A DNA stretch of 64,000 nt from Calothrix brevissima NIES-22 (GTDB lineage Bacteria; Cyanobacteriota; Cyanobacteriia; Cyanobacteriales; Nostocaceae). Location of the stretch: the NCBI RefSeq assembly GCF_002367995.1, contig NZ_AP018207.1:4029083-4093082 (forward strand). Reading direction: 5' to 3'. The position numbers and the translations under genes were made by a program. The notes under the pieces were generated by a model. It was not told the origin of the DNA, ran no database searches, and saw nothing but the letters and a program-made list of their open reading frames with translations. Positions 1 through 64,000 of the stretch are shown one piece after another; position 1 is the first letter of the stretch, and each line of letters starts with the position of its first letter.

Positions 1-72
1 GGGCTTTTGAGAAAGCAATCATTTAGCGCGGAAACCCCACCTTAATACCACTAAATGGTGAGAATATTTCGA

Positions 73-1104
73 TTAACCTTCAATTCTGGCAGAATTCTCT
101 TGCATATATAATTCCCTAGCGGGAAAAGGTATTTTAATTCCCTCTTCTTGATAGCGTTTGTGTAACTTCTTAATAAATAAATGTCTGCCAATGCGCTGGT
201 CAAAAAATTCATTAACGCGCATATAAAGAGTAAAATCTATACTAAAATCACCAAATTTATGAAATCTGATATAAGGTTCATTAGCAATTAATTGTGGTGC
301 AATCTCTTGCATTACTTCCTTAGCAACTTGCACAGTCACTTTTTCGACATGTTCTAAATCGCTTTCATAATCAACCCCAACATTCAGCGTTAAAGTAATT
401 TCCTTAACAGGTAAATGATAATTAATAAAAATTGCCGAAGCTAATTTAGAATTAGGCACAATTATTACATTATTAGAAAGCTCTCTAATGGTCGTATTGC
501 GCCAAGAAATATCTATTACATATCCTTCATGATTATCTGCTAGCTTAACGTAATCTCCAGTTCTAACTTGCTTAGAGATTATTAAATAAAATCCAGAAAA
601 TAAATTTTCTAAAGTGTCCTTAAGTGCTAAACCAACTGCTAAACCGCTAATACCTAATGTTGTGACAACCGGTGTAATTTCCACACCGACAGTTTGCAAT
701 AAAATTAGAGAACCGAGAACGATAACAGAAACCTTAGCGATATTAGAAAGTAGTGAAGCGGATACGCCTTCGGTTCTGTGGGTAAATACATTGACAAACC
801 CAGCGCTCAACCTTGCCAAAACTAGCGTGACTGAGTAAAGTACAATTACAGTAATAGATTTTTGCAGTAAATTAGCAATATCTGGCTTAATTGGCGCACT
901 CAGAATCGCTGCCGAAAATCCTGCAAGGGCAAACCAAATAAAAGTCATGCGATGCAGAGAAGAAAATAAAATTTCACTTCCAGGAATCTTGGTATTACTG
1001 ACAAATACTTTCAATTTCTTAAAGAGAAACTTTTCCCCAATTATTCCCGCTAGTAAGCCAGCAAGAAGAAATACAATCGGCAGAATCCATTGCATCATCA
1101 TCAT
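73..1104 (-). CDS. MscS-family mechanosensitive ion channel
   Basis: This inner-membrane channel protein of about 343 residues probably opens under membrane tension to release solutes during hypo-osmotic shock. Hydrophobic segments lie near residues 6-25, 53-72, 82-105 and 120-140. They are followed by the pore-helix region GISGLAVGLALKDTLENLF and the beta-domain start VRTGDYVKL, which are hallmarks of the MscS family. The start has a TTG followed by four consecutive ATG codons (1104, 1101, 1098, 1095); I take the first ATG, but any of them could be used. It stands alone, with repeat-rich DNA upstream. The family call is firm; the physiological role is inferred. Confidence 0.9.
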   Translation of the reverse strand: MMMMQWILPIVFLLAGLLAGIIGEKFLFKKLKVFVSNTKIPGSEILFSSLHRMTFIWFALAGFSAAILSAPIKPDIANLLQKSITVIVLYSVTLVLARLSAGFVNVFTHRTEGVSASLLSNIAKVSVIVLGSLILLQTVGVEITPVVTTLGISGLAVGLALKDTLENLFSGFYLIISKQVRTGDYVKLADNHEGYVIDISWRNTTIRELSNNVIIVPNSKLASAIFINYHLPVKEITLTLNVGVDYESDLEHVEKVTVQVAKEVMQEIAPQLIANEPYIRFHKFGDFSIDFTLYMRVNEFFDQRIGRHLFIKKLHKRYQEEGIKIPFPARELYMQENSARIEG

Positions 1105-1107
1105 CAA

Positions 1108-1471
1108 TTTGCAAGTAGCTATTTAAGATTAGGGTACTTAGTTAGGGTAACTCACAATGGATAAATTTTACCTTGTAAGTTCGCTCAGTAACCGTGTGAG
1201 ATTTTATGGATTTATAGAACTTCTACCTCTGGCTGTAGCATCGCATCTTATAAAGCGACGATATAGTTCACACCAGCTACATGATATAAATACTGGGGAT
1301 TTGTCAATGGTCAATGGTCAATAGTCAATGGTCAATGGTGTTAAATTTATTTACGTTTCGTAATATATTGGGGTTGATTTCGTGTCAATAGTTCTGTGGG
1401 TGACTGGATGATGAGGGAAGGAGAACAAGGGAGATAAATCACAAATGACTAATGACTAATGACCAATGACA
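1108..1471. repeat. Intergenic region with short tandem repeats
   Basis: This is the spacer between the divergent MscS and deacylase genes. At 1304-1338 it holds five head-to-tail copies of the heptamer TCAATGG (one variant, TCAATAG). At 1443-1474 there is a degenerate TAATGAC-type repeat that runs up to the start codon of the next gene. These are short tandemly repeated sequences (STRR) of the sort known in heterocystous cyanobacteria. No ORF or clear promoter was recognised. Confidence 0.7.
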
Positions 1472-2389
1472 ATGTACTTACCAATTATTTATCACCCAGA
1501 TTATATTGCGCCCTTACCTCCAGGACATCGCTTCCCGATGTTAAAGTTCCGCCAACTATACGAATTACTTCTAGCCGATGGAGTAGCGCAAATCGAACAA
1601 TTTCATACACCGCAAGCACCACCGGCAGAATTGATAGAGTTAGTTCACAGTAGCGATTATGTCCAAGCTTACTGTCAGGGAACCTTAGATGCGAAAGCAC
1701 AACGGCGGATTGGCTTACCTTGGAGTCCAGCATTAGCGAATCGTACCTGTGTAGCGGTTGGTGGTACAATACTCACTGCCCAACTAGCACTGACTCATGG
1801 TTTAGCTTGCAATACTGCCGGTGGAACACACCACGCCTTTCCTGATTATGGATCTGGTTTTTGTATTTTCAACGATTTAGCGATCGCATCTCGCGTATTA
1901 CAAAAACTCGGACTAGCGCAAAAAATCTTAATAGTAGATTTAGATGTCCATCAAGGCGACGGTACAGCGTTTATATTCCAAGACGACGACAGCGTATTTA
2001 CCTTTTCAATGCATTGCGAAGTCAACTTTCCCGGTACCAAACAGCAAAGCGATTTAGACGTACCCCTACCAATAGGAATGGAAGACGACGCTTATTTACA
2101 AACCTTAGCCAATTACTTACCAGATTTATTATCCCAAGTCCAACCAGATATAGTATTTTATGATGCTGGTGTAGATCCTCATATAGGCGATCGCCTGGGA
2201 AAATTAGCATTAACAGACACTGGCATTTTCCGTCGCGAAATGCAAGTTTTAACCACCTGCGTCAGCGCCGGTTACCCCGTCGCTTGCGTCATCGGTGGTG
2301 GTTACGCCGATGACTTAAACTCCCTAGTCTGGCGACACTCCCTAATACATCGCGCCGCTAGCGAAATCTACCAACAACACCAACTCTAA
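1472..2389 (+). CDS. Histone deacetylase family (acetoin-utilisation-like) deacylase
   Basis: This is a zinc-dependent arginase/deacetylase-fold enzyme of about 305 residues, expected to remove acyl groups from lysine side chains or small acetylated amines in the cytoplasm. The active-site motifs are in family order: GGTHHAF (tandem His), DLDVHQGDGT (metal-binding Asp and His), DAGVDPHIGD (second metal-binding Asp) and GGGYADD near the C-terminus. An in-frame ATG at 1466 lies inside the upstream tandem repeat, so ATG 1472, giving MYLPIIYHPDY as in relatives, is preferred. It is followed 85 bp later by the helicase gene on the same strand. The substrate is unknown. Confidence 0.88.
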   Translation: MYLPIIYHPDYIAPLPPGHRFPMLKFRQLYELLLADGVAQIEQFHTPQAPPAELIELVHSSDYVQAYCQGTLDAKAQRRIGLPWSPALANRTCVAVGGTILTAQLALTHGLACNTAGGTHHAFPDYGSGFCIFNDLAIASRVLQKLGLAQKILIVDLDVHQGDGTAFIFQDDDSVFTFSMHCEVNFPGTKQQSDLDVPLPIGMEDDAYLQTLANYLPDLLSQVQPDIVFYDAGVDPHIGDRLGKLALTDTGIFRREMQVLTTCVSAGYPVACVIGGGYADDLNSLVWRHSLIHRAASEIYQQHQL

Positions 2390-2474
2390 ATCTTTCCTTA
2401 CCTCTTTGCGCCTTTGCGCCTTTGCGTGAGATTTTTATAAATACAACTTCCGCGCAAGTAACCCAAGTTACTGA

Positions 2475-5400
2475 ATGAACAAAACCAAAGTCAGAATCTA
2501 CGAACTAGCAACCGAACTCAAACTAGACAGCAAAAAGCTACTAGTAATTTGCGATCAACTCAACATTACCGCCAAAAGCCCCAGCAGCACCATCTCCGAA
2601 TTCGAGGCAGAAAGAGTTCGCAAAGCCGCCAAACCACCAGCAGCCAAAGTTGCATCAAATTCCTCCCGGCTAAAAAAAGCCTCCGAAGATTGGGGTTACA
2701 TATTCGTAGGTTCGACAGTTGATAACTTAATCCGCCATCTCGAAGACGCATCCACCCTCAAAGCATATCCCGAATTCAACGAACGCCGAGAATACGCCCA
2801 TGAATTATTGTATGAATGTGTCGGACAAAGACCTTGTTTATTTCACATCCGGCGTAAAGGTGCGGGAAAAGCTGCAAAAGAAGAAATTTGGGAATTAATC
2901 ATCGCCACAGACTCCCCAGAAAGTAAATTACCAAGCAGACTGCAAAAACTCGGTAAAACCTTAGCATTTAAAGCCGCAGTTCAACAAAATAGCGACACCG
3001 GTTTAAAGCTACTCTCCGTCTACTTACTCCCCATCTCACGGGGACAAGCTGATGCTTACGCCGTACCCTTTAACTTACGCCTATTACCCAATCACCAACA
3101 TCATATCGGCATTCCATCATCAGTCTTTCCCCGCATAGCCGAAGCCCCGGTTTGTGGTGACTATATACCCACAGAAGAACAACTCAAAGCTTGGAAAGCG
3201 TTTCTACAAATTGAAGAAAAAATTGCGCAAGCGCGCCAATTCTGTATTTCTTATACCAGATATCACTACAACTTTAAAAGACGCATCAGTTTTGAAATTG
3301 ATATTACCTCAGCAACTCTAGACGGTTTCCCCGAAAATCCTTTAGATGAAGACAATTTTTGGGGAAGAGTAAGAAAAGCCAAAAACGACGATTTAAAACT
3401 ATTTGAAACTGCACCTACTGGTAGGAATTGGCAAGAAGGGCGGTTAATAGGTTCCATTGCAGAAATTGACCAAAAACGCTGCATAATTAGCCTCAACCTA
3501 GAACGAGATTTAGCTGATTATCTAACTAGCGGACGTTATCAACTTCCCACCACCGGCTTTTTATGTTTTGAAGCTTTGGGTGACATTAAACAAATTCAAC
3601 GTAAGAAAAAAGCCTTAGATGATTTAAATAATGGACGCACCCAAAATCCTTATTTAGGTAATTTTTTATTCGATGCTTCCCAAGCTAGACCAATTCAAAA
3701 AACGGTAGAATTAGAACCAGAAGAATTATTATTATCTACTGCAAATCCCGGTCAAAAAGCCGCCGTAGAAACCGTACTTTCCGCCGAAGATTTAATTTTA
3801 ATTCAAGGGCCACCAGGGACAGGTAAAACCACTGTCATTGCCGAAATTTGCTATCAAATTGCATTACGTGGTGGGCGAACTCTCATCGCTTCCCAAGCAA
3901 ATTTAGCAGTAGATAACGCCCTTAGTCGTTTAGTTCATAACCCCGTAATTCGGGCGATACGCAAAGGAAGGGCTGAAAAAGTTGGCGAAGAAGGACAGCC
4001 TTTTTTAGAAGATCAAGTAATCGGAACTTGGTTAGAAAATACCGCCCATGATTGCGAAACTAATCTCAGTAAACGCCGTGAAAATGTAGAATTTTACCGT
4101 CAATTACTCGCCGCAGCAGATAAATTTAATGCTTACTTCCAAGCAGAATCAGAATTTCAGCAGAGTCAACAGGAAGTAAATCAACGCCTACCAAAATTAG
4201 AGACTAACGTTAACAAGCAAGAAGAACTTTATCAGGAATCTGTAGCGAAAAAAAATCAAATTACAACTCTCATATCTGGTTTAGAAAATCTCCTCAAAGC
4301 CCCAAATATCGTTAATTGGGAAGCACCAGAAGTTACTAATTTTTTACCACATCTTAAACCATATACAGAAAATAATCATTTAGTTAAAACCTTTTTACTT
4401 AATGTCAGTAAAGCCATCAGCTTAACCGATGGACTCGGTTTACTTCGCCCCCAATGTGGTGCTTTTGGGTTAGCTGTATGGTTAAGAGAAACTGTAGTTT
4501 CGGGAATTCCTGACTTTAGAACCGCCTTAATTTACGCACAAAGTGCAACTGTAGCGATGTTAGAAGTAGCAGCCGCAGTAGAAGTTTTTAAACAACATTC
4601 GCACAATTTACAGCAATTAGAAAAGAATCATCAACAATTCTTTAGTAAACAGCATAGTTTACAACAAACAATTCAAACTTGGGAAACTCGCAAGCAAGAA
4701 ATTGAAGCAGTAATCAACGCTGTTAAAGAATGGAAATCTACAGCAAATCATCACGTGGCGGAAATCTTAGCTAATTCTCGTCAGACATCCCAAGCATTAA
4801 CAGTAGATTTGCTGCAATTACCACCAGAATTACTGACGCTGGCTAATTCTCAAAAAATATCCTTAATGCCAGCTAACTATATAGTTAATCTACCAGATTG
4901 GGAGTTATTAACAAAAGCCATAGTTTATGAAATAGAGGGTAACTTTACTGATAGGAAAGGTAGACAGCATAGTTTTAGCTACTTTTTACAGCAAAATTTT
5001 AGCCAAATTCCCCTAATATTAGAAAATAGCGATATCATTCAATGGCAAGCAATCCATACACAATTTAATAACTATCAATATCTCGAAATCAATCAGCGTA
5101 AAACTCTCGTCGAAACCACGCGGATTTTTATCCAGAGAATCCAACAAAACTATAGCAATGTCTGGGAACCTCATAACAGCCCATCTACTCTGAATAAAAT
5201 TACTCAAGAACTGATAGATATTATCTTAACAAATGCGCGTCAGTGCGTTTTCCAAGTCAAAACTGAAGCAGAAAAACAACTGCAACATTTGCAAGCACAG
5301 CTAAACGAACTGCACAACAATGAAGTTGCCCAAACTCAAATATTAAAAACTCAAACCCAGATAGAAACAGCGAGACAAGATGCTAATCTAAAACTCGAAA

Positions 5401-6968
5401 GAGCAATTAATATATTGCAAGAACTAAATCAACAGTCAAATGTACCCAATCAATTGCATACTTTAGCTGAAAAATATCTAGCAAATCAGGCTAAAATTTG
5501 GGAACATCCTCAAGAATTTTCCCAGCACGTACATACTTGGATAAATCATCTCAGTCAACTGGAAAATTTAATTTCATCTATCGAACCTTTCGCTATATTA
5601 GCGAATATTCAAATTTCTCTAGAAGAACAACTAGCAACCGTAGCAGCAGAAATTACAATTTTTCAGCAACAGCTTGAAACTTTAAAAATCAAAATAGCCG
5701 AATTAGCTGAAAGAAATCAACCCCAGCCACCAGATACTTTATTATCTCAGCGTCAGTGGTGGGAAAGAGAATGGCAAACTTTACTAGATAAATTTAAGCC
5801 TAAATCTCCCCCAGCTAACTTGTACGATTTAGAATTTTTACGCAGCATCAAAACTCAGTTTGAGTCAGGAGAACAGCAACTTAATCAAGATGAAACTCAT
5901 CTGCAAAAATATCAAGGCTTTATCCAAGATTGGATTGCAAAAGTCCGTAACCCTTCAGAACGCGATCGCAATGATTTAAGACAAATCTATTTAGACAATT
6001 GTAACGTCGTTGGTATCACCTGTGTCCAAGCAGCCGGACGAGATTTTTCCGAAGAATTTCAATCCTTTGATGTTGTCATAATCGATGAAGTTAGTAAATG
6101 TACCCCACCAGAATTACTCATTCCAGCCTTGAAAGGTAAAAAGTTAGTTATGGTAGGCGATCATCGTCAACTACCACCAATGATGGATACTAATACTTTA
6201 GAGGAAGTTGTGCAAGAAATTGGCAGTAGTAGAGAAGAATTGCAATTTTTAGAAGAATCACTATTTAAAAGCCAATTTGAAGAAGCAGATTCCAGCATTA
6301 AACAAATGCTAACTACCCAATATCGAATGCACCCTCATATTATGGGCGCAATCAATCAATTTTATCAAGGTAAACTAGAATGCGGAATTTTGCAGCCTGA
6401 TATTAAACGCGCCCATGATTTAGCGGGGGAACTTATTCAACCACAACATCATTTAATTTGGGTAAAAATGCCCAAAGAAACTGAATTTCAAGAACAGCGT
6501 GAAGGAACTTCTTTATATAATCTCCAAGAGATTGATGTAATTGAACGTATCTGTCAGCAATTTGAAAATACTTGGGCTGCAAAAGTCGCTTGTGGCGAAC
6601 CCAAAAAAGAAATAGCAGTAATTACATTTTACGGCGCACAACTGCGAAAAATCGATGAACGTTTGCAATCAGAACTTTTCCCTTCCTTGCAAATTCGTAC
6701 TGGTACAGTCGATAGATTTCAAGGTATGGAACGCCCAGTAGTAATTGTGAGTATGGTACGCAATAATAATAAAGGCGATGTGGGATTTGCAAAAAAATCA
6801 GAACGAGTGAATGTAGCCTTTTCTCGCGCCCAAGAATTACTAGTAATTGTCGGTTGTCACGATTTATTTACCCAACAATCAGGTAAAGTTGGTAGTATGT
6901 ATTCCGAGGTTGCTAATATTGTCAGTCATCATGGAGGTTTCATAGATGTTTCTCGCATCTTCAGCTAA
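2475..6968 (+). CDS. Giant superfamily-1 (DNA2/NAM7/UPF1-like) helicase with N-terminal IF2_N domain
   Basis: This 1497-residue protein is an ATP-dependent nucleic-acid helicase or translocase. Residues about 5-54 ([20 protein letters not shown]) match the small IF2_N domain normally found in translation factor IF-2. Walker A GPPGTGKT is at residues 445-452, followed by motif Ia. Motif [11 protein letters not shown] has its acidic pair at residues 1204-1205. GDHRQLPPM (III), TQYRMHP (IV), [15 protein letters not shown] (V) and NVAFSRAQ (VI) follow. About 650-700 residues separate motifs Ia and II. They are largely Gln/Glu/Leu-rich and look like a long coiled-coil insertion. The next gene overlaps it by 23 bp, so the two are almost certainly co-translated. 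The helicase family is certain; the biological role (RNA metabolism, repair or defence) is not. Confidence 0.88.
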
Positions 6969-8796
6969 ACCAATTGATGAGAGTCTGCAAAATATAGTCA
7001 TAGAAATTGAAACGCAAAATCCTGATTTATTAGTTGTCGCCGCCCGTCAATTACGCTATAGTTTGCAGCAAACAAATATAGAACTAACAATTACCGAACC
7101 GCGTCCATTTAACGTACTTGAAGAATTTATTATTCGTGCAGGAATTGAATTTGAACCAGCACCAACAGCCCAGGAATTAGCATCTTTATTAGGTTTAGAT
7201 CCAGTATTTGTTCAAAGTACAATTAAAAATTTACAAAAATTACAAACACTCGCCCCAAAATCACCAATTACAGTTACCGAACAAGGGCGATTATTTTACG
7301 ATAAAGGCGCAGTACCCCAGCCTCCCTATGCTGTGCAAATTTATGCGATCGCAGATTCTTTAGGCGAAACAGTAAACTTTCAAGCTGAACCATTAAATGA
7401 CGTAGTAATTAATTTCCCAACTTTGACAAGTATTTTACAACTTAATGAGTCAAATAATATAATTTCTACTTTGAATTTAGAACAAATACAAAAAAATCTT
7501 CAAGCTTCAGGTTTAGGGCTTCATGTACCAGAAACAGGAAAGATTGTCACTGCTTTTAGAAGTATAGGTTCTACACAAACTATCTGGAGAAAAATATCTT
7601 TATTTCTCATTTTTGATTCTACTACGGAAAAATTAACCATCCAACTGCGCAGAGGAAAGCAGATTTTAGATTCCCGCTCAAAATGGCTAGAATTACTGCT
7701 ATCTGAAGGTAAAATATCCTTAGATACATTATGTAAATTACCCAATGAAAGCTTAAATTTTGAGCGTGAAGCCGCCAAAAAATATCAAAATGCCGAAACA
7801 GCAGCCAGATTAGAAAAGATTCGCCAACAGGCTTTAGGTAATAGTCAGAAAAAAGACGTAATTCAATTACGCGATCGCGAAATTAATCAAAAGTTTTTAG
7901 AAATTATTAGTACAGCCAAACAACAAATTATTATTTATGCAACTTGGCTACATCATTTAAATATAAACTCCGAATTTATCGCTGCTTTGGAAGCATTAGT
8001 AAAGCGTGGCGTTTGGATAATCATTAGCTATGGATTAGAATGGGAACCAGAAAATATATTAGAAATAAAAGAAAAAATCCAAGCGATTAAAACACCTGAA
8101 GATTTACCCTCAGTACAGATTTTTGGCTTAGAAGAAGATATTTATATTCAAGAAATCATAATTGATCGAGAAATTTACCAATGTGGTTTTTATCACTGGC
8201 GTAAATATCATGAATCACACATACCATTAGGTGAATTAGTTTATCAAGTAAAAAAATCCCAGATAATCCAAGAAGCCTACGAAATTTTATCTACTCGCTG
8301 TCAAAATTATGCCCAAAAACTATGGCGACAAGCCGTAGAAAAACGCGATATTCAATTAGCCAGAGAATGTTTATGTATTTGGGGTACGCTGGGTAAGCTA
8401 GAAACCGCACTCAACCAAATACAGGAAAATAATTGGCTAGAATTACTGCCAATATATCTAAACGTGGTAATTTATAATTTAAAATCCCATAATTTAGCAG
8501 ATGATTCCCCAATTTTACAATCATCGCTATTATTACTGAGTCAGGTAGAAGAATCCGCAGCTTTTATTGAGCAATTACACTTAGCATACCGTCAATTACT
8601 CAGTGCGATCGCTCAACAAAACCCCGATACTGCTCTCAATTTACTCAACAATGAAGTGTGGGCGCAGTTTCTCCGGCTTCATATAGCTGCTGAGACTGAT
8701 TCACCTACCGAGTTTATTTCCCAACAAACTTCACAACCAAAGACAAAGCGTAAAGCCGCAGCACCTTCCACCAGAAAGAAAAAGACAAAGGCTTAA
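6946..8796 (+). CDS. PLD-like domain protein, partner of the upstream helicase
   Basis: This is a 616-residue protein of unknown function. The N-terminal third has a helical, winged-helix-like segment (about residues 60-115: [12 protein letters not shown], then [10 protein letters not shown]). Residues about 310-450 resemble a phospholipase-D-type nuclease half-domain ([16 protein letters not shown], then [14 protein letters not shown]). The canonical HxKxxxxD motif is not visible; the nearest candidate is [13 protein letters not shown], so catalysis is doubtful. The C-terminus is a Lys/Arg-rich tail that may bind nucleic acid. It starts inside the helicase gene (23 bp overlap), which implies a joint function. 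The PLD assignment is by pattern only and tentative. Confidence 0.6.
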
Positions 8797-9387
8797 GCAA
8801 ACAAATCGCCAAAGTACAAAGTGAAAGAACCACAAAAAATTGCTTCTTCTCTGTCAACAGTTAACCGTCAACCGTCAACCGTTAACTAATTGTTAAGTAA
8901 AAGTTTATAGAGAATGGGTATAAGTTTATGAGAATATGAAACCAGAGGGAACTATTAACCTTTATCCGAAATTGGTCTTTAGCCCCTTGTAAGCAATTGC
9001 TCAAGGAAATTAACAGCAATTAATACTGCTATTTTCTATCGGAAAATGCAGGTTATTTAATTAACAACAGTTAATGTTCAAAAACTCTAATTATCCTTGC
9101 TAGTTATGGGAAATAGGGAAGGAATTACCAATGTCTCATCTACCATGCAGCAGGTAACATCCTCTACCCAAGGAATTGGAGTTTGCACTACTTGTAATGA
9201 ATTCCTAATACTAAGGGCATAAATTATTTATGCCTTTAGTATTCTTGATTGGTTGAAAAATCATTGAAATACTGATGATGGCTGGTTTTTTGGGAAAAAT
9301 CGCCTAGAAAAACTTAACACCAACATCCATGCAGAAAATCGTGTCATTGGCTACAATTTAAAGGCTGGGAGAGCCGAGGAGATTAAA
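8797..9387 (+). other. Intergenic region with possible small RNA or gshA leader
   Basis: This 590 bp stretch lacks a normal gene. It begins with GTCAACCGTCAACC-type tandem repeats (about 8858-8886). Further on are a 7-bp hairpin (AGGAATT/AATTCCT) and, at 9207-9243, a long hairpin (AATACTAAGGGCATAAA and its near complement) that could end a small transcript. A tiny ORF at 9131-9157 (MSHLPCSR) follows a GGAAGGA ribosome-site-like stretch. Whether this is a free-standing sRNA, a gshA leader or neither cannot be decided from sequence alone. Confidence 0.35.
9207..9247 (+). terminator. Hairpin, possible intrinsic terminator upstream of gshA
   Basis: About 16 bp of nearly perfect stem (AATACTAAGGGCATAA paired with TTATGCCTTTAGTATT) closes a very small loop and is followed by a modestly T-rich tail. 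It lies about 140 bp before the gshA start. It could terminate a small RNA or attenuate gshA read-through. Confidence 0.45.
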
Positions 9388-10527
9388 GTGACCTTATCAA
9401 AAGGGTTTGAAATTGAGATGTACACTGGCACACCTCAAGGTGAAATTGTCGGACTCTCTGACAAAATTGTCGAGGCTTTAGACGGATTTGTGCGCGAGCC
9501 AGATAGCCGTAACGTAGAATACATAACTAAACCTTTGCATAGTTATGAACAGCTATTGTGTGCCTTGGTGCGCCCTCGGCAAAAATTGCGCCAATACCTT
9601 CAGCAACTAGGCGATTATACTTTAATTCCCGGCAGTACCCTATCTTTGGGTAGGAGCGATCGCTTCTTCCGTTCCGATCCCACCAATCCTTATCACGATT
9701 ATATTGAGCGCAGCTACGGCACAAAAGTAGTCACAGCTAGCGTACATATCAACGTTGGTATTAGCGATCCTGAGCTATTAATGCGGGCTTGTCGCGTAAT
9801 TCGGGCAGAAGCACCCTTATTCCTCGCCCTCAGCGCTTCCTCGCCTTTTTTAGATGGTAAAGCCACTGGCTATCATTCTACCCGGTGGGGACTATTTCCC
9901 CATACCCCAGCCCGCGTACCTTTATTTGCCAGCCACGCCGATCATATCCAATGGGTAGAAGAGCAGCTAGCGGCGGGTACAATGCAAAATGTCCGCCATT
10001 TGTGGGCATCAGTACGCCCAAATGGCGATCGCCGTCCCCACGACTTAAATCGGCTAGAATTAAGAATTTGCGATTTAGTTACAGATCCCGTGGCTCTACT
10101 CGCCATTACAGCTTTGTTAGAAGCGCGGTTGTTACAAATCTTAGAAAACCCAGAAATCGATCCCTTAACTCAAAGTCAACTTTCCCATGAAGAATTGCTC
10201 GATTTAATAGCCAGCAACGAAGCAGCAGCAGCAGCGAATAGTTTAGATGCACCGCTTCAGCATTGGCAAGATGGCAGAACCATCATCGCTAGAGACTGGA
10301 TAGAACAAATGTATCAAGAAGTTTGGGCGATCGCTAAACAACAAGGATTTAGTTGTTTCCTGTCTCCCTTACACAAAATTCTCCGTGAAGGAAATGAGGC
10401 TCAACAATGGTTACAGCTACACGGCGTAGGATTTGATTCCCAACGTGTAATTTCCCAAGCAATTATTGCTATCCAAGAACGGGAATTGGAATTAGAAGAT
10501 AAATTGTGTTCCCCCTCAGTGGTGTAG
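9388..10527 (+). CDS. gshA: Glutamate-cysteine ligase, cyanobacterial type
   Basis: This enzyme makes gamma-glutamylcysteine from glutamate and cysteine with ATP, the first step of glutathione synthesis in the cytoplasm. The 379-residue sequence has the cyanobacterial GshA pattern: an N-terminal KGFEIEMYTGTPQGE, the glutamate/ATP region EYITKPLHSYEQ, SVHINVGISDP, and a RPNGDRRPHDLNRLELRICD segment of the GCS2-like fold. The start is GTG at 9388, with GAGGAG 6-11 bases upstream; an ATG at 9418 would remove the conserved FEIEMY region. It is monocistronic, with a long untranslated-looking upstream region. Confidence 0.9.
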   Translation: MTLSKGFEIEMYTGTPQGEIVGLSDKIVEALDGFVREPDSRNVEYITKPLHSYEQLLCALVRPRQKLRQYLQQLGDYTLIPGSTLSLGRSDRFFRSDPTNPYHDYIERSYGTKVVTASVHINVGISDPELLMRACRVIRAEAPLFLALSASSPFLDGKATGYHSTRWGLFPHTPARVPLFASHADHIQWVEEQLAAGTMQNVRHLWASVRPNGDRRPHDLNRLELRICDLVTDPVALLAITALLEARLLQILENPEIDPLTQSQLSHEELLDLIASNEAAAAANSLDAPLQHWQDGRTIIARDWIEQMYQEVWAIAKQQGFSCFLSPLHKILREGNEAQQWLQLHGVGFDSQRVISQAIIAIQERELELEDKLCSPSVV

Positions 10528-10814
10528 CACTACACCCCAAAACATCTAGCAAATGATAGATTTTTGTGGAGGTAAGAAAAAATCCTCTAGCAAGCAGCAG
10601 ATCGCTGTGATAGAAAAAAATTATTATTACCTTCAGCTGAGTTAATAAAACTCTCAAAATAATGTTTTGAGGGCTACATTTCTTTGTTTTAAAAATCTAA
10701 TCATTTGCTAGAGCTTGATAATTATTAATAAAACCTATAGATTGTTGCTCTTCCTTTGGTAGAATGTTACAGGATGATACATTGTTTTTGAGAATACATT
10801 CTGACCACTGAATA

Positions 10815-11276
10815 ATGCCCCAGGTAGTTTTAGTTAATCCCCTAATTCCCCCAAATACAGGCAATATCGCCCGTACTTGTGCAGCAACAGGTACGGAATT
10901 ACATTTGGTAGGGCCTTTAGGGTTTGAAATTAGCGATCGCTACCTCAAAAGAGCAGGTTTAGATTATTGGCCTTACGTTAAACTCACCTATCACGAATCA
11001 ATAGAAGCCTTTAAAGACGCGCATCAGCAACGTGGTGGGAGATTATTGGGTTTTTCTGTCAGAGGTACCGCTAATTATGCCCAATTTCAGTTTCAAGCAG
11101 ATGATTGGCTGCTGTATGGTAGCGAAACTACAGGCTTACCACCAGCAGTTATAACCGAATGCGATCGCACTCTTTACATCCCCATGACTGAACCTCACGT
11201 GCGCAGCTTAAATCTTTCCGTGAGTGTCGCCGTCAGCTTATTTGAAGCCCGTCGCCAACTGGGTTATTTACAATAA
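10815..11276 (+). CDS. trmL: tRNA (cytidine(34)-2'-O)-methyltransferase (SpoU/TrmL family)
   Basis: This 153-residue SPOUT methyltransferase is expected to 2'-O-methylate the wobble nucleotide of tRNA-Leu species using S-adenosylmethionine. The three family motifs are clear: NPLIPPNTGNIARTC near the N-terminus, LLYGSETTGLP in the middle, and IPMTEPHVRSLNLSVSVAV at the C-terminal trefoil knot that binds the cofactor. Its length is typical of the minimal, single-domain TrmL. It appears to be transcribed alone. A more general rRNA/tRNA SpoU activity cannot be excluded, but the short length favours TrmL. Confidence 0.9.
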   Translation: MPQVVLVNPLIPPNTGNIARTCAATGTELHLVGPLGFEISDRYLKRAGLDYWPYVKLTYHESIEAFKDAHQQRGGRLLGFSVRGTANYAQFQFQADDWLLYGSETTGLPPAVITECDRTLYIPMTEPHVRSLNLSVSVAVSLFEARRQLGYLQ

Positions 11277-12087
11277 ACCTCTGCTCTAAAAAAAATTCAG
11301 TAAAAATACTTAAATAAAATCTATAATTTCCTAGTTCAATTTAAAGATTTAACTAAATTGGACAAATATTAGCGATTGTTACAGCCAAATTCCAGTGAAT
11401 GGTTATACTTGAGTCTGTAAGCTTTTACGAAGTTGAGTAAACAATACTTACAAACCTCGGACAGCTTATATAAGAAATTTGTATCTAAAATCCAGGTCAA
11501 TCCGCAAATTGAATGATAGATTTTGATGAATTTCAATTATCTCTAAACTTGGGAACAAAAGGACAAAAACCTAGTCTTATAGGGCATTTAGTCATTTTTG
11601 ACTCAAGCTTGATTTACCAAAAAGAAAAAAGTAGCTGGGAGATAATACGGTTGTCTTTTAGGGAATAATCAACGTAAAGTCTCGTGTTGGGTAGACGGAT
11701 TGGTTAAATATCTCTGGAAGATATCTACAGCAGGGAGATGAGCTTTTTCAGAAGTGATAGCGAATCCATTGCTGATAGCAAAAGTGGACATAACAAAGCT
11801 TATACTTTGGTTCAGTCCCAGCTACAACAGCAAAAACGTTAAAAACAACTGTAAACAGCAAAAAATCTTCAGGTGTGAGGAACGGAACGGACAAGTCAGC
11901 ACAGCAAGTTAAGTTTTGCTAATGAGTGTGAACTTGTCTAAATCAGAGAAGCAGGTTAATCTTGCGTAAGTATCTCTGGTGGGTGTGATCTCGATCAATC
12001 TGCGGATGTGATCTAAATCATTGACTAGTATCAGACTGAAAAAACAATTGAGGTCAGTTAAGCGCTAGTGATCATAGGAGGTCGTCT
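11277..12087 (+). other. Long intergenic region/leader of the M23 peptidase gene
   Basis: There are about 810 bp with no credible ORF before the M23 peptidase gene. The last 400 bases are less AT-rich than the first half and may be a structured 5' untranslated region. A perfect Shine-Dalgarno AGGAGG at 12076-12081 sits 6 bases before the TTG start. I looked for a c-di-AMP (ydaO) riboswitch because of the downstream gene type and did not find its conserved cores. Confidence 0.4.
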
Positions 12088-14403
12088 TTGAAACGAGCAT
12101 TGAAAAAGAGAGAGAAGGCTGTGCTGAACAATACCCCTAACAGTGATAGTGCCCCGGTAGAACAGTCAAACACGAATAATTCTGGGGTAAATCACCGGGC
12201 AGGGACAAGAGCGGCCATGATTGGCTTGGCAATATCAATGGGAGCAACCAGTCTTTTGGTGACTCGACAAAGCGATCAAGCCCAAGCAGCAGCTCCTGTA
12301 GGCAGTCAAAAGGCAGCCTCAAGTACTCCGGCTGTTCCTGACACGGAGATGAAATTTGCTCCCACAAAGCTGGAGAACCAAACCGTCTCATTCGTGAGCG
12401 TGCCGGAAAATCCCCTAATAGTGGAACCTACAGCAATTTCACAACTGCCTGGGCTTGAAGCTAAATTGCAAGTTGCAGCCAGTGGAGTATCTGTACCAGT
12501 TCCGACAACAGATACAACAGCTAAAGCCACAACAACTTATACAAGTTCTTTCTATCAGCAGCCCCAACTAATAGACGGCTTGCAAGCAGCCAACAAAGTA
12601 AAACAATTACAAAAAGTTTCTATTGCTAACAGTGTAGTTAACTCGCCAACTACATCCCTGACACCAGTAGCAACAGAAAATCAGGCTGCAGACAGCGAAG
12701 TAACTGCACAGTTGAAAGCGCAGCAAGAGTTTGCTCTTAATCGCTTACAAGAAAAATCGAACCGTTTAAAACAAAGTCTGGCGGAGTTGCGGTCTGAGGA
12801 GACCCAAAATTCAACACAAGTTAACACTGAGTTAGCTCCAAATCAATCTGTAGTTGAGAAAGCGCCACAACTCAACGCAAGCAAGATTACAACAGAGCAA
12901 ACACTAACCAATACCAATTCTAGTCAAGCTAGTCTGATATCGAAATTAAAACAGGCAAAAGCTAGTACCGCTAACAATGCGACTACTGCGACTAATGTAC
13001 CTGTAGTCACACCCGTAGCACCCACAATCAAAACAGCAGCATCATCAGCTGCTGTGGACTACGAAGTCAAACCAGGAGATACCCTAGCAGCGATCGCTAA
13101 AAAATACGGTACTTCGGTTTCAGAATTAGCTCAAACCAATCATCTCAACGATCCCAACCAACTGCAAATCAGTCAAAAATTGGTAGTTCCTGCTGGTCAG
13201 GTTGACAGCAGCACAGCTAACCAATCGACTGTAGCTACTAACCCCATTGTAGAACAGGCTGATGTTACTGGCACAGTAGCACCATCCCCTGTCAACACCC
13301 CTGTTGTTACCCCGACCGTAGCAGCTACACCGCAGTTACCAGTCGTCAACAACAGCAGCGTGACCGTACCCACACCAGTCACTGCTGAAAATCAGATTCC
13401 CACCAACACCACAGTCTCAGAAACCAACACCCAGCCTGGTAGCTCTTACGGTATGGGTGGCGATTCTCCAGTGCCCAAAGTGTTTGTGGAAATGCAATCG
13501 AACAAAAAACCGCAAAAGCTAGCCAGCGCTAAAAGCAATGAGCGTCTCCAAAGCTTACAAGCGGAAATTCAAAGATTGCGGGAAAAATATCGTGCCCAAC
13601 AAGCAGGTGTAGTTACACCAGCTGTCAGCGAAAATAAAAATCCGGCGGCTGTAGCTGTTCCTGTGCTCAATCCCAGCAATTTCGCGGTATCTAGCCCGAC
13701 TACACCACGGAATTCTGTACAGATTCCTGTACCTGCGCCCAATGGAATTGGTAACTATTCCAGCCAACCCATCAAGCCTCTATATCGGGCAACACAGCCG
13801 ATTGAGCCAGTCAATCCAGAGTTCTTCTCTAACCAAAATCCCGGACGTAACACGCCTAATACCAGAATTGCTACTCCTCCCAGAGGTGTCAATGCTTCTG
13901 ATTCCTTAGGCAAAATGCGGGGAACTACAGTTTCTCCCAATGGCTTACCAGCTTTGTCAGCAGTAGATCAATATCTACCTAAACCAATTGACGAAGCTAC
14001 ACCCCCACCATCCACCTCAACCGCAGCTTACATTTGGCCTGCGAAAGGCGTACTCACCTCTGGTTATGGTTGGCGCTGGGGAAGAATGCACAAAGGTATT
14101 GACGTTGCTAACTCCATCGGCACGCCGATTTACGCCTCAGCAGACGGTGTAGTTGAAAAAGCAGGCTGGAACAACGGCGGCTACGGCAATTTGGTAGATA
14201 TCCGCCATACTGATGGCAGCATGACTCGCTATGGTCATAACAGCAAGATATTTGTGCAGGTTGGTCAACAAGTCAGACAAGGCGAAACAATTGCGGCAAT
14301 GGGTAGCACCGGTTTCAGTACTGGGCCACACAGCCATTTTGAAATCCATCCCGCAGGTAAGGGAGCAGTTAACCCCATTGCCTTCCTAGCAAGTCGGATT
14401 TAA
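12088..14403 (+). CDS. LysM and M23 (LytM) domain peptidoglycan metallopeptidase
   Basis: This is a 771-residue cell-envelope protein of the NlpD/LytM type, acting in peptidoglycan cleavage or as an amidase activator during cell division. A hydrophobic segment at about residues 44-62 (MIGLAISMGATSLLV) anchors or exports it. A long Ser/Thr/Pro/Ala-rich linker follows. One LysM repeat (YEVKPGDTLAAIAKKYGTSV) lies near residues 328-372, with a short coiled coil around 485-505. The C-terminal M23 domain retains the zinc ligands HKGID, the RYGH histidine and HSHFEIH, so it should be active. The start is TTG at 12088 behind a perfect AGGAGG. A hairpin terminator follows. Confidence 0.9.
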   Translation: MKRALKKREKAVLNNTPNSDSAPVEQSNTNNSGVNHRAGTRAAMIGLAISMGATSLLVTRQSDQAQAAAPVGSQKAASSTPAVPDTEMKFAPTKLENQTVSFVSVPENPLIVEPTAISQLPGLEAKLQVAASGVSVPVPTTDTTAKATTTYTSSFYQQPQLIDGLQAANKVKQLQKVSIANSVVNSPTTSLTPVATENQAADSEVTAQLKAQQEFALNRLQEKSNRLKQSLAELRSEETQNSTQVNTELAPNQSVVEKAPQLNASKITTEQTLTNTNSSQASLISKLKQAKASTANNATTATNVPVVTPVAPTIKTAASSAAVDYEVKPGDTLAAIAKKYGTSVSELAQTNHLNDPNQLQISQKLVVPAGQVDSSTANQSTVATNPIVEQADVTGTVAPSPVNTPVVTPTVAATPQLPVVNNSSVTVPTPVTAENQIPTNTTVSETNTQPGSSYGMGGDSPVPKVFVEMQSNKKPQKLASAKSNERLQSLQAEIQRLREKYRAQQAGVVTPAVSENKNPAAVAVPVLNPSNFAVSSPTTPRNSVQIPVPAPNGIGNYSSQPIKPLYRATQPIEPVNPEFFSNQNPGRNTPNTRIATPPRGVNASDSLGKMRGTTVSPNGLPALSAVDQYLPKPIDEATPPPSTSTAAYIWPAKGVLTSGYGWRWGRMHKGIDVANSIGTPIYASADGVVEKAGWNNGGYGNLVDIRHTDGSMTRYGHNSKIFVQVGQQVRQGETIAAMGSTGFSTGPHSHFEIHPAGKGAVNPIAFLASRI

Positions 14404-14442
14404 TTGCTGATTGTCTAAAATTAAGCTATTGCTTAATGTTTG

Positions 14443-14466
14443 GAGGGAGTTTAACTCCCTCTTTTG
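14443..14466 (+). terminator. Intrinsic terminator after the M23 peptidase gene
   Basis: The inverted repeat GAGGGAGT-TTA-ACTCCCTC forms an 8-bp stem with a 3-base loop, followed by TTTTG. It lies 40 bp after the peptidase stop codon. Confidence 0.8.
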
Positions 14467-14610
14467 CTTGTTTGTCATTTGTCATTGGTCATTTGTCATG
14501 TTATGGACTCTGGACTGTTGACCTTTGACCATTGACGCAAAAAAATTATTTGTCAGATAGACTAGCAACGACGAAGTTTTTCTGTTATATTTAGAAATGT
14601 GAAAAAACAC

Positions 14611-14684
14611 GGCTCAGTAGCTCAGTTGGTTAGAGCACGGGACTCATAAGCCTGGGGTCGTCTGTTCAAGTCAGACCTGAGCCA
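14611..14684 (+). tRNA. tRNA with CAU anticodon (tRNA-Met, elongator type)
   Basis: A 74-nt cloverleaf can be folded. The acceptor stem GGCTCAG pairs with CTGAGCC plus discriminator A. The D-arm is GCTC...GAGC with loop AGTTGGTTA. The anticodon loop CTCATAA holds CAU. The T-arm is GTCTG-TTCAAGT-CAGAC. The CCA end is not encoded. The anticodon stem has an A-G mismatch at its base next to the loop. A CAU anticodon can be Met or lysidine-modified Ile; elongator Met is the more likely reading. It is transcribed alone between the M23 gene and convergent csaB. Confidence 0.88.
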
Positions 14685-14714
14685 TTGAAAAAATACGATA
14701 TCTTTCAAAATTAA

Positions 14715-14753
14715 AAGCGATCGCACTCTGGGTTTTAGGTAGTGCGATCGCTT
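14715..14753. terminator. HIP1-containing palindrome, likely bidirectional terminator
   Basis: A perfect 13-bp inverted repeat (AAGCGATCGCACT and AGTGCGATCGCTT) flanks a 13-base loop between the tRNA and the convergent csaB gene. Both arms contain the HIP1 octamer. On the minus strand the stem is followed by a T-rich tail, so it could end csaB transcripts as well as the tRNA transcript. Confidence 0.6.
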
Positions 14754-14803
14754 AATTGTTGCTACAAAAATCAAGAATTACTATTCAATTTTAGGGCAGG
14801 CAA

Positions 14804-15856
14804 TCAATTAATTGTTAATGCCTCTGCTAACACCTCACGGTGCATCAAAGCTTGGTTTACCAAAGACTGAAGTTTCTCAGACGACAACCCAGAACCATGA
14901 TTGTAATGCTCAATCCAAGCCTGACTAATTACATGGGGATCGTCTGGTAAATTCGCTAAATCCCATCCTGGCATTTCTAATTCTTCCATCAGCCGATTTA
15001 CCTTAGGATCGTAGCTAAGAGCAAAACAGCGACAACCTTCAGCAGCTGCCATAATTACGCTGTGCAGGCGCATTCCAATGGTCATTTCTACACCGCGATA
15101 TACGCCTTTTAAAAGCTGGGGATCTTCCAGACAGATAATTTGGCTCACATCTTGCAGATGGGGTTGAATCGCTTCCGCAATGCCTAAATCTTCACTTTTT
15201 TGAAACGGCAACAGTAAGATAAAAGCTTGGGTGGCTTTTTGGAAATCAACCACAGCGCGAGTTAAATTTGCCAAGCGCGTTTCTGTCAGTTGAGAATGCG
15301 ATCGCAACGTCAGAGCCACTCTAGGGGTTGGTAAATCGCTAAGTCCGGGTACAGGCTGAGATTCTAGCGCCCAAACCGGATCGGGTGCCAGAATACTCTT
15401 AATTTGCCAATCAGATAACAAAGCCGCACTAGCGCGATCGCGTACACTAACCTTGGTACAACCTGCAAAATTCTGTCGCGCTAACCAACGAGTTTGTGGA
15501 CGCTTTAGCGGCCCTATTCCTTGACCCCAAGCTACAGTTTTTAAACCCATCTGCTGTGCCAAAGTCATCAATCCCCCATAATAAAAAGGATTAATGGCAC
15601 TAGTAACATCTTGGATTAAACTGCCACCACCCCAAATAAAAGCATCGCAAGAACGCATAGCTTGAATTATAGGTAAAAAAGCCATGCGATTCACAGTTTC
15701 AACACCATAGCGATCGCGCGTTTCCTGCGGATTACCAGAAAGCACCACAGGTGTCACATGGGGCGGTAACATTTGCAACAGCGTTGCCAATAAAGCTTCG
15801 TCACCACCATTACCTTTTCCGTAATACCCAGATAATAACGCCCGCATCGGTTTCAT
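14804..15856 (-). CDS. csaB: Polysaccharide pyruvyl transferase CsaB
   Basis: This 350-residue enzyme of the CsaB family transfers pyruvate from phosphoenolpyruvate to a cell-wall-linked polysaccharide. In other bacteria the resulting pyruvyl ketal is the anchor for SLH-domain surface proteins. It begins RALLSGYYGKGNGGDEALLA, with the family's GGGSLIQD motif near residue 75, WGQGIGPL around residue 112 and IGMRLHSVIMAAAEGC near residue 257. The link to SLH proteins fits the SLH-containing porin encoded at 26.2 kb, though that is inference. It is a single gene, convergent with the tRNA and divergent from the DUF2499 gene. Confidence 0.9.
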   Translation of the reverse strand: MKPMRALLSGYYGKGNGGDEALLATLLQMLPPHVTPVVLSGNPQETRDRYGVETVNRMAFLPIIQAMRSCDAFIWGGGSLIQDVTSAINPFYYGGLMTLAQQMGLKTVAWGQGIGPLKRPQTRWLARQNFAGCTKVSVRDRASAALLSDWQIKSILAPDPVWALESQPVPGLSDLPTPRVALTLRSHSQLTETRLANLTRAVVDFQKATQAFILLLPFQKSEDLGIAEAIQPHLQDVSQIICLEDPQLLKGVYRGVEMTIGMRLHSVIMAAAEGCRCFALSYDPKVNRLMEELEMPGWDLANLPDDPHVISQAWIEHYNHGSGLSSEKLQSLVNQALMHREVLAEALTIN

Positions 15857-16004
15857 TTGTGATTTGAGATTTTGCTAATTTTTGCTAATTGACTTTCTTT
15901 GCACCTGATTATCTATTACTTATACAGAAGTTAGGTGAGGCGGCTGGCATACTTACCAAAAAATCCGATTTTTCTTATGGGAAGATGGGAAGAAGCAGGG
16001 GAGC

Positions 16005-16140
16005 AGAAAAGCAGGGGAGCAGGGAGCAGGGAGCAGGGGAGAAATAACTAATAAGTTTTGACCCTTAACTGTTGACTGTTGACTGTTGACTTTTGACTTT
16101 TGACTTTTGACTTTTGACTTTTGACTTTTGACTCTTGACT
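16005..16140 (+). repeat. Short tandem repeats upstream of the DUF2499 gene
   Basis: Two low-complexity arrays lie back to back: GGGAGCA-type units at about 16005-16040, then GTTGACT passing into TTTTGAC heptamers at about 16068-16140. The second array ends just 6 bases before the ATG of the next gene, so it occupies its translation-initiation region. This is the STRR type common in filamentous cyanobacteria. Confidence 0.8.
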
Positions 16141-16145
16141 TACTT

Positions 16146-16493
16146 ATGCACGCCCTTTCAATTCCCACCTGGATAATTCACGTTTCTAGCGTCATTGAGT
16201 GGATGGCCGCCATTTGGTTAATCTGGACTTACGGCGAACTCACTGGTAACCGCACTTGGTGGGGATTATCCTTCGCCATGTTACCTGCTTTAGTCAGTGC
16301 TATGTGTGCTTGCACTTGGCATTATTTCGATAATCCAGAATCTTTAGAATGGCTGGTAACGCTTCAAGCTACCATGACCTTAGTTGGTAATTTTACCCTT
16401 TGGGCAGCTGCGGTATGGATTTGGCGTTCTTCCAAATCTGCCCATAAGGGAATAGATTCTGTTGCAGCCCAACCTATCAAATCAGAGCGATGA
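16146..16493 (+). CDS. DUF2499 (Ycf49-like) membrane protein
   Basis: This small integral membrane protein of about 115 residues has three to four hydrophobic segments. It matches the DUF2499/Ycf49-like family conserved in cyanobacteria and plastids (LSIPTWIIHVSSVIEWMAAI near the N-terminus, then CACTWHYFDN). No biochemical function is known to me. I choose ATG 16146; the in-frame TTG at 16128 lies within the TTTTGAC repeat. Its last codon overlaps the start of the following gene (ATGA), so the two are translationally coupled and may act together in the thylakoid or plasma membrane. Confidence 0.85.
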   Translation: MHALSIPTWIIHVSSVIEWMAAIWLIWTYGELTGNRTWWGLSFAMLPALVSAMCACTWHYFDNPESLEWLVTLQATMTLVGNFTLWAAAVWIWRSSKSAHKGIDSVAAQPIKSER

Positions 16494-16804
16494 TCTCAAA
16501 AGACGCCCTTTTTGCCCTGTCACTATTTCCTTACTTGGGTTTCTTGTGGTTTATCAGCCGCAGTCAACAAATGCCACGTTTGGCTTTGTATGGATTTTAC
16601 GGCACTTTAGTGTTTGTCGGTGTTACCATCCCAGCTGGAATTTATGCCAAAGTACATTATGGTAAAGCTTTAGCCAATGTCGATTGGTTGCACGGTGGTG
16701 CAGAAGTGTTTTTGACTCTGGCGAATATTCTGATCGTGTTAGGTTTTTGGCAAGCTGTAAAGCAATTAAAACAGAAAATTGCCACAGAGAAAAACCACTC
16801 ATAG
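16490..16804 (+). CDS. DUF3593 membrane protein
   Basis: This 104-residue membrane protein has three predicted helices (about residues 8-24, 34-52, 76-92). It belongs to the DUF3593 family of cyanobacteria and chloroplast-targeted plant proteins, judged by FPYLGFLWFISRSQQMP and the conserved VDWLHGGAEVFLTLAN. It overlaps the upstream DUF2499 gene by four bases and precedes hisA by 31 bp, so the three may share a transcript. Function is unknown. Confidence 0.85.
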   Translation: MISKDALFALSLFPYLGFLWFISRSQQMPRLALYGFYGTLVFVGVTIPAGIYAKVHYGKALANVDWLHGGAEVFLTLANILIVLGFWQAVKQLKQKIATEKNHS

Positions 16805-16835
16805 CTAGCTTTGGATTGGATTGAGGACAAGGTAA

Positions 16836-17609
16836 ATGGATGTAATTCCAGCAATTGATTTATTAGCAGGGCGCTGTGTACGACTTTATCAGGGAGACTA
16901 CGATCGCTCGCAAGTTTTTAGCGAAAACCCGGCTGATGTTGCTAAACAATGGGTAGATAATGGTGCATCTAGGCTACATGTGGTGGATCTTGATGGTGCC
17001 AAAGCCGGTAAGATTGTCAATTTAGCCGCAATTGAGGCGATCGCGCAAGCTGTATCCGTACCCATTCAAGTTGGTGGGGGATTGCGCGATCGCACTAGCG
17101 TTGAGCAGCTATTCAATACAGGCGTACAACGGGCGATTCTCGGAACTGTCGCCGTAGAACAACCCCAGTTAGTCCAGCAACTCTGCCAAGAATTCCCCGG
17201 ACAGATTATTATCGGCATTGACGCACGTAACGGACTTGTAGCTACTCGTGGTTGGTTAGAAACCTCAGAAGTTTTAGCCACCCAACTAGCCGTACAAATG
17301 CAAGAATTGGGAGCCGCAGCCATTATCTACACCGATATCCATCGTGATGGTACACTCTCCGGCCCCAATATAGAAGCATTGCGAGAACTAGCCAGCACAA
17401 TCTCAATTCCAGTCATAGCTTCTGGTGGTGTCAGTTCTGTTACTGACTTGTTGAGCTTATTAGCCTTAGAACCCCAAGGTGTAACTGGTGTAATTGTCGG
17501 TCGCGCCTTGTATACTGGCGATGTTGACCTTAAAGAAGCATTGCGCGCGATCGGGCCAGGAAGAATTCAAGATATTCCCCCCAATCTGGATTTCTCCTCA
17601 TTTGCTTAA
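16836..17609 (+). CDS. hisA: Phosphoribosylformimino-AICAR-P isomerase HisA
   Basis: This 257-residue (beta/alpha)8 enzyme catalyses the Amadori rearrangement of ProFAR to PRFAR, the fourth step of histidine biosynthesis. The N-terminal [20 protein letters not shown] carries the catalytic Asp at position 8, and the second catalytic Asp is in [10 protein letters not shown]. Phosphate-binding loops VGGGLR, ASGGVSS and IVGRALY mark both half-barrels. ATG 16836 places the first strand correctly. Other his genes are not nearby, which is usual for cyanobacteria, where histidine genes are scattered. Confidence 0.97.
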
Positions 17610-17747
17610 TATGTCCTCTCCTCTCTAACAACAGATACAGCAGATTGCCAGTTGCTGAGATACAGATTATCGTTCATTGTAGGGGCACTGGCACTGCCAT
17701 GCCCCGAAGCTCGTACCTCATTTACCTGAAATATGCTGTAAATGCAT

Positions 17748-17777
17748 TTGTCAGGCCGGGTTTTCCCAGCCTGACAA
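17748..17777. repeat. Palindrome downstream of hisA
   Basis: The perfect stem TTGTCAGG/CCTGACAA with an inner GGG/CCC pair and a TTTT loop forms a stable hairpin about 140 bp after hisA. It lacks a clear T-run and is preceded at about 17681-17703 by the dispersed GTAGGGGCA...TGCCATGCCC repeat. It may terminate hisA weakly or be a repeat remnant. Confidence 0.5.
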
Positions 17778-17880
17778 GTGAATTAAGCTACCAATTCATT
17801 CTTGTTTAAATTTTCCGGATTCATAATTTATACCCTTGTAGTCCAATGTGTAGCGAGTTAACAATCAATCATGGTGTCCG

Positions 17881-18018
17881 ATGAAACGTCCTCGTCCCAA
17901 ACCTCCCAACATTGGTAAGCCAAACAAAACTGAACCTGGTGCTATCAGGTTTAACAGCAACCTCAAAAGCTTGATACAACAAACTAAGTTTCTAGTTGTG
18001 AAAGTTTTTAAACATTAA
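17881..18018 (+). CDS. Possible small basic protein (45 aa)
   Basis: This short ORF encodes a 45-residue, strongly basic peptide starting MKRPRPKPPNIGKPNK. It lies in a gene-poor stretch and is followed 75 bp later by a good intrinsic terminator, which suggests that something is transcribed here. No strong ribosome site precedes the ATG and I recognise no family. It could equally be part of a small RNA or noise. Confidence 0.3.
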   Translation: MKRPRPKPPNIGKPNKTEPGAIRFNSNLKSLIQQTKFLVVKVFKH

Positions 18019-18093
18019 ATTTAAATTTTTCAATTTTGTTTTCAATTTTATTTTTAATTTTATTTTTAATAAGTAATGGGTTTCCTCTGTTCT

Positions 18094-18129
18094 AGAGACG
18101 TACAATCATAAGGCGTCTCTTTTTTTTTG
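18094..18129 (+). terminator. Intrinsic terminator in the 17.6-19.0 kb gap
   Basis: The stem AGAGACG/CGTCTCT with a 13-base loop is followed directly by a run of nine or more T residues. This is one of the clearest Rho-independent terminators in the window, and it is not adjacent to any large gene on the plus strand. Confidence 0.75.
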
Positions 18130-18445
18130 AATTTATTTTACAAAATTGCTTTTATAGCCTCATTTTGTGCTTTGCTTGTAATCTTGCCAAAGCCTTAACT
18201 ACAAAGATTTTTATATAAACTAGTAGACTACGGCATAAATAAACATACAATTCCAAATGGCGCAAAAGCTTAGTATATAAGTCTTTTGACTTTTAACTTC
18301 CCCGTAGTGGTACTAGCCAGATTGAGAATTAGCTATTTTTATTTGAGTAAATTATAAACCATTAAAATATTTTGCGGAAATAACCTGACATATCATGTAG
18401 ATTAAAAATGTAGACAAATTACACATTCTTCACAGGGTTAAAATC

Positions 18446-18562
18446 ATGTCCAATAAAGCAAACAACTCCCAGCAATCAGCCAACCAAAAAAACCGAGATA
18501 GTCAAACACCAGGTAGAAAAAAACCAATGGATAATGGAATTCCACCTAAAAGAGATCAATAA
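18446..18562 (+). CDS. Possible small hydrophilic protein (38 aa)
   Basis: This ORF of 38 codons begins MSNKANNSQQSANQKN and is rich in Asn, Gln, Lys and Pro (later PGRKKPMDNGIPPKR). Its composition is typical of small, intrinsically disordered stress-type peptides, but I do not recognise a family. A weak AGGG lies 9-12 bases upstream of the ATG. It sits alone between two intergenic repeat blocks. Coding status is uncertain. Confidence 0.4.
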   Translation: MSNKANNSQQSANQKNRDSQTPGRKKPMDNGIPPKRDQ

Positions 18563-18647
18563 ATCTGATTGTAGATAAATTATTTGTATTCCCAATTTTC
18601 TCTCTAGAGTTTGCAGCAATATAGTATTTACAGAAAAACCATCAAAA

Positions 18648-18738
18648 TTAATGATGATGGGTATATAATTCTCTAGTCAGTTCTTTAGCCTAAGATTAGA
18701 TAAAAATAAATTGCTGACTACTGACTCATCATCATTAA
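18648..18738. repeat. Inverted repeat (TTAATGATGATG)
   Basis: TTAATGATGATG at 18648-18659 is matched by its exact complement CATCATCATTAA at 18727-18738, with GTCAGT/ACTGAC-like shorter complements inside. The arrangement predicts a long hairpin or a small MITE-like relic of about 90 bp. Confidence 0.5.
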
Positions 18739-18796
18739 TAATGAAGGAAAAATCAATTAACTAGACTCGCTTTCTACCTCAAAAAGCCTCATCTGT

Positions 18797-18870
18797 GTAG
18801 GTTGGGTTGAGGAACGAAACCCAACATTTCCGGATTTTTGTTGGGTTTCACTGCGTTCAACCCAACCTAC
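18797..18870. repeat. Palindromic repeat GTAGGTTGGGTT...AACCCAACCTAC
   Basis: A 74-bp element has near-perfect inverted halves: GTAGGTTGGGTTGA at the left and TTCAACCCAACCTAC at the right, with inner GAAACCCAACA and TGTTGGGTTTC. As I recall, copies of this GTAGGTTGGGTT family are abundant in many cyanobacterial genomes. It would form a long hairpin in RNA. Confidence 0.75.
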
Positions 18871-19037
18871 TATGACTTTACTAGACTGGCTTTATAAATT
18901 TATTGTATTCACAAAACTACAAGTCTAGAATTGGAATTGAATGAGCGTCAAAAATCCTCTTATATGGGCTGTTAACAGTCAACTGTCAACTTTCAACAGC
19001 CCTCACAATAAATTATGCAACTTAAAAGCAGAATAAT

Positions 19038-20129
19038 TTATTTATTCTTCACCTGACTTTTTGCCTGTTCTAAAGCGATTTCTTTAATTGCTTGATAAGA
19101 ATTGACATTAGCAGTACCTTCAATAGCTTTAACCGCTAAATCTTGGACTTGTTTAAGCGCAGATTCCAGTTGTTTAGAAAGATTTTGCAAACGATTATCT
19201 TGATTGCTAATAGTCTGTTCTAAAGACTGTAATCTCTGTTCATAAAAACGCTTTTGTCCTTCAACTTCCTTATTGTATAAATCTGATTTAACTTTAGCTT
19301 GATAGTAAGCAATTCCCTTACCTTCTTCCGTGGCTTTTTTGATTGCAGCTTCTTTTTCTTTAGGAAATGCTTCTACTTTCGCTTTAGACTCTTCAAATTG
19401 CTTTTCTCGTTCTGCAATTGTTTTTTCCTTATCCGCCCAAGCTTTCTCTGTTTCTTGCTGGAATTCTTCTAATTGTTTATTTAGCCCTTTTTGCTGTTGT
19501 TCGTATTCATCTTGCGTCAACTTGCGCTGAAGTTCTAAATTATATTTATATTCTGCTTCATCTCTTTGGCGAGTTTTCTTGAGATTTTCATCTCGTTCTT
19601 TGACTAATCGATGATTTTCATCTTGTTCTTTGAGCCAAGTCTTTCTTTGTTCATCTAACTCTTGGAATAAAACTTCCTTCTGTTGGCTAAATTCTTCTTG
19701 ATAATTCTTAGAATTATCTTCATAACTAGCAATCAGATTATCCAAAATATCTGCGGTAATTTCTAAATTATGTAGTTGCTTTAATTCTTGAACTTCTTTC
19801 TCTACATTTTCTCTAATTTCTCCTAATTTCGATGCTTGTGTTGTTAGCTGTTCAGATAATTCATTTGCCGCACTACCAAAGCCCAATTGAATTTTAGCCA
19901 GGCTTTCAATGGTATAATTCATTTTTTGTTGTACGGTAGATGGCTGATTCATAGTAGTTTTTGTTTCTATTTTGGGCTTATTTTTACTAGGAGATTGGCT
20001 TAGAGATTGGTTTTCTTTCAAAACTTGATTCAGTTGCGTTTTCACAGATGCTGCTTCTTTGGCTAACTCTTCATAAGCCTGAAGAATTTCCGCTTTAGTA
20101 CTCTTATCAGTTGGTTTTTTCGCTACCAC
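19038..20129 (-). CDS. Coiled-coil protein, paralogue A of a tandem pair
   Basis: This 363-residue protein is Lys/Glu/Gln-rich and predicted to be almost entirely alpha-helical coiled coil (about residues 75-345). It has no signal peptide or membrane segment. Landmarks shared with the next gene upstream are YNLELQRKLTQDEYE in the middle and LESALKQVQDLAVKAIE near the C-terminus. GTG at 20129 is preceded by GGAGG. The gene is 42 bp downstream of its paralogue and probably shares the promoter at 21.4 kb. I infer a filament-forming or scaffold role; no specific function is recognised. Confidence 0.75.
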   Translation of the reverse strand: MVAKKPTDKSTKAEILQAYEELAKEAASVKTQLNQVLKENQSLSQSPSKNKPKIETKTTMNQPSTVQQKMNYTIESLAKIQLGFGSAANELSEQLTTQASKLGEIRENVEKEVQELKQLHNLEITADILDNLIASYEDNSKNYQEEFSQQKEVLFQELDEQRKTWLKEQDENHRLVKERDENLKKTRQRDEAEYKYNLELQRKLTQDEYEQQQKGLNKQLEEFQQETEKAWADKEKTIAEREKQFEESKAKVEAFPKEKEAAIKKATEEGKGIAYYQAKVKSDLYNKEVEGQKRFYEQRLQSLEQTISNQDNRLQNLSKQLESALKQVQDLAVKAIEGTANVNSYQAIKEIALEQAKSQVKNK

Positions 20130-20171
20130 AACAAACCTCCATTATTTACAAAAGCACTTTTCAATTAATTT

Positions 20172-21155
20172 CTATTTAGCATTAGAACTATCAAAAGCTC
20201 TCATCGCTAAGTCTTGAGCCTGTTTTAATGCAGTTTGCAATTGAGTAGTAATACCTTCAATTTGCTCTGTTTGTTTTTTAATCGTTTCTTCTAAAGACTG
20301 AATTTTGAGTTCATAACTCTGTTTGCTAGATTCCCACTCTTTCTCAAACAAATCAGCTTCAACTTTAGCTTTTTGGTTAGTTTCTTTAATGGCTTCTTCT
20401 CTAGCTTTCTTAATTGATTCTTCCAACTCTGTGGGGAAAGCCGCAATTTTCTTTTGGTTTTCTGCAAATAGAGACTGGTTTGCACTCAGGACTTTTTCTC
20501 GTTCCGCCCAATTTTTCTCTTTCTGTTGAGTGTTTTCTTGAATTTCTCTTTCTAAATTGCGTTTTCTGGCTTCATAAGCATCTGTAGTTAGCTTTCTTGT
20601 AGTTTCTAACTTATATTGATATTCTTCTGCTTCAGTATTACGTTGTTTCCCTATTAATTCATTGTAGGCTTGTAGGGCTTCTTCATATTCTGCTTGTTCT
20701 TTTTGCCATTCTTTACGCCTAATGGTAATTTCTTTTTCTAAAGCTTCACGCTTACTAGATATTTCTTGTTCTAAAAACTTTAACTTTTCTTGATGCTCTT
20801 GAGTTAAAATATCTAAAGCATCGGCAACAATTCTGATTTGTTGCAGTTCTTGTAAATGCTGAGTTTCAATCTCTATAGCTCGATTTAATTCATCTAATTT
20901 AGCGGTCTCTTTTGCCAACTTTTCTGACAGAGAAGTGACAATACTACCAAATTCTAATTGTAAATCAGCTAAACCTTTAACAATACTATCTACGGTATAT
21001 GTAGAAGCCGCAGCTAAAATTTCTTGATTTTTTGCCTTTTCTGCTTCCTCTTGCTTCGTAGCTATTTTTAAATCTAATTTTTTTCGTTCGGCGAGAATTT
21101 GTTGAAAAGCTTGTACTATCTGTTGTTTGCTGTCTTTGACTGCAACTGTAGTCAT
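20172..21155 (-). CDS. Coiled-coil protein, paralogue B of a tandem pair
   Basis: This 327-residue, nearly all-helical protein has heptad-like charged repeats from about residue 55 to 315 and no export signal. It aligns with the downstream gene over most of its length (LADLQLEFGSIVTSLSEKL, YKLETTRKLTTDAYE, LQTALKQAQDLAMRAF), so the pair arose by duplication. Its ATG follows AGGAG at good spacing, and a consensus sigma-70-type promoter lies about 220 bp upstream. It is divergent from sphR. Function is unknown; proteins of this kind in filamentous cyanobacteria include cytoskeleton-like filament formers, which is suggestive only. Confidence 0.75.
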   Translation of the reverse strand: MTTVAVKDSKQQIVQAFQQILAERKKLDLKIATKQEEAEKAKNQEILAAASTYTVDSIVKGLADLQLEFGSIVTSLSEKLAKETAKLDELNRAIEIETQHLQELQQIRIVADALDILTQEHQEKLKFLEQEISSKREALEKEITIRRKEWQKEQAEYEEALQAYNELIGKQRNTEAEEYQYKLETTRKLTTDAYEARKRNLEREIQENTQQKEKNWAEREKVLSANQSLFAENQKKIAAFPTELEESIKKAREEAIKETNQKAKVEADLFEKEWESSKQSYELKIQSLEETIKKQTEQIEGITTQLQTALKQAQDLAMRAFDSSNAK

Positions 21156-21372
21156 ACTTCAACTCCTTTCAAGATGGAACCATGTGACGGGTAGCAAGTA
21201 ATACCAAAAACTAACCCATGCAGACATCAGAATAGCCTGAAAATAAGGGTTTTCAGCGCAGTGTAAATACTGAAAGGTAGAATCAAAAATCACTTGTTAT
21301 TTCTTCAAGGGATCTGAAACCTTTCTCTTGCTAGGTAAAGCCTTTTTTACTTTGTAATACTTTAATAGTACT

Positions 21373-21402
21373 ATTGTACTAAATTAAATTTGTTCTTGTC
21401 AA
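21373..21402 (-). promoter_or_regulatory. Consensus sigma-70-type promoter for the coiled-coil pair
   Basis: Read on the minus strand, TTGACA (21402-21397) and TACAAT (21378-21373) are separated by 18 bases, close to the group-1 sigma consensus. Transcription would begin near 21366, leaving a leader of roughly 210 nt before the ATG at 21155. Confidence 0.6.
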
Positions 21403-21624
21403 GATGCAAATCTAGTTATAGATAAACTTCAAGATATAAATTTACTGCAAACATTCTTGGCAGCATGTAGCGTTGATACTTATAATAAGTTGGGTAATGT
21501 TACCGATGTAAAGTTTTATAAACCAAGCCAGCAAATGTAGGATTGCAGCTACATTCAGGCAAGATAATCGATTTAATTGCCATAGCGATCGCAGAACAGA
21601 CCCAATATTTTGTGATATCAACAA

Positions 21625-22377
21625 ATGTATACCAGTGAATCAACCAAGTTTTCTGCCAAAGCAGACATAGGGCAAACTAGCCGCATTCTCATAGTCGAAG
21701 ATGAAGAACTGATCCGAGAAATGGTAGTAGTAGCCTTGGAGGAAGAAGGCTATGAGGTGGTGACTTCTACAGATGGGCGATCGGCTGTAGAATACCTCAA
21801 AAGCTCTGAACCCAACTCAGGGGAAGATTCCTTTGACTTGGTAATCCTTGATTTAATGCTGCCACAGATTAATGGATTAGATATTTGTCGCTTGCTGCGT
21901 CATCAAGGGAACCCAGTACCAATTTTGATGATTAGTGCCAAGGGTAGCGAAACTGACCGGGTTCTGGGTTTAGAGGTGGGTGCAGATGATTATCTCACCA
22001 AACCCTTTAGTATGCGGGAATTAGTAGCTCGCTGTCGGGCATTATTGCGTCGTCAACGGTTTAGCACTGTCACCCAACTACCAATTTTAAAGTACAAGGA
22101 TGTCAGCTTAAATCCCCAAGAGTGTCGCGTACTAGTTCGTGGTCAAGAAGTCAATCTTTCTCCCAAAGAGTTTCGCCTTCTGGAACTGTTTATGAGTTAT
22201 GCGCGCCGAGTTTGGTCGCGAGAACAACTGCTAGATCAAGTCTGGGGGCCAGATTTTGTGGGAGATAGTAAAACTGTCGATGTTCACATTCGTTGGTTGC
22301 GGGAAAAATTAGAGTTAGATCCTAGCCGTCCCGAATATATTGTCACTGTTCGAGGATTTGGCTATCGTTTTGGATAA
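21625..22377 (+). CDS. sphR: Two-component response regulator SphR/PhoB type
   Basis: This 250-residue OmpR/PhoB-family transcription factor is the likely DNA-binding partner of the kinase encoded next. The receiver domain (residues about 20-135) has the acidic pocket at 25-27, phospho-acceptor Asp76 in LVILDLMLP, and Lys126 in DYLTKPF. The C-terminal winged helix (about 155-250) carries the recognition segment KTVDVHIRWLREKLE and ends VRGFGYRFG. The order regulator-kinase-phoU identifies it as the phosphate-limitation regulator. I found no clear Pho box in its own upstream region. Confidence 0.88.
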   Translation: MYTSESTKFSAKADIGQTSRILIVEDEELIREMVVVALEEEGYEVVTSTDGRSAVEYLKSSEPNSGEDSFDLVILDLMLPQINGLDICRLLRHQGNPVPILMISAKGSETDRVLGLEVGADDYLTKPFSMRELVARCRALLRRQRFSTVTQLPILKYKDVSLNPQECRVLVRGQEVNLSPKEFRLLELFMSYARRVWSREQLLDQVWGPDFVGDSKTVDVHIRWLREKLELDPSRPEYIVTVRGFGYRFG

Positions 22378-22431
22378 AAGGGGACGATAATTGTTAGTTT
22401 TTAGTTGTGATCGAGCAACTAAATAACTTAA

Positions 22432-23763
22432 ATGTTCTTATTGGGATTTTCTCTGGGTTTAGGATTAGGTATTGGGTTTTGGATGTGGCAACAGGTACAG
22501 CTAGAGCATTACCTGAAGCGAATCTTCAAACCTTTAAATTCTCATTATACTGAGGTAGCGCTGCCGTTGATGCCTCGTCTGCGGGAGCAAATTGCCGTGC
22601 TGATGCAAAAACGGCAAAATTTACAAGAGTCACTAGAAACGTACCAAGAACTACTGAATGTTGCACCATTGGGATATTTGCAGGTAGATGAAGAAAATCA
22701 ACTGCTGTGGTGCAACAAGCTGGCTAAGGAGATGTTGTATCTGGAGCGATGGCAACCAGGACAAGTAAGATTGTTACTGGAGTTAGTCCGGTCTTATGAA
22801 CTTGATCGCTTAATTGAGCAAACTCGCGATTGTCAACAACCAAGGGTGAAAGAGTGGGTGTTCCACCCCTCTTTTGAGAATGCAGCAGCAATGTTAGAAG
22901 TAAAGTCTCTGGCTTTACGTGCATCTAGTTTCCCTTTACCGAAGGGACAAGTGGGGGTATTTTTGGAAAATCGCCAACCACTGCTAGATATGAATCAAGC
23001 TAGAGAGCGTTCTTTTTCCGATTTAGCACACGAACTGAGAACACCCTTAACTTCGATTCGTTTGGTTGTGGAAACTTTACAAAACCGCTTAGAACCACCG
23101 TTAAATCGTTGGGTTAACCGCCTGATGCAAGAAGTCGATCGCTTGATTAACTTGGTACAAGGTTGGTTAGATCTAACTCAAATGGAAACAGATCCAACCA
23201 TTCAATTAAATCCGGAAACGGTGGAAGTGCGATCGCTCATTGCTTCTGTTTGGGAAACTTTAGAACCTTTAGCGCAACAACAAAACCTGAATCTGAGCTA
23301 TTCGGGAATAGAATCTGTGTTCATCAAAGCAGATCGTTCCCGCATATACCAAGTTTTTCTGAACTTGCTAGACAACTGCATTAAATACAGTCTTGCTGAC
23401 ACAACTATTCAAGTTCAAACCAAAATAGTATCTACAGAAGCTACTGAAATTAGCAATTCTACTTCCTCTAGTTTAGAAATCGATATCATCGATGCTGGCG
23501 TTGGTTTTTCATCAGCAGATTTACCCCATGTTTTTGAGCGATTTTACCGAGGGGATAAAGCAAGAGCGCGTAACCAAATAGCAGATTCTCATTCCACACC
23601 TACAATTGTAGGTAGTGGTTTAGGCTTGGCAATAGTCAAACAAATTATTCTCGCTCACGGTGGTTGGATCAAAGCTATGAATCACCCCGAAACTGGTGGC
23701 GCTTGGATACAACTCCAACTACCAGAAGTCATGGCAAATAACTCCAGCCAAGATTATAGTTAA
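22432..23763 (+). CDS. sphS: Phosphate-sensing histidine kinase SphS
   Basis: This membrane-anchored sensor kinase of 443 residues has one N-terminal hydrophobic segment (residues 2-18, LLGFSLGLGLGIGF). A PAS-like region follows at about 70-185, then the HisKA domain with phospho-acceptor His200 (FSDLAHELRTPLTS). A full ATPase domain shows the N box NLLDNCIKYS, G1 DIIDAGVGFS and G2 VGSGLGLAIVKQ. It lacks a periplasmic sensor loop, as in cyanobacterial SphS and E. coli PhoR, where signalling comes through PhoU and the Pst transporter. It lies 54 bp after sphR and 30 bp before phoU, so the three form an operon. Confidence 0.88.
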   Translation: MFLLGFSLGLGLGIGFWMWQQVQLEHYLKRIFKPLNSHYTEVALPLMPRLREQIAVLMQKRQNLQESLETYQELLNVAPLGYLQVDEENQLLWCNKLAKEMLYLERWQPGQVRLLLELVRSYELDRLIEQTRDCQQPRVKEWVFHPSFENAAAMLEVKSLALRASSFPLPKGQVGVFLENRQPLLDMNQARERSFSDLAHELRTPLTSIRLVVETLQNRLEPPLNRWVNRLMQEVDRLINLVQGWLDLTQMETDPTIQLNPETVEVRSLIASVWETLEPLAQQQNLNLSYSGIESVFIKADRSRIYQVFLNLLDNCIKYSLADTTIQVQTKIVSTEATEISNSTSSSLEIDIIDAGVGFSSADLPHVFERFYRGDKARARNQIADSHSTPTIVGSGLGLAIVKQIILAHGGWIKAMNHPETGGAWIQLQLPEVMANNSSQDYS

Positions 23764-23793
23764 AAAAATAACATCCAGTTTAACAAGATAAGT

Positions 23794-24462
23794 GTGAACG
23801 CTGCCCTTGATAGCCCTAATTCCGATGAAAACCAGCTAGCACGCGCTATGAGGCGCTTGGAGCGGGATGTATTGCGCATGGGAGCTTTAGTAGAACAATC
23901 GTTTCGTCTCAGCCACCAAGCCTTATTTTCCCGCAATCTCACAGCAGCTGAAGCACTTCCACAATTAGATAAAAAAATCGATCGCTTTTACAGACAGATA
24001 GAGTCAGACTGTACAGCGATTATGACAACGCAAGAGCCTACACCACAAGACTTGCGCTGTTTGAGTGCTTTTATGCAATTAGTGCGAGATTTAGAAAGAA
24101 TTGGTGATTATGCCGAAGATATTGCCGATATTGCCATTAAAATCTTTCCTTATCCCCCTCATCCATCTTTACCAGAGATTGCAGTTATGTCCCATCACGC
24201 GCAAGCAATGTTAGCTACTAGCTTAGTAGCTTTAGCTGATTTGGATGAAGCTGGCGGGCGCAGTATTAAGCATTTAGATGATACTGTCGATAATGCCTAT
24301 GAACGTCTCTATCAAACTTTAGCTTTCCAAAAAGATGTTCAGGGTGTGGTAGAACCGATTGTGCTGTTAGCTTTAGCTATTCGCTACCTAGAGCGCATGG
24401 CGGATCACGCTACGAATATTGGACAAAGAGTGGCATATATTGTAACGGGTCAGCATTATTAA
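23794..24462 (+). CDS. phoU: Phosphate signalling complex protein PhoU
   Basis: This 222-residue PhoU-family protein is expected to repress the SphS-SphR system when phosphate is plentiful, bridging the Pst transporter and the kinase. It has the two symmetric three-helix bundles, each with the metal-binding pattern: DLERIGDYAEDIADIA in the first and YLERMADHATNIGQRV in the second. The start is GTG 23794, with no strong ribosome site. It ends the sphRS operon, and a hairpin terminator follows about 180 bp later. Confidence 0.92.
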   Translation: MNAALDSPNSDENQLARAMRRLERDVLRMGALVEQSFRLSHQALFSRNLTAAEALPQLDKKIDRFYRQIESDCTAIMTTQEPTPQDLRCLSAFMQLVRDLERIGDYAEDIADIAIKIFPYPPHPSLPEIAVMSHHAQAMLATSLVALADLDEAGGRSIKHLDDTVDNAYERLYQTLAFQKDVQGVVEPIVLLALAIRYLERMADHATNIGQRVAYIVTGQHY

Positions 24463-25466
24463 TTAAAGTTCCTAAAATTTAGATTTGGATGGTCAAAACT
24501 CTATAGTCAATAGTCAATTTAGCCTTGTCTACATCTAGCGACAACGAAAAATTAAATATGAAAACTTTGTGAACTAGCATACATTTCACTAAAAGCTTAC
24601 CTCTTCTTAAACTTGCAAACTTAAAATTAAGCCAACAATAAAAAGTGATACTTTCAAAATTTGAAACTCATAAGTATCACTTTTTTGATGTTTATTTGAT
24701 GTTTAGAGGAGAAAGTCAAAAAATGCAGTATAAAACAGGGCTAGTATTATGCTGAGATCAAGCTATTTAATATTTACATATTAAAGTTTCGAGAGAAAAA
24801 CTACGTAGGAGTTAAATGTGTAATAAGCAACATCATTTTTGCTTGTTCTTTCAGTAGAAAAATGTATGGAGCATAACAGCTTTCTTTAGGAGGAAATTCA
24901 AAAATATTGTCAAACCTAATAATTAAGCAATAATTTAATCAAAAATATCTGTCAAATATTTCTATGTTGCTAAAATGCCGATCAAATCAAAACTTGATTA
25001 GTAAAATATGGCAACCAGGCAAATTTAAATTAAATTGCATCATACAAATCATACATTCTCATAATAGATATCAATTACCAATCAGCATTGAACATAGATA
25101 AACTCTGACTATTTTTTAAATATAGACCGAATTATTGCCTATCCTCTATATAGATAATTAGATATTTAAATATATACATGCTGAGATATCTATAATTTGG
25201 GGATCAAGGATGTAATGCGAGAATGTAATATAAATATTACTTAGCGATCGCGCATTTAATTGGAGTTAGCTCAAACAACATCAAAGGGTAAGGTTAATTG
25301 AAGATTCTGCTAAAAATTATTGTTGAAAGATCTGTAAATATTGATCTGAAGCCAGTAGTTTGTATAAACAAAACTCAGTAACAAAATTTTTTGAGCGATG
25401 ATTCTAGTATTTATTCAGTATTTATACAGTATTCCCCTATCCCTATTCTCATAAACTTACCTCTGA
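24463..25466. other. AT-rich intergenic region of 1 kb
   Basis: No ORF of note lies between phoU and the Crp/Fnr gene. Apart from the hairpin terminator at 24641-24686, the DNA is strongly AT-rich without clear repeats, apart from one HIP1 site near 25244. It may hold promoters or unannotated small RNAs, but nothing convincing could be read from it. Confidence 0.5.
24641..24686 (+). terminator. Intrinsic terminator downstream of phoU
   Basis: AAAAGTGATACT and AGTATCACTTTTTT form a stem of about 12 bp around a 20-base loop that itself contains TTCAAAATTTGAA. A run of six T residues follows. The symmetric A and T runs mean it could work in both directions. Confidence 0.75.
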
Positions 25467-26072
25467 ATGTATTTCACAAGTCCTACCACAGAATCTGCTA
25501 GTACATTGAATCATGCTCTGATCAATGGACAGTTACCTCAAAGAATATTTGCTCGTGGGGAAATAATTCCCCCACGCAATGAAGTTCTTTGGCGCATTGA
25601 GCAGGGAGCGGTTCGTACTTTAACTTGGAGTGAAGATGGAACATATATTACTCTAGGTTATTGGGGGCCGGGCGATATTATTGGCTATCCCTTATCCAGA
25701 GTTAAACCTTATCAAATTGAATCGTTAACTAAAGTAGAAGTGAGTGTTGTTCCACCTCATCTCTGGTCTGAAGATATCGGTGCTTTATTAGCTCATATTC
25801 AACAGGCTGAGGAATTACTAAGTATAGTTCATCGTAAACCAATGTCAGTACGCTTGTGGTATTTTCTGTTGTGGTTAAGTGAAAAATTTGGTATTGAAGT
25901 AGAACAGGGCAAATTGCTCGATCTAAATATCACCCATCAGGAAATAGCAGAAGTTTTAAATACTACAAGGGTGACGATTACAAGACTTTTACAGCAATTT
26001 GAAGAAGAGGGAAAGCTGCTGCGTCAAAAAAGACGGATGATAATTTGTTTGCCTAATAATATTTGCAAATAA
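25467..26072 (+). CDS. Crp/Fnr-family transcriptional regulator
   Basis: This 201-residue DNA-binding regulator has a cyclic-nucleotide-binding-like beta-roll at about residues 15-100 (VLWRIEQGAVRTLTWSEDG, YWGPGDIIGYPL). The C-terminal winged helix holds the helix-turn-helix THQEIAEVLNTTRVTITRLL at about 150-170. The cAMP-contacting Arg-Ser motif of true CRPs is not obvious, so it may sense another ligand or none. It precedes the porin gene by about 150 bp on the same strand and could control it, although no site was identified. Confidence 0.85.
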   Translation: MYFTSPTTESASTLNHALINGQLPQRIFARGEIIPPRNEVLWRIEQGAVRTLTWSEDGTYITLGYWGPGDIIGYPLSRVKPYQIESLTKVEVSVVPPHLWSEDIGALLAHIQQAEELLSIVHRKPMSVRLWYFLLWLSEKFGIEVEQGKLLDLNITHQEIAEVLNTTRVTITRLLQQFEEEGKLLRQKRRMIICLPNNICK

Positions 26073-26228
26073 TAGGGTAAAATAATTTTGGTTTACTCGT
26101 GAAAAGTACCAACTAACCTTGGTAAAATTATGAGTGAATTAATGTAAGTAAATTCCTTAATGAAAAAAATATTTAGGGCAAATTTACTTAGGATTTAACT
26201 AGTTTAGGTGTGTGTGAGAGTAAAAGTA

Positions 26229-27812
26229 ATGAAAAAAGCATTGTGGGAGCTAGTAAAAATTGGCCCTTTGGTTGTTGCTGCGACATTTTTGGCGGCTAAC
26301 AGCAGCTTGGCGGGTGAAACCAATGAGAAGGTAACTGGTGTAAGCCAGTTGGCGCAAGACTCTGACAGTATGGGTCAGGTGACATCTGTTTCCCAATTTT
26401 CGGATGTACAGCCTACAGATTGGGCATTCCAGGCTTTACAATCTCTAGTTGAGCGTTATGGCTGTATTGCAGGTTATCCCAATGGTACTTATCGGGGTAA
26501 CCGTGCTTTGACTCGTTATGAATTTGCTGCTGGGTTGAATGCTTGTTTAGATCGAGTTAACGAACTGATTGCTACAGCTACCGCCGATTTAGTAACCAAG
26601 CAAGATTTAGCGACTTTACAGCGCTTACAAGAAGAATTCTCTGCTGAATTAGCAACTTTACGCGGTCGTGTTGATTCTTTAGAAGCACGTACTGCTGAAT
26701 TAGAAGCGAATCAATTCTCTACTACTACCAAGCTACAAGGGGAAGCGATTTTCAACGTTTCTCAGGCTTTTGGTGATACGAGAGCTGACAATGGCGCTAA
26801 ATTAGACTCCAATACAGTTTTCTCCGATCGCGTTCGGTTGACCTTAAATAGCAGTTTTACAGGGAAAGACCAGTTGCAAATCCGACTCCAAGGTCGCAAC
26901 ACTATCTCTAATCAAACTGTTACTGGTACCAACATGACCCGTTTAGCCTATGACGGGAGTGAAAACAATAGTGTTGGTATCGATAAAATTAACTATGCTT
27001 TCAACTTAACCGATGCAGTTAGGGTGAAAGTTGATGCGACTGGCGCTGAGTTGAACGAGAACTTTTATACCTTTAACCCTGACTTTGCTAGTTCTGGTAG
27101 AGGTGCTTTATCTCGTTACGGACGCTTCAGCCCAATCTATCGCCAAGCTGGTGACGGTGCTGGTATAAGTGTGAACGTCAATCCTAACGGGCCTTTGTCC
27201 TTCGGTGCAGCTTATATCGCCCAAGGTACTAATGCTAGCAATCCGGTTGATGGTAGCGGCTTGTTTGGTGGTAGTAACACCTTTTTTGGTCAAATAGCTT
27301 TCAAACCCAACAAAGCTTTAAATATTGGCTTTAGCTATGCGCGTACTTACCAAAGCGTTCCTAGCTTATTCCAAGGTACAGGTAGTGCATTTGCTAACAG
27401 ACCTTTTGGTAATAACACTCGGACTGAAGCTAACCATTATGGTATACAAGCTACCTTCCAACCTAGTGCTAAGTTGGCTTTGAGTGGTTGGGCTGGTTAT
27501 ACTGAGGCCGATTCTGCTACTGACAACAGAAGTGCAGATGCTTGGTATTGGGCTGCTTCACTGGGCGTGAGAGACTTAGGTGCAAAAGGTAACGTTCTCG
27601 GTCTAATCTTTGGTCAACCACCAAAAATCACTGGTGGTAGTGGTGTTGCTTCTGAATCTGGCACATCCTACCATTTAGAAGGTCTATACAAAGTCAGAGT
27701 TTCTGATAATATTCAGGTTACCCCTGGTTTGTTAGTGATTTTCAATCCCGAACACAACGACAATAATAACAATATCTACGTAGGTACTCTACGTACTACC
27801 TTCAGTTTCTAA
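26229..27812 (+). CDS. SLH-domain outer-membrane porin (iron-uptake porin/OprB-like)
   Basis: This major cyanobacterial outer-membrane porin of about 527 residues has a signal peptide at residues 1-26 (LVVAATFLAANSSLAG). One SLH domain at about 55-105 (FSDVQPTDWAFQALQSLVER, PNGTYRGNRALTRYEFAAGL) binds the peptidoglycan layer. A short coiled coil around 120-160 follows (LRGRVDSLEARTAELE). The rest is an OprB-type beta barrel ending in Phe, as outer-membrane barrels do. ATG 26229 gives a proper signal peptide; an upstream GTG at 26208 is less likely. Such porins pass small ions, including iron, across the outer membrane. Two hairpins follow the gene. Confidence 0.92.
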   Translation: MKKALWELVKIGPLVVAATFLAANSSLAGETNEKVTGVSQLAQDSDSMGQVTSVSQFSDVQPTDWAFQALQSLVERYGCIAGYPNGTYRGNRALTRYEFAAGLNACLDRVNELIATATADLVTKQDLATLQRLQEEFSAELATLRGRVDSLEARTAELEANQFSTTTKLQGEAIFNVSQAFGDTRADNGAKLDSNTVFSDRVRLTLNSSFTGKDQLQIRLQGRNTISNQTVTGTNMTRLAYDGSENNSVGIDKINYAFNLTDAVRVKVDATGAELNENFYTFNPDFASSGRGALSRYGRFSPIYRQAGDGAGISVNVNPNGPLSFGAAYIAQGTNASNPVDGSGLFGGSNTFFGQIAFKPNKALNIGFSYARTYQSVPSLFQGTGSAFANRPFGNNTRTEANHYGIQATFQPSAKLALSGWAGYTEADSATDNRSADAWYWAASLGVRDLGAKGNVLGLIFGQPPKITGGSGVASESGTSYHLEGLYKVRVSDNIQVTPGLLVIFNPEHNDNNNNIYVGTLRTTFSF

Positions 27813-27828
27813 AATCAGTAATTAGGTT

Positions 27829-27856
27829 GTCAGGGATGGGAAAATCCTGCCCTGAC
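27829..27856 (+). terminator. Hairpin after the porin gene
   Basis: GTCAGGG and CCCTGAC flank a loop of 14 bases starting 17 bp after the porin stop codon. The T-run is weak, so this may act together with the stronger hairpin at 27893. Confidence 0.5.
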
Positions 27857-27892
27857 TGACTGATTTTTGACTTTCTATCAATGGCAAGATTT

Positions 27893-27916
27893 AACCCGCT
27901 TCAAGGCGGGTTTTTG
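27893..27916 (+). terminator. Intrinsic terminator between the porin and a convergent gene
   Basis: The stem AACCCGC/GCGGGTT with a 6-base loop is followed by TTTTTG. It lies 80 bp after the porin gene and 20 bp before the end of the convergent small zinc-ribbon gene. Confidence 0.85.
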
Positions 27917-27931
27917 TTTATGTATAAATAG

Positions 27932-28192
27932 TTATAAAGGATTAATATTTTGTTGACTAGATAGATCGGTTGGCGGGCGATCGCTACTCCAAGCCCACCA
28001 AGCACAACTACAGTGACAATTGTAGAATTCTTGCCATTTACGGCGACGGTCTTCTGTAATAACAGGCGATCGCCTATTTAGCCAAACTTCTGTAGCTTCT
28101 CGGCTACTGGCTTTGCAATTGGGACAGCAAAACTGATAAGCATGAATTGCTTTGTTTGTCCATTCAGGCGGAGTAGGAGCGAAAGCGTCCAT
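27932..28192 (-). CDS. Small Cys-rich zinc-ribbon-like protein
   Basis: This hypothetical protein of 86 residues has four cysteines spaced like a zinc ribbon: CCPNC near residue 23 and CHCSC near residue 61, plus many Trp residues (CAWWAWS). It appears to belong to a small conserved cyanobacterial family of unknown function. The start lies at ATG 28192. It is convergent with the porin gene, and tandem repeats lie upstream. Confidence 0.65.
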   Translation of the reverse strand: MDAFAPTPPEWTNKAIHAYQFCCPNCKASSREATEVWLNRRSPVITEDRRRKWQEFYNCHCSCAWWAWSSDRPPTDLSSQQNINPL

Positions 28193-28245
28193 GTATCTGG
28201 GAGATTATCACACATCAAAGGGTAGCATGAAAAGTGATTTTTTTG

Positions 28246-28395
28246 TCAATGGTCAATGGTCAATGGTCAATGGTCAATGGTCAATGGTCAATAGTCATTT
28301 GTCCTCCTTGTCCTCCTTGTCTTCCTTGTCTTCTTTGTCTTCCTTGTCTTCCTTGTCTTCTTTGTCTTCCTTGTCTTCCTTGTCCCTCTTCCCTT
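28246..28395 (+). repeat. Two adjoining tandem-repeat arrays
   Basis: Seven copies of the heptamer TCAATGG (the last a TCAATAG variant) run from 28246 to 28294. From about 28301 to 28391 a 9-base unit TCTTCCTTG/TCCTCCTTG repeats about ten times. ORFs read through the array are low-complexity artefacts. Confidence 0.85.
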
Positions 28396-28460
28396 GTCAT
28401 TGGCCATTGGCAGGAGATAATCAAATAACCAACTATTTAAGCGACTTATAGATTAATTTT

Positions 28461-29066
28461 ATGGAGCCTAGTGTTGAGATTCGCCGTTTATTAGATGTTA
28501 TGCCGGCTGCGGCTAGAATGCTGATAAAAATAGTTAGCAAACCAGAACAGCCAAGGGTGATTGAGGTATCTTTCCCGCTTCCCTGGAATCAAGAACGACC
28601 GATATATATTAATTTTGATTTATGGTTTCGCTTGTCGAAATCGCAAAGAGATTTACTACTGTTACAAAAAGTTAGCTGGTTAACAGGGGTAAAGTGGTTT
28701 AAACCGGATATTTATCAAGGGGTAGTGCTACTCGGTTTACTGGGTGGTGTAGTGGAATCAACACAGTCAGATGTGGTGGGTGTAGCTATTGGTGTAGGCT
28801 TAAGTGCGATCGCTTGCTTTCGGATCTGGCGTAATCATCAATCTCCAGAGTTAGAATTAACTGCTGATGCAGATGCAATTCGGATTGCGGGGAGAAGGGG
28901 TTACTCTGAAGTTGAAGCAGCAGAGTATTTGTTATCTGCAATTGCAGCTACCGCTAAGATTGAGGGACGTACTGAGTTAAATTTTAGCGAGTTAATTCGT
29001 TGTCAAAATTTAAGAGCGATCGCGGGTTTGTCACCTGTGGGTGTACCAGAAAATTATACAAGATAG
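28461..29066 (+). CDS. DUF3318 membrane protein
   Basis: This 201-residue protein of the cyanobacterial DUF3318 family begins VEIRRLLDVMPAAARMLIKI. It has two hydrophobic segments around residues 88-125 (VVLLGLLGGVV, then VGVAIGVGLSAIACF). The C-terminal part contains DADAIRIAGRRGYSEVEAAE. The function of the family is unknown to me. It stands alone, with a tandem-repeat array upstream and the convergent glycosyltransferase gene downstream. Confidence 0.8.
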   Translation: MEPSVEIRRLLDVMPAAARMLIKIVSKPEQPRVIEVSFPLPWNQERPIYINFDLWFRLSKSQRDLLLLQKVSWLTGVKWFKPDIYQGVVLLGLLGGVVESTQSDVVGVAIGVGLSAIACFRIWRNHQSPELELTADADAIRIAGRRGYSEVEAAEYLLSAIAATAKIEGRTELNFSELIRCQNLRAIAGLSPVGVPENYTR

Positions 29067-29117
29067 GAAAAACAGCCAAAAATAGTTGTTAATTTTGGTA
29101 ATTGTTGATCAACTTCA

Positions 29118-30392
29118 CTATTTCACATCAGTGACTCGCCAGCTAAGTTTTAAGTTTACCCAAAAATTCCAGATGGTAGCAACTGCGATCGCAATTAGGT
29201 TGGCAATGTAGCGGTTGGGAATGAGAAAATTAAATACTAGGTTTAAAATCAGCACATTTAATATCAAACCCGCCAAACAAATTAAATTAAATTTGAGAAA
29301 GCGCTTCAAGCGTTGACGCCATTCCTGCTGCTTCATAGAGACATCAGCAAAAGTCCAAGCGTCATTCCATAAAAAATTATTGAAAATGGCAATTTCGCCA
29401 GCGATTATTTTACTACGAGTTAAAGGTAAAGCTAAGGTTGTAGGGTCACTCAGTAAATAAAGTATTGCCATATCTACAAATACTCCACTGAGTCCGACTA
29501 ATCCAAACCGGAGAAATCTACCAAGGGGAAAACCTATGTTTTGACTCAATTGTTCTAAATGTCCTGTAGCTTGGCTAACTCGTCGCCAACCGCCTGTAGT
29601 TAGTCGCAAGCGCAAAAGGTGGTGAATATAATCGACATATTGCTTCCATGTCACCTTGCTTTCGCCTTCTTTGCGTTCGCAGAATACATAGCCGACTTCC
29701 GCAATTTCATTGACATTTCCCCTCCCAATTACCTCTAGGAGAATTTTGTAACCTACAGGATTGAGAATTGCCCCGGCGATCGCATTTCGTCGTACCATAA
29801 AATAACCGCTCATGGGGTCAGAAACTCTACCCAAGACTCTGGGTAAGATAATTAATCCTAAAACTTGCGCCCCACGGGATAGAAAACGTCTGATAACACT
29901 CCAACTGCTGACACCACCGCCTTCTACGTGACGACTCGCTACTGCTAAATCTGCACCCTGCTGAATTTGGGTTAACAATTGCGTCAATACTTCTGGCGGA
30001 TGCTGTAAATCTCCGTCAATAACGCCTAAAATACTACCTCTAGCGACTTGCCAGCCCCGAATTACTGCCGAAGATAGCCCGCGCTCCTGTTTTCGCCGCA
30101 TTACTTGCAATTGCGGGTATTCTTCTGTCAAAGATTGTGCTACTTCCCAAGTGCGATCGGGACTATCATCATCTACTACAATTAGTTCATATTGTCCAGG
30201 AATCGACTCATCTAACAACTGACTCAAAATATTGACAACTTGATGAATATTGTCACGTTCTTTATAAGTGGGAATTACGAGGGAAAGGATAACAGCTTCT
30301 CTGTTTGTTGAGGTAATTTGCGGCGGAAATTCTGGTATTTGTAATTCACCAGTTGGTGCGGGTAATAATGATGTGGGTTGGCGTTGAATCAT
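29118..30392 (-). CDS. Family-2 glycosyltransferase fused to a GtrA-like membrane domain
   Basis: This 424-residue membrane enzyme resembles dolichol-phosphate or polyprenyl-phosphate sugar synthases. The N-terminal GT-A domain (residues about 38-260) has LVIPTYKERDNI, the nucleotide-binding VDDDSPDRTWE and the catalytic-region DGDLQHPPE. A GtrA-type four-helix domain follows from about residue 290 (FLRFGLVGLSGVFVDMAILY, later FNNFLWNDAWTF). It likely charges undecaprenyl-phosphate with a sugar and may flip it. It lies downstream of, and on the same strand as, a GT39-type transferase that would use such a lipid-linked donor. Confidence 0.88.
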   Translation of the reverse strand: MIQRQPTSLLPAPTGELQIPEFPPQITSTNREAVILSLVIPTYKERDNIHQVVNILSQLLDESIPGQYELIVVDDDSPDRTWEVAQSLTEEYPQLQVMRRKQERGLSSAVIRGWQVARGSILGVIDGDLQHPPEVLTQLLTQIQQGADLAVASRHVEGGGVSSWSVIRRFLSRGAQVLGLIILPRVLGRVSDPMSGYFMVRRNAIAGAILNPVGYKILLEVIGRGNVNEIAEVGYVFCERKEGESKVTWKQYVDYIHHLLRLRLTTGGWRRVSQATGHLEQLSQNIGFPLGRFLRFGLVGLSGVFVDMAILYLLSDPTTLALPLTRSKIIAGEIAIFNNFLWNDAWTFADVSMKQQEWRQRLKRFLKFNLICLAGLILNVLILNLVFNFLIPNRYIANLIAIAVATIWNFWVNLKLSWRVTDVK

Positions 30393-30634
30393 TAGTGTAA
30401 ACTTCCACTGAATTGATTGGGGATTTTAATTATTTTTATTAATTTAGTTGGCGTTTAAATTATGTTAGATTTTAAATCTTGCAGAAATCTTCGAGTTTTA
30501 AAATTCCCCAACATAAAAGTATAGCAATCCTCTTTGATATATGAACGAAAATTATCAGTTAGATATATATTTGTAACTCCTTTGCAGATTACTATATGGC
30601 AACTAGTTTTAGGATGGACTCAATTCATACTATC

Positions 30635-32233
30635 TTATTTCCGTAATTTCACTAATTCAAGACTATAACCTTGACTCTTGTATAAGGGATTAAAATCATA
30701 ATCTTTCTGCATGTTTTTTTCTAAATCTGCTGATGGTTTAAACAAAAATATATTTTCTCTCTGCTCGGTAATAACAAGTTTACTAGGCTGCTGTGTAAGT
30801 TGAAAATCAGTATCCGACTTGAGCAGATGCATGAATCCTAAAATAGTAGTGAATTCAGCATCACTAACTATCAGAGGAGCAGCAGTTTTATTAATGATAC
30901 TTGCTATTTGATGTAAATTTCCATTGTTTGCATCTCCTTTATTCCACCAGGTTTCAGAAGAAGATATAATTACGTTAGATATCACACCATTCGCTAGTAA
31001 TAAAATAGTTACTCCTGTCCATATTTGGCGACTGATTTTTACTCTACTCTCAATTATTTTACTAGAAAGTAAGCAAGCAATCATTAATTGAATTCCTAAA
31101 AAAGTAGGTATCATATACCTGGGTACTCCTGAACGTCTGCCACCAGATATGACATCAGGTACGATGAGGAATATTGCTGTAGTTAGAGTTAAAGTTAAGA
31201 TAAACAACCAAGAAGATTTAGGAGTTGAACGGCAGAGATAGTAAATTGAATAAGCAATTAAAATTAATAAAGCTAGAGCCAAGGGAAAAATTAAAAAAAA
31301 TGCTTTTAGCTGTGCTTGCTCGTTAATATTTATCCAATCGATAAAAATCCGAGTTATGTTCAGTATCCACTTCCCAACTAGGGAGCTTAAACTAGTTGAT
31401 TTTTCAATCCAATCTAATCTTTGGATTCTACCTTCAGCTTTACCTGTGCTAACAATTATCAGCCAAGGTATAAAGATGATAATTGCTGCAATTAAAGATG
31501 TGAAATAACTAAGCAGCACAGGAGTTAATCGTAAACGCTGCATTAGCCATACATAAATCCCATGTCCGATAGCTATAAATATTGATAATAAAAATGTATA
31601 GAAGCTGAGAGTGATGGTAATTGTATAAATCACCCAACTCGAAAATGATTTTTTTCTTAAAGCTCTCAGGAGAGCATAACTAGAAATCAAAATAGTCAAT
31701 ATCCACAGGCTATATTGTCTAGCCTCCTGAGCATATAAGATATGAAAAGGCGAAATTGCCATTAAGGAAACGGCTATTAAACTTGTCAAAGGCAGTGCAA
31801 ATAACTCTTGGCATAAATAATATATGCTGATTAAAGATAATAAGCTAATTGCAGCAGAAAGACTTCTAATGGCAGCTACAGAATTACCAAATAATTGCGA
31901 CCAAAACCAAGCGATAACATAATAAAGTGGCGGATGTTGGGGATCTTCTAATGCTAGGCGCTCAATTGTACTGCTTACTCCCTTTTCCAGATTAGGCTGT
32001 TGATATTTCTTGAGTTGATTGATACTAATAACTTGACCGTTGTAAACTTGATTTACAACTTCTGAACTTGAATGTCCAGAAAGCCAGAGTGATGTATAAA
32101 CTTCATCTGACCAATAAACTTTACCATTGAGATTAGTAAATCGAAAATATATTCCCAGTAATAAAACAGTAACTATAATAATTTTGAGCCATCTGGGGTA
32201 TACCTGCCGACGTTTCTGATGAAGAGTGTCCAT
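30635..32233 (-). CDS. GT39/ArnT-like membrane glycosyltransferase
   Basis: This 532-residue polytopic protein has about a dozen hydrophobic segments. The first periplasmic loop carries the acidic motif typical of the GT-C fold (YWSDEVYTSLW at about residues 37-47). A second loop motif, EDPQHPPLYYVIAWFW, lies near residue 94. Such enzymes transfer a sugar from a polyprenyl-phosphate donor to proteins, lipids or glycans on the outer face of the membrane. The neighbouring GT2-GtrA gene could supply the donor. The acceptor is unknown. Confidence 0.82.
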   Translation of the reverse strand: MDTLHQKRRQVYPRWLKIIIVTVLLLGIYFRFTNLNGKVYWSDEVYTSLWLSGHSSSEVVNQVYNGQVISINQLKKYQQPNLEKGVSSTIERLALEDPQHPPLYYVIAWFWSQLFGNSVAAIRSLSAAISLLSLISIYYLCQELFALPLTSLIAVSLMAISPFHILYAQEARQYSLWILTILISSYALLRALRKKSFSSWVIYTITITLSFYTFLLSIFIAIGHGIYVWLMQRLRLTPVLLSYFTSLIAAIIIFIPWLIIVSTGKAEGRIQRLDWIEKSTSLSSLVGKWILNITRIFIDWININEQAQLKAFFLIFPLALALLILIAYSIYYLCRSTPKSSWLFILTLTLTTAIFLIVPDVISGGRRSGVPRYMIPTFLGIQLMIACLLSSKIIESRVKISRQIWTGVTILLLANGVISNVIISSSETWWNKGDANNGNLHQIASIINKTAAPLIVSDAEFTTILGFMHLLKSDTDFQLTQQPSKLVITEQRENIFLFKPSADLEKNMQKDYDFNPLYKSQGYSLELVKLRK

Positions 32234-32363
32234 GTTTAGGGATTTTTGAGAACGTCTGTTATTTCAGTAGGTAATTTAATTTCACTAACCAGTAACTAAC
32301 TCAACAACAGTACTCGGTCAAAGTAAAGAGTAAAATCTACCTTAATATAGATTTAAAGATAAA

Positions 32364-32456
32364 TAGGACTTACGCACAATCATTAAAAAACGAACCGCGA
32401 AGTACACAAAGAACACGAAGTAAAGAGGGTTTGGGAGAGTTATCGCGTAAGTCCTA
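32364..32456. mobile_element. MITE-like element with TAGGACTTACGC termini
   Basis: A 93-bp element is bounded by a perfect 12-bp inverted repeat: TAGGACTTACGC at 32364-32375 and GCGTAAGTCCTA at 32445-32456. The interior contains the common cyanobacterial CCGCGAAGTACACAAAGAAC repeat. It has no coding capacity. It lies upstream of cofH, so it may shape that gene's leader. Confidence 0.7.
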
Positions 32457-32547
32457 ATAAAGTTTAAATTTATTGTAGTAACAATTATCACTTATAATTT
32501 GTCACAGAGATTACCATTCAGATTCCTGGCAAAATAAAAGAAGTAAC

Positions 32548-33696
32548 TTGATTTTCACTCCTGTGAAGTATAAAACTGTTGATAATATTCTCGACCGTGC
32601 CTTGCTGGGATACGATATATCCCCAGTAGAGGGAGTTGTGTTGTTAAAACAAACACAAGAAGAAGCGATCGCTCTGATTCAAAATACAGCCGATAAACTC
32701 CGCCAGCGTCAAGTTGGTGATGTCGTCACCTACGTCATCAACCGTAATATTAACTTTACTAACATTTGCGAGCAGCATTGTAGTTTTTGTGCATTCCGGC
32801 GCGATGATGGAGATAATGGTGCTTACTGGTTAGATTGGGCGCAAATTTTAGAAAAAGCTACAGATGGGGTAAAACGAGGTGCTACAGAAATCTGTATGCA
32901 AGGGGGATTGAACCCACAAGCCTTGATTAACGGCAAATCGCTGCCTTATTATCTCAAATTAGTAGAAACTATTAAACAGGAGTTTCCCCAGCTACACTTA
33001 CACGCTTTCTCACCCCAAGAAGTGCAATTTATCGCCAGACTTGATGGACTGGAATATGCTGATGTGATTGCGGCTTTGCGCGATGCTGGTGTTGGTTCTA
33101 TGCCAGGAACAGCCGCCGAAGTGTTAGATGATGAAGTGAGGCGGGTACTGTGTCCCGAAAAAATTGATACAGCAACCTGGTTAGAAATTGTTAGTACAGC
33201 CCATCAATTAGGCTTGCATACCACAAGTACCATGCTGTCAGGACATATTGAAAGCAAAGAACAGCAAATCGCACATTTAGAGAAATTGCGATCGCTACAA
33301 ATAACAGCCATGAAAAACGGCTATCCGGCAAAAATCACTGAGTTTATTTTATTGCCTTTTGTTGGACAGGAAGCACCCAAACCTTTACGTCGGCGGGTAG
33401 GACGCGATCAACCAATTTTAAGTGATAGCTTACTGTTGACGGCTGTAGCGCGGATTTATTTGGGAAATTGGATACCTAACCATCAGCCAAGCTGGGTAAA
33501 GCTGGGGTTAGATGGAGCGACAACAGCTTTATTGTGGGGTTGTAACGATATTGGCGGCACATTGATGGAAGAACATATTACCTCAATGGCAGGTGCAATT
33601 GGTGGTACATCGATGGAAGCAGAAACCTTGCAAAATGCGATCGCTTCCTTAGGTAGACCTTACCAACAAAGAGACACTCTCTATCAAAAACATTGA
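32548..33696 (+). CDS. cofH: FO synthase subunit 2 (CofH)
   Basis: This radical-SAM enzyme of 382 residues, together with CofG, makes 7,8-didemethyl-8-hydroxy-5-deazariboflavin (FO). Cyanobacteria use FO as an antenna in photolyases rather than in F420. The [4Fe-4S]-binding CEQHCSFC near residue 72 is preceded by NRNINFTNI and followed by AFRRDD, typical of CofH. CMQGGLNP and HAFSPQEV follow. The start given is TTG 32548, 5 bases after AAAGAAG; the exact start is not certain. The cofG gene is not in this window. Confidence 0.9.
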
Positions 33697-33791
33697 ATTC
33701 AATACTGATGCTTCATCCTTCGTCATGATCCCCCGGATACCAATCCAAGATACTATGGACGTTGATTTATGCATTATTTCAGTACATGCTT

Positions 33792-34187
33792 ATGAAGCGC
33801 TATTGGTCGCGTCTGCTTGCCCTGGTTTTAGTTGTAACCATCGGCTTAATGGGCTGTTCTAGCCCTGATAGTTTGACAGGAGATTATCGCCAAGACACCT
33901 TAACGGTAATCCAAACTTTAAGAAACGTCTTAGAGTTATCAGATGATTCACCAAGTAAAGCAGCAACTCAAGCAGAAGCGCGTCAAAAAATAAATGACTT
34001 TTCAGCCCGCTACCAAAGAGCTAACTCTGTTTCTGGACTTAGCTCCTTTACTACCATGCGTACAGCCTTAAATTCCCTAGCAGGACATTACAGTTCTTAC
34101 CCCAATCGTCCTGTACCAGAAAAACTCAAAAATCGTCTAGAACAAGAGTTTAGTCAGGTAGAGGCGGCGCTAAGACGCGGTGCGTAA
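33792..34187 (+). CDS. psb27: Photosystem II assembly lipoprotein Psb27
   Basis: This lumenal lipoprotein of about 131 residues binds CP43 on photosystem II during assembly and repair, keeping the unfinished complex from binding the manganese-stabilising proteins. The signal peptide ends in the lipobox LMGC, with the acylated Cys at residue 22. The mature part is the four-helix bundle of the family (YRQDTLTVIQTLRNVLELSD ... FTTMRTALNSLAGHYSSYP). ATG 33792 gives the usual MKRYW start; ATG 33786 and TTG 33762 are alternatives. A hairpin at 34258 probably ends the transcript. Confidence 0.95.
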   Translation: MKRYWSRLLALVLVVTIGLMGCSSPDSLTGDYRQDTLTVIQTLRNVLELSDDSPSKAATQAEARQKINDFSARYQRANSVSGLSSFTTMRTALNSLAGHYSSYPNRPVPEKLKNRLEQEFSQVEAALRRGA

Positions 34188-34760
34188 CTGTCAATAAAAT
34201 ACAGTCAGACAATTTTGGATTTTGCGAACAGCTCTAAAATCTAAAAATTGGCACAGTCAAGAGTCTTATTCAATTGGGACTCTTGGCAAATTTGTTTAGT
34301 TTAGTAGACTCACTAAACACTTTTTAAATTTTGCATTTTAATTCACCAATAAGAAAATAGCATTTTCTCAGCCATCATCTCCAGCGCCTAAATTTGTTGA
34401 TGAGGATTAACTTATCTCCTCTACCTGATGCCATAAACGAGTAATATCTTTGATGACAAGCAAATCACAAAAAATTGGGTAATTAGCTGAGTCTGCTTGA
34501 AAAATCCAATTATTAATAAAATCCGGCAACAGAAATAGGGGTTTGAAAGTCTGAAAAAATAGGCTTCAAAGCCCCTATTTACTCAATAGAGAATTTGACA
34601 TCCATCAATCTCAGTTATGTAATTGAAAGTTGATGGTCAGACTGCTTGGATAAAAGCTTTTAGCCCAAAAATCTGGAAAAGAGCAATCTATCAAAGATTG
34701 TTAAATTCCAGCCTGTGCCCAGCTTTTACAGCAAGTCTACTTTTCCTGCTACCTTGAAGT
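34188..34760. other. Intergenic region with two hairpins
   Basis: No coding sequence is seen between psb27 and the GH10-like gene. Two inverted repeats stand out. One at 34258-34285 (CAAGAGTC/GACTCTTG) is a likely psb27 terminator. One at 34533-34580 (AAATAGGGG...TTTGAA with its complement, one bulged base) could be a repeat relic or a regulatory stem. Confidence 0.55.
34258..34285 (+). terminator. Hairpin downstream of psb27
   Basis: A perfect 8-bp stem, CAAGAGTC/GACTCTTG, with a 12-base loop lies 70 bp after psb27. Only a short T-rich stretch follows, so efficiency is uncertain. Confidence 0.5.
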
Positions 34761-36260
34761 ATGTTTAACCTTCCCTTGAACGTTACGAAATCAAAGTCAT
34801 TTACCCGAAGCCTCTTAGCTGCGATTTTCACTAGTAATCTATTGATTCCCTATTTGGCAAATCAACCAGCACAAGCGCAAGTGCAACAATATTGTCAGTT
34901 ATCGCCAAAAGCTGTCAAAGAAAAAGAAAACTTACGTTTGGCAGCACTAAGAGGTAATCCAGAAGCGCAAAAGCGTTATCAGCAGATAATAAAGCAACAT
35001 GCGCAGGAAATGCAGGCTTGTCGTAATCGCACCTGGCCGCAAACTCAAGCAATTTGGTTGCGCTTGTATCCTTGTGATATCCAGCCAGGATTACTCGACC
35101 ATATGATGGATCGGATTGTAAATCTGGGCTATAACGAAGTTTATGTAGAAACCTTTTATGATGGACGAGTGCTATTACCAGCCGCCAGTAACCCGACAGC
35201 TTGGCCTTCTGTAATTCGCAATCCAGGTGCAGAGAAGGTAGATTTGCTAGCAACTGCGATTCAAAAAGGGCGACAACGGGGTTTAAAAGTTTACTCTTGG
35301 ATGTATACAATTAATTTTGGCTATAGCTATGCCCTACGTAAAGACCGAGAAGCGGCGATCGCGCGTAATGGCAAAGGTCAAACTAGCTTGTATGTTGTAG
35401 ATGTGGGTACTCATGTCTTTATCGACCCCTACAACGAACGAGCAAAACGTGATTACTACCAAATGGTACAGGAAGTACTGCGCCGTCGTCCCGATGGGAT
35501 TTTATTTGACTATGTGCGCTATCCCAGACAAACGGGAAGCGATTCTATCGCCACCAAAGTCACAGATTTATGGCTATTTACTGCTGCAACTCAAGAAGCT
35601 TTATTTCGACGGGCACAAAATAATAAAGGCTTAGATTTAATTCGCCGCTTTTTAGGTAAAGGATATATTACCCCCGCCGATATTTCCGAAGTCGATCAAC
35701 TTTATCCTCAAGAGGGAGAACCTCTGTGGCAAGGACGGACTGTATCCTCTGCGCAAAAATCCCTGATCAATCCTGTAGAAAGACAACCGCTTTTACAATG
35801 GGATTTGTGGCAACTCGCTGTTGCTCATGCCATGCAAGGTATCTTAGATTTTGTCGCCTTAGCAACTAATCCCGCCCAAGAATTAAATATTCCCGCCGGG
35901 GTGGTATTTTTCCCTGAAGGTAACCAAAGTGTCGGACAAGGCTATGATTCGCGCTTACAGCCTTGGGATAGGTTTCCTAGTTCTTTAGAATGGCATCCTA
36001 TGGCTTACGCGACTTGCGGCGATGTTAGTTGCATTGTGGCGCAAGTACAAAGGGTTTTAAATATGGCGAAACCAGGTACCCAGGTAATGCCTGCTTTAGC
36101 TGGTAAATGGGGTAGCTCAATTAGTAATCGTCCATCTTTAGAAGCCCAAATGCAAGCACTCCGGCAATTTGCCCCACAAATCAAAAGTGTGAGCCATTTT
36201 GCTTATTCTTGGCAATACCCCGATCATGATAGCGATCGCAAATTATGCCGCGCTCAATAA
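34761..36260 (+). CDS. Secreted family-10-type glycosylhydrolase (GHL10)
   Basis: This 499-residue exported protein has a signal peptide at about residues 15-40 (SLLAAIFTSNLLIPYLA, cleavage after AQA). It is followed by a (beta/alpha)8-barrel of the GHL10 (former DUF187) family. Core segments are IWLRLYPCDIQPG, NLGYNEVYVETFYDGRVL, LKVYSWMYTINFGYSYAL, and RRPDGILFDYVRYPR, where the acidic residues of the active site are expected. The family probably cleaves polysaccharides or peptidoglycan-derived glycans outside the plasma membrane. The substrate is not known. Confidence 0.85.
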   Translation: MFNLPLNVTKSKSFTRSLLAAIFTSNLLIPYLANQPAQAQVQQYCQLSPKAVKEKENLRLAALRGNPEAQKRYQQIIKQHAQEMQACRNRTWPQTQAIWLRLYPCDIQPGLLDHMMDRIVNLGYNEVYVETFYDGRVLLPAASNPTAWPSVIRNPGAEKVDLLATAIQKGRQRGLKVYSWMYTINFGYSYALRKDREAAIARNGKGQTSLYVVDVGTHVFIDPYNERAKRDYYQMVQEVLRRRPDGILFDYVRYPRQTGSDSIATKVTDLWLFTAATQEALFRRAQNNKGLDLIRRFLGKGYITPADISEVDQLYPQEGEPLWQGRTVSSAQKSLINPVERQPLLQWDLWQLAVAHAMQGILDFVALATNPAQELNIPAGVVFFPEGNQSVGQGYDSRLQPWDRFPSSLEWHPMAYATCGDVSCIVAQVQRVLNMAKPGTQVMPALAGKWGSSISNRPSLEAQMQALRQFAPQIKSVSHFAYSWQYPDHDSDRKLCRAQ

Positions 36261-36299
36261 TTTAAAATAATATTTTTTACATTTTTTACTCTGTTGGGC

Positions 36300-36427
36300 T
36301 AAGGGACTTACAAAAAATAAATTACCCATATTCCGTAGTGCGAGCATCTTGCTCGCTGATGTTCCAAAGCGAGCGAGACGCTCGCACTACAAATTTATTG
36401 GGTATTTAAAAAATTGGATGTCCCTAA
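36300..36427. mobile_element. MITE-like element with nested palindrome
   Basis: Imperfect terminal inverted repeats (TAAGGGACTTAC... and ...GATGTCCCTAA), each followed inward by ATTACCCA and TGGGTATT, enclose a strong palindrome at 36335-36390 (GTAGTGCGAGC...GCTCGCACTAC). It has no coding capacity. The nested layout suggests a small element with a hairpin-type repeat inside. Confidence 0.65.
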
Positions 36428-36554
36428 ATACATCACTCCAACAGCAAATTCTCATACAAATTTAAAAAGACAATGCCACAGATACACAAGCCTAAACCCT
36501 TATCCTGTCCGGATTCTTAATTTTGAATTTTGAATTTTGAATTTTGAATTTGTA

Positions 36555-37523
36555 TCAATTACACCAATCCCCTAATTGCGTAGCCAGAAAATAGCGTACA
36601 TGGTCAACAAATGCAGGCCCCCACTGTCTAGTTCCATGTCCCATCCCCGGAACGACATAACAAGCACCATCAGGAAATTTTTGGGCACAAGTACGGGTAT
36701 CTTTAATTCTGACAATGGGGTCGTTAGCACCAACTAAAAAGCGCACTCTACGAGGTAACTGCACTTGCTCAACATAATTCATGGGATTGCAGTTCCAAGC
36801 ATATTCATCGTGATATTTCAGATTTTTGGCTAACTGTAAAAGCTTGACTACAGGTTGTAAATCTGGCTGTACTCTTTGTAACACTGCTGTTGCTAATCCA
36901 CCTAGAGGTGAAGCTGCCAAATCTGGTAACAAGCCATAACCCCAACTATTAGCAAAGGACTGGAGATCGGTATGACCAATTGTCCCCAGTAACCTCTCTC
37001 CCAAACCTTGAGATGTAAAGGCGTAGCCAGATAGCAAAACACCCATACTCACGCCAAATAAAGCCAGTTTGGAATTACTCAACCCATAGCGATCGCTACA
37101 AAATTTACTAATGCTATCAATATTACTGGCTGTATTACGGAATATACTTAAAAGCAATGCCGTATCAAAGGCAATACCTTGGTTAATTAATGGCTGAATC
37201 TCATTTTGTACAACAGCCGTAAAGGTGCGTACTAAACTGCGTTCTCCCGCCAAAGGCGTATCAAATAAAGCAACTGCAATACCCATTTGTGTCAGTGTGG
37301 GCACAATAAAAGCATTCCAGCCATAAGGCGCACTCATCCCTTGTAAACCAATAACTAACGGTGTTTCCCTTGTAGTTCGATGTGGTAAAAAGACAGCTAC
37401 AGGAAAACCGCTTAACCGTTCGTCAATCTCCTTTATACCAGTATAAGGATAAGGCTGATAGAACCAATAGCGATCGCCATTCACACCGTCAAAATTAATT
37501 GTATCTGGCCCGTAAATCTGCAT
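36555..37523 (-). CDS. Alpha/beta hydrolase
   Basis: This 322-residue predicted alpha/beta-hydrolase-fold enzyme has the nucleophile elbow GVSMG (Ser near residue 158), the acid-loop candidate FLVGANDPIVR and a catalytic His in GMGHGTRQWG near the C-terminus. The oxyanion region LVIGLQGMSAPYGW precedes them. No signal peptide is seen, so it should be cytoplasmic. Substrate is unknown. It is the last gene of a minus-strand run after polA and the Rpn gene. TTTTGAA tandem repeats lie just beyond its 3' end (about 36520-36550). Confidence 0.78.
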   Translation of the reverse strand: MQIYGPDTINFDGVNGDRYWFYQPYPYTGIKEIDERLSGFPVAVFLPHRTTRETPLVIGLQGMSAPYGWNAFIVPTLTQMGIAVALFDTPLAGERSLVRTFTAVVQNEIQPLINQGIAFDTALLLSIFRNTASNIDSISKFCSDRYGLSNSKLALFGVSMGVLLSGYAFTSQGLGERLLGTIGHTDLQSFANSWGYGLLPDLAASPLGGLATAVLQRVQPDLQPVVKLLQLAKNLKYHDEYAWNCNPMNYVEQVQLPRRVRFLVGANDPIVRIKDTRTCAQKFPDGACYVVPGMGHGTRQWGPAFVDHVRYFLATQLGDWCN

Positions 37524-37557
37524 ATTCTCAATGGCAAATCCTAGCTAAATAGCTAAT

Positions 37558-38514
37558 TTATACCTCATATATGTTAGCTAGCTGCTGTAACCAAGCTTCT
37601 AAATCAGCCACAGCAGAAAAATCTAATAAAGCTACAGCCAAATCTTCTAACTGTGATAACGATAACTGCTGAATACGTTCTTCTAACTCAGGGGTAAGCG
37701 TACCAACTCGGCGCGGAAGTTGACGCAGTACTAAGGTTAGTGTTGCTTGTTCTTTTCCTTGTTCAATTCCCTGTTCGATTCCTTCTTCCATCCAACTTGT
37801 AACTATTTGCATAACCACCTCCTGTTCGCTTGGTTCTATGCTAGCAAGATCAGCTTGTAATAGTTTTTGTTCTTCTGCATTCAAGCGTAAATAAGTATCA
37901 ATAAATCCAGAGATTAACCGCATCCTAGCTGGATCTAATCGCAATGTTGCTAGCAGACGCAAGCATTCAAATTTTACTTGACGGCGTTCTACTGGTGCTA
38001 TATTCATCTTTGACATCAATGCAGTTGCAATAGGATTTTGTTGACGCAGAAAATCGCGCCAGTTCAAGCGGTTTAGCTGAATTACATCGTAGTTAAACTG
38101 CAAAACTACTTTATTAGGGAAGGCTACCTGATGTAAATTTGGTTCTGGAGTTTTCGGATAATCGTAGGAAAAGATAACTACCGGATATACAGGTAAATCA
38201 AATTTTTCATATAGCCGAGAAAAATAACGAAACATTCGCTTATCAAAGTCTGGCTGTTTATAAGCTTGATTTTCTACATGAATGAGAAAATAAGATTCTT
38301 GTCCGCGAAATTTGACTTTGACAATTAAATCTGCTTCATAACGTACCCCAGCAGTAACATCTGTAAAAACTTCCTTATCTAAAAATTCTATAGAATCTCG
38401 TTCCAGATAAACCAGTATTTCTGGTAAAAATAATTCGATAAATTCTATAAAGAAAGTAGTGAGGAGTTCTTTAAACAGTCGGTCATGATCGATTGTCACT
38501 TTGTTTCCATCCAA
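37558..38514 (-). CDS. Rpn-family (PDDEXK) recombination-promoting nuclease with DUF4351
   Basis: This 318-residue protein is related to RpnA/YhgA, a group often mislabelled as transposase. The N-terminal PD-(D/E)XK nuclease core shows the spaced acidic residues YEADLIVKVKF and the strand YFLIHVENQ, where the usual E-x-Q of this family replaces E-x-K. The C-terminal region has EGIEQGIEQGKEQ repeats followed by a DUF4351 domain (RQLPRRVGTLTPELEERIQQ). Its start overlaps the 3' end of polA by 19 bp, so it is translationally coupled to a housekeeping polymerase. Confidence 0.82.
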   Translation of the reverse strand: MDGNKVTIDHDRLFKELLTTFFIEFIELFLPEILVYLERDSIEFLDKEVFTDVTAGVRYEADLIVKVKFRGQESYFLIHVENQAYKQPDFDKRMFRYFSRLYEKFDLPVYPVVIFSYDYPKTPEPNLHQVAFPNKVVLQFNYDVIQLNRLNWRDFLRQQNPIATALMSKMNIAPVERRQVKFECLRLLATLRLDPARMRLISGFIDTYLRLNAEEQKLLQADLASIEPSEQEVVMQIVTSWMEEGIEQGIEQGKEQATLTLVLRQLPRRVGTLTPELEERIQQLSLSQLEDLAVALLDFSAVADLEAWLQQLANIYEV

Positions 38515-41417
38515 TTATCACCTGCGCGAACATCAACTAATAACGGGACAGATAATTCAACAGCATTTTCCATCACAGACTTAATTTGTGGTTGCAATTC
38601 TTCCCATTCTGACGGCGGAACTTCAAACACTAATTCATCGTGAACTTGTAATAATAACCGCGCCTGATATTTACTTAAAACTTCATGCAATCTCACCATT
38701 GCAATTTTGATAATATCTGCACTAGAACCTTGAATTGGCGCATTCGCAGCCGAACGCAGTAAACCAGCATCATAAGGCCCTAGATTTTTTAATTTACTCA
38801 AATCAATGTCTTCTGGGTTGCTACCTTTTAACTGACGTAAACTATTACTAGTAAACTCAAAATACCGCCGACGACCGAGAATTGTTTCTACATAACCTTT
38901 AGCGATCGCTTCTTTTTTGACTCGCTCTAAATATGTAAATACTTGTGCGTAACGTTCGTTAAATCGCTTGATAAATTCATTGGCAATATTTTTATCAACC
39001 CCAGTAGAACGGGCAAATTTTAGCGAACCCATACCATAAATTACACCAAAATTAATAGTTTTGGCTAATCTTCTTTCATCTGCTGTGATATCTTCTTTTT
39101 CAAATACTAACCGCGCTGTCACAGTATGAATATCTTCATTTTGCTGATAGGCTTGCACTAAAACAGGTTCTTGGCTTAAATGCGCTAAAATTCTTAACTC
39201 AATTTGTGAGTAATCAGCAGCCGCCATTAAAAAGCTAGATTCTGGTAAAAATGCTTTGCGAATTTGACGACTAAAAGCTGTCCGAATGGGAATATTTTGT
39301 AAATTAGGATTAGAAGAAGATAACCTTCCAGTTGATGTTGCAGCTTGGTTAAAATCTGTATGTACTCTTTGCGTATCGGGACGTACTAATGCTGGTAATG
39401 CATCTACATAAGTAGACTTTAATTTAGATAAAGTCCGGTATTCAATAATGGCATCAACAAAACCAGTTTGGTCAATTTCTTGCAGTTTTTCTAATGTTGC
39501 TGCATCTGTAGAATAACCCGTTTGAATTTTCCGCGAATACTTAGTACTTAAACCCAATTTTTCAAATAAAATATGGCTTAATTGCTTAGGAGAACCTAAT
39601 TTAAATTTTTCGCCAGCGATTTCTGTCGCTTTTTCTTCCAACTTAGCCAAATCAATTTCTAATTGCTGCGACAGTTCTTTTAAGTAATCAGAATTAATTC
39701 GTACACCTGTATATTCCATTTCCGCTAAAACTGCTTCTAGCGGTTGTTCCACATCTACAAATAGCTGATATAACTCGGTAAATTGTTGTAATTCTTCACG
39801 CAGTTTTACTACTAAACCAAATGTAGAATAAACATCCATACCACAGTAATCAGCTACTGTAGGAATGTCTAAATCAGCAATAGTTTTACCCTTAGGAACT
39901 AAATCTACATAACTTTTAGCTGTTAAACCCAAATATTTCTGAGCTAAATCGCTTAAATTATGGCTAGCATCTGGATTTAATAAATAACTCGCTAGCATGG
40001 TATCAAATACCACCCCTGCCAATTTTATGCCTTGACACCGCAGAACTAAACGGTCAAATTTGGCATTTTGCAAAGATTTGGGATAATCAGCACTTTCTAA
40101 AATTGGACGTAATGCTGTTAATACAAAATCTAATTCTAGATTTTTCGCATTTTTGTGCCCAAGGGGAATATAAGCCATTTCATCGGTTTTTGTCCCCCAA
40201 CAGCAACCAATTCCTACTAAAGCTGCGTCTCGTGGTTCTAAATCTGTGGTTTCTGTATCCCAAGCAACGGGTGTCTCTGGATTAGTAAATTTTTGTAGTA
40301 ATTTAACTAACTTTGTCAGTTTCGCTTCACTATCAATAATTTGTGGTTGAATTGCAGAAACTGGCTTTTGTTTTGCTGCGGCGGTATCATCTGCACTAAA
40401 AAACCACAAATCTGGATCGTTATCGTCAATATTTGGTTGTGTTGTGGTAGTTTCGGGAACTTCTGCAACTTCTCCGCCAAATTTCTGCTGAAGTTCGTTG
40501 ATTTGCTTGAGAAAGCGATTAAATTCTAATTTTTCTAAAATTGGTACGAGTAAATCTCTATCGAAACCTTTTAATTTACAATCTTCTAAATTTACTTCTA
40601 AAGGCACATCAATCACAATTTTCGCTAAATATTGCGACTTTTTCGCATCTTCTTGCCCTTCTACCAGTTTTTTCTGAGTTGCGCCTTTAATTTCATCTAT
40701 TTTTGCATAAATATTCTCTAACGAAGCGTAAGTACTGAGTAACTGAACTGCGGTTTTTTCGCCAATACCCTTGACACCGGGAATATTATCTGATTTATCG
40801 CCACAAAGAGCTTTAAAATCAACAATTTGTTCTGGTAACACACCCAGCTTTTGTTGAACTTGTTCCGGGCCGAATTCGCTGATACCATTTGTCGATCGCT
40901 TCCAGGCATCTGGTGTAAAATTAAGCACAGTGATTTGCTTTTCCAGGTCGATGAGTTGAAATAAATCGCGATCGCCTGTGAGAATTTTCACTTTATACCC
41001 AGTCCTGGTTGCAAGCTGTGCTAAAGTACCCAACACATCATCGGCTTCAAAACCAGGAGCCGTAAAAATCGGTAAATTGAACCCTGCAAGTAGTTCGTGT
41101 AAATTTTTTAAATCTGGAACAAAATCTTCTGGCGTACCTGGGCGATCGGCTTTATAGGTATCATCAGCTTCATGGCGGAAAGTAGGTAAGCCCAAATCAA
41201 AAGCTATAGCCATTGCTTGAGGCTGTTCTGTAGTCATCACTTCCAGCAGACACTTAATAAAGCCAAAACACACGCTGGTAGGAATCCCCGTTTTTGTGCG
41301 TAATCCCCCATCTCGTCCCTTAATAAAAGCAAAATAGGAACGGAACGCCAGGGAATGTCCATCTACGAGGATGAAGGTAGGGCGTGTTGCGGATGTAGAA
41401 GAAGAAATTTGCGACAT
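38496..41417 (-). CDS. polA: DNA polymerase I
   Basis: This is the 973-residue repair and Okazaki-fragment polymerase. The N-terminal 5'-nuclease has LVDGHSLAFRSYFAF, GFEADDVLGTLA and GDKSDNIPGVKGIGEKTA. The central 3'-5' exonuclease retains all three Exo motifs: WDTETTD, LQNAKFD and YCGMD. Proofreading should therefore be active. The C-terminal polymerase has AADYSQIELRILAH (A), RRLAKTINFGVIYGMG (B) and LLLQVHDELVFEVP (C). It is followed without a gap by the Rpn-type nuclease gene, which overlaps its stop codon. Confidence 0.97.
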   Translation of the reverse strand: MSQISSSTSATRPTFILVDGHSLAFRSYFAFIKGRDGGLRTKTGIPTSVCFGFIKCLLEVMTTEQPQAMAIAFDLGLPTFRHEADDTYKADRPGTPEDFVPDLKNLHELLAGFNLPIFTAPGFEADDVLGTLAQLATRTGYKVKILTGDRDLFQLIDLEKQITVLNFTPDAWKRSTNGISEFGPEQVQQKLGVLPEQIVDFKALCGDKSDNIPGVKGIGEKTAVQLLSTYASLENIYAKIDEIKGATQKKLVEGQEDAKKSQYLAKIVIDVPLEVNLEDCKLKGFDRDLLVPILEKLEFNRFLKQINELQQKFGGEVAEVPETTTTQPNIDDNDPDLWFFSADDTAAAKQKPVSAIQPQIIDSEAKLTKLVKLLQKFTNPETPVAWDTETTDLEPRDAALVGIGCCWGTKTDEMAYIPLGHKNAKNLELDFVLTALRPILESADYPKSLQNAKFDRLVLRCQGIKLAGVVFDTMLASYLLNPDASHNLSDLAQKYLGLTAKSYVDLVPKGKTIADLDIPTVADYCGMDVYSTFGLVVKLREELQQFTELYQLFVDVEQPLEAVLAEMEYTGVRINSDYLKELSQQLEIDLAKLEEKATEIAGEKFKLGSPKQLSHILFEKLGLSTKYSRKIQTGYSTDAATLEKLQEIDQTGFVDAIIEYRTLSKLKSTYVDALPALVRPDTQRVHTDFNQAATSTGRLSSSNPNLQNIPIRTAFSRQIRKAFLPESSFLMAAADYSQIELRILAHLSQEPVLVQAYQQNEDIHTVTARLVFEKEDITADERRLAKTINFGVIYGMGSLKFARSTGVDKNIANEFIKRFNERYAQVFTYLERVKKEAIAKGYVETILGRRRYFEFTSNSLRQLKGSNPEDIDLSKLKNLGPYDAGLLRSAANAPIQGSSADIIKIAMVRLHEVLSKYQARLLLQVHDELVFEVPPSEWEELQPQIKSVMENAVELSVPLLVDVRAGDNWMETK

Positions 41418-41719
41418 AGGCTTATTGTAGCTGGAAGCAGAAAATAGGGACTAAAGACTCATTCCATAAGTCCTTGCATCATCACACACACCGAACTTTC
41501 TTCGCTCAATTGCTCAAAAATTGTACCCAGCATTTTCATATTCCTCCGATGCAAGAACTGAGTATCCATTCTCCGCTCACTTCTACAGCGATCGCACTCC
41601 GATAATTATGCGGCTATTTGTCACCTTGACAGGACTAGGAATTAGAGGTGAGGGATTCAGAGCTAGTGATAGAGATGAGATAATATTTTTTCTAGCCTCT
41701 AGCTCCTAGCCTCTAGTCC
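41418..41719. other. Spacer between polA and cysS
   Basis: About 300 bp with no convincing gene. A 62-codon ORF on the plus strand (41521-41709) ends in a low-complexity CTAGCCTCTAG-type repeat and has no recognisable features. The region must hold the polA promoter on the minus strand, but none was clear. Confidence 0.45.
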
Positions 41720-43177
41720 CTAATTTCTGTGCCAGCGTGTACCATCCTTGCTATCAATGAGAGTAATACCTTGGGCTTGGAGTTCATTCCGAATGCGATC
41801 GCCTTCTGCAAAGTTTTTGGCTTTTCTGGCTGCTTGGCGTTGGGCAATCAAATCCTCTATTTCTGCGTCGCTTAAACCATTATTCGCTGGTTTTTCGGCT
41901 TCTAGTTTGGCTTCTAAGCCTAAAACTCCCGCTAAAGTAACCAGGGTTTCCCATTGTTGGCGTAAGTCTGCGGCTGGTATTGCAGTTTTCCCTTCATGGA
42001 CAATGATATTTCCTTCGCGACGCAGTTCTTTGGCTAATTCAAAGATGATTGCTAAACCGCCGGGGAAGTTAAAATCATCGTCTACGGCTTCTCGGAAACG
42101 GTTGACATATTCTGGGGAAATTTCTGTTTTACTTGCTGCGTTGTTGACTTCCCATCCCAGTTTTTCGCCGTATTCATCACCAAATAGCAATCCTTCTTTT
42201 AAAGTATGCCAGCCATTAGTAGCGGCGGCGATCGCTTCGTCGGTAAAATCAATGGGTTTGCGATATTGGGCTTGCAGCACAAATAACCGCACCGCCATTG
42301 GTTCTACATCTCGATCTAAGAGGTCGCGAATGGTGGTAAAGTTGCCCAAAGATTTGGACATTTTCTCACCATCTACCTTCACCATGCCATTGTGCAGCCA
42401 GTAGGTAGATAAAGGTTTACCCGTTACCGCTTCCGATTGGGCGATTTCGTTTTCGTGGTGGGGGAAAATTAAGTCAGCACCACCAGCATGAATATCTATG
42501 GTATCGCCCAGGCGATCGCGTACCATTGCAGAACATTCTATATGCCAGCCAGGACGCCCTGAACCCCACGGTGATTCCCAAGCGGGTTCCCCTGGTTTAG
42601 CGGCTTTCCATAAAGCAAAATCAAAGGGGTCTTTTTTCTTTTGGTATTCTGGATCTTCGATATTAACGCGATCGCTGGCACCAGCTTGCAAATCGTCTAA
42701 TTTTCGCCCAGAAAGCTTACCATAATCAGAAAACTGCCGCACAGCATAGTAAACATCACCAGCAGAAGGGTAAGCATAACCTTTATTTTCTAAATCGTGA
42801 ATTAGCCGTTGAATCCCATTCATCGTATGGGTTGCGCGGGGATACTCATCAGCTTCTTTGATGCCCAATCTAGCCATATCCTCAAAGTAGGCTTTAATAA
42901 AGCGATCGGCTACAGCTTCCATTGAAGAATGTTCTTGCCTAGCTCGATTTAAAATCTTGTCATCAATATCGGTAAAATTTTGGATATAGCGCACTTCATA
43001 GCCGCTAAACTGGAGGTATCGCCGGACTACATCCCAAACAATACAAGCTCTAGCATGACCCAAATGGCAATAGTCATATACCGTCACGCCGCAGTAATAC
43101 ATCTTAACCTTGCCTGGTTCTACGGTTGTAAAGGGTTCCTGACGACGGGTGAGGGTATTGTAAAGGGTTAGGGTCAT
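41720..43177 (-). CDS. cysS: Cysteinyl-tRNA synthetase
   Basis: This class-I aminoacyl-tRNA synthetase of about 485 residues charges tRNA-Cys. The HIGH signature is HLGH (VYDYCHLGHARACIV), and the KMSKS loop is present as GEKMSKSLGNF. Zinc ligands that discriminate cysteine are visible: Cys in MYYCG, Cys in HIECSAM, and His/Glu in HHENEIAQSE. ATG 43177 starts the usual MTLTLYNTLTR; an in-frame TTG two codons upstream is less likely. It appears monocistronic and diverges from the CobW gene. Confidence 0.97.
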   Translation of the reverse strand: MTLTLYNTLTRRQEPFTTVEPGKVKMYYCGVTVYDYCHLGHARACIVWDVVRRYLQFSGYEVRYIQNFTDIDDKILNRARQEHSSMEAVADRFIKAYFEDMARLGIKEADEYPRATHTMNGIQRLIHDLENKGYAYPSAGDVYYAVRQFSDYGKLSGRKLDDLQAGASDRVNIEDPEYQKKKDPFDFALWKAAKPGEPAWESPWGSGRPGWHIECSAMVRDRLGDTIDIHAGGADLIFPHHENEIAQSEAVTGKPLSTYWLHNGMVKVDGEKMSKSLGNFTTIRDLLDRDVEPMAVRLFVLQAQYRKPIDFTDEAIAAATNGWHTLKEGLLFGDEYGEKLGWEVNNAASKTEISPEYVNRFREAVDDDFNFPGGLAIIFELAKELRREGNIIVHEGKTAIPAADLRQQWETLVTLAGVLGLEAKLEAEKPANNGLSDAEIEDLIAQRQAARKAKNFAEGDRIRNELQAQGITLIDSKDGTRWHRN

Positions 43178-43427
43178 AAGCAATTCAAAATTCAGTTATT
43201 CAAGATTCAGAATGGAAAAACCATTATGTGCTAAACATCTTAGCGATCTATCTATATGCAACATTAAACCAAAGACAGCTACACTCAGTAATTGAGAAAT
43301 AGATAGATACGTAATAATAGGGTAAAGCACCAGGGATGAGAGTCCAGCATCCCTATGCTAGTTTTTTCTGGACTCGTTGCGCTACACTCCTACCTTTTTG
43401 ACTTTATTTTGTTTTGATTAGAGCGCT

Positions 43428-44585
43428 ATGCAATCAGCAGTTACTCCTGAATCTCAAGCAATGGATGCGCCAAAACAAGGTATACCTGTCACAATTATTA
43501 CAGGTTTCCTTGGTAGTGGTAAAACAACATTACTTAATCATATCCTGACTAATCAGCAAGGATTAAAAACGGCTGTTTTAGTTAATGAATTTGGTGAAAT
43601 TGGCATCGATAACGAATTAATTGTTTCCACCGATGAAAACATGGTGGAATTAAGTAATGGTTGTATTTGTTGCACAATTAACAGTGATTTAGTTGATGCG
43701 GTTTACAAAGTTCTAGAACGAGAAGAAAAATTAGATTATTTAGTTGTAGAAACAACTGGACTAGCAGATCCATTGCCAGTTGCTTTAACATTTCTCGGTA
43801 CAGAATTACGAGATTTAACTCGTTTAGATTCAATTATTACCGTAGTAGATGCGGCGAATTACAGCCTAGATTTATTTAATTCTCAAGCAGCATATAGTCA
43901 GATTGCCTATGGTGATGTGATTATTCTCAATAAAGTAGATTTAGTTGATGAAGCTGCTTTAACTGAATTAGAAAGAAAAATTAACGAAGTAAAAGAAGGC
44001 GCGAGAATTCTGCGCACCACTCGTTCAGACGTTCCACTTCCCCTAATTCTGAGCGTTGGTTTATTTGAGTCTGATAAGTACTTTGATACTGTAGAAGATG
44101 AACATGACCATCACGATCATGACCACGATCATGCTCACGCTCATCACGATCATGACCACGATCATGACCATTCTACCTGCGGTCATGACCACGACCACGA
44201 TCATTCTACCTGCGGTCATGACCATCACGATCACGAGCATCACCACCATCATTCCGACCATTTAGAAAATGATGGGTTTATCTCCTTGTCTTTCCAAAGT
44301 GACAAGCCATTTTCTATTAGGAAATTTCAATATTTCTTAGATAACCAACTACCCACCGATGTCTTTCGCGCTAAGGGGATTATGTGGTTTGAAGAAAGTC
44401 CCAAACGTCATATTTTCCACTTGTGTGGCAAGCGCTTCACAATGGATGATGATGAATGGAAAGGTAAACCCAAGAACCAGCTAGTTTTGATTGGTCAAAA
44501 TTTAGATAAAGAAGCTTTGTTCCAGCAACTAGAAAATTGTCTTTGTCTTCCTTCGGTGAGTCGGGGTAAGGGTTTTGGGAAATAG
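43428..44585 (+). CDS. CobW/COG0523-family GTPase with His-rich metal-binding loop
   Basis: This 385-residue P-loop GTPase is likely a zinc (or other metal) chaperone. The G1 loop is GFLGSGKTTLL, the metal-binding CxCC is CICCTI, and the G4 motif is ILNKVD. Residues about 222-285 form a tract of His/Asp/Cys with repeated HDHDH and two STCGHD units, suited to binding many metal ions. The CobW C-terminal domain follows (FRAKGIMWFEESPKRHIFHL). The gene stands alone, and I saw no clear Zur box upstream. Cobalt delivery is possible, but zinc is the better-supported role for this subfamily. Confidence 0.9.
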   Translation: MQSAVTPESQAMDAPKQGIPVTIITGFLGSGKTTLLNHILTNQQGLKTAVLVNEFGEIGIDNELIVSTDENMVELSNGCICCTINSDLVDAVYKVLEREEKLDYLVVETTGLADPLPVALTFLGTELRDLTRLDSIITVVDAANYSLDLFNSQAAYSQIAYGDVIILNKVDLVDEAALTELERKINEVKEGARILRTTRSDVPLPLILSVGLFESDKYFDTVEDEHDHHDHDHDHAHAHHDHDHDHDHSTCGHDHDHDHSTCGHDHHDHEHHHHHSDHLENDGFISLSFQSDKPFSIRKFQYFLDNQLPTDVFRAKGIMWFEESPKRHIFHLCGKRFTMDDDEWKGKPKNQLVLIGQNLDKEALFQQLENCLCLPSVSRGKGFGK

Positions 44586-44719
44586 GGATTAGTCATTTGT
44601 CATTTGTCATTAGTCATTTGTCATTGGTGATGAATTGACTAGTGAAAATGAGAGATGGTGAATCACATTTAGTAGGCTGGGCAATGTTCAGCCTACTAAT
44701 AATTAATGAGGTTGGAAAT

Positions 44720-45235
44720 ATGAACAGTCAACCAAAACCAAATTTACATGAGTTAGAACAATTTTATATTGAAGAAATTGAGACATTGAAGAAGGCAGAA
44801 GGCAGAGGGCAGAGGGCAGAAGGTTTTGTTTAGAAGGGGATTCTGACCCCTCCTAAACAAGAGCCACCAAATTTTCAATTTGGTGGGGGTCTTAAACCCT
44901 TACTCCCTTCGGTCGTGGCAGAGGGCAGGAATCAGAATTCCCTTCTGCCTTCTGCCTCCTGCCCTCTGCCTTTCTTGATAAAGCTGTTGTTGGCAAAGAT
45001 ATCCAAGCGTAATATATCAGAAATTCAACCACACTTGGATATCATGCTTGAGCAGCTAATACAGCCTGTCATAGAACAACCTTTTTACGAAACCGCAACC
45101 CCACAAGAGTGGATAGCAGCATTTCAAAAATGGGTAGAAAGCCATCAAGATATGAATCTCCCGACTTTAAACGATGAAGATATTAGTCGGGAAAGTATTT
45201 ATGGAAAAGTTAATCCTAGTGGTTTATCGGATTAA
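44720..45235 (+). pseudogene. Small gene disrupted by a palindromic repeat insertion (antitoxin-like C-terminus)
   Basis: The frame opens at ATG 44720 (PNLHELEQFYIEEIETLKK). After residue 25 it runs into repeat DNA of GCAGAAGGCAGAGG units (from about 44795) and stops at TAG 44831. The same frame then stays open through the repeat and leaves it at about 44972, continuing to 45235 (LLAKISKRNISEIQPHLD, later ATPQEWIAAFQKWVESH and EDISRESIYGK). The C-terminal pattern resembles type II antitoxins of cyanobacteria, but no toxin gene is next to it. A shorter product from GTG 44915 is possible. I read it as a gene inactivated by repeat insertion. Confidence 0.6.
44795..44971. repeat. Inserted repeat unit with inverted GGCAGA-type arms
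   Basis: Left arm AAGGCAGAAGGCAGAGGGCA and right arm CCTTCTGCCTTCTGCCTCCT plus CTGCCCTCTGCC are inverted relative to each other. Between them is the inner hairpin CCACCAAATT/AATTTGGTGG. The unit is about 175 bp and interrupts an otherwise continuous reading frame. Confidence 0.6.
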
Positions 45236-45250
45236 TTATGCTGGGTTGCT

Positions 45251-45283
45251 AGATCCCCGACTTCTTCGAGAAGTCGGGGATCT
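45251..45283. repeat. Palindrome AGATCCCCGACTTCTT, copy 1
   Basis: A near-perfect 33-bp palindrome (16-bp arms), lying 16 bp after the disrupted gene and upstream of dtd. A second copy, differing only at the centre, lies at 52722-52754. Confidence 0.8.
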
Positions 45284-45366
45284 GACTAATACCAAATTCT
45301 CACAACTAATCAGAAAAACGACTAGTTTGAATATTGTTATTTTTATTTTGCAATTTATTATCTTTC

Positions 45367-45819
45367 ATGCGCGTTATTATCCAAAGAGTTAAATCTTCTC
45401 AAGTGACTGTTAATGGGGAAATTATCGGCAAAATTGGTCGCGGACTCAACTTACTTGTAGGGATTGCTGATACTGATACCGATGCGGAACTCGACTGGAT
45501 AGCGCGCAAATGTTTGGAATTGCGGTTGTTTCCCGATGAAGAGGGAGGAGATCGCTGGCAAAAATCTGTACAAGAAATTGGTGGTGAATTACTGGTAGTT
45601 AGCCAGTTTACACTTTATGGTGATTGTCGCAAAGGTCGCCGTCCTTCCTTTGACAGGTCGGCTATTCCCTCCTTAGCCCAAGATTTATATGAAAAATTTG
45701 TTACTAAGTTACGTACCAGTAATTTAAAAGTTGAGACTGGCGAATTTGGCGCGATGATGCAAGTTAGCATTGAAAATGACGGCCCGGTAACTTTGATACT
45801 AGAAAGAGAAGCTAGTTAA
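45367..45819 (+). CDS. dtd: D-aminoacyl-tRNA deacylase
   Basis: This 150-residue homodimeric proofreading enzyme removes D-amino acids (and glycine from tRNA-Ala) mis-attached to tRNA. Diagnostic motifs are [13 protein letters not shown] at the start, [17 protein letters not shown] (catalytic loop) and the Gly-cisPro-type C-terminal motif [15 protein letters not shown] 45367 gives the standard N-terminus. It lies downstream of the disrupted gene and repeat, and is followed by psb28 about 100 bp later on the same strand. Confidence 0.95.
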
Positions 45820-45925
45820 GTGTTTATCCGTAATCCAAGAATCTCCGTAATAGTAAAGATTGCTTGGTTCGCAAATGATGAGAGAATAATATATTAATCA
45901 TTACAAAACTTTAAGTTCACTCATC

Positions 45926-46261
45926 ATGGCGAAAATCCAATTTTCTAGAGGTATAGACGAAGATGTAGTACCTGATGTCCGCTTAACGCGATCGCGTAGT
46001 GGTGAAAGTAGTACTGCAACATTTACTTTTATAAATCCTAAAGCTTTAGCTCAAACCACTACCGAAGATATCACCGGGATGTACCTGATTGACGAAGAAG
46101 GCGAAATCGTTACCCGTGAAGTGAAGGCTAAATTTGTTAACGGTAAGCCAGAAGTATTAGAAGCAATATACCTGATGAAATCCGTTGAAGAATGGGATCG
46201 CTTTATGCGCTTCATGGAGCGTTACGCTGATGAAAACGGTCTAGGATTGAGCAAATCTTAA
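45926..46261 (+). CDS. psb28: Photosystem II assembly factor Psb28
   Basis: This 111-residue soluble protein binds the cytoplasmic face of the CP47/RC47 photosystem II intermediate during assembly and repair. The family core is present: [46 protein letters not shown] and the C-terminal [23 protein letters not shown] 45926 is the natural start. It follows dtd, and the stop codon is immediately followed by an array of TAGTCAT heptamers. Together with psb27 at 33.8 kb, it is the second PSII assembly factor in this window. Confidence 0.96.
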
Positions 46262-46263
46262 TT

Positions 46264-46312
46264 TAGTCATTAGTCATTAGTCATTAGTCATTAGTCATTA
46301 GTCATTAGCTAA
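46264..46312 (+). repeat. TAGTCAT heptamer array between psb28 and moaB
   Basis: About seven direct copies of TAGTCAT fill the spacer immediately after the psb28 stop codon. The array ends close to a possible ATG (46319) of the next gene, which is one reason to prefer the later start at 46346. Confidence 0.85.
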
Positions 46313-46345
46313 GGACTAATGACTTACCGTGCAAAAATTAAATTT

Positions 46346-46849
46346 ATGACGCTACAACCTCATCCAGATTCGATTGGAATCGCGGTAAATTGTGCTGTTG
46401 TCACCGTTAGCGATACACGTTCTTTAGAAACAGATAAAAGCGGTCAGTTAATTAAGGAATTACTTTTAGCAGCCAATCATGCTGTAATAGCTCACAAAAT
46501 TATTAAAGATGAGCCAGCACAAATTCAAGCAGAGATAAAACTGCTGGGTGAAAGTGCAAATGTAGATGTGGTGATTTTCAATGGTGGCACAGGTATTGCA
46601 CCCAGAGACACCACTTATGATGCTATTGAGAAATTATTAGAGAAAACCTTACCCGGATTTGGAGAATTGTTTCGGTTTCTCAGTTATCAAGAAATTGGTT
46701 CGCGGGCGATCGCATCTCGCGCAGTTGCTGGCGTTTATCAAAATCAGTTAATCTTCTCCCTTCCAGGTTCTAGTAATGCAGTCCGGCTGGGAATGGAAAA
46801 GCTTATTATACCAGAACTAGTTCATTTAGTCAAACAAATGAGAGGATAA
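46346..46849 (+). CDS. Molybdenum cofactor biosynthesis protein (MoaB/MogA family)
   Basis: This protein of about 167 residues activates molybdopterin (adenylylation) for molybdate insertion in molybdenum cofactor synthesis. Family motifs are VTVSDTRSLETDKSGQ, VVIFNGGTGIAPRDTTYDAI and IFSLPGSSNAVRLGMEKLI. I prefer ATG 46346 (MTLQPHPDS) to ATG 46319, which lies at the edge of the TAGTCAT repeat. Molybdenum cofactor would serve nitrate reductase in such an organism. MoaB and MogA are hard to separate by eye; the name MoaB is the usual one in cyanobacteria. Confidence 0.88.
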   Translation: MTLQPHPDSIGIAVNCAVVTVSDTRSLETDKSGQLIKELLLAANHAVIAHKIIKDEPAQIQAEIKLLGESANVDVVIFNGGTGIAPRDTTYDAIEKLLEKTLPGFGELFRFLSYQEIGSRAIASRAVAGVYQNQLIFSLPGSSNAVRLGMEKLIIPELVHLVKQMRG

Positions 46850-46887
46850 GGGAAGGAGGACAAGGAGGACAAGGAGGACAATTGTAG

Positions 46888-46907
46888 AGACGCGATTCAT
46901 CGCGTCT
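46888..46907. repeat. Palindrome AGACGCGAT, copy 1
   Basis: The perfect arms AGACGCGAT/ATCGCGTCT are preceded by GTAG and followed by a run of TGCCCAATGCCC units. The same unit occurs at 59613-59632. Confidence 0.75.
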
Positions 46908-46981
46908 GTGCCCAATGCCCAATGCCCCATGCCCCATGCCCTGTACCCCATGCCCCATGCCCAATGCCCAATGCCCCAAAA

Positions 46982-47006
46982 CAAAAAACCCCACTGTGAT
47001 GTGGGG
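46982..47006 (-). terminator. Intrinsic terminator of mraY
   Basis: Read on the minus strand, CCCCAC-ATCACA-GTGGGG is followed directly by TTTTTTG, giving a 6-bp GC-rich stem and a good T-run. It lies 46 bp after the mraY stop codon. Confidence 0.85.
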
Positions 47007-47051
47007 AGGGTTGATTTTTATTTCAAATGATTTTGTTAAACAAGTTGCGAA

Positions 47052-48149
47052 TTAAGCGATCGCCATCGTGATTGTAGCTAAGATTGCGGCGATTAAATAA
47101 AATACTGTGACCACTTGCAATTCTGACCAACCAGTGAGTTCTAGGTGATGGTGTAAAGGTGCCATTTTGAACAGTCGCTTACCTTTACCATCGGGGCCTT
47201 TGGTGGCTTTGTAGTAACTTACTTGCGCCATTACAGAGAGGGTTTCGACGAAGAAGATACCACTGAGAATAAACAGTACCACTAAGCTGTTAGTTAACAA
47301 TGCTACAGCCGCTAGAGCGCCCCCTAAAGCCAGGGAACCAGTATCTCCCATAAAAACACGGGCTGGGTTGCGGTTATGGGCTAAGAAACCTAAACAAGCG
47401 CCGCTTAATGCAGCACAGAAAACCATGAGTCCTGGTGCGGTGGGTGCAACTACAGCAGCGAGTGCTAAAAGTGCGATCGCAACAGTTCCACCTGCTAAAC
47501 CGTCAATACCATCAGTCAGGTTGGTTGCATTACTTTCTGCGACTAAAGCAAAACCTGCTAAAGGCCAAAAGAGAAATCCTAAAGGAATGGAAACACTAAC
47601 CAAGGGTAAAGCAATATTTGTGATTCCAGTCGGTTGATTGAACATCAGCCACACACAAAACAAAACTGCAAAACCAATTTGCAAAGCTAGTTTCGTCCGA
47701 GGAGATATACCCTTATTTGATTTGCGGCGTAAAATTTGCCAGTCATCTAACCAGCCAATAAACCCATAGCTGAGTGTCAATGCAGAAACAGCTACCACTT
47801 CCTTAGCAAAATTAGACAAGATGCAAGCAACTACTACCGCCACAGGAATAAAGAATATTCCCCCCATTGTGGGTGTACCTGCTTTTTTGAGATGGGCTTG
47901 GGGGCCATCTTCACGGATAATTTGCCCAGTTTTGAGTGCTTGTAGCAGAGGGATTACCCAAAAGCCCAAAGCTGCTGTTATTAATGCACACAATAATAGG
48001 GGCAGGGTTAAAGACATACCCTGCCAAGGCAATCTATTACCCATTGAATCTAAAATCAATGCTCCCCCGCCTAGCCCGATAGCCAAACAAGAAGCGATAC
48101 CGATTCCAGAAAAGTTTAACCCTTGGTCAGGAGATAGTTTAGCGTCCAC
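47052..48149 (-). CDS. mraY: Phospho-N-acetylmuramoyl-pentapeptide transferase
   Basis: This 365-residue integral membrane enzyme transfers phospho-MurNAc-pentapeptide to undecaprenyl phosphate, giving lipid I, the first membrane step of peptidoglycan synthesis. The conserved acidic motifs are GWLDDWQIL, NLTDGIDGLAGG and FMGDTGSLALGG, and the His-rich HHHLELTGWSE loop is near the C-terminus. About ten hydrophobic helices are evident. The GTPMGG segment (KKAGTPTMGGIFFI) is also present. It is not in a dcw cluster, as usual in cyanobacteria. The DUF3134 gene lies 80 bp upstream on the same strand. Confidence 0.96.
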   Translation of the reverse strand: MDAKLSPDQGLNFSGIGIASCLAIGLGGGALILDSMGNRLPWQGMSLTLPLLLCALITAALGFWVIPLLQALKTGQIIREDGPQAHLKKAGTPTMGGIFFIPVAVVVACILSNFAKEVVAVSALTLSYGFIGWLDDWQILRRKSNKGISPRTKLALQIGFAVLFCVWLMFNQPTGITNIALPLVSVSIPLGFLFWPLAGFALVAESNATNLTDGIDGLAGGTVAIALLALAAVVAPTAPGLMVFCAALSGACLGFLAHNRNPARVFMGDTGSLALGGALAAVALLTNSLVVLFILSGIFFVETLSVMAQVSYYKATKGPDGKGKRLFKMAPLHHHLELTGWSELQVVTVFYLIAAILATITMAIA

Positions 48150-48229
48150 GGAAATTTCCCTTCACTCCACACTTACAAAGCTGAACAATAGTGACAATAT
48201 AAGCCACAAAATTCTCAGCCATAATTAGG

Positions 48230-48469
48230 CTAGTCATCGGTAATAGCTATATCATCGTCGTCATCAAGATCGTAATCACCGATACCATCTTCTCCACCGA
48301 GAAACTCTGATATTTCTTCTTCATCTTCGAGAAAATCAGGTTCGTGAACGTCTCTCGCGATAATCCGACCGCTCGCTTGCAACCAGTCTAAAAGAGAGGT
48401 CTCTTGTTTTAAAGGAATCACAGCAGCTCGCTGATTGCGAGGTTCTTCACGTAATGGAGAGTTCAACAT
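48230..48469 (-). CDS. DUF3134 acidic small protein
   Basis: This 79-residue protein of the cyanobacterial DUF3134 family has an N-terminal half with the conserved RAAVIPLKQETSLLDWLQAS and GRIIARD. The C-terminal half is very acidic (LEDEEEISEFLGGEDG, then an Asp run). Function is unknown. It sits just upstream of mraY on the same strand and may be co-transcribed with it. Confidence 0.82.
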   Translation of the reverse strand: MLNSPLREEPRNQRAAVIPLKQETSLLDWLQASGRIIARDVHEPDFLEDEEEISEFLGGEDGIGDYDLDDDDDIAITDD

Positions 48470-48712
48470 AATGGCCTGAGAAACGAGAAAGTCAAGTAGC
48501 TAGACAATAAGAGTCTATCACTGGATATGAGTTAATTTAGTTATTAATTCAACTCAAGAGTTGATTAATCCGTAATCTATCAAAAGACATTTATTTAATT
48601 ACCTTATGACAGATGACGGAACTTGATTGACGATCTGGGAAGACCGAATACATTCGATATTTTTATATGTTTGATACTGAATTTCATCCTGATATTTTTG
48701 AGGTAATTGACG

Positions 48713-49297
48713 ATGCTGGGAAAATCGGCTCTCTTAGATGCGATCGCAGGCACTAATCGCGGTTTACTTGCTGGTGACCAACAGAAACAAGCTATCTTAG
48801 CAGCGATCGCCACTTTAGAAGATTTCAACCCCACACCACGACCTGTAGAAGCTCCTGAATTGCTTGATGGTAACTGGCGATTAATATACACCACAAGCAA
48901 AGCTCTATTAAATCTGGATCGATTACCCTTTTTTAAACTGGGACAAATTTACCAGTACATTCGCGTAGAAAATACTAGCGTTTACAATATAGCCGAGATT
49001 TATGGCTTACCTTTTTTAGAAGGTTTAGTCAGCGTTGCAGCCAAATTCGAGCCAGTCTCAGGTCGTCGTGTCCAAGTCAAATTTAATCGAAGTATCATCG
49101 GTTGGCAACGGTTATTAGGCTACAATTCGCCAGATAATTTTATCCAACAAATTGAATCTGGTAACAAATTCACAGCGATTGATACTGCGATTAACAGTGA
49201 TAAACAACAAGGATGGTTAGATATCACTTATTTAGATAACGATCTACGGATCGGTAGAGGGAACGAAGGTAGTGTGTTTGTACTGAATAAAGTATGA
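48713..49297 (+). CDS. PAP/fibrillin-family (plastoglobulin-like) protein
   Basis: This protein of about 194 residues belongs to the plastid-lipid-associated protein (PAP/fibrillin) family. In chloroplasts these proteins coat plastoglobules; in cyanobacteria they protect photosystems under high light. Family segments are LLDAIAGTNRGLLA, LLDGNWRLIYTTSKALLNL and the C-terminal WLDITYLDNDLRIGRGNEGSVFVL, a lipocalin-like ending. ATG 48713 has GAGG about 9 bases upstream; the TTG at 48707 is too close to it. It diverges from the DUF3134-mraY pair. Confidence 0.88.
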   Translation: MLGKSALLDAIAGTNRGLLAGDQQKQAILAAIATLEDFNPTPRPVEAPELLDGNWRLIYTTSKALLNLDRLPFFKLGQIYQYIRVENTSVYNIAEIYGLPFLEGLVSVAAKFEPVSGRRVQVKFNRSIIGWQRLLGYNSPDNFIQQIESGNKFTAIDTAINSDKQQGWLDITYLDNDLRIGRGNEGSVFVLNKV

Positions 49298-49633
49298 GGT
49301 TTTCCTGAAGTGTTATCTGCGAACGACACGAAATTAAACCATAGCCAGATTTTTGTCAAGATGTATTTTATAGTTTTTTAAGAATTGGGCATTGGGCATG
49401 GGGCATGGGGCATGGGGCATTGGGCATGGGGCATGGGGCATTGGGCATTGGGAGACAAGGGAGACAAGGGAGACAAGGAGGACAACTGACAACTGACAAC
49501 TGACAACTGACAACTAACAACTAACCAACAAGAAAAATAACTTAACAAAGCTTCTGGCTGCGTCCTTCTAGTTGTAGAGTGAAATCAATTAGCCGTTATT
49601 ATTGGCAATTCATAACTAAAAGGGAAAAAACTC
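49298..49633 (+). repeat. GGGCAT and ACAACTG tandem repeats upstream of psaE
   Basis: At about 49386-49452 a GGGCATTGGGCATGGGGCAT-type array repeats about ten times. GGGAGACAA units and a run of CAACTGA heptamers (about 49485-49518) follow. The last 100 bp before psaE are free of repeats and should contain its promoter, but no clear box was read. Confidence 0.75.
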
Positions 49634-49849
49634 ATGGTTCAACGTGGTTCTAAAGTACGTGTTCTCCGCCCAGAGTCCTACTGGTTTCAAGATGTCGGCA
49701 CCGTGGCTTCTGTTGACCAAAGCGGTATCAAGTATTCAGTGATTGTCCGTTTTGAGAAAGTAAACTACTCAGGTGTTAACACCAATAACTTTTCCCCAAC
49801 CGAATTAGTAGAGGTTGCACCACCCCCAGCAGCAAAAGCTAAAAAGTAA
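49634..49849 (+). CDS. psaE: Photosystem I reaction centre subunit IV
   Basis: This 71-residue stromal/cytoplasmic SH3-fold subunit of photosystem I helps dock ferredoxin and supports cyclic electron flow. The signature [19 protein letters not shown], followed by [11 protein letters not shown] and [17 protein letters not shown], is diagnostic. The C-terminus ends in an Ala/Lys/Pro tail. It is followed by mutM 150 bp later. Confidence 0.97.
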
Positions 49850-49999
49850 GCAGTTGAGCTATCAGGGGATTTTTTCATGGGATGATAGAGAAGGATTCCC
49901 AGGTTACAAGCTAACCATTGGAATTTTGGAGGTGTTCGCTACCTCCTGCTCTGTTATCCTCTATCCTCAAATAGCAATTTGATTGCTTAATCAGCTTGA

Positions 50000-50860
50000 A
50001 TGCCTGAACTGCCTGAAGTTGAAACAGTACGCAGGGGTCTAAATCAGTTGACCCTAAATCAAGAAATTACGGGTGGAGATGTGTTGCTCGATCGCACCAT
50101 TGCCTACCCGTTTTCTGTTGGCGAGTTTATTCATGGAATTAAAGGAAATACTATTTCTACTTGGCATCGTCGCGGAAAGTATCTCCTAGCCGAATTGTCT
50201 CCCTCGTCCCCCCCTTCCCCACAATCCCATACCGGCTACCTGGGGGCGCATTTGCGGATGACTGGACAATTACTCTGGCTGCATCGAGATGAGCCATTAC
50301 ACAAGCATACGCGAGTGCGATTATTTTTTGGGGATCAACAGGAATTGCGCTTTGTCGATCAGCGTACCTTTGGGCAAATGTGGTGGGTTCCGCCAAACGT
50401 ACCTGTGGAAACTGCAATGACAGGTTTAGCTAAACTGGCGGTAGATCCGTTTTCCCCAGAGTTTACAGTTGATTATCTGGTGCAAAAGCTGCAAAATCGC
50501 CGCCGTCCGATTAAAACTGCTTTATTGGATCAATCGGTGGTGGCGGGTTTGGGTAATATCTACGCTGATGAAGCACTGTTTAAGAGTGGGATTTTACCAG
50601 AAACTCTTTGTACAAATTTAGAGCGATCGCAAATCAAACTTTTGCGTACTGCCATAATTCAAGTATTAGAAGCGAGTATTGCGGCTGGCGGCACAACTTT
50701 TAGTAATTTCCTCAATGTTAAAGGTGTTAATGGTAACTATGGCGGTGTAGCGTTAGTATACAATCGCACGGGAGAACCTTGCCGAGTCTGTGGTAATGTG
50801 ATACAGCGCATAAAGTTAGGAGGGCGTTCGAGCCACTTTTGCCCTGAATGTCAACATTAG
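50000..50860 (+). CDS. mutM: Formamidopyrimidine-DNA glycosylase
   Basis: This 286-residue base-excision repair enzyme removes 8-oxoguanine and formamidopyrimidines and cleaves the abasic site. The catalytic N-terminus MPELPEVETVRRG (Pro2 Schiff base, Glu3) and the conserved Lys in HRRGKYLL are intact. The helix-two-turn-helix region YADEALFKSGI and the C-terminal zinc finger with two CxxC pairs (EPCRVCG, FCPECQ) are also intact. Oxidative damage repair fits its position beside photosystem genes, although that adjacency need not be functional. Confidence 0.97.
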   Translation: MPELPEVETVRRGLNQLTLNQEITGGDVLLDRTIAYPFSVGEFIHGIKGNTISTWHRRGKYLLAELSPSSPPSPQSHTGYLGAHLRMTGQLLWLHRDEPLHKHTRVRLFFGDQQELRFVDQRTFGQMWWVPPNVPVETAMTGLAKLAVDPFSPEFTVDYLVQKLQNRRRPIKTALLDQSVVAGLGNIYADEALFKSGILPETLCTNLERSQIKLLRTAIIQVLEASIAAGGTTFSNFLNVKGVNGNYGGVALVYNRTGEPCRVCGNVIQRIKLGGRSSHFCPECQH

Positions 50861-51094
50861 GTAGGGGCATGGCAGTGCCCATTGGTGTCAAATTAAGCTA
50901 AAAGCTATATACGGCGCGTGTTGTACAAAAACTTTCGCCCTCATCCCCTAACCCCTTCTCCCCCAGGAGAAGGGGAATTAAATCTCTTGCTCCCCTCTCC
51001 CACCGGGAGAGGGGCTGGGGGTGAGGGTAAAAAGCTTGCTACAAAGCGGGTTTCACGTTAAGTTGACACGTATGGGCAGTGCCATGCCCTCTAG
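50861..51094. mobile_element. MITE-like element with nested CCCTCA-type hairpin
   Basis: Terminal imperfect inverted repeats of about 30 bp (GTAGGGGCATGGCAGTGCCC with GGTGTCAA at the left; TTGACACG with GGGCAGTGCCATGCCCT at the right) bound a 234-bp element. Inside, 50938-51027 is a second palindromic repeat (CCCTCATCCCC...GGGGGTGAGGG) with internal AGAAGGGG stems. It has no coding capacity. It begins right after the mutM stop codon. Confidence 0.75.
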
Positions 51095-51247
51095 AATATA
51101 TTGATGTACCGCCTTATTTACGTTTCGTAATACATTGGGAAGTTAAACCTTGATATTTAAAGATACCAATGCCAGCTTTTAACCTTTATGTATTGGCAAG
51201 AGCTAAGATCCTGTATAAAAGGATTTAGAAAATCGAGAGGGGAACTC

Positions 51248-51463
51248 ATGCCAATCAAAAAAGGTGATATGGTTCGCGCTGTTCGCGAAAAGCTGGAAAA
51301 CAGCTTAGAAGCAAAAGCTAGCGATACCCGCTTTCCTAACTATTTGTTTGACAGCAAAGGTGAAATTGTGGATCTCAAAGGGGATTACGCCTTAGTGAAA
51401 TTTGGCCAAGTTCCAACACCCAACATTTGGTTACGTGTAGATCAACTGGAAGAATTTAAATAA
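51248..51463 (+). CDS. ndhO: NAD(P)H dehydrogenase-like complex subunit O
   Basis: This 71-residue subunit of the photosynthetic NDH-1 complex is found only in cyanobacteria and chloroplasts. NDH-1 carries out cyclic electron flow and respiration at the thylakoid. The match covers the whole protein: [62 protein letters not shown] 51248 is chosen because an upstream in-frame ATG (51188) adds an unrelated 20-residue extension. AGGGGAAC precedes the start as a ribosome site. Confidence 0.95.
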
Positions 51464-51470
51464 TTCTCTC

Positions 51471-51496
51471 CCCTCAGACTAAAAATTAGTCTGGGG
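51471..51496 (+). terminator. Hairpin after ndhO
   Basis: CCCTCAGACT and AGTCTGGGG form a 9-10-bp stem (one G-T pair) around AAAAATT, starting 8 bp after the ndhO stop. The T-run is poor, but position and strength suggest termination. Further small palindromes (CAGGACTTCAGTCCTG at 51514-51529, AGCACCTTTGTGCT after it) fill the spacer before mdh. Confidence 0.55.
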
Positions 51497-51713
51497 TTGA
51501 TCCAGCTAGTAATCAGGACTTCAGTCCTGGATTTTAAAGCACCTTTGTGCTGATAAAAAACTTATAAACCTATTAGTCAGGACTTTTGTCCTTTGTTGGA
51601 AAACATCTCCTGTGCTGAAAACAAACTCATCATAATTTATCAACCAAACCACTGATCTATCGTTGAGGTAGATAGTGGAATACTATCTCCGACTATTTAG
51701 TCGCTTAATATAT

Positions 51714-52694
51714 ATGTCTTCTTATCTTGAATCTCCGGCTGTATGTCATTTACCCCGCGTGACTGTTATTGGTGCTGGTAGAGTTGGTAGTACCCTAGCC
51801 CAAAGAATTGCAGAGAAAAATCTAGCAGATGTAGTATTGCTAGATATCGTCAAAGGTATGCCTCAAGGCTTGGCGCTCGATTTAATGGAAGCTAGGGGAA
51901 TTGAAATCCATAATCGTCAAATTATCGGCACTAACGACTATATTCATACATCGGGTTCGGAAATTGTCGTGATTACCGCAGGTATTCCCCGCAAACCCGG
52001 TATGAGTAGAGATGATTTACTTAAAACCAATGCCAAGATTGTGGTGGAAGCAGCCAAAAATGCGATCGCTCATTCTCCCAATGCAATTTTAATCGTTGTC
52101 ACCAATCCTTTAGATGTGATGACTTATTTAGCTTGGCAAGCTAGCGGATTACCACGCGATCGCGTCATGGGTATGGCTGGCGTGTTAGACTCAGCCAGAT
52201 TTGAAGCCTTTATAGCTTTAGAATTAGGAGTTTTACCCGCCGATGTCAAAGCAATGGTATTAGGTAGCCACGGCGATTTAATGGTTCCTTTACCGCGTTA
52301 TGCTAACGTCAACGGCATCCCGATTACAGAATTATTAGATGCAGCTACCATTGAACGCTTAGTAGAAAGAACCCGCAATGGCGGTGCGGAAATTGTCGAA
52401 TTAATGCAGACAGGCGGTGCTTTTTTTGCTCCCGCTTCTGCTGTCAGCGTTATGGTGGAATCGATATTGCTTAATCAGTCGCGATTGTTACCTGTAGCCG
52501 CTTATCTCCAAGGCGAATACGGCTTAAATGATGTCTTTATTGGCGTTCCCTGTCGCTTGAGTTGCGGTGGAATTGAGAGCGTACTGGAATTAAACATCAC
52601 CGACGAAGAAAAAGCTGCTTTACATCTTTCTGCCCAATCTGTACGTCAAAATATTGACCGAGCGCAGGAAATTTTAGCTACTGTTAATGTTTGA
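51714..52694 (+). CDS. mdh: Malate dehydrogenase
   Basis: This 326-residue NAD-dependent dehydrogenase of the LDH-like malate dehydrogenase group interconverts malate and oxaloacetate. The Rossmann motif is VTVIGAGRVGSTLAQRI with the NAD-specific Asp in VLLDI. The substrate-binding arginines are in ITAGIPRKPGMSRDDLL (mobile loop) and DRVMGMAGVLDSARFE. The catalytic His is in VLGSHGDLMVPLPRY. ATG 51714 (MSSYLESP) is preferred over GTG 51675. Lactate dehydrogenase is the alternative, but the Arg in the specificity loop favours malate. Confidence 0.92.
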   Translation: MSSYLESPAVCHLPRVTVIGAGRVGSTLAQRIAEKNLADVVLLDIVKGMPQGLALDLMEARGIEIHNRQIIGTNDYIHTSGSEIVVITAGIPRKPGMSRDDLLKTNAKIVVEAAKNAIAHSPNAILIVVTNPLDVMTYLAWQASGLPRDRVMGMAGVLDSARFEAFIALELGVLPADVKAMVLGSHGDLMVPLPRYANVNGIPITELLDAATIERLVERTRNGGAEIVELMQTGGAFFAPASAVSVMVESILLNQSRLLPVAAYLQGEYGLNDVFIGVPCRLSCGGIESVLELNITDEEKAALHLSAQSVRQNIDRAQEILATVNV

Positions 52695-52721
52695 CGCAAA
52701 GACTGAGAGACGCACAAGTTT

Positions 52722-52754
52722 AGATCCCCGACTTCTTTAAGAAGTCGGGGATCT
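52722..52754. repeat. Palindrome AGATCCCCGACTTCTT, copy 2
   Basis: A perfect 33-bp palindrome between mdh and the convergent DPYGDP-repeat gene, where it could also serve as a bidirectional terminator. It matches the copy at 45251-45283. Confidence 0.8.
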
Positions 52755-52783
52755 GGAAGCCAGTGGCGGACTAGTAGTTGGGT

Positions 52784-53104
52784 TTAGCGGCGGTATTCCT
52801 CATCGGCGGGGTCGCCATAGGGGTCTTCGCTAGCTGGACGGACATCACCAAAAGATCCTTGGTCTGCGGGGTCGCCGTAGGGATCTTGGCTGGCGGGGAT
52901 AGCGTTTCCGTAAACATCTGCGGGGTCGCCGTAAGGGTCTTGACTAGCAGGGATGGCGTTTCCGTAAACGTCTTGGTCTCCCGGATCGCCATAGGGGTCT
53001 TCACTGGCTGGACGGACATCGCGATCGCGGTATTCGTCTTCAGCTTGATTGTCTTTGTTTCCTAAGAACAAATCCCTCGCTTTGCGGAAAAAATCATCTA
53101 CCAC
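52784..53104 (-). CDS. Acidic protein of four PAS(E/Q)DPYGDP repeats
   Basis: This 106-residue protein begins VDDFFRKARDLFLGNKDNQ, an amphipathic N-terminal helix. Four direct repeats of a 16-21-residue unit built around PASxDPYGDPxD follow, with VYGNAI or FGDVR between them. It is rich in Asp, Pro, Gly and Tyr and likely disordered. I chose GTG 53104 because AGGAG stands 7 bases upstream; a longer frame begins at 53179. I recognise it only as a conserved-looking cyanobacterial hypothetical. Its repeats are nearly identical at DNA level, so copy number may vary. The lipoprotein gene lies 90 bp upstream. Confidence 0.65.
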   Translation of the reverse strand: MVDDFFRKARDLFLGNKDNQAEDEYRDRDVRPASEDPYGDPGDQDVYGNAIPASQDPYGDPADVYGNAIPASQDPYGDPADQGSFGDVRPASEDPYGDPADEEYRR

Positions 53105-53194
53105 GATCTGTCTCCTTTGTGAATATTGTGGTTTCACCTGCGTGACAGGCGTTATTCTCTCAAGTTGCTTGCATGACACACAGGTTTAACTGAT

Positions 53195-53686
53195 TTAAAG
53201 TGCTGGAGCTTCAGTTGCAGAGATACCAGTTAAATCTCTACCTGTAGAGCGCCCGTTATAACCTTGAAAGTCGCGGTATCTTTGCGCCTCAGATTCAGGG
53301 ACACGAATTCCTTCTGATGGTGGAGTTACCCAATGGGCGCGATGTTCAGCATCGCGGTAGTATACACGCCCGTTTTTAGAAAGGTAGTATTTTCCTTGAG
53401 GCCCTTCTTGTTGGGCGTTCTGATGCTTGTTGTAGAGGTAGTAAAGTGCTGCTGCTCCTGCCAAAATTGCGACTTTCTGTCCTGTACCTAGCCCCTTCTT
53501 AGCTTGGGGTTGGTTTGCGGTGTTGCGATCGCTCACTGTTCTACCAACCGTATCATCAACTGGTGGTGGTACATTCGCAGTTCGGGAACCTCCGCAGCTA
53601 GTCAGCACGGGTACTATTAGCAATGCTGACAGACAAATAGCCAGCAGACGCGAAATAAATTTACGCTCTTTGTATGTTGTGTTCAT
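53195..53686 (-). CDS. Hypothetical lipoprotein
   Basis: This 163-residue exported lipoprotein has a signal peptide at residues about 10-30 (LLAICLSALLIVPVLTSC) with an LTSC lipobox. A Pro/Asn-rich spacer follows, then a short hydrophobic stretch around residue 73 (VAILAGAAALYYLYN). The C-terminal region KYYLSKNGRVYYRDAEHRAH, WVTPPSEGIRVPESEAQRYR looks like a small conserved domain. It likely sits at the outer face of the plasma membrane. Function unknown. It lies just upstream of the DPYGDP-repeat gene on the same strand. Confidence 0.72.
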   Translation of the reverse strand: MNTTYKERKFISRLLAICLSALLIVPVLTSCGGSRTANVPPPVDDTVGRTVSDRNTANQPQAKKGLGTGQKVAILAGAAALYYLYNKHQNAQQEGPQGKYYLSKNGRVYYRDAEHRAHWVTPPSEGIRVPESEAQRYRDFQGYNGRSTGRDLTGISATEAPAL

Positions 53687-54175
53687 CGTTTTTTATTACC
53701 TGCATTTGCTAAAGCCGTGCTGTTGCAAAATACAGAATCAGAATTCCCTAGATTTTTCCTAACACAGAAAAAATCTTGGCTCATTCACAACAGCACAAGT
53801 AAAGCGTTTCACTTCTATGTATAGTGATGCAGTTTTGCAAGTATTCCATCTTGCCTTTGAAATAAACCGCATTCATCCTTAAGTAATATCTTGGGATTTA
53901 ACTGAGTAGCTTTTGGGAGAGGAAAGCGATCGCTATTATTTAGCACACAGATTTTTAATTACTCGCAAGCTGTAAGCTATTCAAAGTCAACAAATATAAT
54001 ATTTTGCGTCTTCCAACACTAAGTATTTTTACTTAAAAATTTCCCTGTGCTTATTTATTATTCAAAATTCGGACATAATTCTCATTTTTTAGGCAAATTT
54101 TTGATTATTCTTAAGTAGTCAACGTAAAAAAAATCAAACTATTATTATTAAAGTAAGTTAAATAGGCTACACATA
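53687..54175. other. AT-rich spacer upstream of the candidate defence operon
   Basis: About 490 bp with no ORF and no tandem repeats beyond one HIP1-like site. It should hold the divergent promoters for the lipoprotein gene and for the three-gene operon starting at 54176. AAAGTAAGTTAAATAGGC directly before the ATG has no strong ribosome site. Confidence 0.5.
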
Positions 54176-54841
54176 ATGACTGTGAAGAAAAATAATTTAA
54201 CTAAAACTCGCTTGCTACTGGCTTTGTGGGATTTGGGAGGAACGCAGCAGGAAGTCAGAAAAAGTCAACTTTCCGACAGAATGAAATCCAAGGGCAAGAA
54301 CATAGCAGGTTATCCCGGCATATTAGACGAATTGCAGAAACAAGGAGCGATCGCAATCACCAAAAAGGGATACTCTTTAGCTTCTCCCAAGGGTTTAGAG
54401 GTATTGGGTGAGGGTTTGAAAGATAGCGATTTTAAATTTGAAGGCACAATAGTTGGTACTTGGGCGGCTAATGCGTTGGTGAAATGGATTAGTCAAATAG
54501 ATGTGGCAGTAGTTAGTACATCTGCATCAGTAAAGAGTAAGAGTGCTAAAGATGCGATCGCTTCTTACGATGAATTTAAGCCAGTTGCCTTGGAAACCTA
54601 CGAAAAGTTGAACCAAAACTACAACCTCAATGATTTGGTGCCAATTTATCGTATTAGAAGAGAAATAGCTAATCGTGTTAGTCGTGAGAATTTTAATACT
54701 TGGCTTTTGGAAATGCAAGCTAACGATATTTTTCAGCTAATGGCTGGAGAAATGCCAGACATCACACCTGATAAGCGTGATGACTCGATAACAATTCCTG
54801 GCGGTGGATTGCGCTACTATACAAAGCTTTTAAATTCCTAA
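54176..54841 (+). CDS. Possible winged-helix protein, gene 1 of a three-gene candidate defence operon
   Basis: This 221-residue cytoplasmic protein of unknown function has an N-terminal 75 residues that look like a winged-helix or helix-turn-helix domain (TKTRLLLALWDLGGTQQEVR, then GILDELQKQGAIAITKKGY). The C-terminal part is helical (IYRIRREIANRVSRENFNTW, LLEMQANDIFQLMAGEM). It stands 37 bp upstream of an AAA-type ATPase gene and on the same strand. In this setting it may be a DNA-binding regulator or a specificity/adaptor subunit. The domain call is by pattern only. Confidence 0.6.
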   Translation: MTVKKNNLTKTRLLLALWDLGGTQQEVRKSQLSDRMKSKGKNIAGYPGILDELQKQGAIAITKKGYSLASPKGLEVLGEGLKDSDFKFEGTIVGTWAANALVKWISQIDVAVVSTSASVKSKSAKDAIASYDEFKPVALETYEKLNQNYNLNDLVPIYRIRREIANRVSRENFNTWLLEMQANDIFQLMAGEMPDITPDKRDDSITIPGGGLRYYTKLLNS

Positions 54842-54878
54842 ATCGTTCTAAATCCCTGTGTAGCTCCTTACCTCAAAC

Positions 54879-56876
54879 ATGATCGCTATGGATAGTTCAA
54901 AAGTTTCCCCGTTAGAAGTTCTCAATGCTGCTATCACAAGTCACAATCCATTTATCAATGCTGGAATAGTCAAAGAACAAGATATCTGGGGAAGAGGATT
55001 CCCTGATGTTCCAACTTTCAATGCTCATGCTTCTGATGCAGTATTTCAGGCAATTGAATTAGTACGTACCAGTCAGTCTAGTTATGACAAAGTAACATCT
55101 ATTGCTATAACAGCTGCACAAGGAGTAGGTAAAACTCACCTCCTCAGTCGCATTCGCCATCGTCTGGAACGTGATGGTGGAGCTTTATTTGTTTATGCAG
55201 GTGTGAATAACTACACTGATTTAAACTTGGTTAAATACCAATTCCAGCAAACTTTGGCAGATAGTCTCAGTAAAACTGGTAGCCAAGAGGTTATGCAGTG
55301 GCAAGAAGTAGCAGCTGCAATGGCAAACGAAGGATTTAAAGCTATTAATGCTGATGCTCCCAGCCTTTCACCACAAGAACTTCTGGAAAAATTTGACAAA
55401 GTATATGCAAGTTGGTTAGCTAGAAACAAAAATTTAATGGATAGGCTAACTAAGGAAGTTCTCAGAACAAAACCAAATGCAGATCCTTATATTGTCAGAG
55501 CTATTTTGTGGACACTTTCAGAAACTAGGGCAACTTTTGCAATCAAATGGTTATCTGGGGAAGAACTAGCAAACTCTAATGCCGATGCTATGGGATTACC
55601 CAATCCTCAAAAAACTAATCAAGATAGAGAAGCTGAAGCTCTTAAAATTATTCAACAAATCCTAAATTTGGTAAGTTATTATCAACCAGTAATTATTTGT
55701 TTTGATGAAATTGACGTAGAAAATAATTGTAATGATGATGGATTAACAACTCCACAGGTAATTGCTGATTTGGTAAAACGTTTACATGATACCCTCGAAC
55801 AGTCTGAATTAGGTCGAGGTGTTGTTATTCTCACAGTCATGTTGCCTGATACATGGACAAATAAAGTAAATTTAATGCCTGGAGGTACACCAGATAGAGT
55901 TTCCAAATATACACAACGTAAAGCTATAAATTTAAAAACATTGGGTGCTGATTCTATGGTTGAACTAGTCACCCTTTGGCTACAAAATTTTTACGAGAGC
56001 AGAAATTTAGTACCGCATAATCCACTCTATCCTTTTCAAGAGAGTGAAGTGAGAAAATATGGTAAAAACGGATTAACTGTTAGAGAAGCATTGAAATGGT
56101 GTGCAGACAATTTTAATGTTGAACAAGACACATTACCACCAGAACCACTAGAGCGTTTCAAACTAGTATTAGACAGAGAAAGTAAATTAACACGTCTAAA
56201 TATAATAGAGGATAATGACCTAATTAATCATACTTTACGCTTTTGTTTTGAGGCTTTAAAAGGTCAGACATTAAATGGTGAAACTTCAACAGGTGAGAAA
56301 TTACAAGAAGTCACTATTGAAGATGTTGTTGATATAGAGCCACGGTCAAAAAATCAAGGTTGGATTAACTTTAAACTAATTGGCAAAGAGAAAGATAAGG
56401 TTTTCAAAATTGGCGTTGCTGTGTTGCAATACTCACATGGAAAAGCCGTAGGAGCCGGAATGTGGCGTTTAATTGAATATAAAACCTTTGATATCACACG
56501 AGGATGTTTAGTCCGTTCTAAAACAAAAGAAAAAAAGATTCACAAGACTTGGGATTCTTATAGTCATCTCAAGAAGTTGGTTGAAGAATTGGGTGGAGAA
56601 CATGTTGATTTAAAACTAGAGGAAGTTCGTCCACTCATTGACCTATATTCTGTTTATCAAAAACGCAATAGCTATCAATTAACAGAAGAACAAATTCTTG
56701 AGTTTGCAAAGCCCCTAACTGCTAATAATCCTTTGTTGTTAGAAATTCTTAGCGATCCATCCGGACAGATTGATGAGGATACTATAGAAGGGGAAGAATT
56801 ATTAAACGACTTTCTTAACCCATTAATTGTGCAAGAAACAGATGATTCTGACGATTTGAGTGAATTGTTCAATTAA
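54879..56876 (+). CDS. AAA/STAND-like P-loop ATPase, gene 2 of the candidate defence operon
   Basis: This 665-residue ATPase has Walker A AAQGVGKTH with Lys85 (residues 79-87) and Walker B IICFDEID with Asp276 and Glu277. A sensor-1-like strand GVVILTVMLPDTW follows. The region between Walker A and B is longer than usual (about 190 residues, helical). The C-terminal half (about 430-620) contains beta-rich stretches such as INFKLIGKEKDKVFKIGVAV and may be a sensor or nucleic-acid-binding domain. The very end is acidic. It is probably a switch or motor for the nuclease encoded 2 bp downstream. It resembles Orc/STAND-type ATPases in general shape; the precise family is unrecognised. Confidence 0.72.
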   Translation: MIAMDSSKVSPLEVLNAAITSHNPFINAGIVKEQDIWGRGFPDVPTFNAHASDAVFQAIELVRTSQSSYDKVTSIAITAAQGVGKTHLLSRIRHRLERDGGALFVYAGVNNYTDLNLVKYQFQQTLADSLSKTGSQEVMQWQEVAAAMANEGFKAINADAPSLSPQELLEKFDKVYASWLARNKNLMDRLTKEVLRTKPNADPYIVRAILWTLSETRATFAIKWLSGEELANSNADAMGLPNPQKTNQDREAEALKIIQQILNLVSYYQPVIICFDEIDVENNCNDDGLTTPQVIADLVKRLHDTLEQSELGRGVVILTVMLPDTWTNKVNLMPGGTPDRVSKYTQRKAINLKTLGADSMVELVTLWLQNFYESRNLVPHNPLYPFQESEVRKYGKNGLTVREALKWCADNFNVEQDTLPPEPLERFKLVLDRESKLTRLNIIEDNDLINHTLRFCFEALKGQTLNGETSTGEKLQEVTIEDVVDIEPRSKNQGWINFKLIGKEKDKVFKIGVAVLQYSHGKAVGAGMWRLIEYKTFDITRGCLVRSKTKEKKIHKTWDSYSHLKKLVEELGGEHVDLKLEEVRPLIDLYSVYQKRNSYQLTEEQILEFAKPLTANNPLLLEILSDPSGQIDEDTIEGEELLNDFLNPLIVQETDDSDDLSELFN

Positions 56877-56878
56877 AC

Positions 56879-58327
56879 ATGAGCGAATCGGTGTTATTAG
56901 ATACAGCACTGTGTTTACCAGCCTCTGATATTGAATCCTTAGTACAAGGGCGGATGATTGCTGTAATACCTGGTAAATTCATTAATCTAGGGCAAAAATT
57001 TGCTCTCTATCCAGTCGCTGGAGTGATGAACTTCCAATTATTTCAGCAATACTATTGCCCAAGTTTTTCTATGTTTGCCAGAGAAACTTTAGAAAAACTA
57101 GATCCTAACAAGATTTTGATTAGAGCTTGGGCTAGGTGTGAAGGCTGTAAAATTCACACTGCTGAGTCTTTCGATGCTTTATCCCAGTTAACCATCTGGA
57201 CGAAAGAAGCATTGCAGTATGAACTTGGGCAACGACCTTATATTTTTCTAGCCTACCTACGTGTCTATTTCTTTCTCCATCCAATTGAGATTTCGGTACG
57301 AGCCAAACATCGTCAGTTTGTACCTTTACGTAATTCATTAAATGCCTCAGAAGCAGAACCTATATTAAGCGATCGCACTTTCGCCCAACGCAAACGCCAG
57401 TTAGAAAATTTAGAACCACCTCAGTATCCTGAATTGGAAGAGTTGGAGAGTTCATTAGCCTTGTTTAGTATGAATAATCCAACTGCTAAAGAATTAGATA
57501 ATGATATCAAAGTATTTTTAGGTTGGAGTAGTAATAAATTAATTAAGCAATCCGATCCTGATTTAGCTTGGATAAATGATATTGCAGCATTAGGCGATCG
57601 CAGTCTTGAAAAAGACGATGGTAAAAGTAACTATCAAGCTGGTACAGACTTTGAAAATATCGCACGTCGTAGCCTGGATTTTTTAGGATTTAAGGTTGAA
57701 GAAAACTACAAAGGTGGTGCAGGTGGCTTAGATTTATTTTGTTCACAACCTTATCCTCTTGTTTGCGAGTGTAAAGCAGGTAAAAGCATTCCCGATCGCG
57801 CAGTAGAAGAACTAGATAGGATTGGTAAAAGACATCTTAAAGAAAATTATCTGCAAGCGGTGCGGTTGATTATCGGCCCAGGTCAACCCACAAAAAACCT
57901 CAAAGAATCTGCTGCAATATCTAAAATTAGTATTATCAATGTCATGTCTCTACAAAAACTAGTTGAACTCAAAGCCAAATATCCAGGTGCAATTAATTTA
58001 ATTGAATTACAGCAATATTTAGAACCTGGGCAAATTGACTATAAAATTGATGAATATATTGAAAAAGCTGAGAAACAGATTAAATTGCGATCGCACATCA
58101 TCCAGCTTGTCAAAAATTATCTGCAAAACTCAGGTATAGAATCTGCTGGTGTCGATAGTTTACATGGCGCGTATTTTGGCTCAAATCCACCACAGCCATT
58201 AAAACCACAAGAAATGCACGAAATTCTGATTGAATTATCATCGCCCTTAACAGGCTATTTAGGACGAGTTAAAGGAGAAGATTGGAGACGCGATCGCTTT
58301 TACTACCTACGCGACTTACCCCTTTAA
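56879..58327 (+). CDS. DUF1802 protein with PD-(D/E)XK nuclease domain, gene 3 of the candidate defence operon
   Basis: This 482-residue protein joins an N-terminal DUF1802 domain (DTALCLPASDIESLVQGRMI, ALYPVAGVMNFQLF) to a restriction-endonuclease-like core at about residues 250-350. The core has Glu259 (TDFENIARRSLDFLGF), Asp285 (GGAGGLDLF), and Glu297-x-Lys299 (LVCECKAGKS), the full PD-(D/E)XK set. It should therefore cleave DNA. As I recall, DUF1802 has been noted next to Mrr-type domains and linked to restriction systems. The start codon is 2 bp after the ATPase stop, so the two are coupled. Likely role: effector nuclease of the operon. Confidence 0.75.
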   Translation: MSESVLLDTALCLPASDIESLVQGRMIAVIPGKFINLGQKFALYPVAGVMNFQLFQQYYCPSFSMFARETLEKLDPNKILIRAWARCEGCKIHTAESFDALSQLTIWTKEALQYELGQRPYIFLAYLRVYFFLHPIEISVRAKHRQFVPLRNSLNASEAEPILSDRTFAQRKRQLENLEPPQYPELEELESSLALFSMNNPTAKELDNDIKVFLGWSSNKLIKQSDPDLAWINDIAALGDRSLEKDDGKSNYQAGTDFENIARRSLDFLGFKVEENYKGGAGGLDLFCSQPYPLVCECKAGKSIPDRAVEELDRIGKRHLKENYLQAVRLIIGPGQPTKNLKESAAISKISIINVMSLQKLVELKAKYPGAINLIELQQYLEPGQIDYKIDEYIEKAEKQIKLRSHIIQLVKNYLQNSGIESAGVDSLHGAYFGSNPPQPLKPQEMHEILIELSSPLTGYLGRVKGEDWRRDRFYYLRDLPL

Positions 58328-58365
58328 TCCTCTTACCTTCGCGTTCTTTGCGCCTTAGCGGTTCG

Positions 58366-58491
58366 TTAAAACATACGCTCATAAAAAGCTTCATCTTCAG
58401 CTTTACGCCTACCAAGTTCCTCTGGCGATAAAGTCCGTTCTGGAAAAATTCGCCTTCCACGTGCAGTTTGTTTTGCTGTGGATTGCGTCAT
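58366..58491 (-). CDS. Small hypothetical protein, possibly a truncated relic (41 aa)
   Basis: This ORF of 41 codons starts MTQSTAKQTARGRRIFPERT and continues LSPEELGRRKAEDEAFYERM before a stop. Its start resembles the N-terminus of longer cyanobacterial proteins that contain LSPEELxRRxAEDEAFYxRC followed by an HYNWY segment. That makes it look like a gene cut short shortly after this motif, though an intact small protein is possible. The match to the longer family is from memory. It is convergent with the nuclease gene. Confidence 0.5.
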   Translation of the reverse strand: MTQSTAKQTARGRRIFPERTLSPEELGRRKAEDEAFYERMF

Positions 58492-58757
58492 AATCTCAAT
58501 TTTTGCTACTTCCTGATTTTTATTTTACGGAAATAAAATCTGCAATACTTTCTCTAGAGTATGCCTCACCAACTTACCCATATTTTTATCCTACCTTGGC
58601 GTACTTGGCGCAGCTGGCGGTGCATTTCCAACAGTCATTACTGTCCCTTCAGTTAAGTTAACAATAAAATTAATGCTTATCGACCCATCACCCCACATCC
58701 TCTATTACCTAAACTCCTGATAAACTAACCAAACTCACACGCTGCCAAAATTCCCCT

Positions 58758-59573
58758 ATGGCTAAAAAATTAGCATTTCTCACCATACATGGCATGGGAG
58801 AAACGGAGAAAGACTATTACCATATTCTCAAACAATCTCTAGAGAAAGCTTTAGGCAAAGATATTTGGACTACAGTTCATTTAGAACCGATTTACTATCA
58901 TTCTGATTTGCAAGAGTATCAATATAACGTTTGGGAAAAGATGCGTCAACGTGCGCCTCTGTCTTGGCAAGATTTACGCAAATTTATGTTGTTTGGTTTT
59001 AGCGATGCATCTGCGTTAGAACATCGAGCTACAGATGATGGTAGCGTATATAAAAAAATTCAAAAATCGATTATTTGTTCCTTAAAAATTGCCAGAAATC
59101 AATTCTCTACCAATGATGTACCTATCATTATTTTAGCTCATTCATTAGGTTGCCAAGTTATATCTAATTATCTTTGGGATAGTCAGAAAAATAAAGGCAT
59201 TTGGCAACAAGGTAGCCCCGATTATCCTGTATTTCCTCCAGAGCAAGAAGATTTTTTAAAGTTGAAATATCTCCGCTATTTATTTACCACTGGCTGTAAT
59301 ATCCCCTTATTCGTAGCAGGATTTGCAGATATTGTGGCAATTTCTAAGCCAAATCCTGATTTTAAATGGTTTAATTATTACGATAAAGATGATGTTTTAG
59401 GCTGGCCTTTAAAACCTTTATCGCCTTCTTATGATTTAGTAGTCGATAAAGATATAGAGATTGATTCCGGAAATCTTTGGCAATCGTGGAATCCGCAAAG
59501 CCATGATGGTTACTGGACTGATGAAGAGTTTATTGAACATTTATCGCAAGTTATTAAGCGTTTAAGTAGTTGA
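58758..59573 (+). CDS. Lipase/alpha-beta hydrolase-like protein
   Basis: This 271-residue cytoplasmic protein begins with AFLTIHGMGETEKDYYHI, where HGMG is the oxyanion-hole motif. It has a nucleophile elbow AHSLGCQVISNYLW (Ser near residue 132). A catalytic His could be the one in SHDGYWTDEEF near the C-terminus, and the acidic residue is unclear. The segment between these contains Trp/Phe-rich loops. It is placed after the candidate defence operon but 430 bp away, with the small minus-strand ORF between. Function is unknown; a phospholipase- or esterase-like activity is plausible. Confidence 0.7.
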   Translation: MAKKLAFLTIHGMGETEKDYYHILKQSLEKALGKDIWTTVHLEPIYYHSDLQEYQYNVWEKMRQRAPLSWQDLRKFMLFGFSDASALEHRATDDGSVYKKIQKSIICSLKIARNQFSTNDVPIIILAHSLGCQVISNYLWDSQKNKGIWQQGSPDYPVFPPEQEDFLKLKYLRYLFTTGCNIPLFVAGFADIVAISKPNPDFKWFNYYDKDDVLGWPLKPLSPSYDLVVDKDIEIDSGNLWQSWNPQSHDGYWTDEEFIEHLSQVIKRLSS

Positions 59574-59612
59574 GTGGGAAAGGCAGATGGCAGACAAAGG
59601 AGACAATTGTAC

Positions 59613-59632
59613 AGACGCGATGAATCGCGTCT
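59613..59632. repeat. Palindrome AGACGCGAT, copy 2
   Basis: The perfect arms AGACGCGAT/ATCGCGTCT (centre GA) are followed by CTGCCCAATGCCC units, the same structure as at 46888-46907. It lies in the spacer between the lipase-like gene and leuC. Confidence 0.75.
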
Positions 59633-59738
59633 CTGCCCAATGCCCAATGCCCAATGCCCCATACCCAATGCGCCATGCCCAAAGACATAGCTTTTTTGAT
59701 ACTATAAAAACTCTCACTCGTTCAACAACGATAGATGT

Positions 59739-61142
59739 ATGAGCAAAGGCACATTGTTCGATAAAGTTTGGGGCTTACATACCGTCGGCACGCTTCCATC
59801 AGGGCTAACGCAGCTATTCATCGGACTTCACCTTATCCATGAAGTCACCAGTCCCCAGGCCTTTGCTATGCTACGGGAACGGGGTTTGAAAGTACTGTTT
59901 CCCCAGCGCACGATCGCCACGGTAGATCACATTGTACCTACGGATAATCAAGCGCGTCCTTTTGTCGATACTATGGCAGAGGAAATGATTCAGGCGCTAG
60001 AGCAGAACTGTCAGGAAAATGGCATAACTTTTTATAATATTGGTTCTGGCAGTCAAGGTATTGTTCACGTTATCGCGCCAGAACAAGGGCTGACACAGCC
60101 GGGAATGACGATCGCTTGTGGCGATAGTCATACTTCTAGTCATGGTGCATTTGGGGCGATCGCATTTGGTATTGGTACTAGTCAAGTACGTGATGTTCTC
60201 GCTTCCCAAACCCTAGCTTTATCTAAATTAAAAGTCCGCAAAATCGAAGTTAACGGTACTCTCAACCCCGGTGTCTACGCCAAAGATGTGATTTTGCATA
60301 TCATCCGCACCTTGGGTGTAAAAGGTGGTGTAGGTTACGCCTACGAGTACGCAGGTACCACCTTTGAGCAGATGAACATGGAAGAGAGAATGACTGTATG
60401 CAATATGGCGATTGAAGGCGGTGCGCGTTGTGGCTACGTCAACCCCGATCAAGTCACCTACGATTACCTCAAAGGCAGAGATTTTGCACCTAAAGGCGCA
60501 GATTGGGATCAAGCTGTGGCTTGGTGGGAATCTATCAAGAGTGATGCTGATGCCGAATACGACGATGTTGTCGTGTTTGACGCTGCGGAAATTCCGCCAA
60601 CAGTTACCTGGGGAATCACCCCCGGTCAAGGTATCGGCGTTAACCAGTTTATTCCCAAGCCAGAGGAATTACTGGAAGAAGACCGATTTATCGCGGAAGA
60701 AGCCTACAGTTACATGGATTTATTCCCCGGTCAACCAATCAAAGGCACAAAAATTGATGTCTGCTTTATTGGTAGCTGCACCAACGGGAGAATTAGCGAT
60801 TTACGGGAAGCGGCGAAAATTGCCCAAGGTCGCCATGTAGCTGAGGGAGTCAAAGCTTTTGTGGTTCCAGGTTCCGAAAGAGTTAAAAAAGAAGCCGAAG
60901 CCGAAGGATTAGACAAAATATTTGAAGCAGCCGGGTTTGAATGGCGCGAACCGGGATGTTCTATGTGTTTAGCCATGAACCCAGACAAATTACAGGGAAG
61001 ACAAATCAGCGCTTCCTCCTCCAACCGCAACTTTAAAGGAAGACAAGGTTCAGCTTCCGGGCGCACATTACTAATGAGTCCGGCGATGGTGGCGACTGCG
61101 GCGATTAAAGGCGAAGTCGCTGATGTGCGCGAGTTGCTGTAG
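59739..61142 (+). CDS. leuC: 3-isopropylmalate dehydratase large subunit
   Basis: This 467-residue aconitase-family subunit carries the [4Fe-4S] cluster and with LeuD isomerises 2- to 3-isopropylmalate in leucine synthesis. Cluster-ligand cysteines are in [10 protein letters not shown] (near residue 346) and [11 protein letters not shown] (near residue 408). Substrate-site segments DHIVPTDN and [20 protein letters not shown] are conserved, as is [13 protein letters not shown] 59739 is well placed. leuD follows 187 bp later, with a palindromic repeat in the gap, so co-transcription may be altered. Confidence 0.97.
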
Positions 61143-61175
61143 TTAATTAAACGTGAGTTCGATGCGATGATTTTG

Positions 61176-61287
61176 ACCTCACCCCCAACCCCTCTCTTTT
61201 GAGGAGAGGGGCGCAACCAATAAGTTGAATTTTCTCTTACTCCTCCCTCTCCTTGTAGGAGAGGGAGGTTGGGTGGGTGAGGTTTTT
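61176..61287. repeat. ACCTCACCC-type hairpin between leuC and leuD
   Basis: A palindromic repeat of about 110 bp has outer arms ACCTCACCC and GGGTGAGGT and inner AACCCCTCTC/GAGAGGG-like stems, followed on the plus strand by TTTTTAT. It belongs to the same family as the hairpin nested at 50938-51027. It could attenuate transcription between leuC and leuD. Confidence 0.65.
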
Positions 61288-61329
61288 ATCTGGGGTTCTA
61301 AATATCCTTTAAGGTAATAGGTAAAATTT

Positions 61330-61938
61330 ATGGTCAGTGAAGTTAAAACAGTCGCGGGTCGTGGCGTACCTTTGGTAGGTAATGATATCGATACCGATCG
61401 CATTATTCCAGCGCGTTATTTAAAAGCCATCACCTTTGATGGTTTAGGCGAAGGCGCATTTATTGACGATCGCACAGCACTTAAAGGCGAACATCCTTTC
61501 GATCAGCCACAATACCAAGGCGCAAGCATTTTAATCGTTAACCGCAACTTTGGCTGTGGTTCCTCACGGGAACACGCACCCCAAGCATTAGCAAAATGGG
61601 GAATTAAAGCTTTAGTTGGTGAAAGCTTCGCGGAAATCTTTTTCGGTAACTGCGTGGCGATGGGTATTCCTTGTGTAACTGCTGATAGTGCGACTGTCAA
61701 AAAGCTACAGGAATTAGTCGCCGCTAATCCTCAAGCTGCTATCACCGTCAATTTGGAAACTTTACAAGTGCAAATTGGCGATTACACGACTTCAGTATCT
61801 ATCAATGAAGGTACGCGAACTACCTTTACTGCTGGAACTTGGGACGCTTGCGGACAGTTGGTAGCGAACGCCGATCAAGTTCGGGCGACTGCGGCGAAGT
61901 TACCCTATGTAGCATGGGGTAATTTAGCTGCAAGTTAG
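61330..61938 (+). CDS. leuD: 3-isopropylmalate dehydratase small subunit
   Basis: This 202-residue subunit forms the swivelling domain of isopropylmalate isomerase with LeuC. Diagnostic motifs are [20 protein letters not shown], the substrate-binding [20 protein letters not shown], and [19 protein letters not shown]. Length and start are typical. It follows leuC, and a MITE-like element separates it from the convergent ThiF gene. Confidence 0.97.
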
Positions 61939-61957
61939 GGAAGTAGGAAATATCACC

Positions 61958-62099
61958 AACCCGATATACCGCCCGCAGGCTGGAAGCCTGGGGCTATCTA
62001 TACAAAGCCCACCTTCGGGGGCTGAATTCTTTAGCCCACGAAGGTGGACTTTGTTCGATTAGCCGCACCCTTATAGGGTGACGGCGGGATTTCGGGATT
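61958..62099. mobile_element. MITE-like palindromic element after leuD
   Basis: Imperfect terminal inverted repeats (AACCCGATATACCGCC at the left, GGCGGGATTTCGGGATT at the right) enclose arms CAAAGCCCACCTTCG and CGAAGGTGGACTTTG that form a long cruciform. It is 142 bp with no coding capacity, between the convergent leuD and ThiF genes. Confidence 0.65.
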
Positions 62100-62110
62100 A
62101 GCAGAGTATT

Positions 62111-62749
62111 CTACAGCACCAGGGTTTGAACTGACATATCCTTGAGGGTAATGGTAAAGTTACGCTGTTCTGCTGTCGCAATGAAGGAAATTGCAGCTTC
62201 ACAAGCTACAGCAACGGTTAACATTACCAAGTTTCGCGCCAAGGGATAATCACAGATATCATCATTCACATCTGAAGGAACGCGGTAAACGTCATTCCAA
62301 ATCAATTCTGCATAATCGGCTGATAGTCCAGCATGAAGACAGGGAATATGACATTGCGCTGCATAATCTTTGACTGCTTGACGGGCGATACTGTTATCAA
62401 AAGCATCGATAATTAGCTGACTATCTTTGAGGAGTTGACTGGTATTCGCTGGTGTCAACTCTTTTGTTTTGCTATCAATTTTAGTACCAATGGCGCGATA
62501 TAAATTATTGGCTAAAATTTTGGCTTTAAATGCGCCTACATCGGAACGGTAATAAGGCTGAGTAGAAAGATTACGTTCCTCAATGCGATCGCGATCTATC
62601 ACAGTCAGTTTATCAAAACCAGACCGAGCTAAGTTTTCTGTAATGTTAGCGCCTAATGCACCAGCACCACAGATAGTAACAGGATAATCCTTCAGCTTTT
62701 TCATTACAGCATTGCTGCGGTAAAGCTGTTCGTGAAAAAAAATGCTCAT
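62111..62749 (-). CDS. ThiF/E1-like adenylyltransferase
   Basis: This E1-like protein of about 212 residues is expected to adenylate a carboxyl group, as ThiF/MoeB/HesA proteins do on ubiquitin-like carriers. The nucleotide motif is ICGAGALGANITENLARSG, followed by the Asp in LTVIDRDRIEERNLSTQP, whose Arg/Asn residues bind ATP, and LIIDAFDNSIARQAVKDY. The zinc-binding cysteine pairs of MoeB are not seen. ATG 62749 lies just after the stop of the upstream gene; a GTG at 62761 would overlap it. A carrier protein is not apparent here, so the target of this enzyme is unknown. Confidence 0.82.
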   Translation of the reverse strand: MSIFFHEQLYRSNAVMKKLKDYPVTICGAGALGANITENLARSGFDKLTVIDRDRIEERNLSTQPYYRSDVGAFKAKILANNLYRAIGTKIDSKTKELTPANTSQLLKDSQLIIDAFDNSIARQAVKDYAAQCHIPCLHAGLSADYAELIWNDVYRVPSDVNDDICDYPLARNLVMLTVAVACEAAISFIATAEQRNFTITLKDMSVQTLVL

Positions 62750-62754
62750 CGTCC

Positions 62755-63588
62755 TTACCACTCTTGTTGTTCGATTACACCCACTAAGGATTGCAAATCA
62801 AAATCGCGATCGCGATCGCTCAGACAAATACCAGAACTAATCACAGTTAAGTCAGTTTTGGCGATCGCGCTTGTATGGCTAATCCCATCAGCAGTACGCC
62901 AATTAACTGTCCAGTAATCGCCACGATCCTGAAATTCGTTTAATTCCCCACCACCTTGCTGTAAAGCTTTACGCAGTCGTTTTTCATCTTGTTGGGGTTG
63001 ACTAAATTCTGCAATTTGCGCAGTGGCTAATTCATACACCGTGCGCATCTCTGGAGTCATCCCTTTAAATTGCAATTCCTCAACCGGGGTTAATTCCTTA
63101 ATTGCAGATTGCAGAGTTTCTGTAATTATCGGATCGGTACGGCGATCGATTTCCTCAAACCAGCATGACTGTCCATTCCACCGGCTAATGATTTGCTCAA
63201 AAGCCACACCCTCCGTTACCAAATGGACTGCGATCGGCTTTACCACCTTCAACCGTTGGCGCATATCTACTTCATTCACTGGGTATGCTAACCAAGTTTG
63301 TCCCCGCAATTGATGTGCTAACCGGAGGCGGATTTGGGGGAAATGTTGCAAGTATTCGGCAATTTGGGGTAAATCTGCTGTGTCTATAACTTTTGCTGTC
63401 TTTGCATCCACAGGCTGAAAGATACCCCAACCTGTAAATTGACGCGGTTTTGGCGTGAATGTATAAATCATGCCCGCTACCTTGGTGCGAACTCGTCCAC
63501 CTTTGACACAAGGCGCAAGGAATTGAGTAGCGGATAACTGTGCTTCTGCATCAGCAATTTTGTTGATTAACTTACGAATATCAGGCAT
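62755..63588 (-). CDS. Unknown protein paired with the ThiF gene
   Basis: This is a 277-residue hypothetical protein. Residues about 30-55 (GGRVRTKVAGMIYTFTPKP) form a beta-rich start. The rest is mixed, with QLRGQTWLAYPVNEVDMRQR at about 93-112 and a helical C-terminal part. There is no signal peptide or membrane helix. I recognise no family. It is the first gene of a two-gene operon with the ThiF gene (the stop is 5 bp before ATG 62749), so it may be its partner, substrate adaptor or target. It diverges from the membrane-protein gene at the right edge. Confidence 0.6.
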   Translation of the reverse strand: MPDIRKLINKIADAEAQLSATQFLAPCVKGGRVRTKVAGMIYTFTPKPRQFTGWGIFQPVDAKTAKVIDTADLPQIAEYLQHFPQIRLRLAHQLRGQTWLAYPVNEVDMRQRLKVVKPIAVHLVTEGVAFEQIISRWNGQSCWFEEIDRRTDPIITETLQSAIKELTPVEELQFKGMTPEMRTVYELATAQIAEFSQPQQDEKRLRKALQQGGGELNEFQDRGDYWTVNWRTADGISHTSAIAKTDLTVISSGICLSDRDRDFDLQSLVGVIEQQEW

Positions 63589-63775
63589 AGTTTAGTTCTT
63601 TTACGCAGAATTACATAAGCAATTTAAAATTTTTGGGTATATAAAAAACATAGTGGCATTTTTTGACAGCTATTTAGACAATTATTGCCAACAGATAAAA
63701 CACAGAAAAAAGCTGTTACAGATTTCTAACTACTTTGCTTTTGTACACCATTTATCTTCAAAAACTACAAAAATT

Positions 63776-64000
63776 ATGACTACTGAGATACAACAAATAT
63801 CCGAGTCGAGAAAAAAGTTAGCATCTGCTTATCGTGCAGTTTACGCAGTTGGAGTCCTGTGCATTTTTTTTAGTATTCTCTTCTTTCTTGTTGGTAATCA
63901 ATTACCAGATTATTTAATATTAGTAATTGGTTTTTTATTTTTTGGCTTACTGTATCTCTTTTTAGGTTATTTTGTTCAACGTAAATCAAAAATTGCATTA
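63776..64000 (+). CDS. Small membrane protein, partial at window edge
   Basis: The first 75 codons of a gene that runs off the window start MTTEIQQISESRKKLASAYR. Two hydrophobic helices follow (VGVLCIFFSILFFLVG and LILVIGFLFFGLLYLFLGYF), typical of a small two-helix membrane protein. No family is recognised. It diverges from the ThiF-pair operon across a 187-bp spacer. Confidence 0.65.
   Translation, partial: MTTEIQQISESRKKLASAYRAVYAVGVLCIFFSILFFLVGNQLPDYLILVIGFLFFGLLYLFLGYFVQRKSKIAL

Follow-up and report, generated by a model that had tools for sequence, protein, structure and literature searches.

A predicted three-gene restriction complex of cyanobacteria, probably modification-sensing and under diversifying selection

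Several described systems resemble the locus considered here. Type IV endonucleases such as Mrr, VcaM4I, DpnI and HhiV4I combine a nuclease with PUA-superfamily and/or winged-helix readers, while the McrBC and CoCoNuT systems, likewise of type IV, pair an AAA+ motor with a neighbouring PD-(D/E)XK nuclease and a possible base-reader domain. The hsd loci of type I restriction-modification (R-M), as in the immigration control region of enteric bacteria, occur at a single chromosomal site as variants that have diverged from each other, with exchangeable variable blocks separated by conserved regions, such as the exchanged TRDs of HsdS. More limited likenesses concern BrxC of the BREX systems and the protein SeqA. 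An operon of Calothrix brevissima NIES-22 can be compared with all of these; its genes are referred to as A, B and C, and positions are those of the window, i. e. the whole stretch of 64,000 nucleotides that was analysed:

54176..54841, + strand: gene A, 221 aa, probable tandem winged-helix adaptor
54879..56876, + strand: gene B, 665 aa, AAA+ ATPase, Orc1/Cdc6-like, with BrxC among its fold matches
56879..58327, + strand: gene C, 482 aa, DUF1802, Mrr-type PD-(D/E)XK nuclease and C-terminal winged-helix-like region

In the ORF list of the window, the genes share the + strand and are separated by gaps of 37 and 2 bp, the tight packing already described in an earlier sequence-only reading. The three genes also co-occur in other genomes: an intact B lies upstream in 126 of the 140 distinct C genes collected, and an intact A followed by an intact B in 119 of them. 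A-B-C is thus one conserved operon with a conserved gene order. The conserved unit comprises only these genes and includes no cognate methyltransferase, which agrees with the earlier observation on this window; D12 methyltransferases, the one family searched for, are present but unlinked in 15/15 genomes. A scan of the three proteins with PADLOC (2023 models) gave no confident match, with none at all for A and B at E≤1, and the operon still lacks a confident match to a named system, as first noted.

The ATPase motifs of B and the nuclease residues of C are near-invariant across the 119 aligned operons, from which strong constraint on both proteins can be read. In B, they are located as follows (residue alignment):

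55113..55136, + strand: Walker A of B, residues 79-86, with Lys85
55689..55709, + strand: Walker B of B, residues 271-277, with Asp276-Glu277

Both motifs had been called intact, and this holds across the family: Lys85 and Asp276 are found in 119/119 operons and Glu277 in 106/119, the remainder having Gln (12) or Arg (1). Since B matches AAA_16, KAP and Cdc6/ORC, with no McrB model listed by Pfam, NCBIfam or the fold search, it is by sequence and structure prediction an Orc1/Cdc6-like AAA+ ATPase, although the TM-scores of its predicted structure are low (best 0.26 for the query). BrxC is among these fold matches and Pfam BrxC_BrxD hits 2/35 relatives; A, B and C have no match to other BREX proteins (PglZ, BrxB/PglX), and membership in BREX is hence not indicated. 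The B proteins of some lineages have a SeqA-like domain (PF03925) at their end, found at E≤0.001 in 7/15 genomes of a sample chosen to include long B proteins, and above the cut-off in 3/7. A profile of this domain retrieved SeqA chains only from the PDB (5/5 hits), while a single-sequence PDB search found nothing. In one further genome, the match (E 0.003) was missed at this threshold. Unlike SeqA itself, the domain is fused to an AAA+ ATPase; it is absent from B of the window, and the window's genome gave no match. D12 methyltransferases, taken as a Dam test of the SeqA idea, were uninformative, as they occur in all 15 genomes, with and without the domain.

Protein C consists of three parts:

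56906..57400, + strand: DUF1802 domain of C, residues 10-174 (Pfam), PUA/ASCH-like by predicted fold
57614..57976, + strand: Mrr-type nuclease domain of C, residues 246-366, with E259, D285, E297 and K299 (Pfam, alignment)
57977..58324, + strand: C-terminal winged-helix-like region of C, residues 367-482 (predicted secondary structure)

The assignment of DUF1802 (PF08819) made from the sequence proved correct (96.2 bits, cut-off 25, E 2.7e-27; 42/42 aligned relatives), and so did the full PD-(D/E)XK set, with Glu259, Glu297 and Lys299 in 119/119 and Asp285 in 118/119 operons. When residues 246-482 of the window's C are taken alone, Mrr_cat is matched with 23.9 bits (cut-off 21, E 4.9e-05); the model is not listed in a Pfam scan of the whole protein and matches 18/42 relatives at E≤0.01. 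The predicted structure of the nuclease matches EndoMS/NucS. The fold of DUF1802 weakly resembles PUA/ASCH domains: a structure search returned the Zymomonas ASCH protein 5guq_A (TMt 0.56, prob 0.98, E 0.12) as well as the ASCH domain of TRIP4. The E-values are weak, the best for ASCH being 0.028, and the top hit was ORC (E 1.3e-3). A profile comparison with cyanobacterial ASCH proteins, a small and weak set of 11 used from 15 hits, found nothing. DUF1802 was therefore not accepted as a true member of the ASCH family, the likeness being one of fold alone.

For A and 36 relatives, Pfam gave no domain above the cut-off. The A profile weakly matches ribosomal protein eS10 (E 0.03-0.07), a winged-helix protein, and winged-helix Pfam models each match weakly in 1/36 relatives. 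The earlier suggestion of a possible winged-helix protein thereby gains weak matches, though no domain assignment, and A probably belongs to this class.

Taken together, the operon may encode a putative methyltransferase-less, ATP-dependent, restriction-like complex that destroys DNA, a reading to which we assign a probability of roughly 0.5. In this complex, A would bind DNA through its winged helices and dock onto B with its C-terminal part, while B may assemble on DNA, with ATP hydrolysis licensing or translocating. B would also engage the DUF1802 domain of C, and cutting would fall to the Mrr-type nuclease between the PUA/ASCH-like domain and the winged-helix-like region. Foreign DNA could most likely be told apart via its modification state in a type IV-like manner, with DUF1802 and the winged helix as candidate readers, joined in those lineages that have it by the SeqA-like domain on B. 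The absence of DUF1802 from one natural B-C fusion (L040) is expected if this domain links C to B. Because C and some B proteins carry candidate readers, self/non-self control need not be confined to the ATPase or the 221-residue protein, where the sequence-only reading had placed it.

With the type IV endonucleases, the operon shares the Mrr-type PD-(D/E)XK domain with intact catalytic residues, a winged-helix-like region, the lack of a methyltransferase and, by fold, a PUA/ASCH-like domain. For a modified-base reader, there are only candidates: DUF1802, with its weak fold match and negative profile comparison, and the SeqA-like domain of some B proteins. The operon differs in the order DUF1802-Mrr_cat-winged helix and in its constant AAA+ and winged-helix partner genes. 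An AAA+ motor adjoining a PD-(D/E)XK nuclease is likewise shared with McrBC and CoCoNuT, from which the operon deviates by its Orc1/Cdc6-like B without a McrB match, a putative reader on the nuclease and the extra protein A. As the McrC model is not listed by Pfam for the window's C or its relatives either, the pair of McrB-type AAA+ GTPase and McrC that defines McrBC was not found.

Instead of reading DNA modification, A and B might sense a phage protein or a replication intermediate, upon which activated C would destroy host or phage DNA, as an abortive-infection or sensor-effector immunity system. Two weak NCBIfam hits of B point in this direction, the ATPase_Sll1717 family with 31 bits (cut-off 75, E 1.3e-07) and the anti-phage ATPase DS41_1 with 22 bits (cut-off 370, E 7.1e-05), as does a weak PADLOC match of C to CARF_PDDEXK effectors (E 9.5e-05). 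The latter is restricted to residues 294-365; with the nuclease part alone matching, C was not taken for a CARF effector, and the Pfam, NCBIfam and PADLOC scans revealed no CARF or other ligand-sensor domain. Moreover, the PUA/ASCH-like and winged-helix-like regions of C are of a kind that reads DNA, and the occasional SeqA-like domain on B also argues against this alternative, which we regard as rather unlikely.

The restriction-like complex should also be viewed in light of how the operon varies between close relatives. As judged from the sequences, it is a mosaic, in which one constant block is followed by three others, each changing between distinct, old alleles nearly without regard to the rest:

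54176..54625, + strand: constant 5' block of A, residues 1-150, identity tracking the flanking genes
54671..57358, + strand: variable block V1 (A166-221, all of B and C1-160), inherited together, 3 major types
57779..57928, + strand: variable block V2 in C, residues 301-350, directly after the ExK motif, bimodal identity
58079..58228, + strand: variable block V3 in C, residues 401-450, within the winged-helix-like region

Among 486 close pairs, defined as species with flanking genes >90% identical, at least one block differs in 96%. Different alleles are present at V1 in 331/486, at V2 in 345/486 and at V3 in 304/486 pairs, whereas the flanks are 94% identical; blocks of close species may share only 30-50% identity, and for V2 none of the 486 pairs falls between 0.5 and 0.7. 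Since 4-fold-site identity is 0.41-0.48 in different-allele pairs versus 0.76 in the flanks (same-allele pairs 0.66-0.79), the alleles appear to be old and exchanged rather than fast-evolving in place. Residues 1-150 of A have a 4-fold-site identity of 0.81 in these close pairs. The three blocks reassort nearly freely, giving 27 joint genotypes among 56 close operons: V1 and V2 are not associated (AMI -0.004, p=0.47), V2 and V3 only weakly (p=0.009), and V2 shows a weak species signal (p=0.005). In contrast, the C-terminal part of A, B and DUF1802 form one block, with distances correlating at r 0.64-0.78 between proteins (95 operons). Adjacency within one recombination tract alone also predicts this co-variation.

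Such a mosaic could also be an artefact of hidden paralogy, if tandem copies had been differentially lost and were misread as alleles. Three tandem copies of C or A-B-C exist at one locus (L033) and two each at four others (L034-L037), and three genomes (G065, G147, G165) have two C genes at separate places, so that lost paralogues and gene conversion are a possible source of alleles. As the general explanation, however, this is very improbable: only 5 deduplicated loci have more than one intact C, breakpoints fall inside individual genes, repeatedly at identical positions, and A1-150 co-tracks with the flanks (r=0.87, 1571 pairs) while the blocks between do not.

By analogy, the mosaic is the pattern to be expected from a restriction, immunity or DNA-import-control locus. 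It recalls the hsd loci, except that here the entire ATPase and a portion of the nuclease are among the exchanged blocks; neither Pfam nor NCBIfam matches HsdR, HsdM or HsdS to any of the three proteins, which sets the operon apart from type I R-M. Tentatively, it could be a combinatorial immunity locus, in which the AAA+/reader cassette, the nuclease sub-domain and the winged-helix module are swapped independently between strains at one chromosomal site of filamentous cyanobacteria and rare-allele advantage maintains many genotypes. It would be a bacterial counterpart of a polymorphic immune locus, one that varies motor and blade and not a specificity subunit alone. Under the restriction-like reading, rare alleles would be favoured against phages or other incoming DNA, and this advantage would drive allele exchange. 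For an abortive-infection system, alleles would instead follow the triggers and inhibitors of phages in an arms race, which variation in all three blocks, the whole ATPase included, would fit as well.

Most Nostocaceae operons occupy one chromosomal site, recognised in the window by its upstream genes:

50000..52694, + strand: anchor genes mutM, ndhO and mdh, outside the operon, recurrent locus (NdhO by Pfam; the other two, recognised by sequence, we take to be mutM and mdh)

Flanking genes of this site were common to 40/40 Nostocaceae loci checked. Matches to C, partial ones included, were obtained in 168/211 sampled Nostocaceae. In cyanobacteria overall, the operon is patchy (110/243 genomes of the order, 45/292 of the phylum sample), and it is hence not a feature fixed at one locus in all cyanobacteria, a distribution that the sequence-only reading had named as evidence against defence. 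At its site, it is lost by internal deletion: C 3' stubs persist in 4/8 Nostocaceae loci without intact C. Among the loci scanned, only L040 and L099 had a full-length C accompanied by additional C 3' fragments, and orphan 3' cassettes as in polymorphic toxins were therefore dismissed as a general mechanism.

A discrete set of allele classes at one site, many joint genotypes and a wide occurrence in Nostocaceae would also suit a kin- or strain-discrimination locus controlling import in filamentous cyanobacteria, where DNA or cells of unlike genotype are destroyed and rare-allele advantage, not phages, upholds the polymorphism. As no fourth gene for delivery or immunity recurs beside the operon in most loci, this appears quite improbable. 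A Cdc6-like ATPase and a nuclease could alternatively form a long-standing housekeeping complex for DNA repair, replication or recombination, consistent with the recurrent site, the commonness in Nostocaceae and the fold matches to Cdc6/ORC and EndoMS/NucS. Such a role is improbable, given the patchy distribution, the internal deletions and broken copies, and a block identity between close species that contradicts a conserved housekeeping function.

Searches for C in plasmids, phages and viral contigs and for B in viral contigs gave no match, and B had one weak partial match in plasmids (25% identity over 42%). This fits a housekeeping complex, and association with mobile elements was rejected for now. 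Nor is the operon enriched in defence neighbours: 128 neighbouring genes at 24 loci, most of these not at the usual Nostocales site, matched 73 PADLOC families at E≤1e-10, versus 253 for 128 control genes from 20 loci (families counted, not proteins, with the first 25 listed; control positions hand-picked in operon-bearing genomes, with only partly overlapping genome sets). Because of this lack of enrichment, location in defence islands was rejected. The initial idea of a defence or restriction module is thus supported by the conserved operon, its constraint and the allelic mosaic, but not by defence islands or mobile elements. Its commonness in Nostocaceae and chromosomal stability are unusual for a restriction system and count against the restriction-like complex as the best explanation.

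If this reading is true, the operon represents a common cyanobacterial DNA-control system for which no name was found, and it might help to explain transformation barriers in Nostoc and relatives. Matched species with shared flanks and unlike ATPase, nuclease and DNA-binding alleles provide a natural experiment, by which specificity can be tested through block swaps. Fixed-site allelic mosaics, and not defence islands alone, may thus offer another search route to uncharacterised immune loci.

The earlier observation of a packed operon is confirmed and its interpretation, a defence or restriction module without a methyltransferase, is supported in part; the unexpected element is a mosaic of alleles at a chromosomal site that recurs between genomes. 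The three genes, all on the same strand as described in the sequence-only reading, are separated by 37 bp (A-B) and 2 bp (B-C) in a window at 4.03-4.09 Mb of the main contig (genome size 9.26 Mb):

54176-54841, plus strand, gene A, 221 aa, probable winged-helix protein
54879-56876, plus strand, gene B, 665 aa, predicted AAA+ ATPase
56879-58327, plus strand, gene C, 482 aa, DUF1802 and predicted Mrr-type PD-(D/E)XK nuclease

The DUF1802 assignment of C held up, with a Pfam E-value of 2.7e-27 in the window protein and matches in 42/42 aligned relatives. C-terminal to it, the Mrr_cat nuclease was found in 18/42 relatives at E<=0.01; it was absent from the Pfam matches of the whole window C and appeared above cut-off (E 4.9e-05) when residues 246-482 were scanned alone. 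Downstream of the nuclease, the AlphaFold2 model (mean pLDDT 86, pTM 0.58) ends in a helix-helix-helix-strand-strand arrangement that looks like a winged helix. Foldseek of this model against the PDB gave nothing at E<=0.001; recurring matches were ORC/Cdc6 chains (best E 1.3e-3), EndoMS/NucS nucleases (probability 0.99) and ASCH domains, both human (TRIP4) and from Zymomonas (best E 0.028; 5guq_A, probability 0.98, TMt 0.56). We take DUF1802 to be PUA/ASCH-like on the basis of the model, with the reservation that profile-profile comparison to 11 cyanobacterial ASCH proteins was negative. A stand-alone short DUF1802 protein of ~192 aa (same genome, G000:C1:8022343-8022861, minus strand) is a possible source of the first domain of C; Synechococcus elongatus and Deinobacterium chartae, used as controls, also gave matches to the family.

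From its domain matches, B is predicted to be an AAA+ ATPase: among 35 relatives, Pfam returned AAA_16 in 34/35, KAP_NTPase in 28/35 and BrxC_BrxD in 2/35, together with weak NCBIfam matches (ATPase_Sll1717, DS41_1). The top fold matches of its model (pLDDT 86.7) were Cdc6/ORC (E 1.9e-4, low TM-scores), and BrxC of BREX was within the first 50. Neither the window A nor its relatives contained a Pfam domain above cut-off, and matches of winged-helix type were weak. In the alignment of 119 operons, the Walker A/B motifs and the full PD-(D/E)XK set recognized earlier proved near-invariant, with K85 and D276 of B and E259, E297 and K299 of C unchanged in 119/119, D285 of C in 118/119 and E277 of B in 106/119.

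The three genes also stay together. Of the 140 distinct intact C genes in the collected loci, 126 are preceded by an intact B in the same orientation and 119 by intact copies of both A and B; seven have B but no intact A and 14 have neither, second tandem copies and cases with broken partners being among these. In the 119 operons A and B lie a median of 47 bp apart, B and C a median of 2 bp. A B-family gene precedes C in 81/81 loci (80 named plus the window) with at most one small ORF between, being fused, short or split in four (L075, L129, L130, L133). Matches to C, remnants counted, occur in 110/243 genomes of the order, 168/211 of the family and 45/292 of a phylum sample; five of these 45 fall outside the order, and A-B-C is retained in 4/4 loci fetched from them (L202-L205). 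Judged by their titles, the best 80 of 249 C relatives in a collection covering 84,980 species' genomes all come from cyanobacteria. The B profile ranges wider than C (173/243 genomes of the order), and its matches include paralogues that have neither A nor C beside them. In L191 and L192, a B-family ATPase stands alone right behind mutM-ndhO-mdh, and the sequence fetched there contains no A or C; the association of site and ATPase may predate the three-gene operon. In L194, L195, L196 and L201, a distant B paralogue (31-32%) sits between a gene of 216-236 aa and one of 201 aa, possibly as part of a sister operon; the 201-aa gene was scanned in L194 and encodes a von Willebrand A protein. L033-L037 carry A-B-C or C alone in tandem duplication, possibly an allele store.

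At least one anchor gene (mutM, ndhO or mdh upstream, or pgi downstream) was found at 84/140 C genes within the sequence fetched. In 40 Nostocaceae loci fetched for this check, an upstream anchor was present in 36, pgi in 34, both in 30 and neither in none. The commonest order is psaE-mutM-ndhO-mdh ... A-B-C ... pgi-natC-natA, where ndhO was identified by Pfam and the other genes are named from their sequences. The window has the mutM-ndhO-mdh side upstream, with genes that we take to be leuC-leuD downstream. In a Brasilonema group the pgi side is retained and the upstream genes differ, and Microcoleus relatives share a different site. Eight Nostocaceae loci lack an intact C (seven genomes without a phylum-sample match, and G458 with a 60-residue match). 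In four of them (L161, L162, L163, L167) a 3' stub of C remains, two also with a truncated A; here the operon was once present and was excised from within. No operon remnant was found in the other four. There was no sign of a location in defence islands: PADLOC families were not enriched beside the operon relative to hand-picked control loci; the top neighbour domains among 128 genes were DUF4278 (7), Uma2 (5) and ADP-ribosylglycohydrolase (4). Three further genes lie close to the operon in the window:

52784-53179, minus strand, small gene upstream of the operon, one of a pair
53195-53686, minus strand, small gene upstream of the operon, the other of the pair
58758-59573, plus strand, 271-aa gene just 3' of the operon, with a weak serine-hydrolase match that falls under the Pfam cut-off (E 0.025)

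One of the pair carries tandem PASEDPYGDPAD-type repeats and the other resembles a lipoprotein by eye; members of their clusters occur in 18 and 32 of the 81 loci, and the 271-aa gene in only 3/81. Many Nostocaceae, L098 and L103 among them, have repeated pairs of small genes (~120 and ~105 aa, one weakly aspartic-protease-like) in the stretch from C to pgi (28 and 30 of 81 loci). A Dam-type (D12) methyltransferase, one of four D12 matches in this genome, lies ~4 kb ahead of the window start (G000:C1:4024226-4024924, plus strand).

The mosaic, first noticed in 56 pairs of 20 operons, was tested on the 119 aligned operons using pairs with at least three common flanking genes >90% identical (486 close pairs, 56 operons). 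Their flanking genes share 94% amino-acid identity and a 4-fold-site identity of 0.76. A1-150 (0.86 and 0.81) follows the flanks (r 0.87; 1571 pairs, 64 operons), and the pattern breaks up from A166 to C450. Block V1 (A166-221, B and C1-160) falls into 14 types, three of them major (42, 32 and 25 of 119 operons), and differs in 331/486 close pairs; B has amino-acid and 4-fold identities of 0.46 and 0.41 across types versus 0.73 and 0.67 inside them. V2 (C305-347, in the nuclease) differs in 345/486 pairs, with identities of 0.35 between versus 0.92 within alleles and no pair (0/486) between 0.5 and 0.7. V3 (C405-448, in the winged-helix-like region) differs in 304/486 (0.32 versus 0.86). As 4-fold identity between alleles (0.41-0.48) is far under that of the flanks, the alleles look old and exchanged rather than diverged in place. 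Steps can be sharp at the DNA level: between L088 and L147, B is 37-75% identical per 20-codon window and C161-C480 85-100%. Two segments that did not vary among the first 20 operons, C172-298 and C353-398, turn out bimodal once the set is enlarged; hence the exchangeable blocks may number more than three.

INDEPENDENCE. Within the 56 close operons, V1-V2 had an adjusted mutual information of -0.004 (p 0.47), V1-V3 of 0.057 (p 0.067) and V2-V3 of 0.109 (p 0.009), and the species signal, i.e. more similar flanks in same-allele pairs, gave p 0.19 for V1, 0.005 for V2 and 0.069 for V3. V1 is therefore essentially unlinked to V2 and to species, and V2 and V3 are slightly linked. Over all 119 operons the values are 0.07, 0.15 and 0.24 (V1-V2, V1-V3, V2-V3). 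The 56 operons hold 27 joint genotypes, and 92% of the 72 pairs with flanks >96% are unlike in one block or more. V1 types do not follow the locus: B proteins of one type, compared between an anchored site and other places, share 61% identity (703 pairs), versus 46% for unlike types when close species are compared at the anchored site (331 pairs). Allele cut-offs (50-55% identity) were chosen by us; the bimodal V2 and V3 histograms are independent of them. As named loci we used the 80 top-ranking matches to the window C, so diversity is understated if anything. The window shares an identical set of three alleles with Tolypothrix sp. FACHB-123, whose C is the closest named relative among the best 80 of 249 (93% identity); two further intact operons of the window's genus carry other combinations.

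Distances of the C-terminal part of A, B and DUF1802 correlate between proteins (r 0.64-0.78; 95 operons), which fits putative A-B and B-DUF1802 contacts; a single recombination tract would give the same correlations. The N-terminal part of A correlates best (0.65; 95 operons) with C175-245, on the operon's far side. A single natural fusion, in L040 on a contig of 8.9 kb, joins B to C's nuclease part and lacks DUF1802, which favours DUF1802 as the probable link of C to B.

A SeqA C-terminal domain (PF03925) was found at the end of B, directly before C, in 7/15 genomes picked to include long B proteins (above cut-off in three) and is absent from the window B. A profile of the seven domains matched only SeqA chains in the PDB (5/5 at E<=0.1; E 4e-4 to 0.02); a single such sequence searched alone gave no match. 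SeqA is described as binding hemimethylated Dam sites and E. coli Mrr as a winged helix plus Mrr-cat (PMC12707154), and both 6mA-reading winged-helix nucleases (PMC11037411) and PUA-superfamily readers of type IV enzymes (PMC7641849) are documented. By analogy with these precedents, the operon may be type IV-like and sense DNA modification. Apart from the BrxC-like matches of B, no defining protein of BREX, type I R-M or McrBC was found in the operon. Among the papers listed by title and abstract start, mostly outside the subscription literature, none describes a cyanobacterial system so composed, and DUF1802 occurs in a single one, unrelated by its title. For the genetics of the operon, the closest precedents are TRD variation in HsdS and the immigration control region of enteric bacteria, in which conserved anchor genes enclose a restriction locus whose variability is ascribed to negative frequency-dependent selection (PMC12707154).
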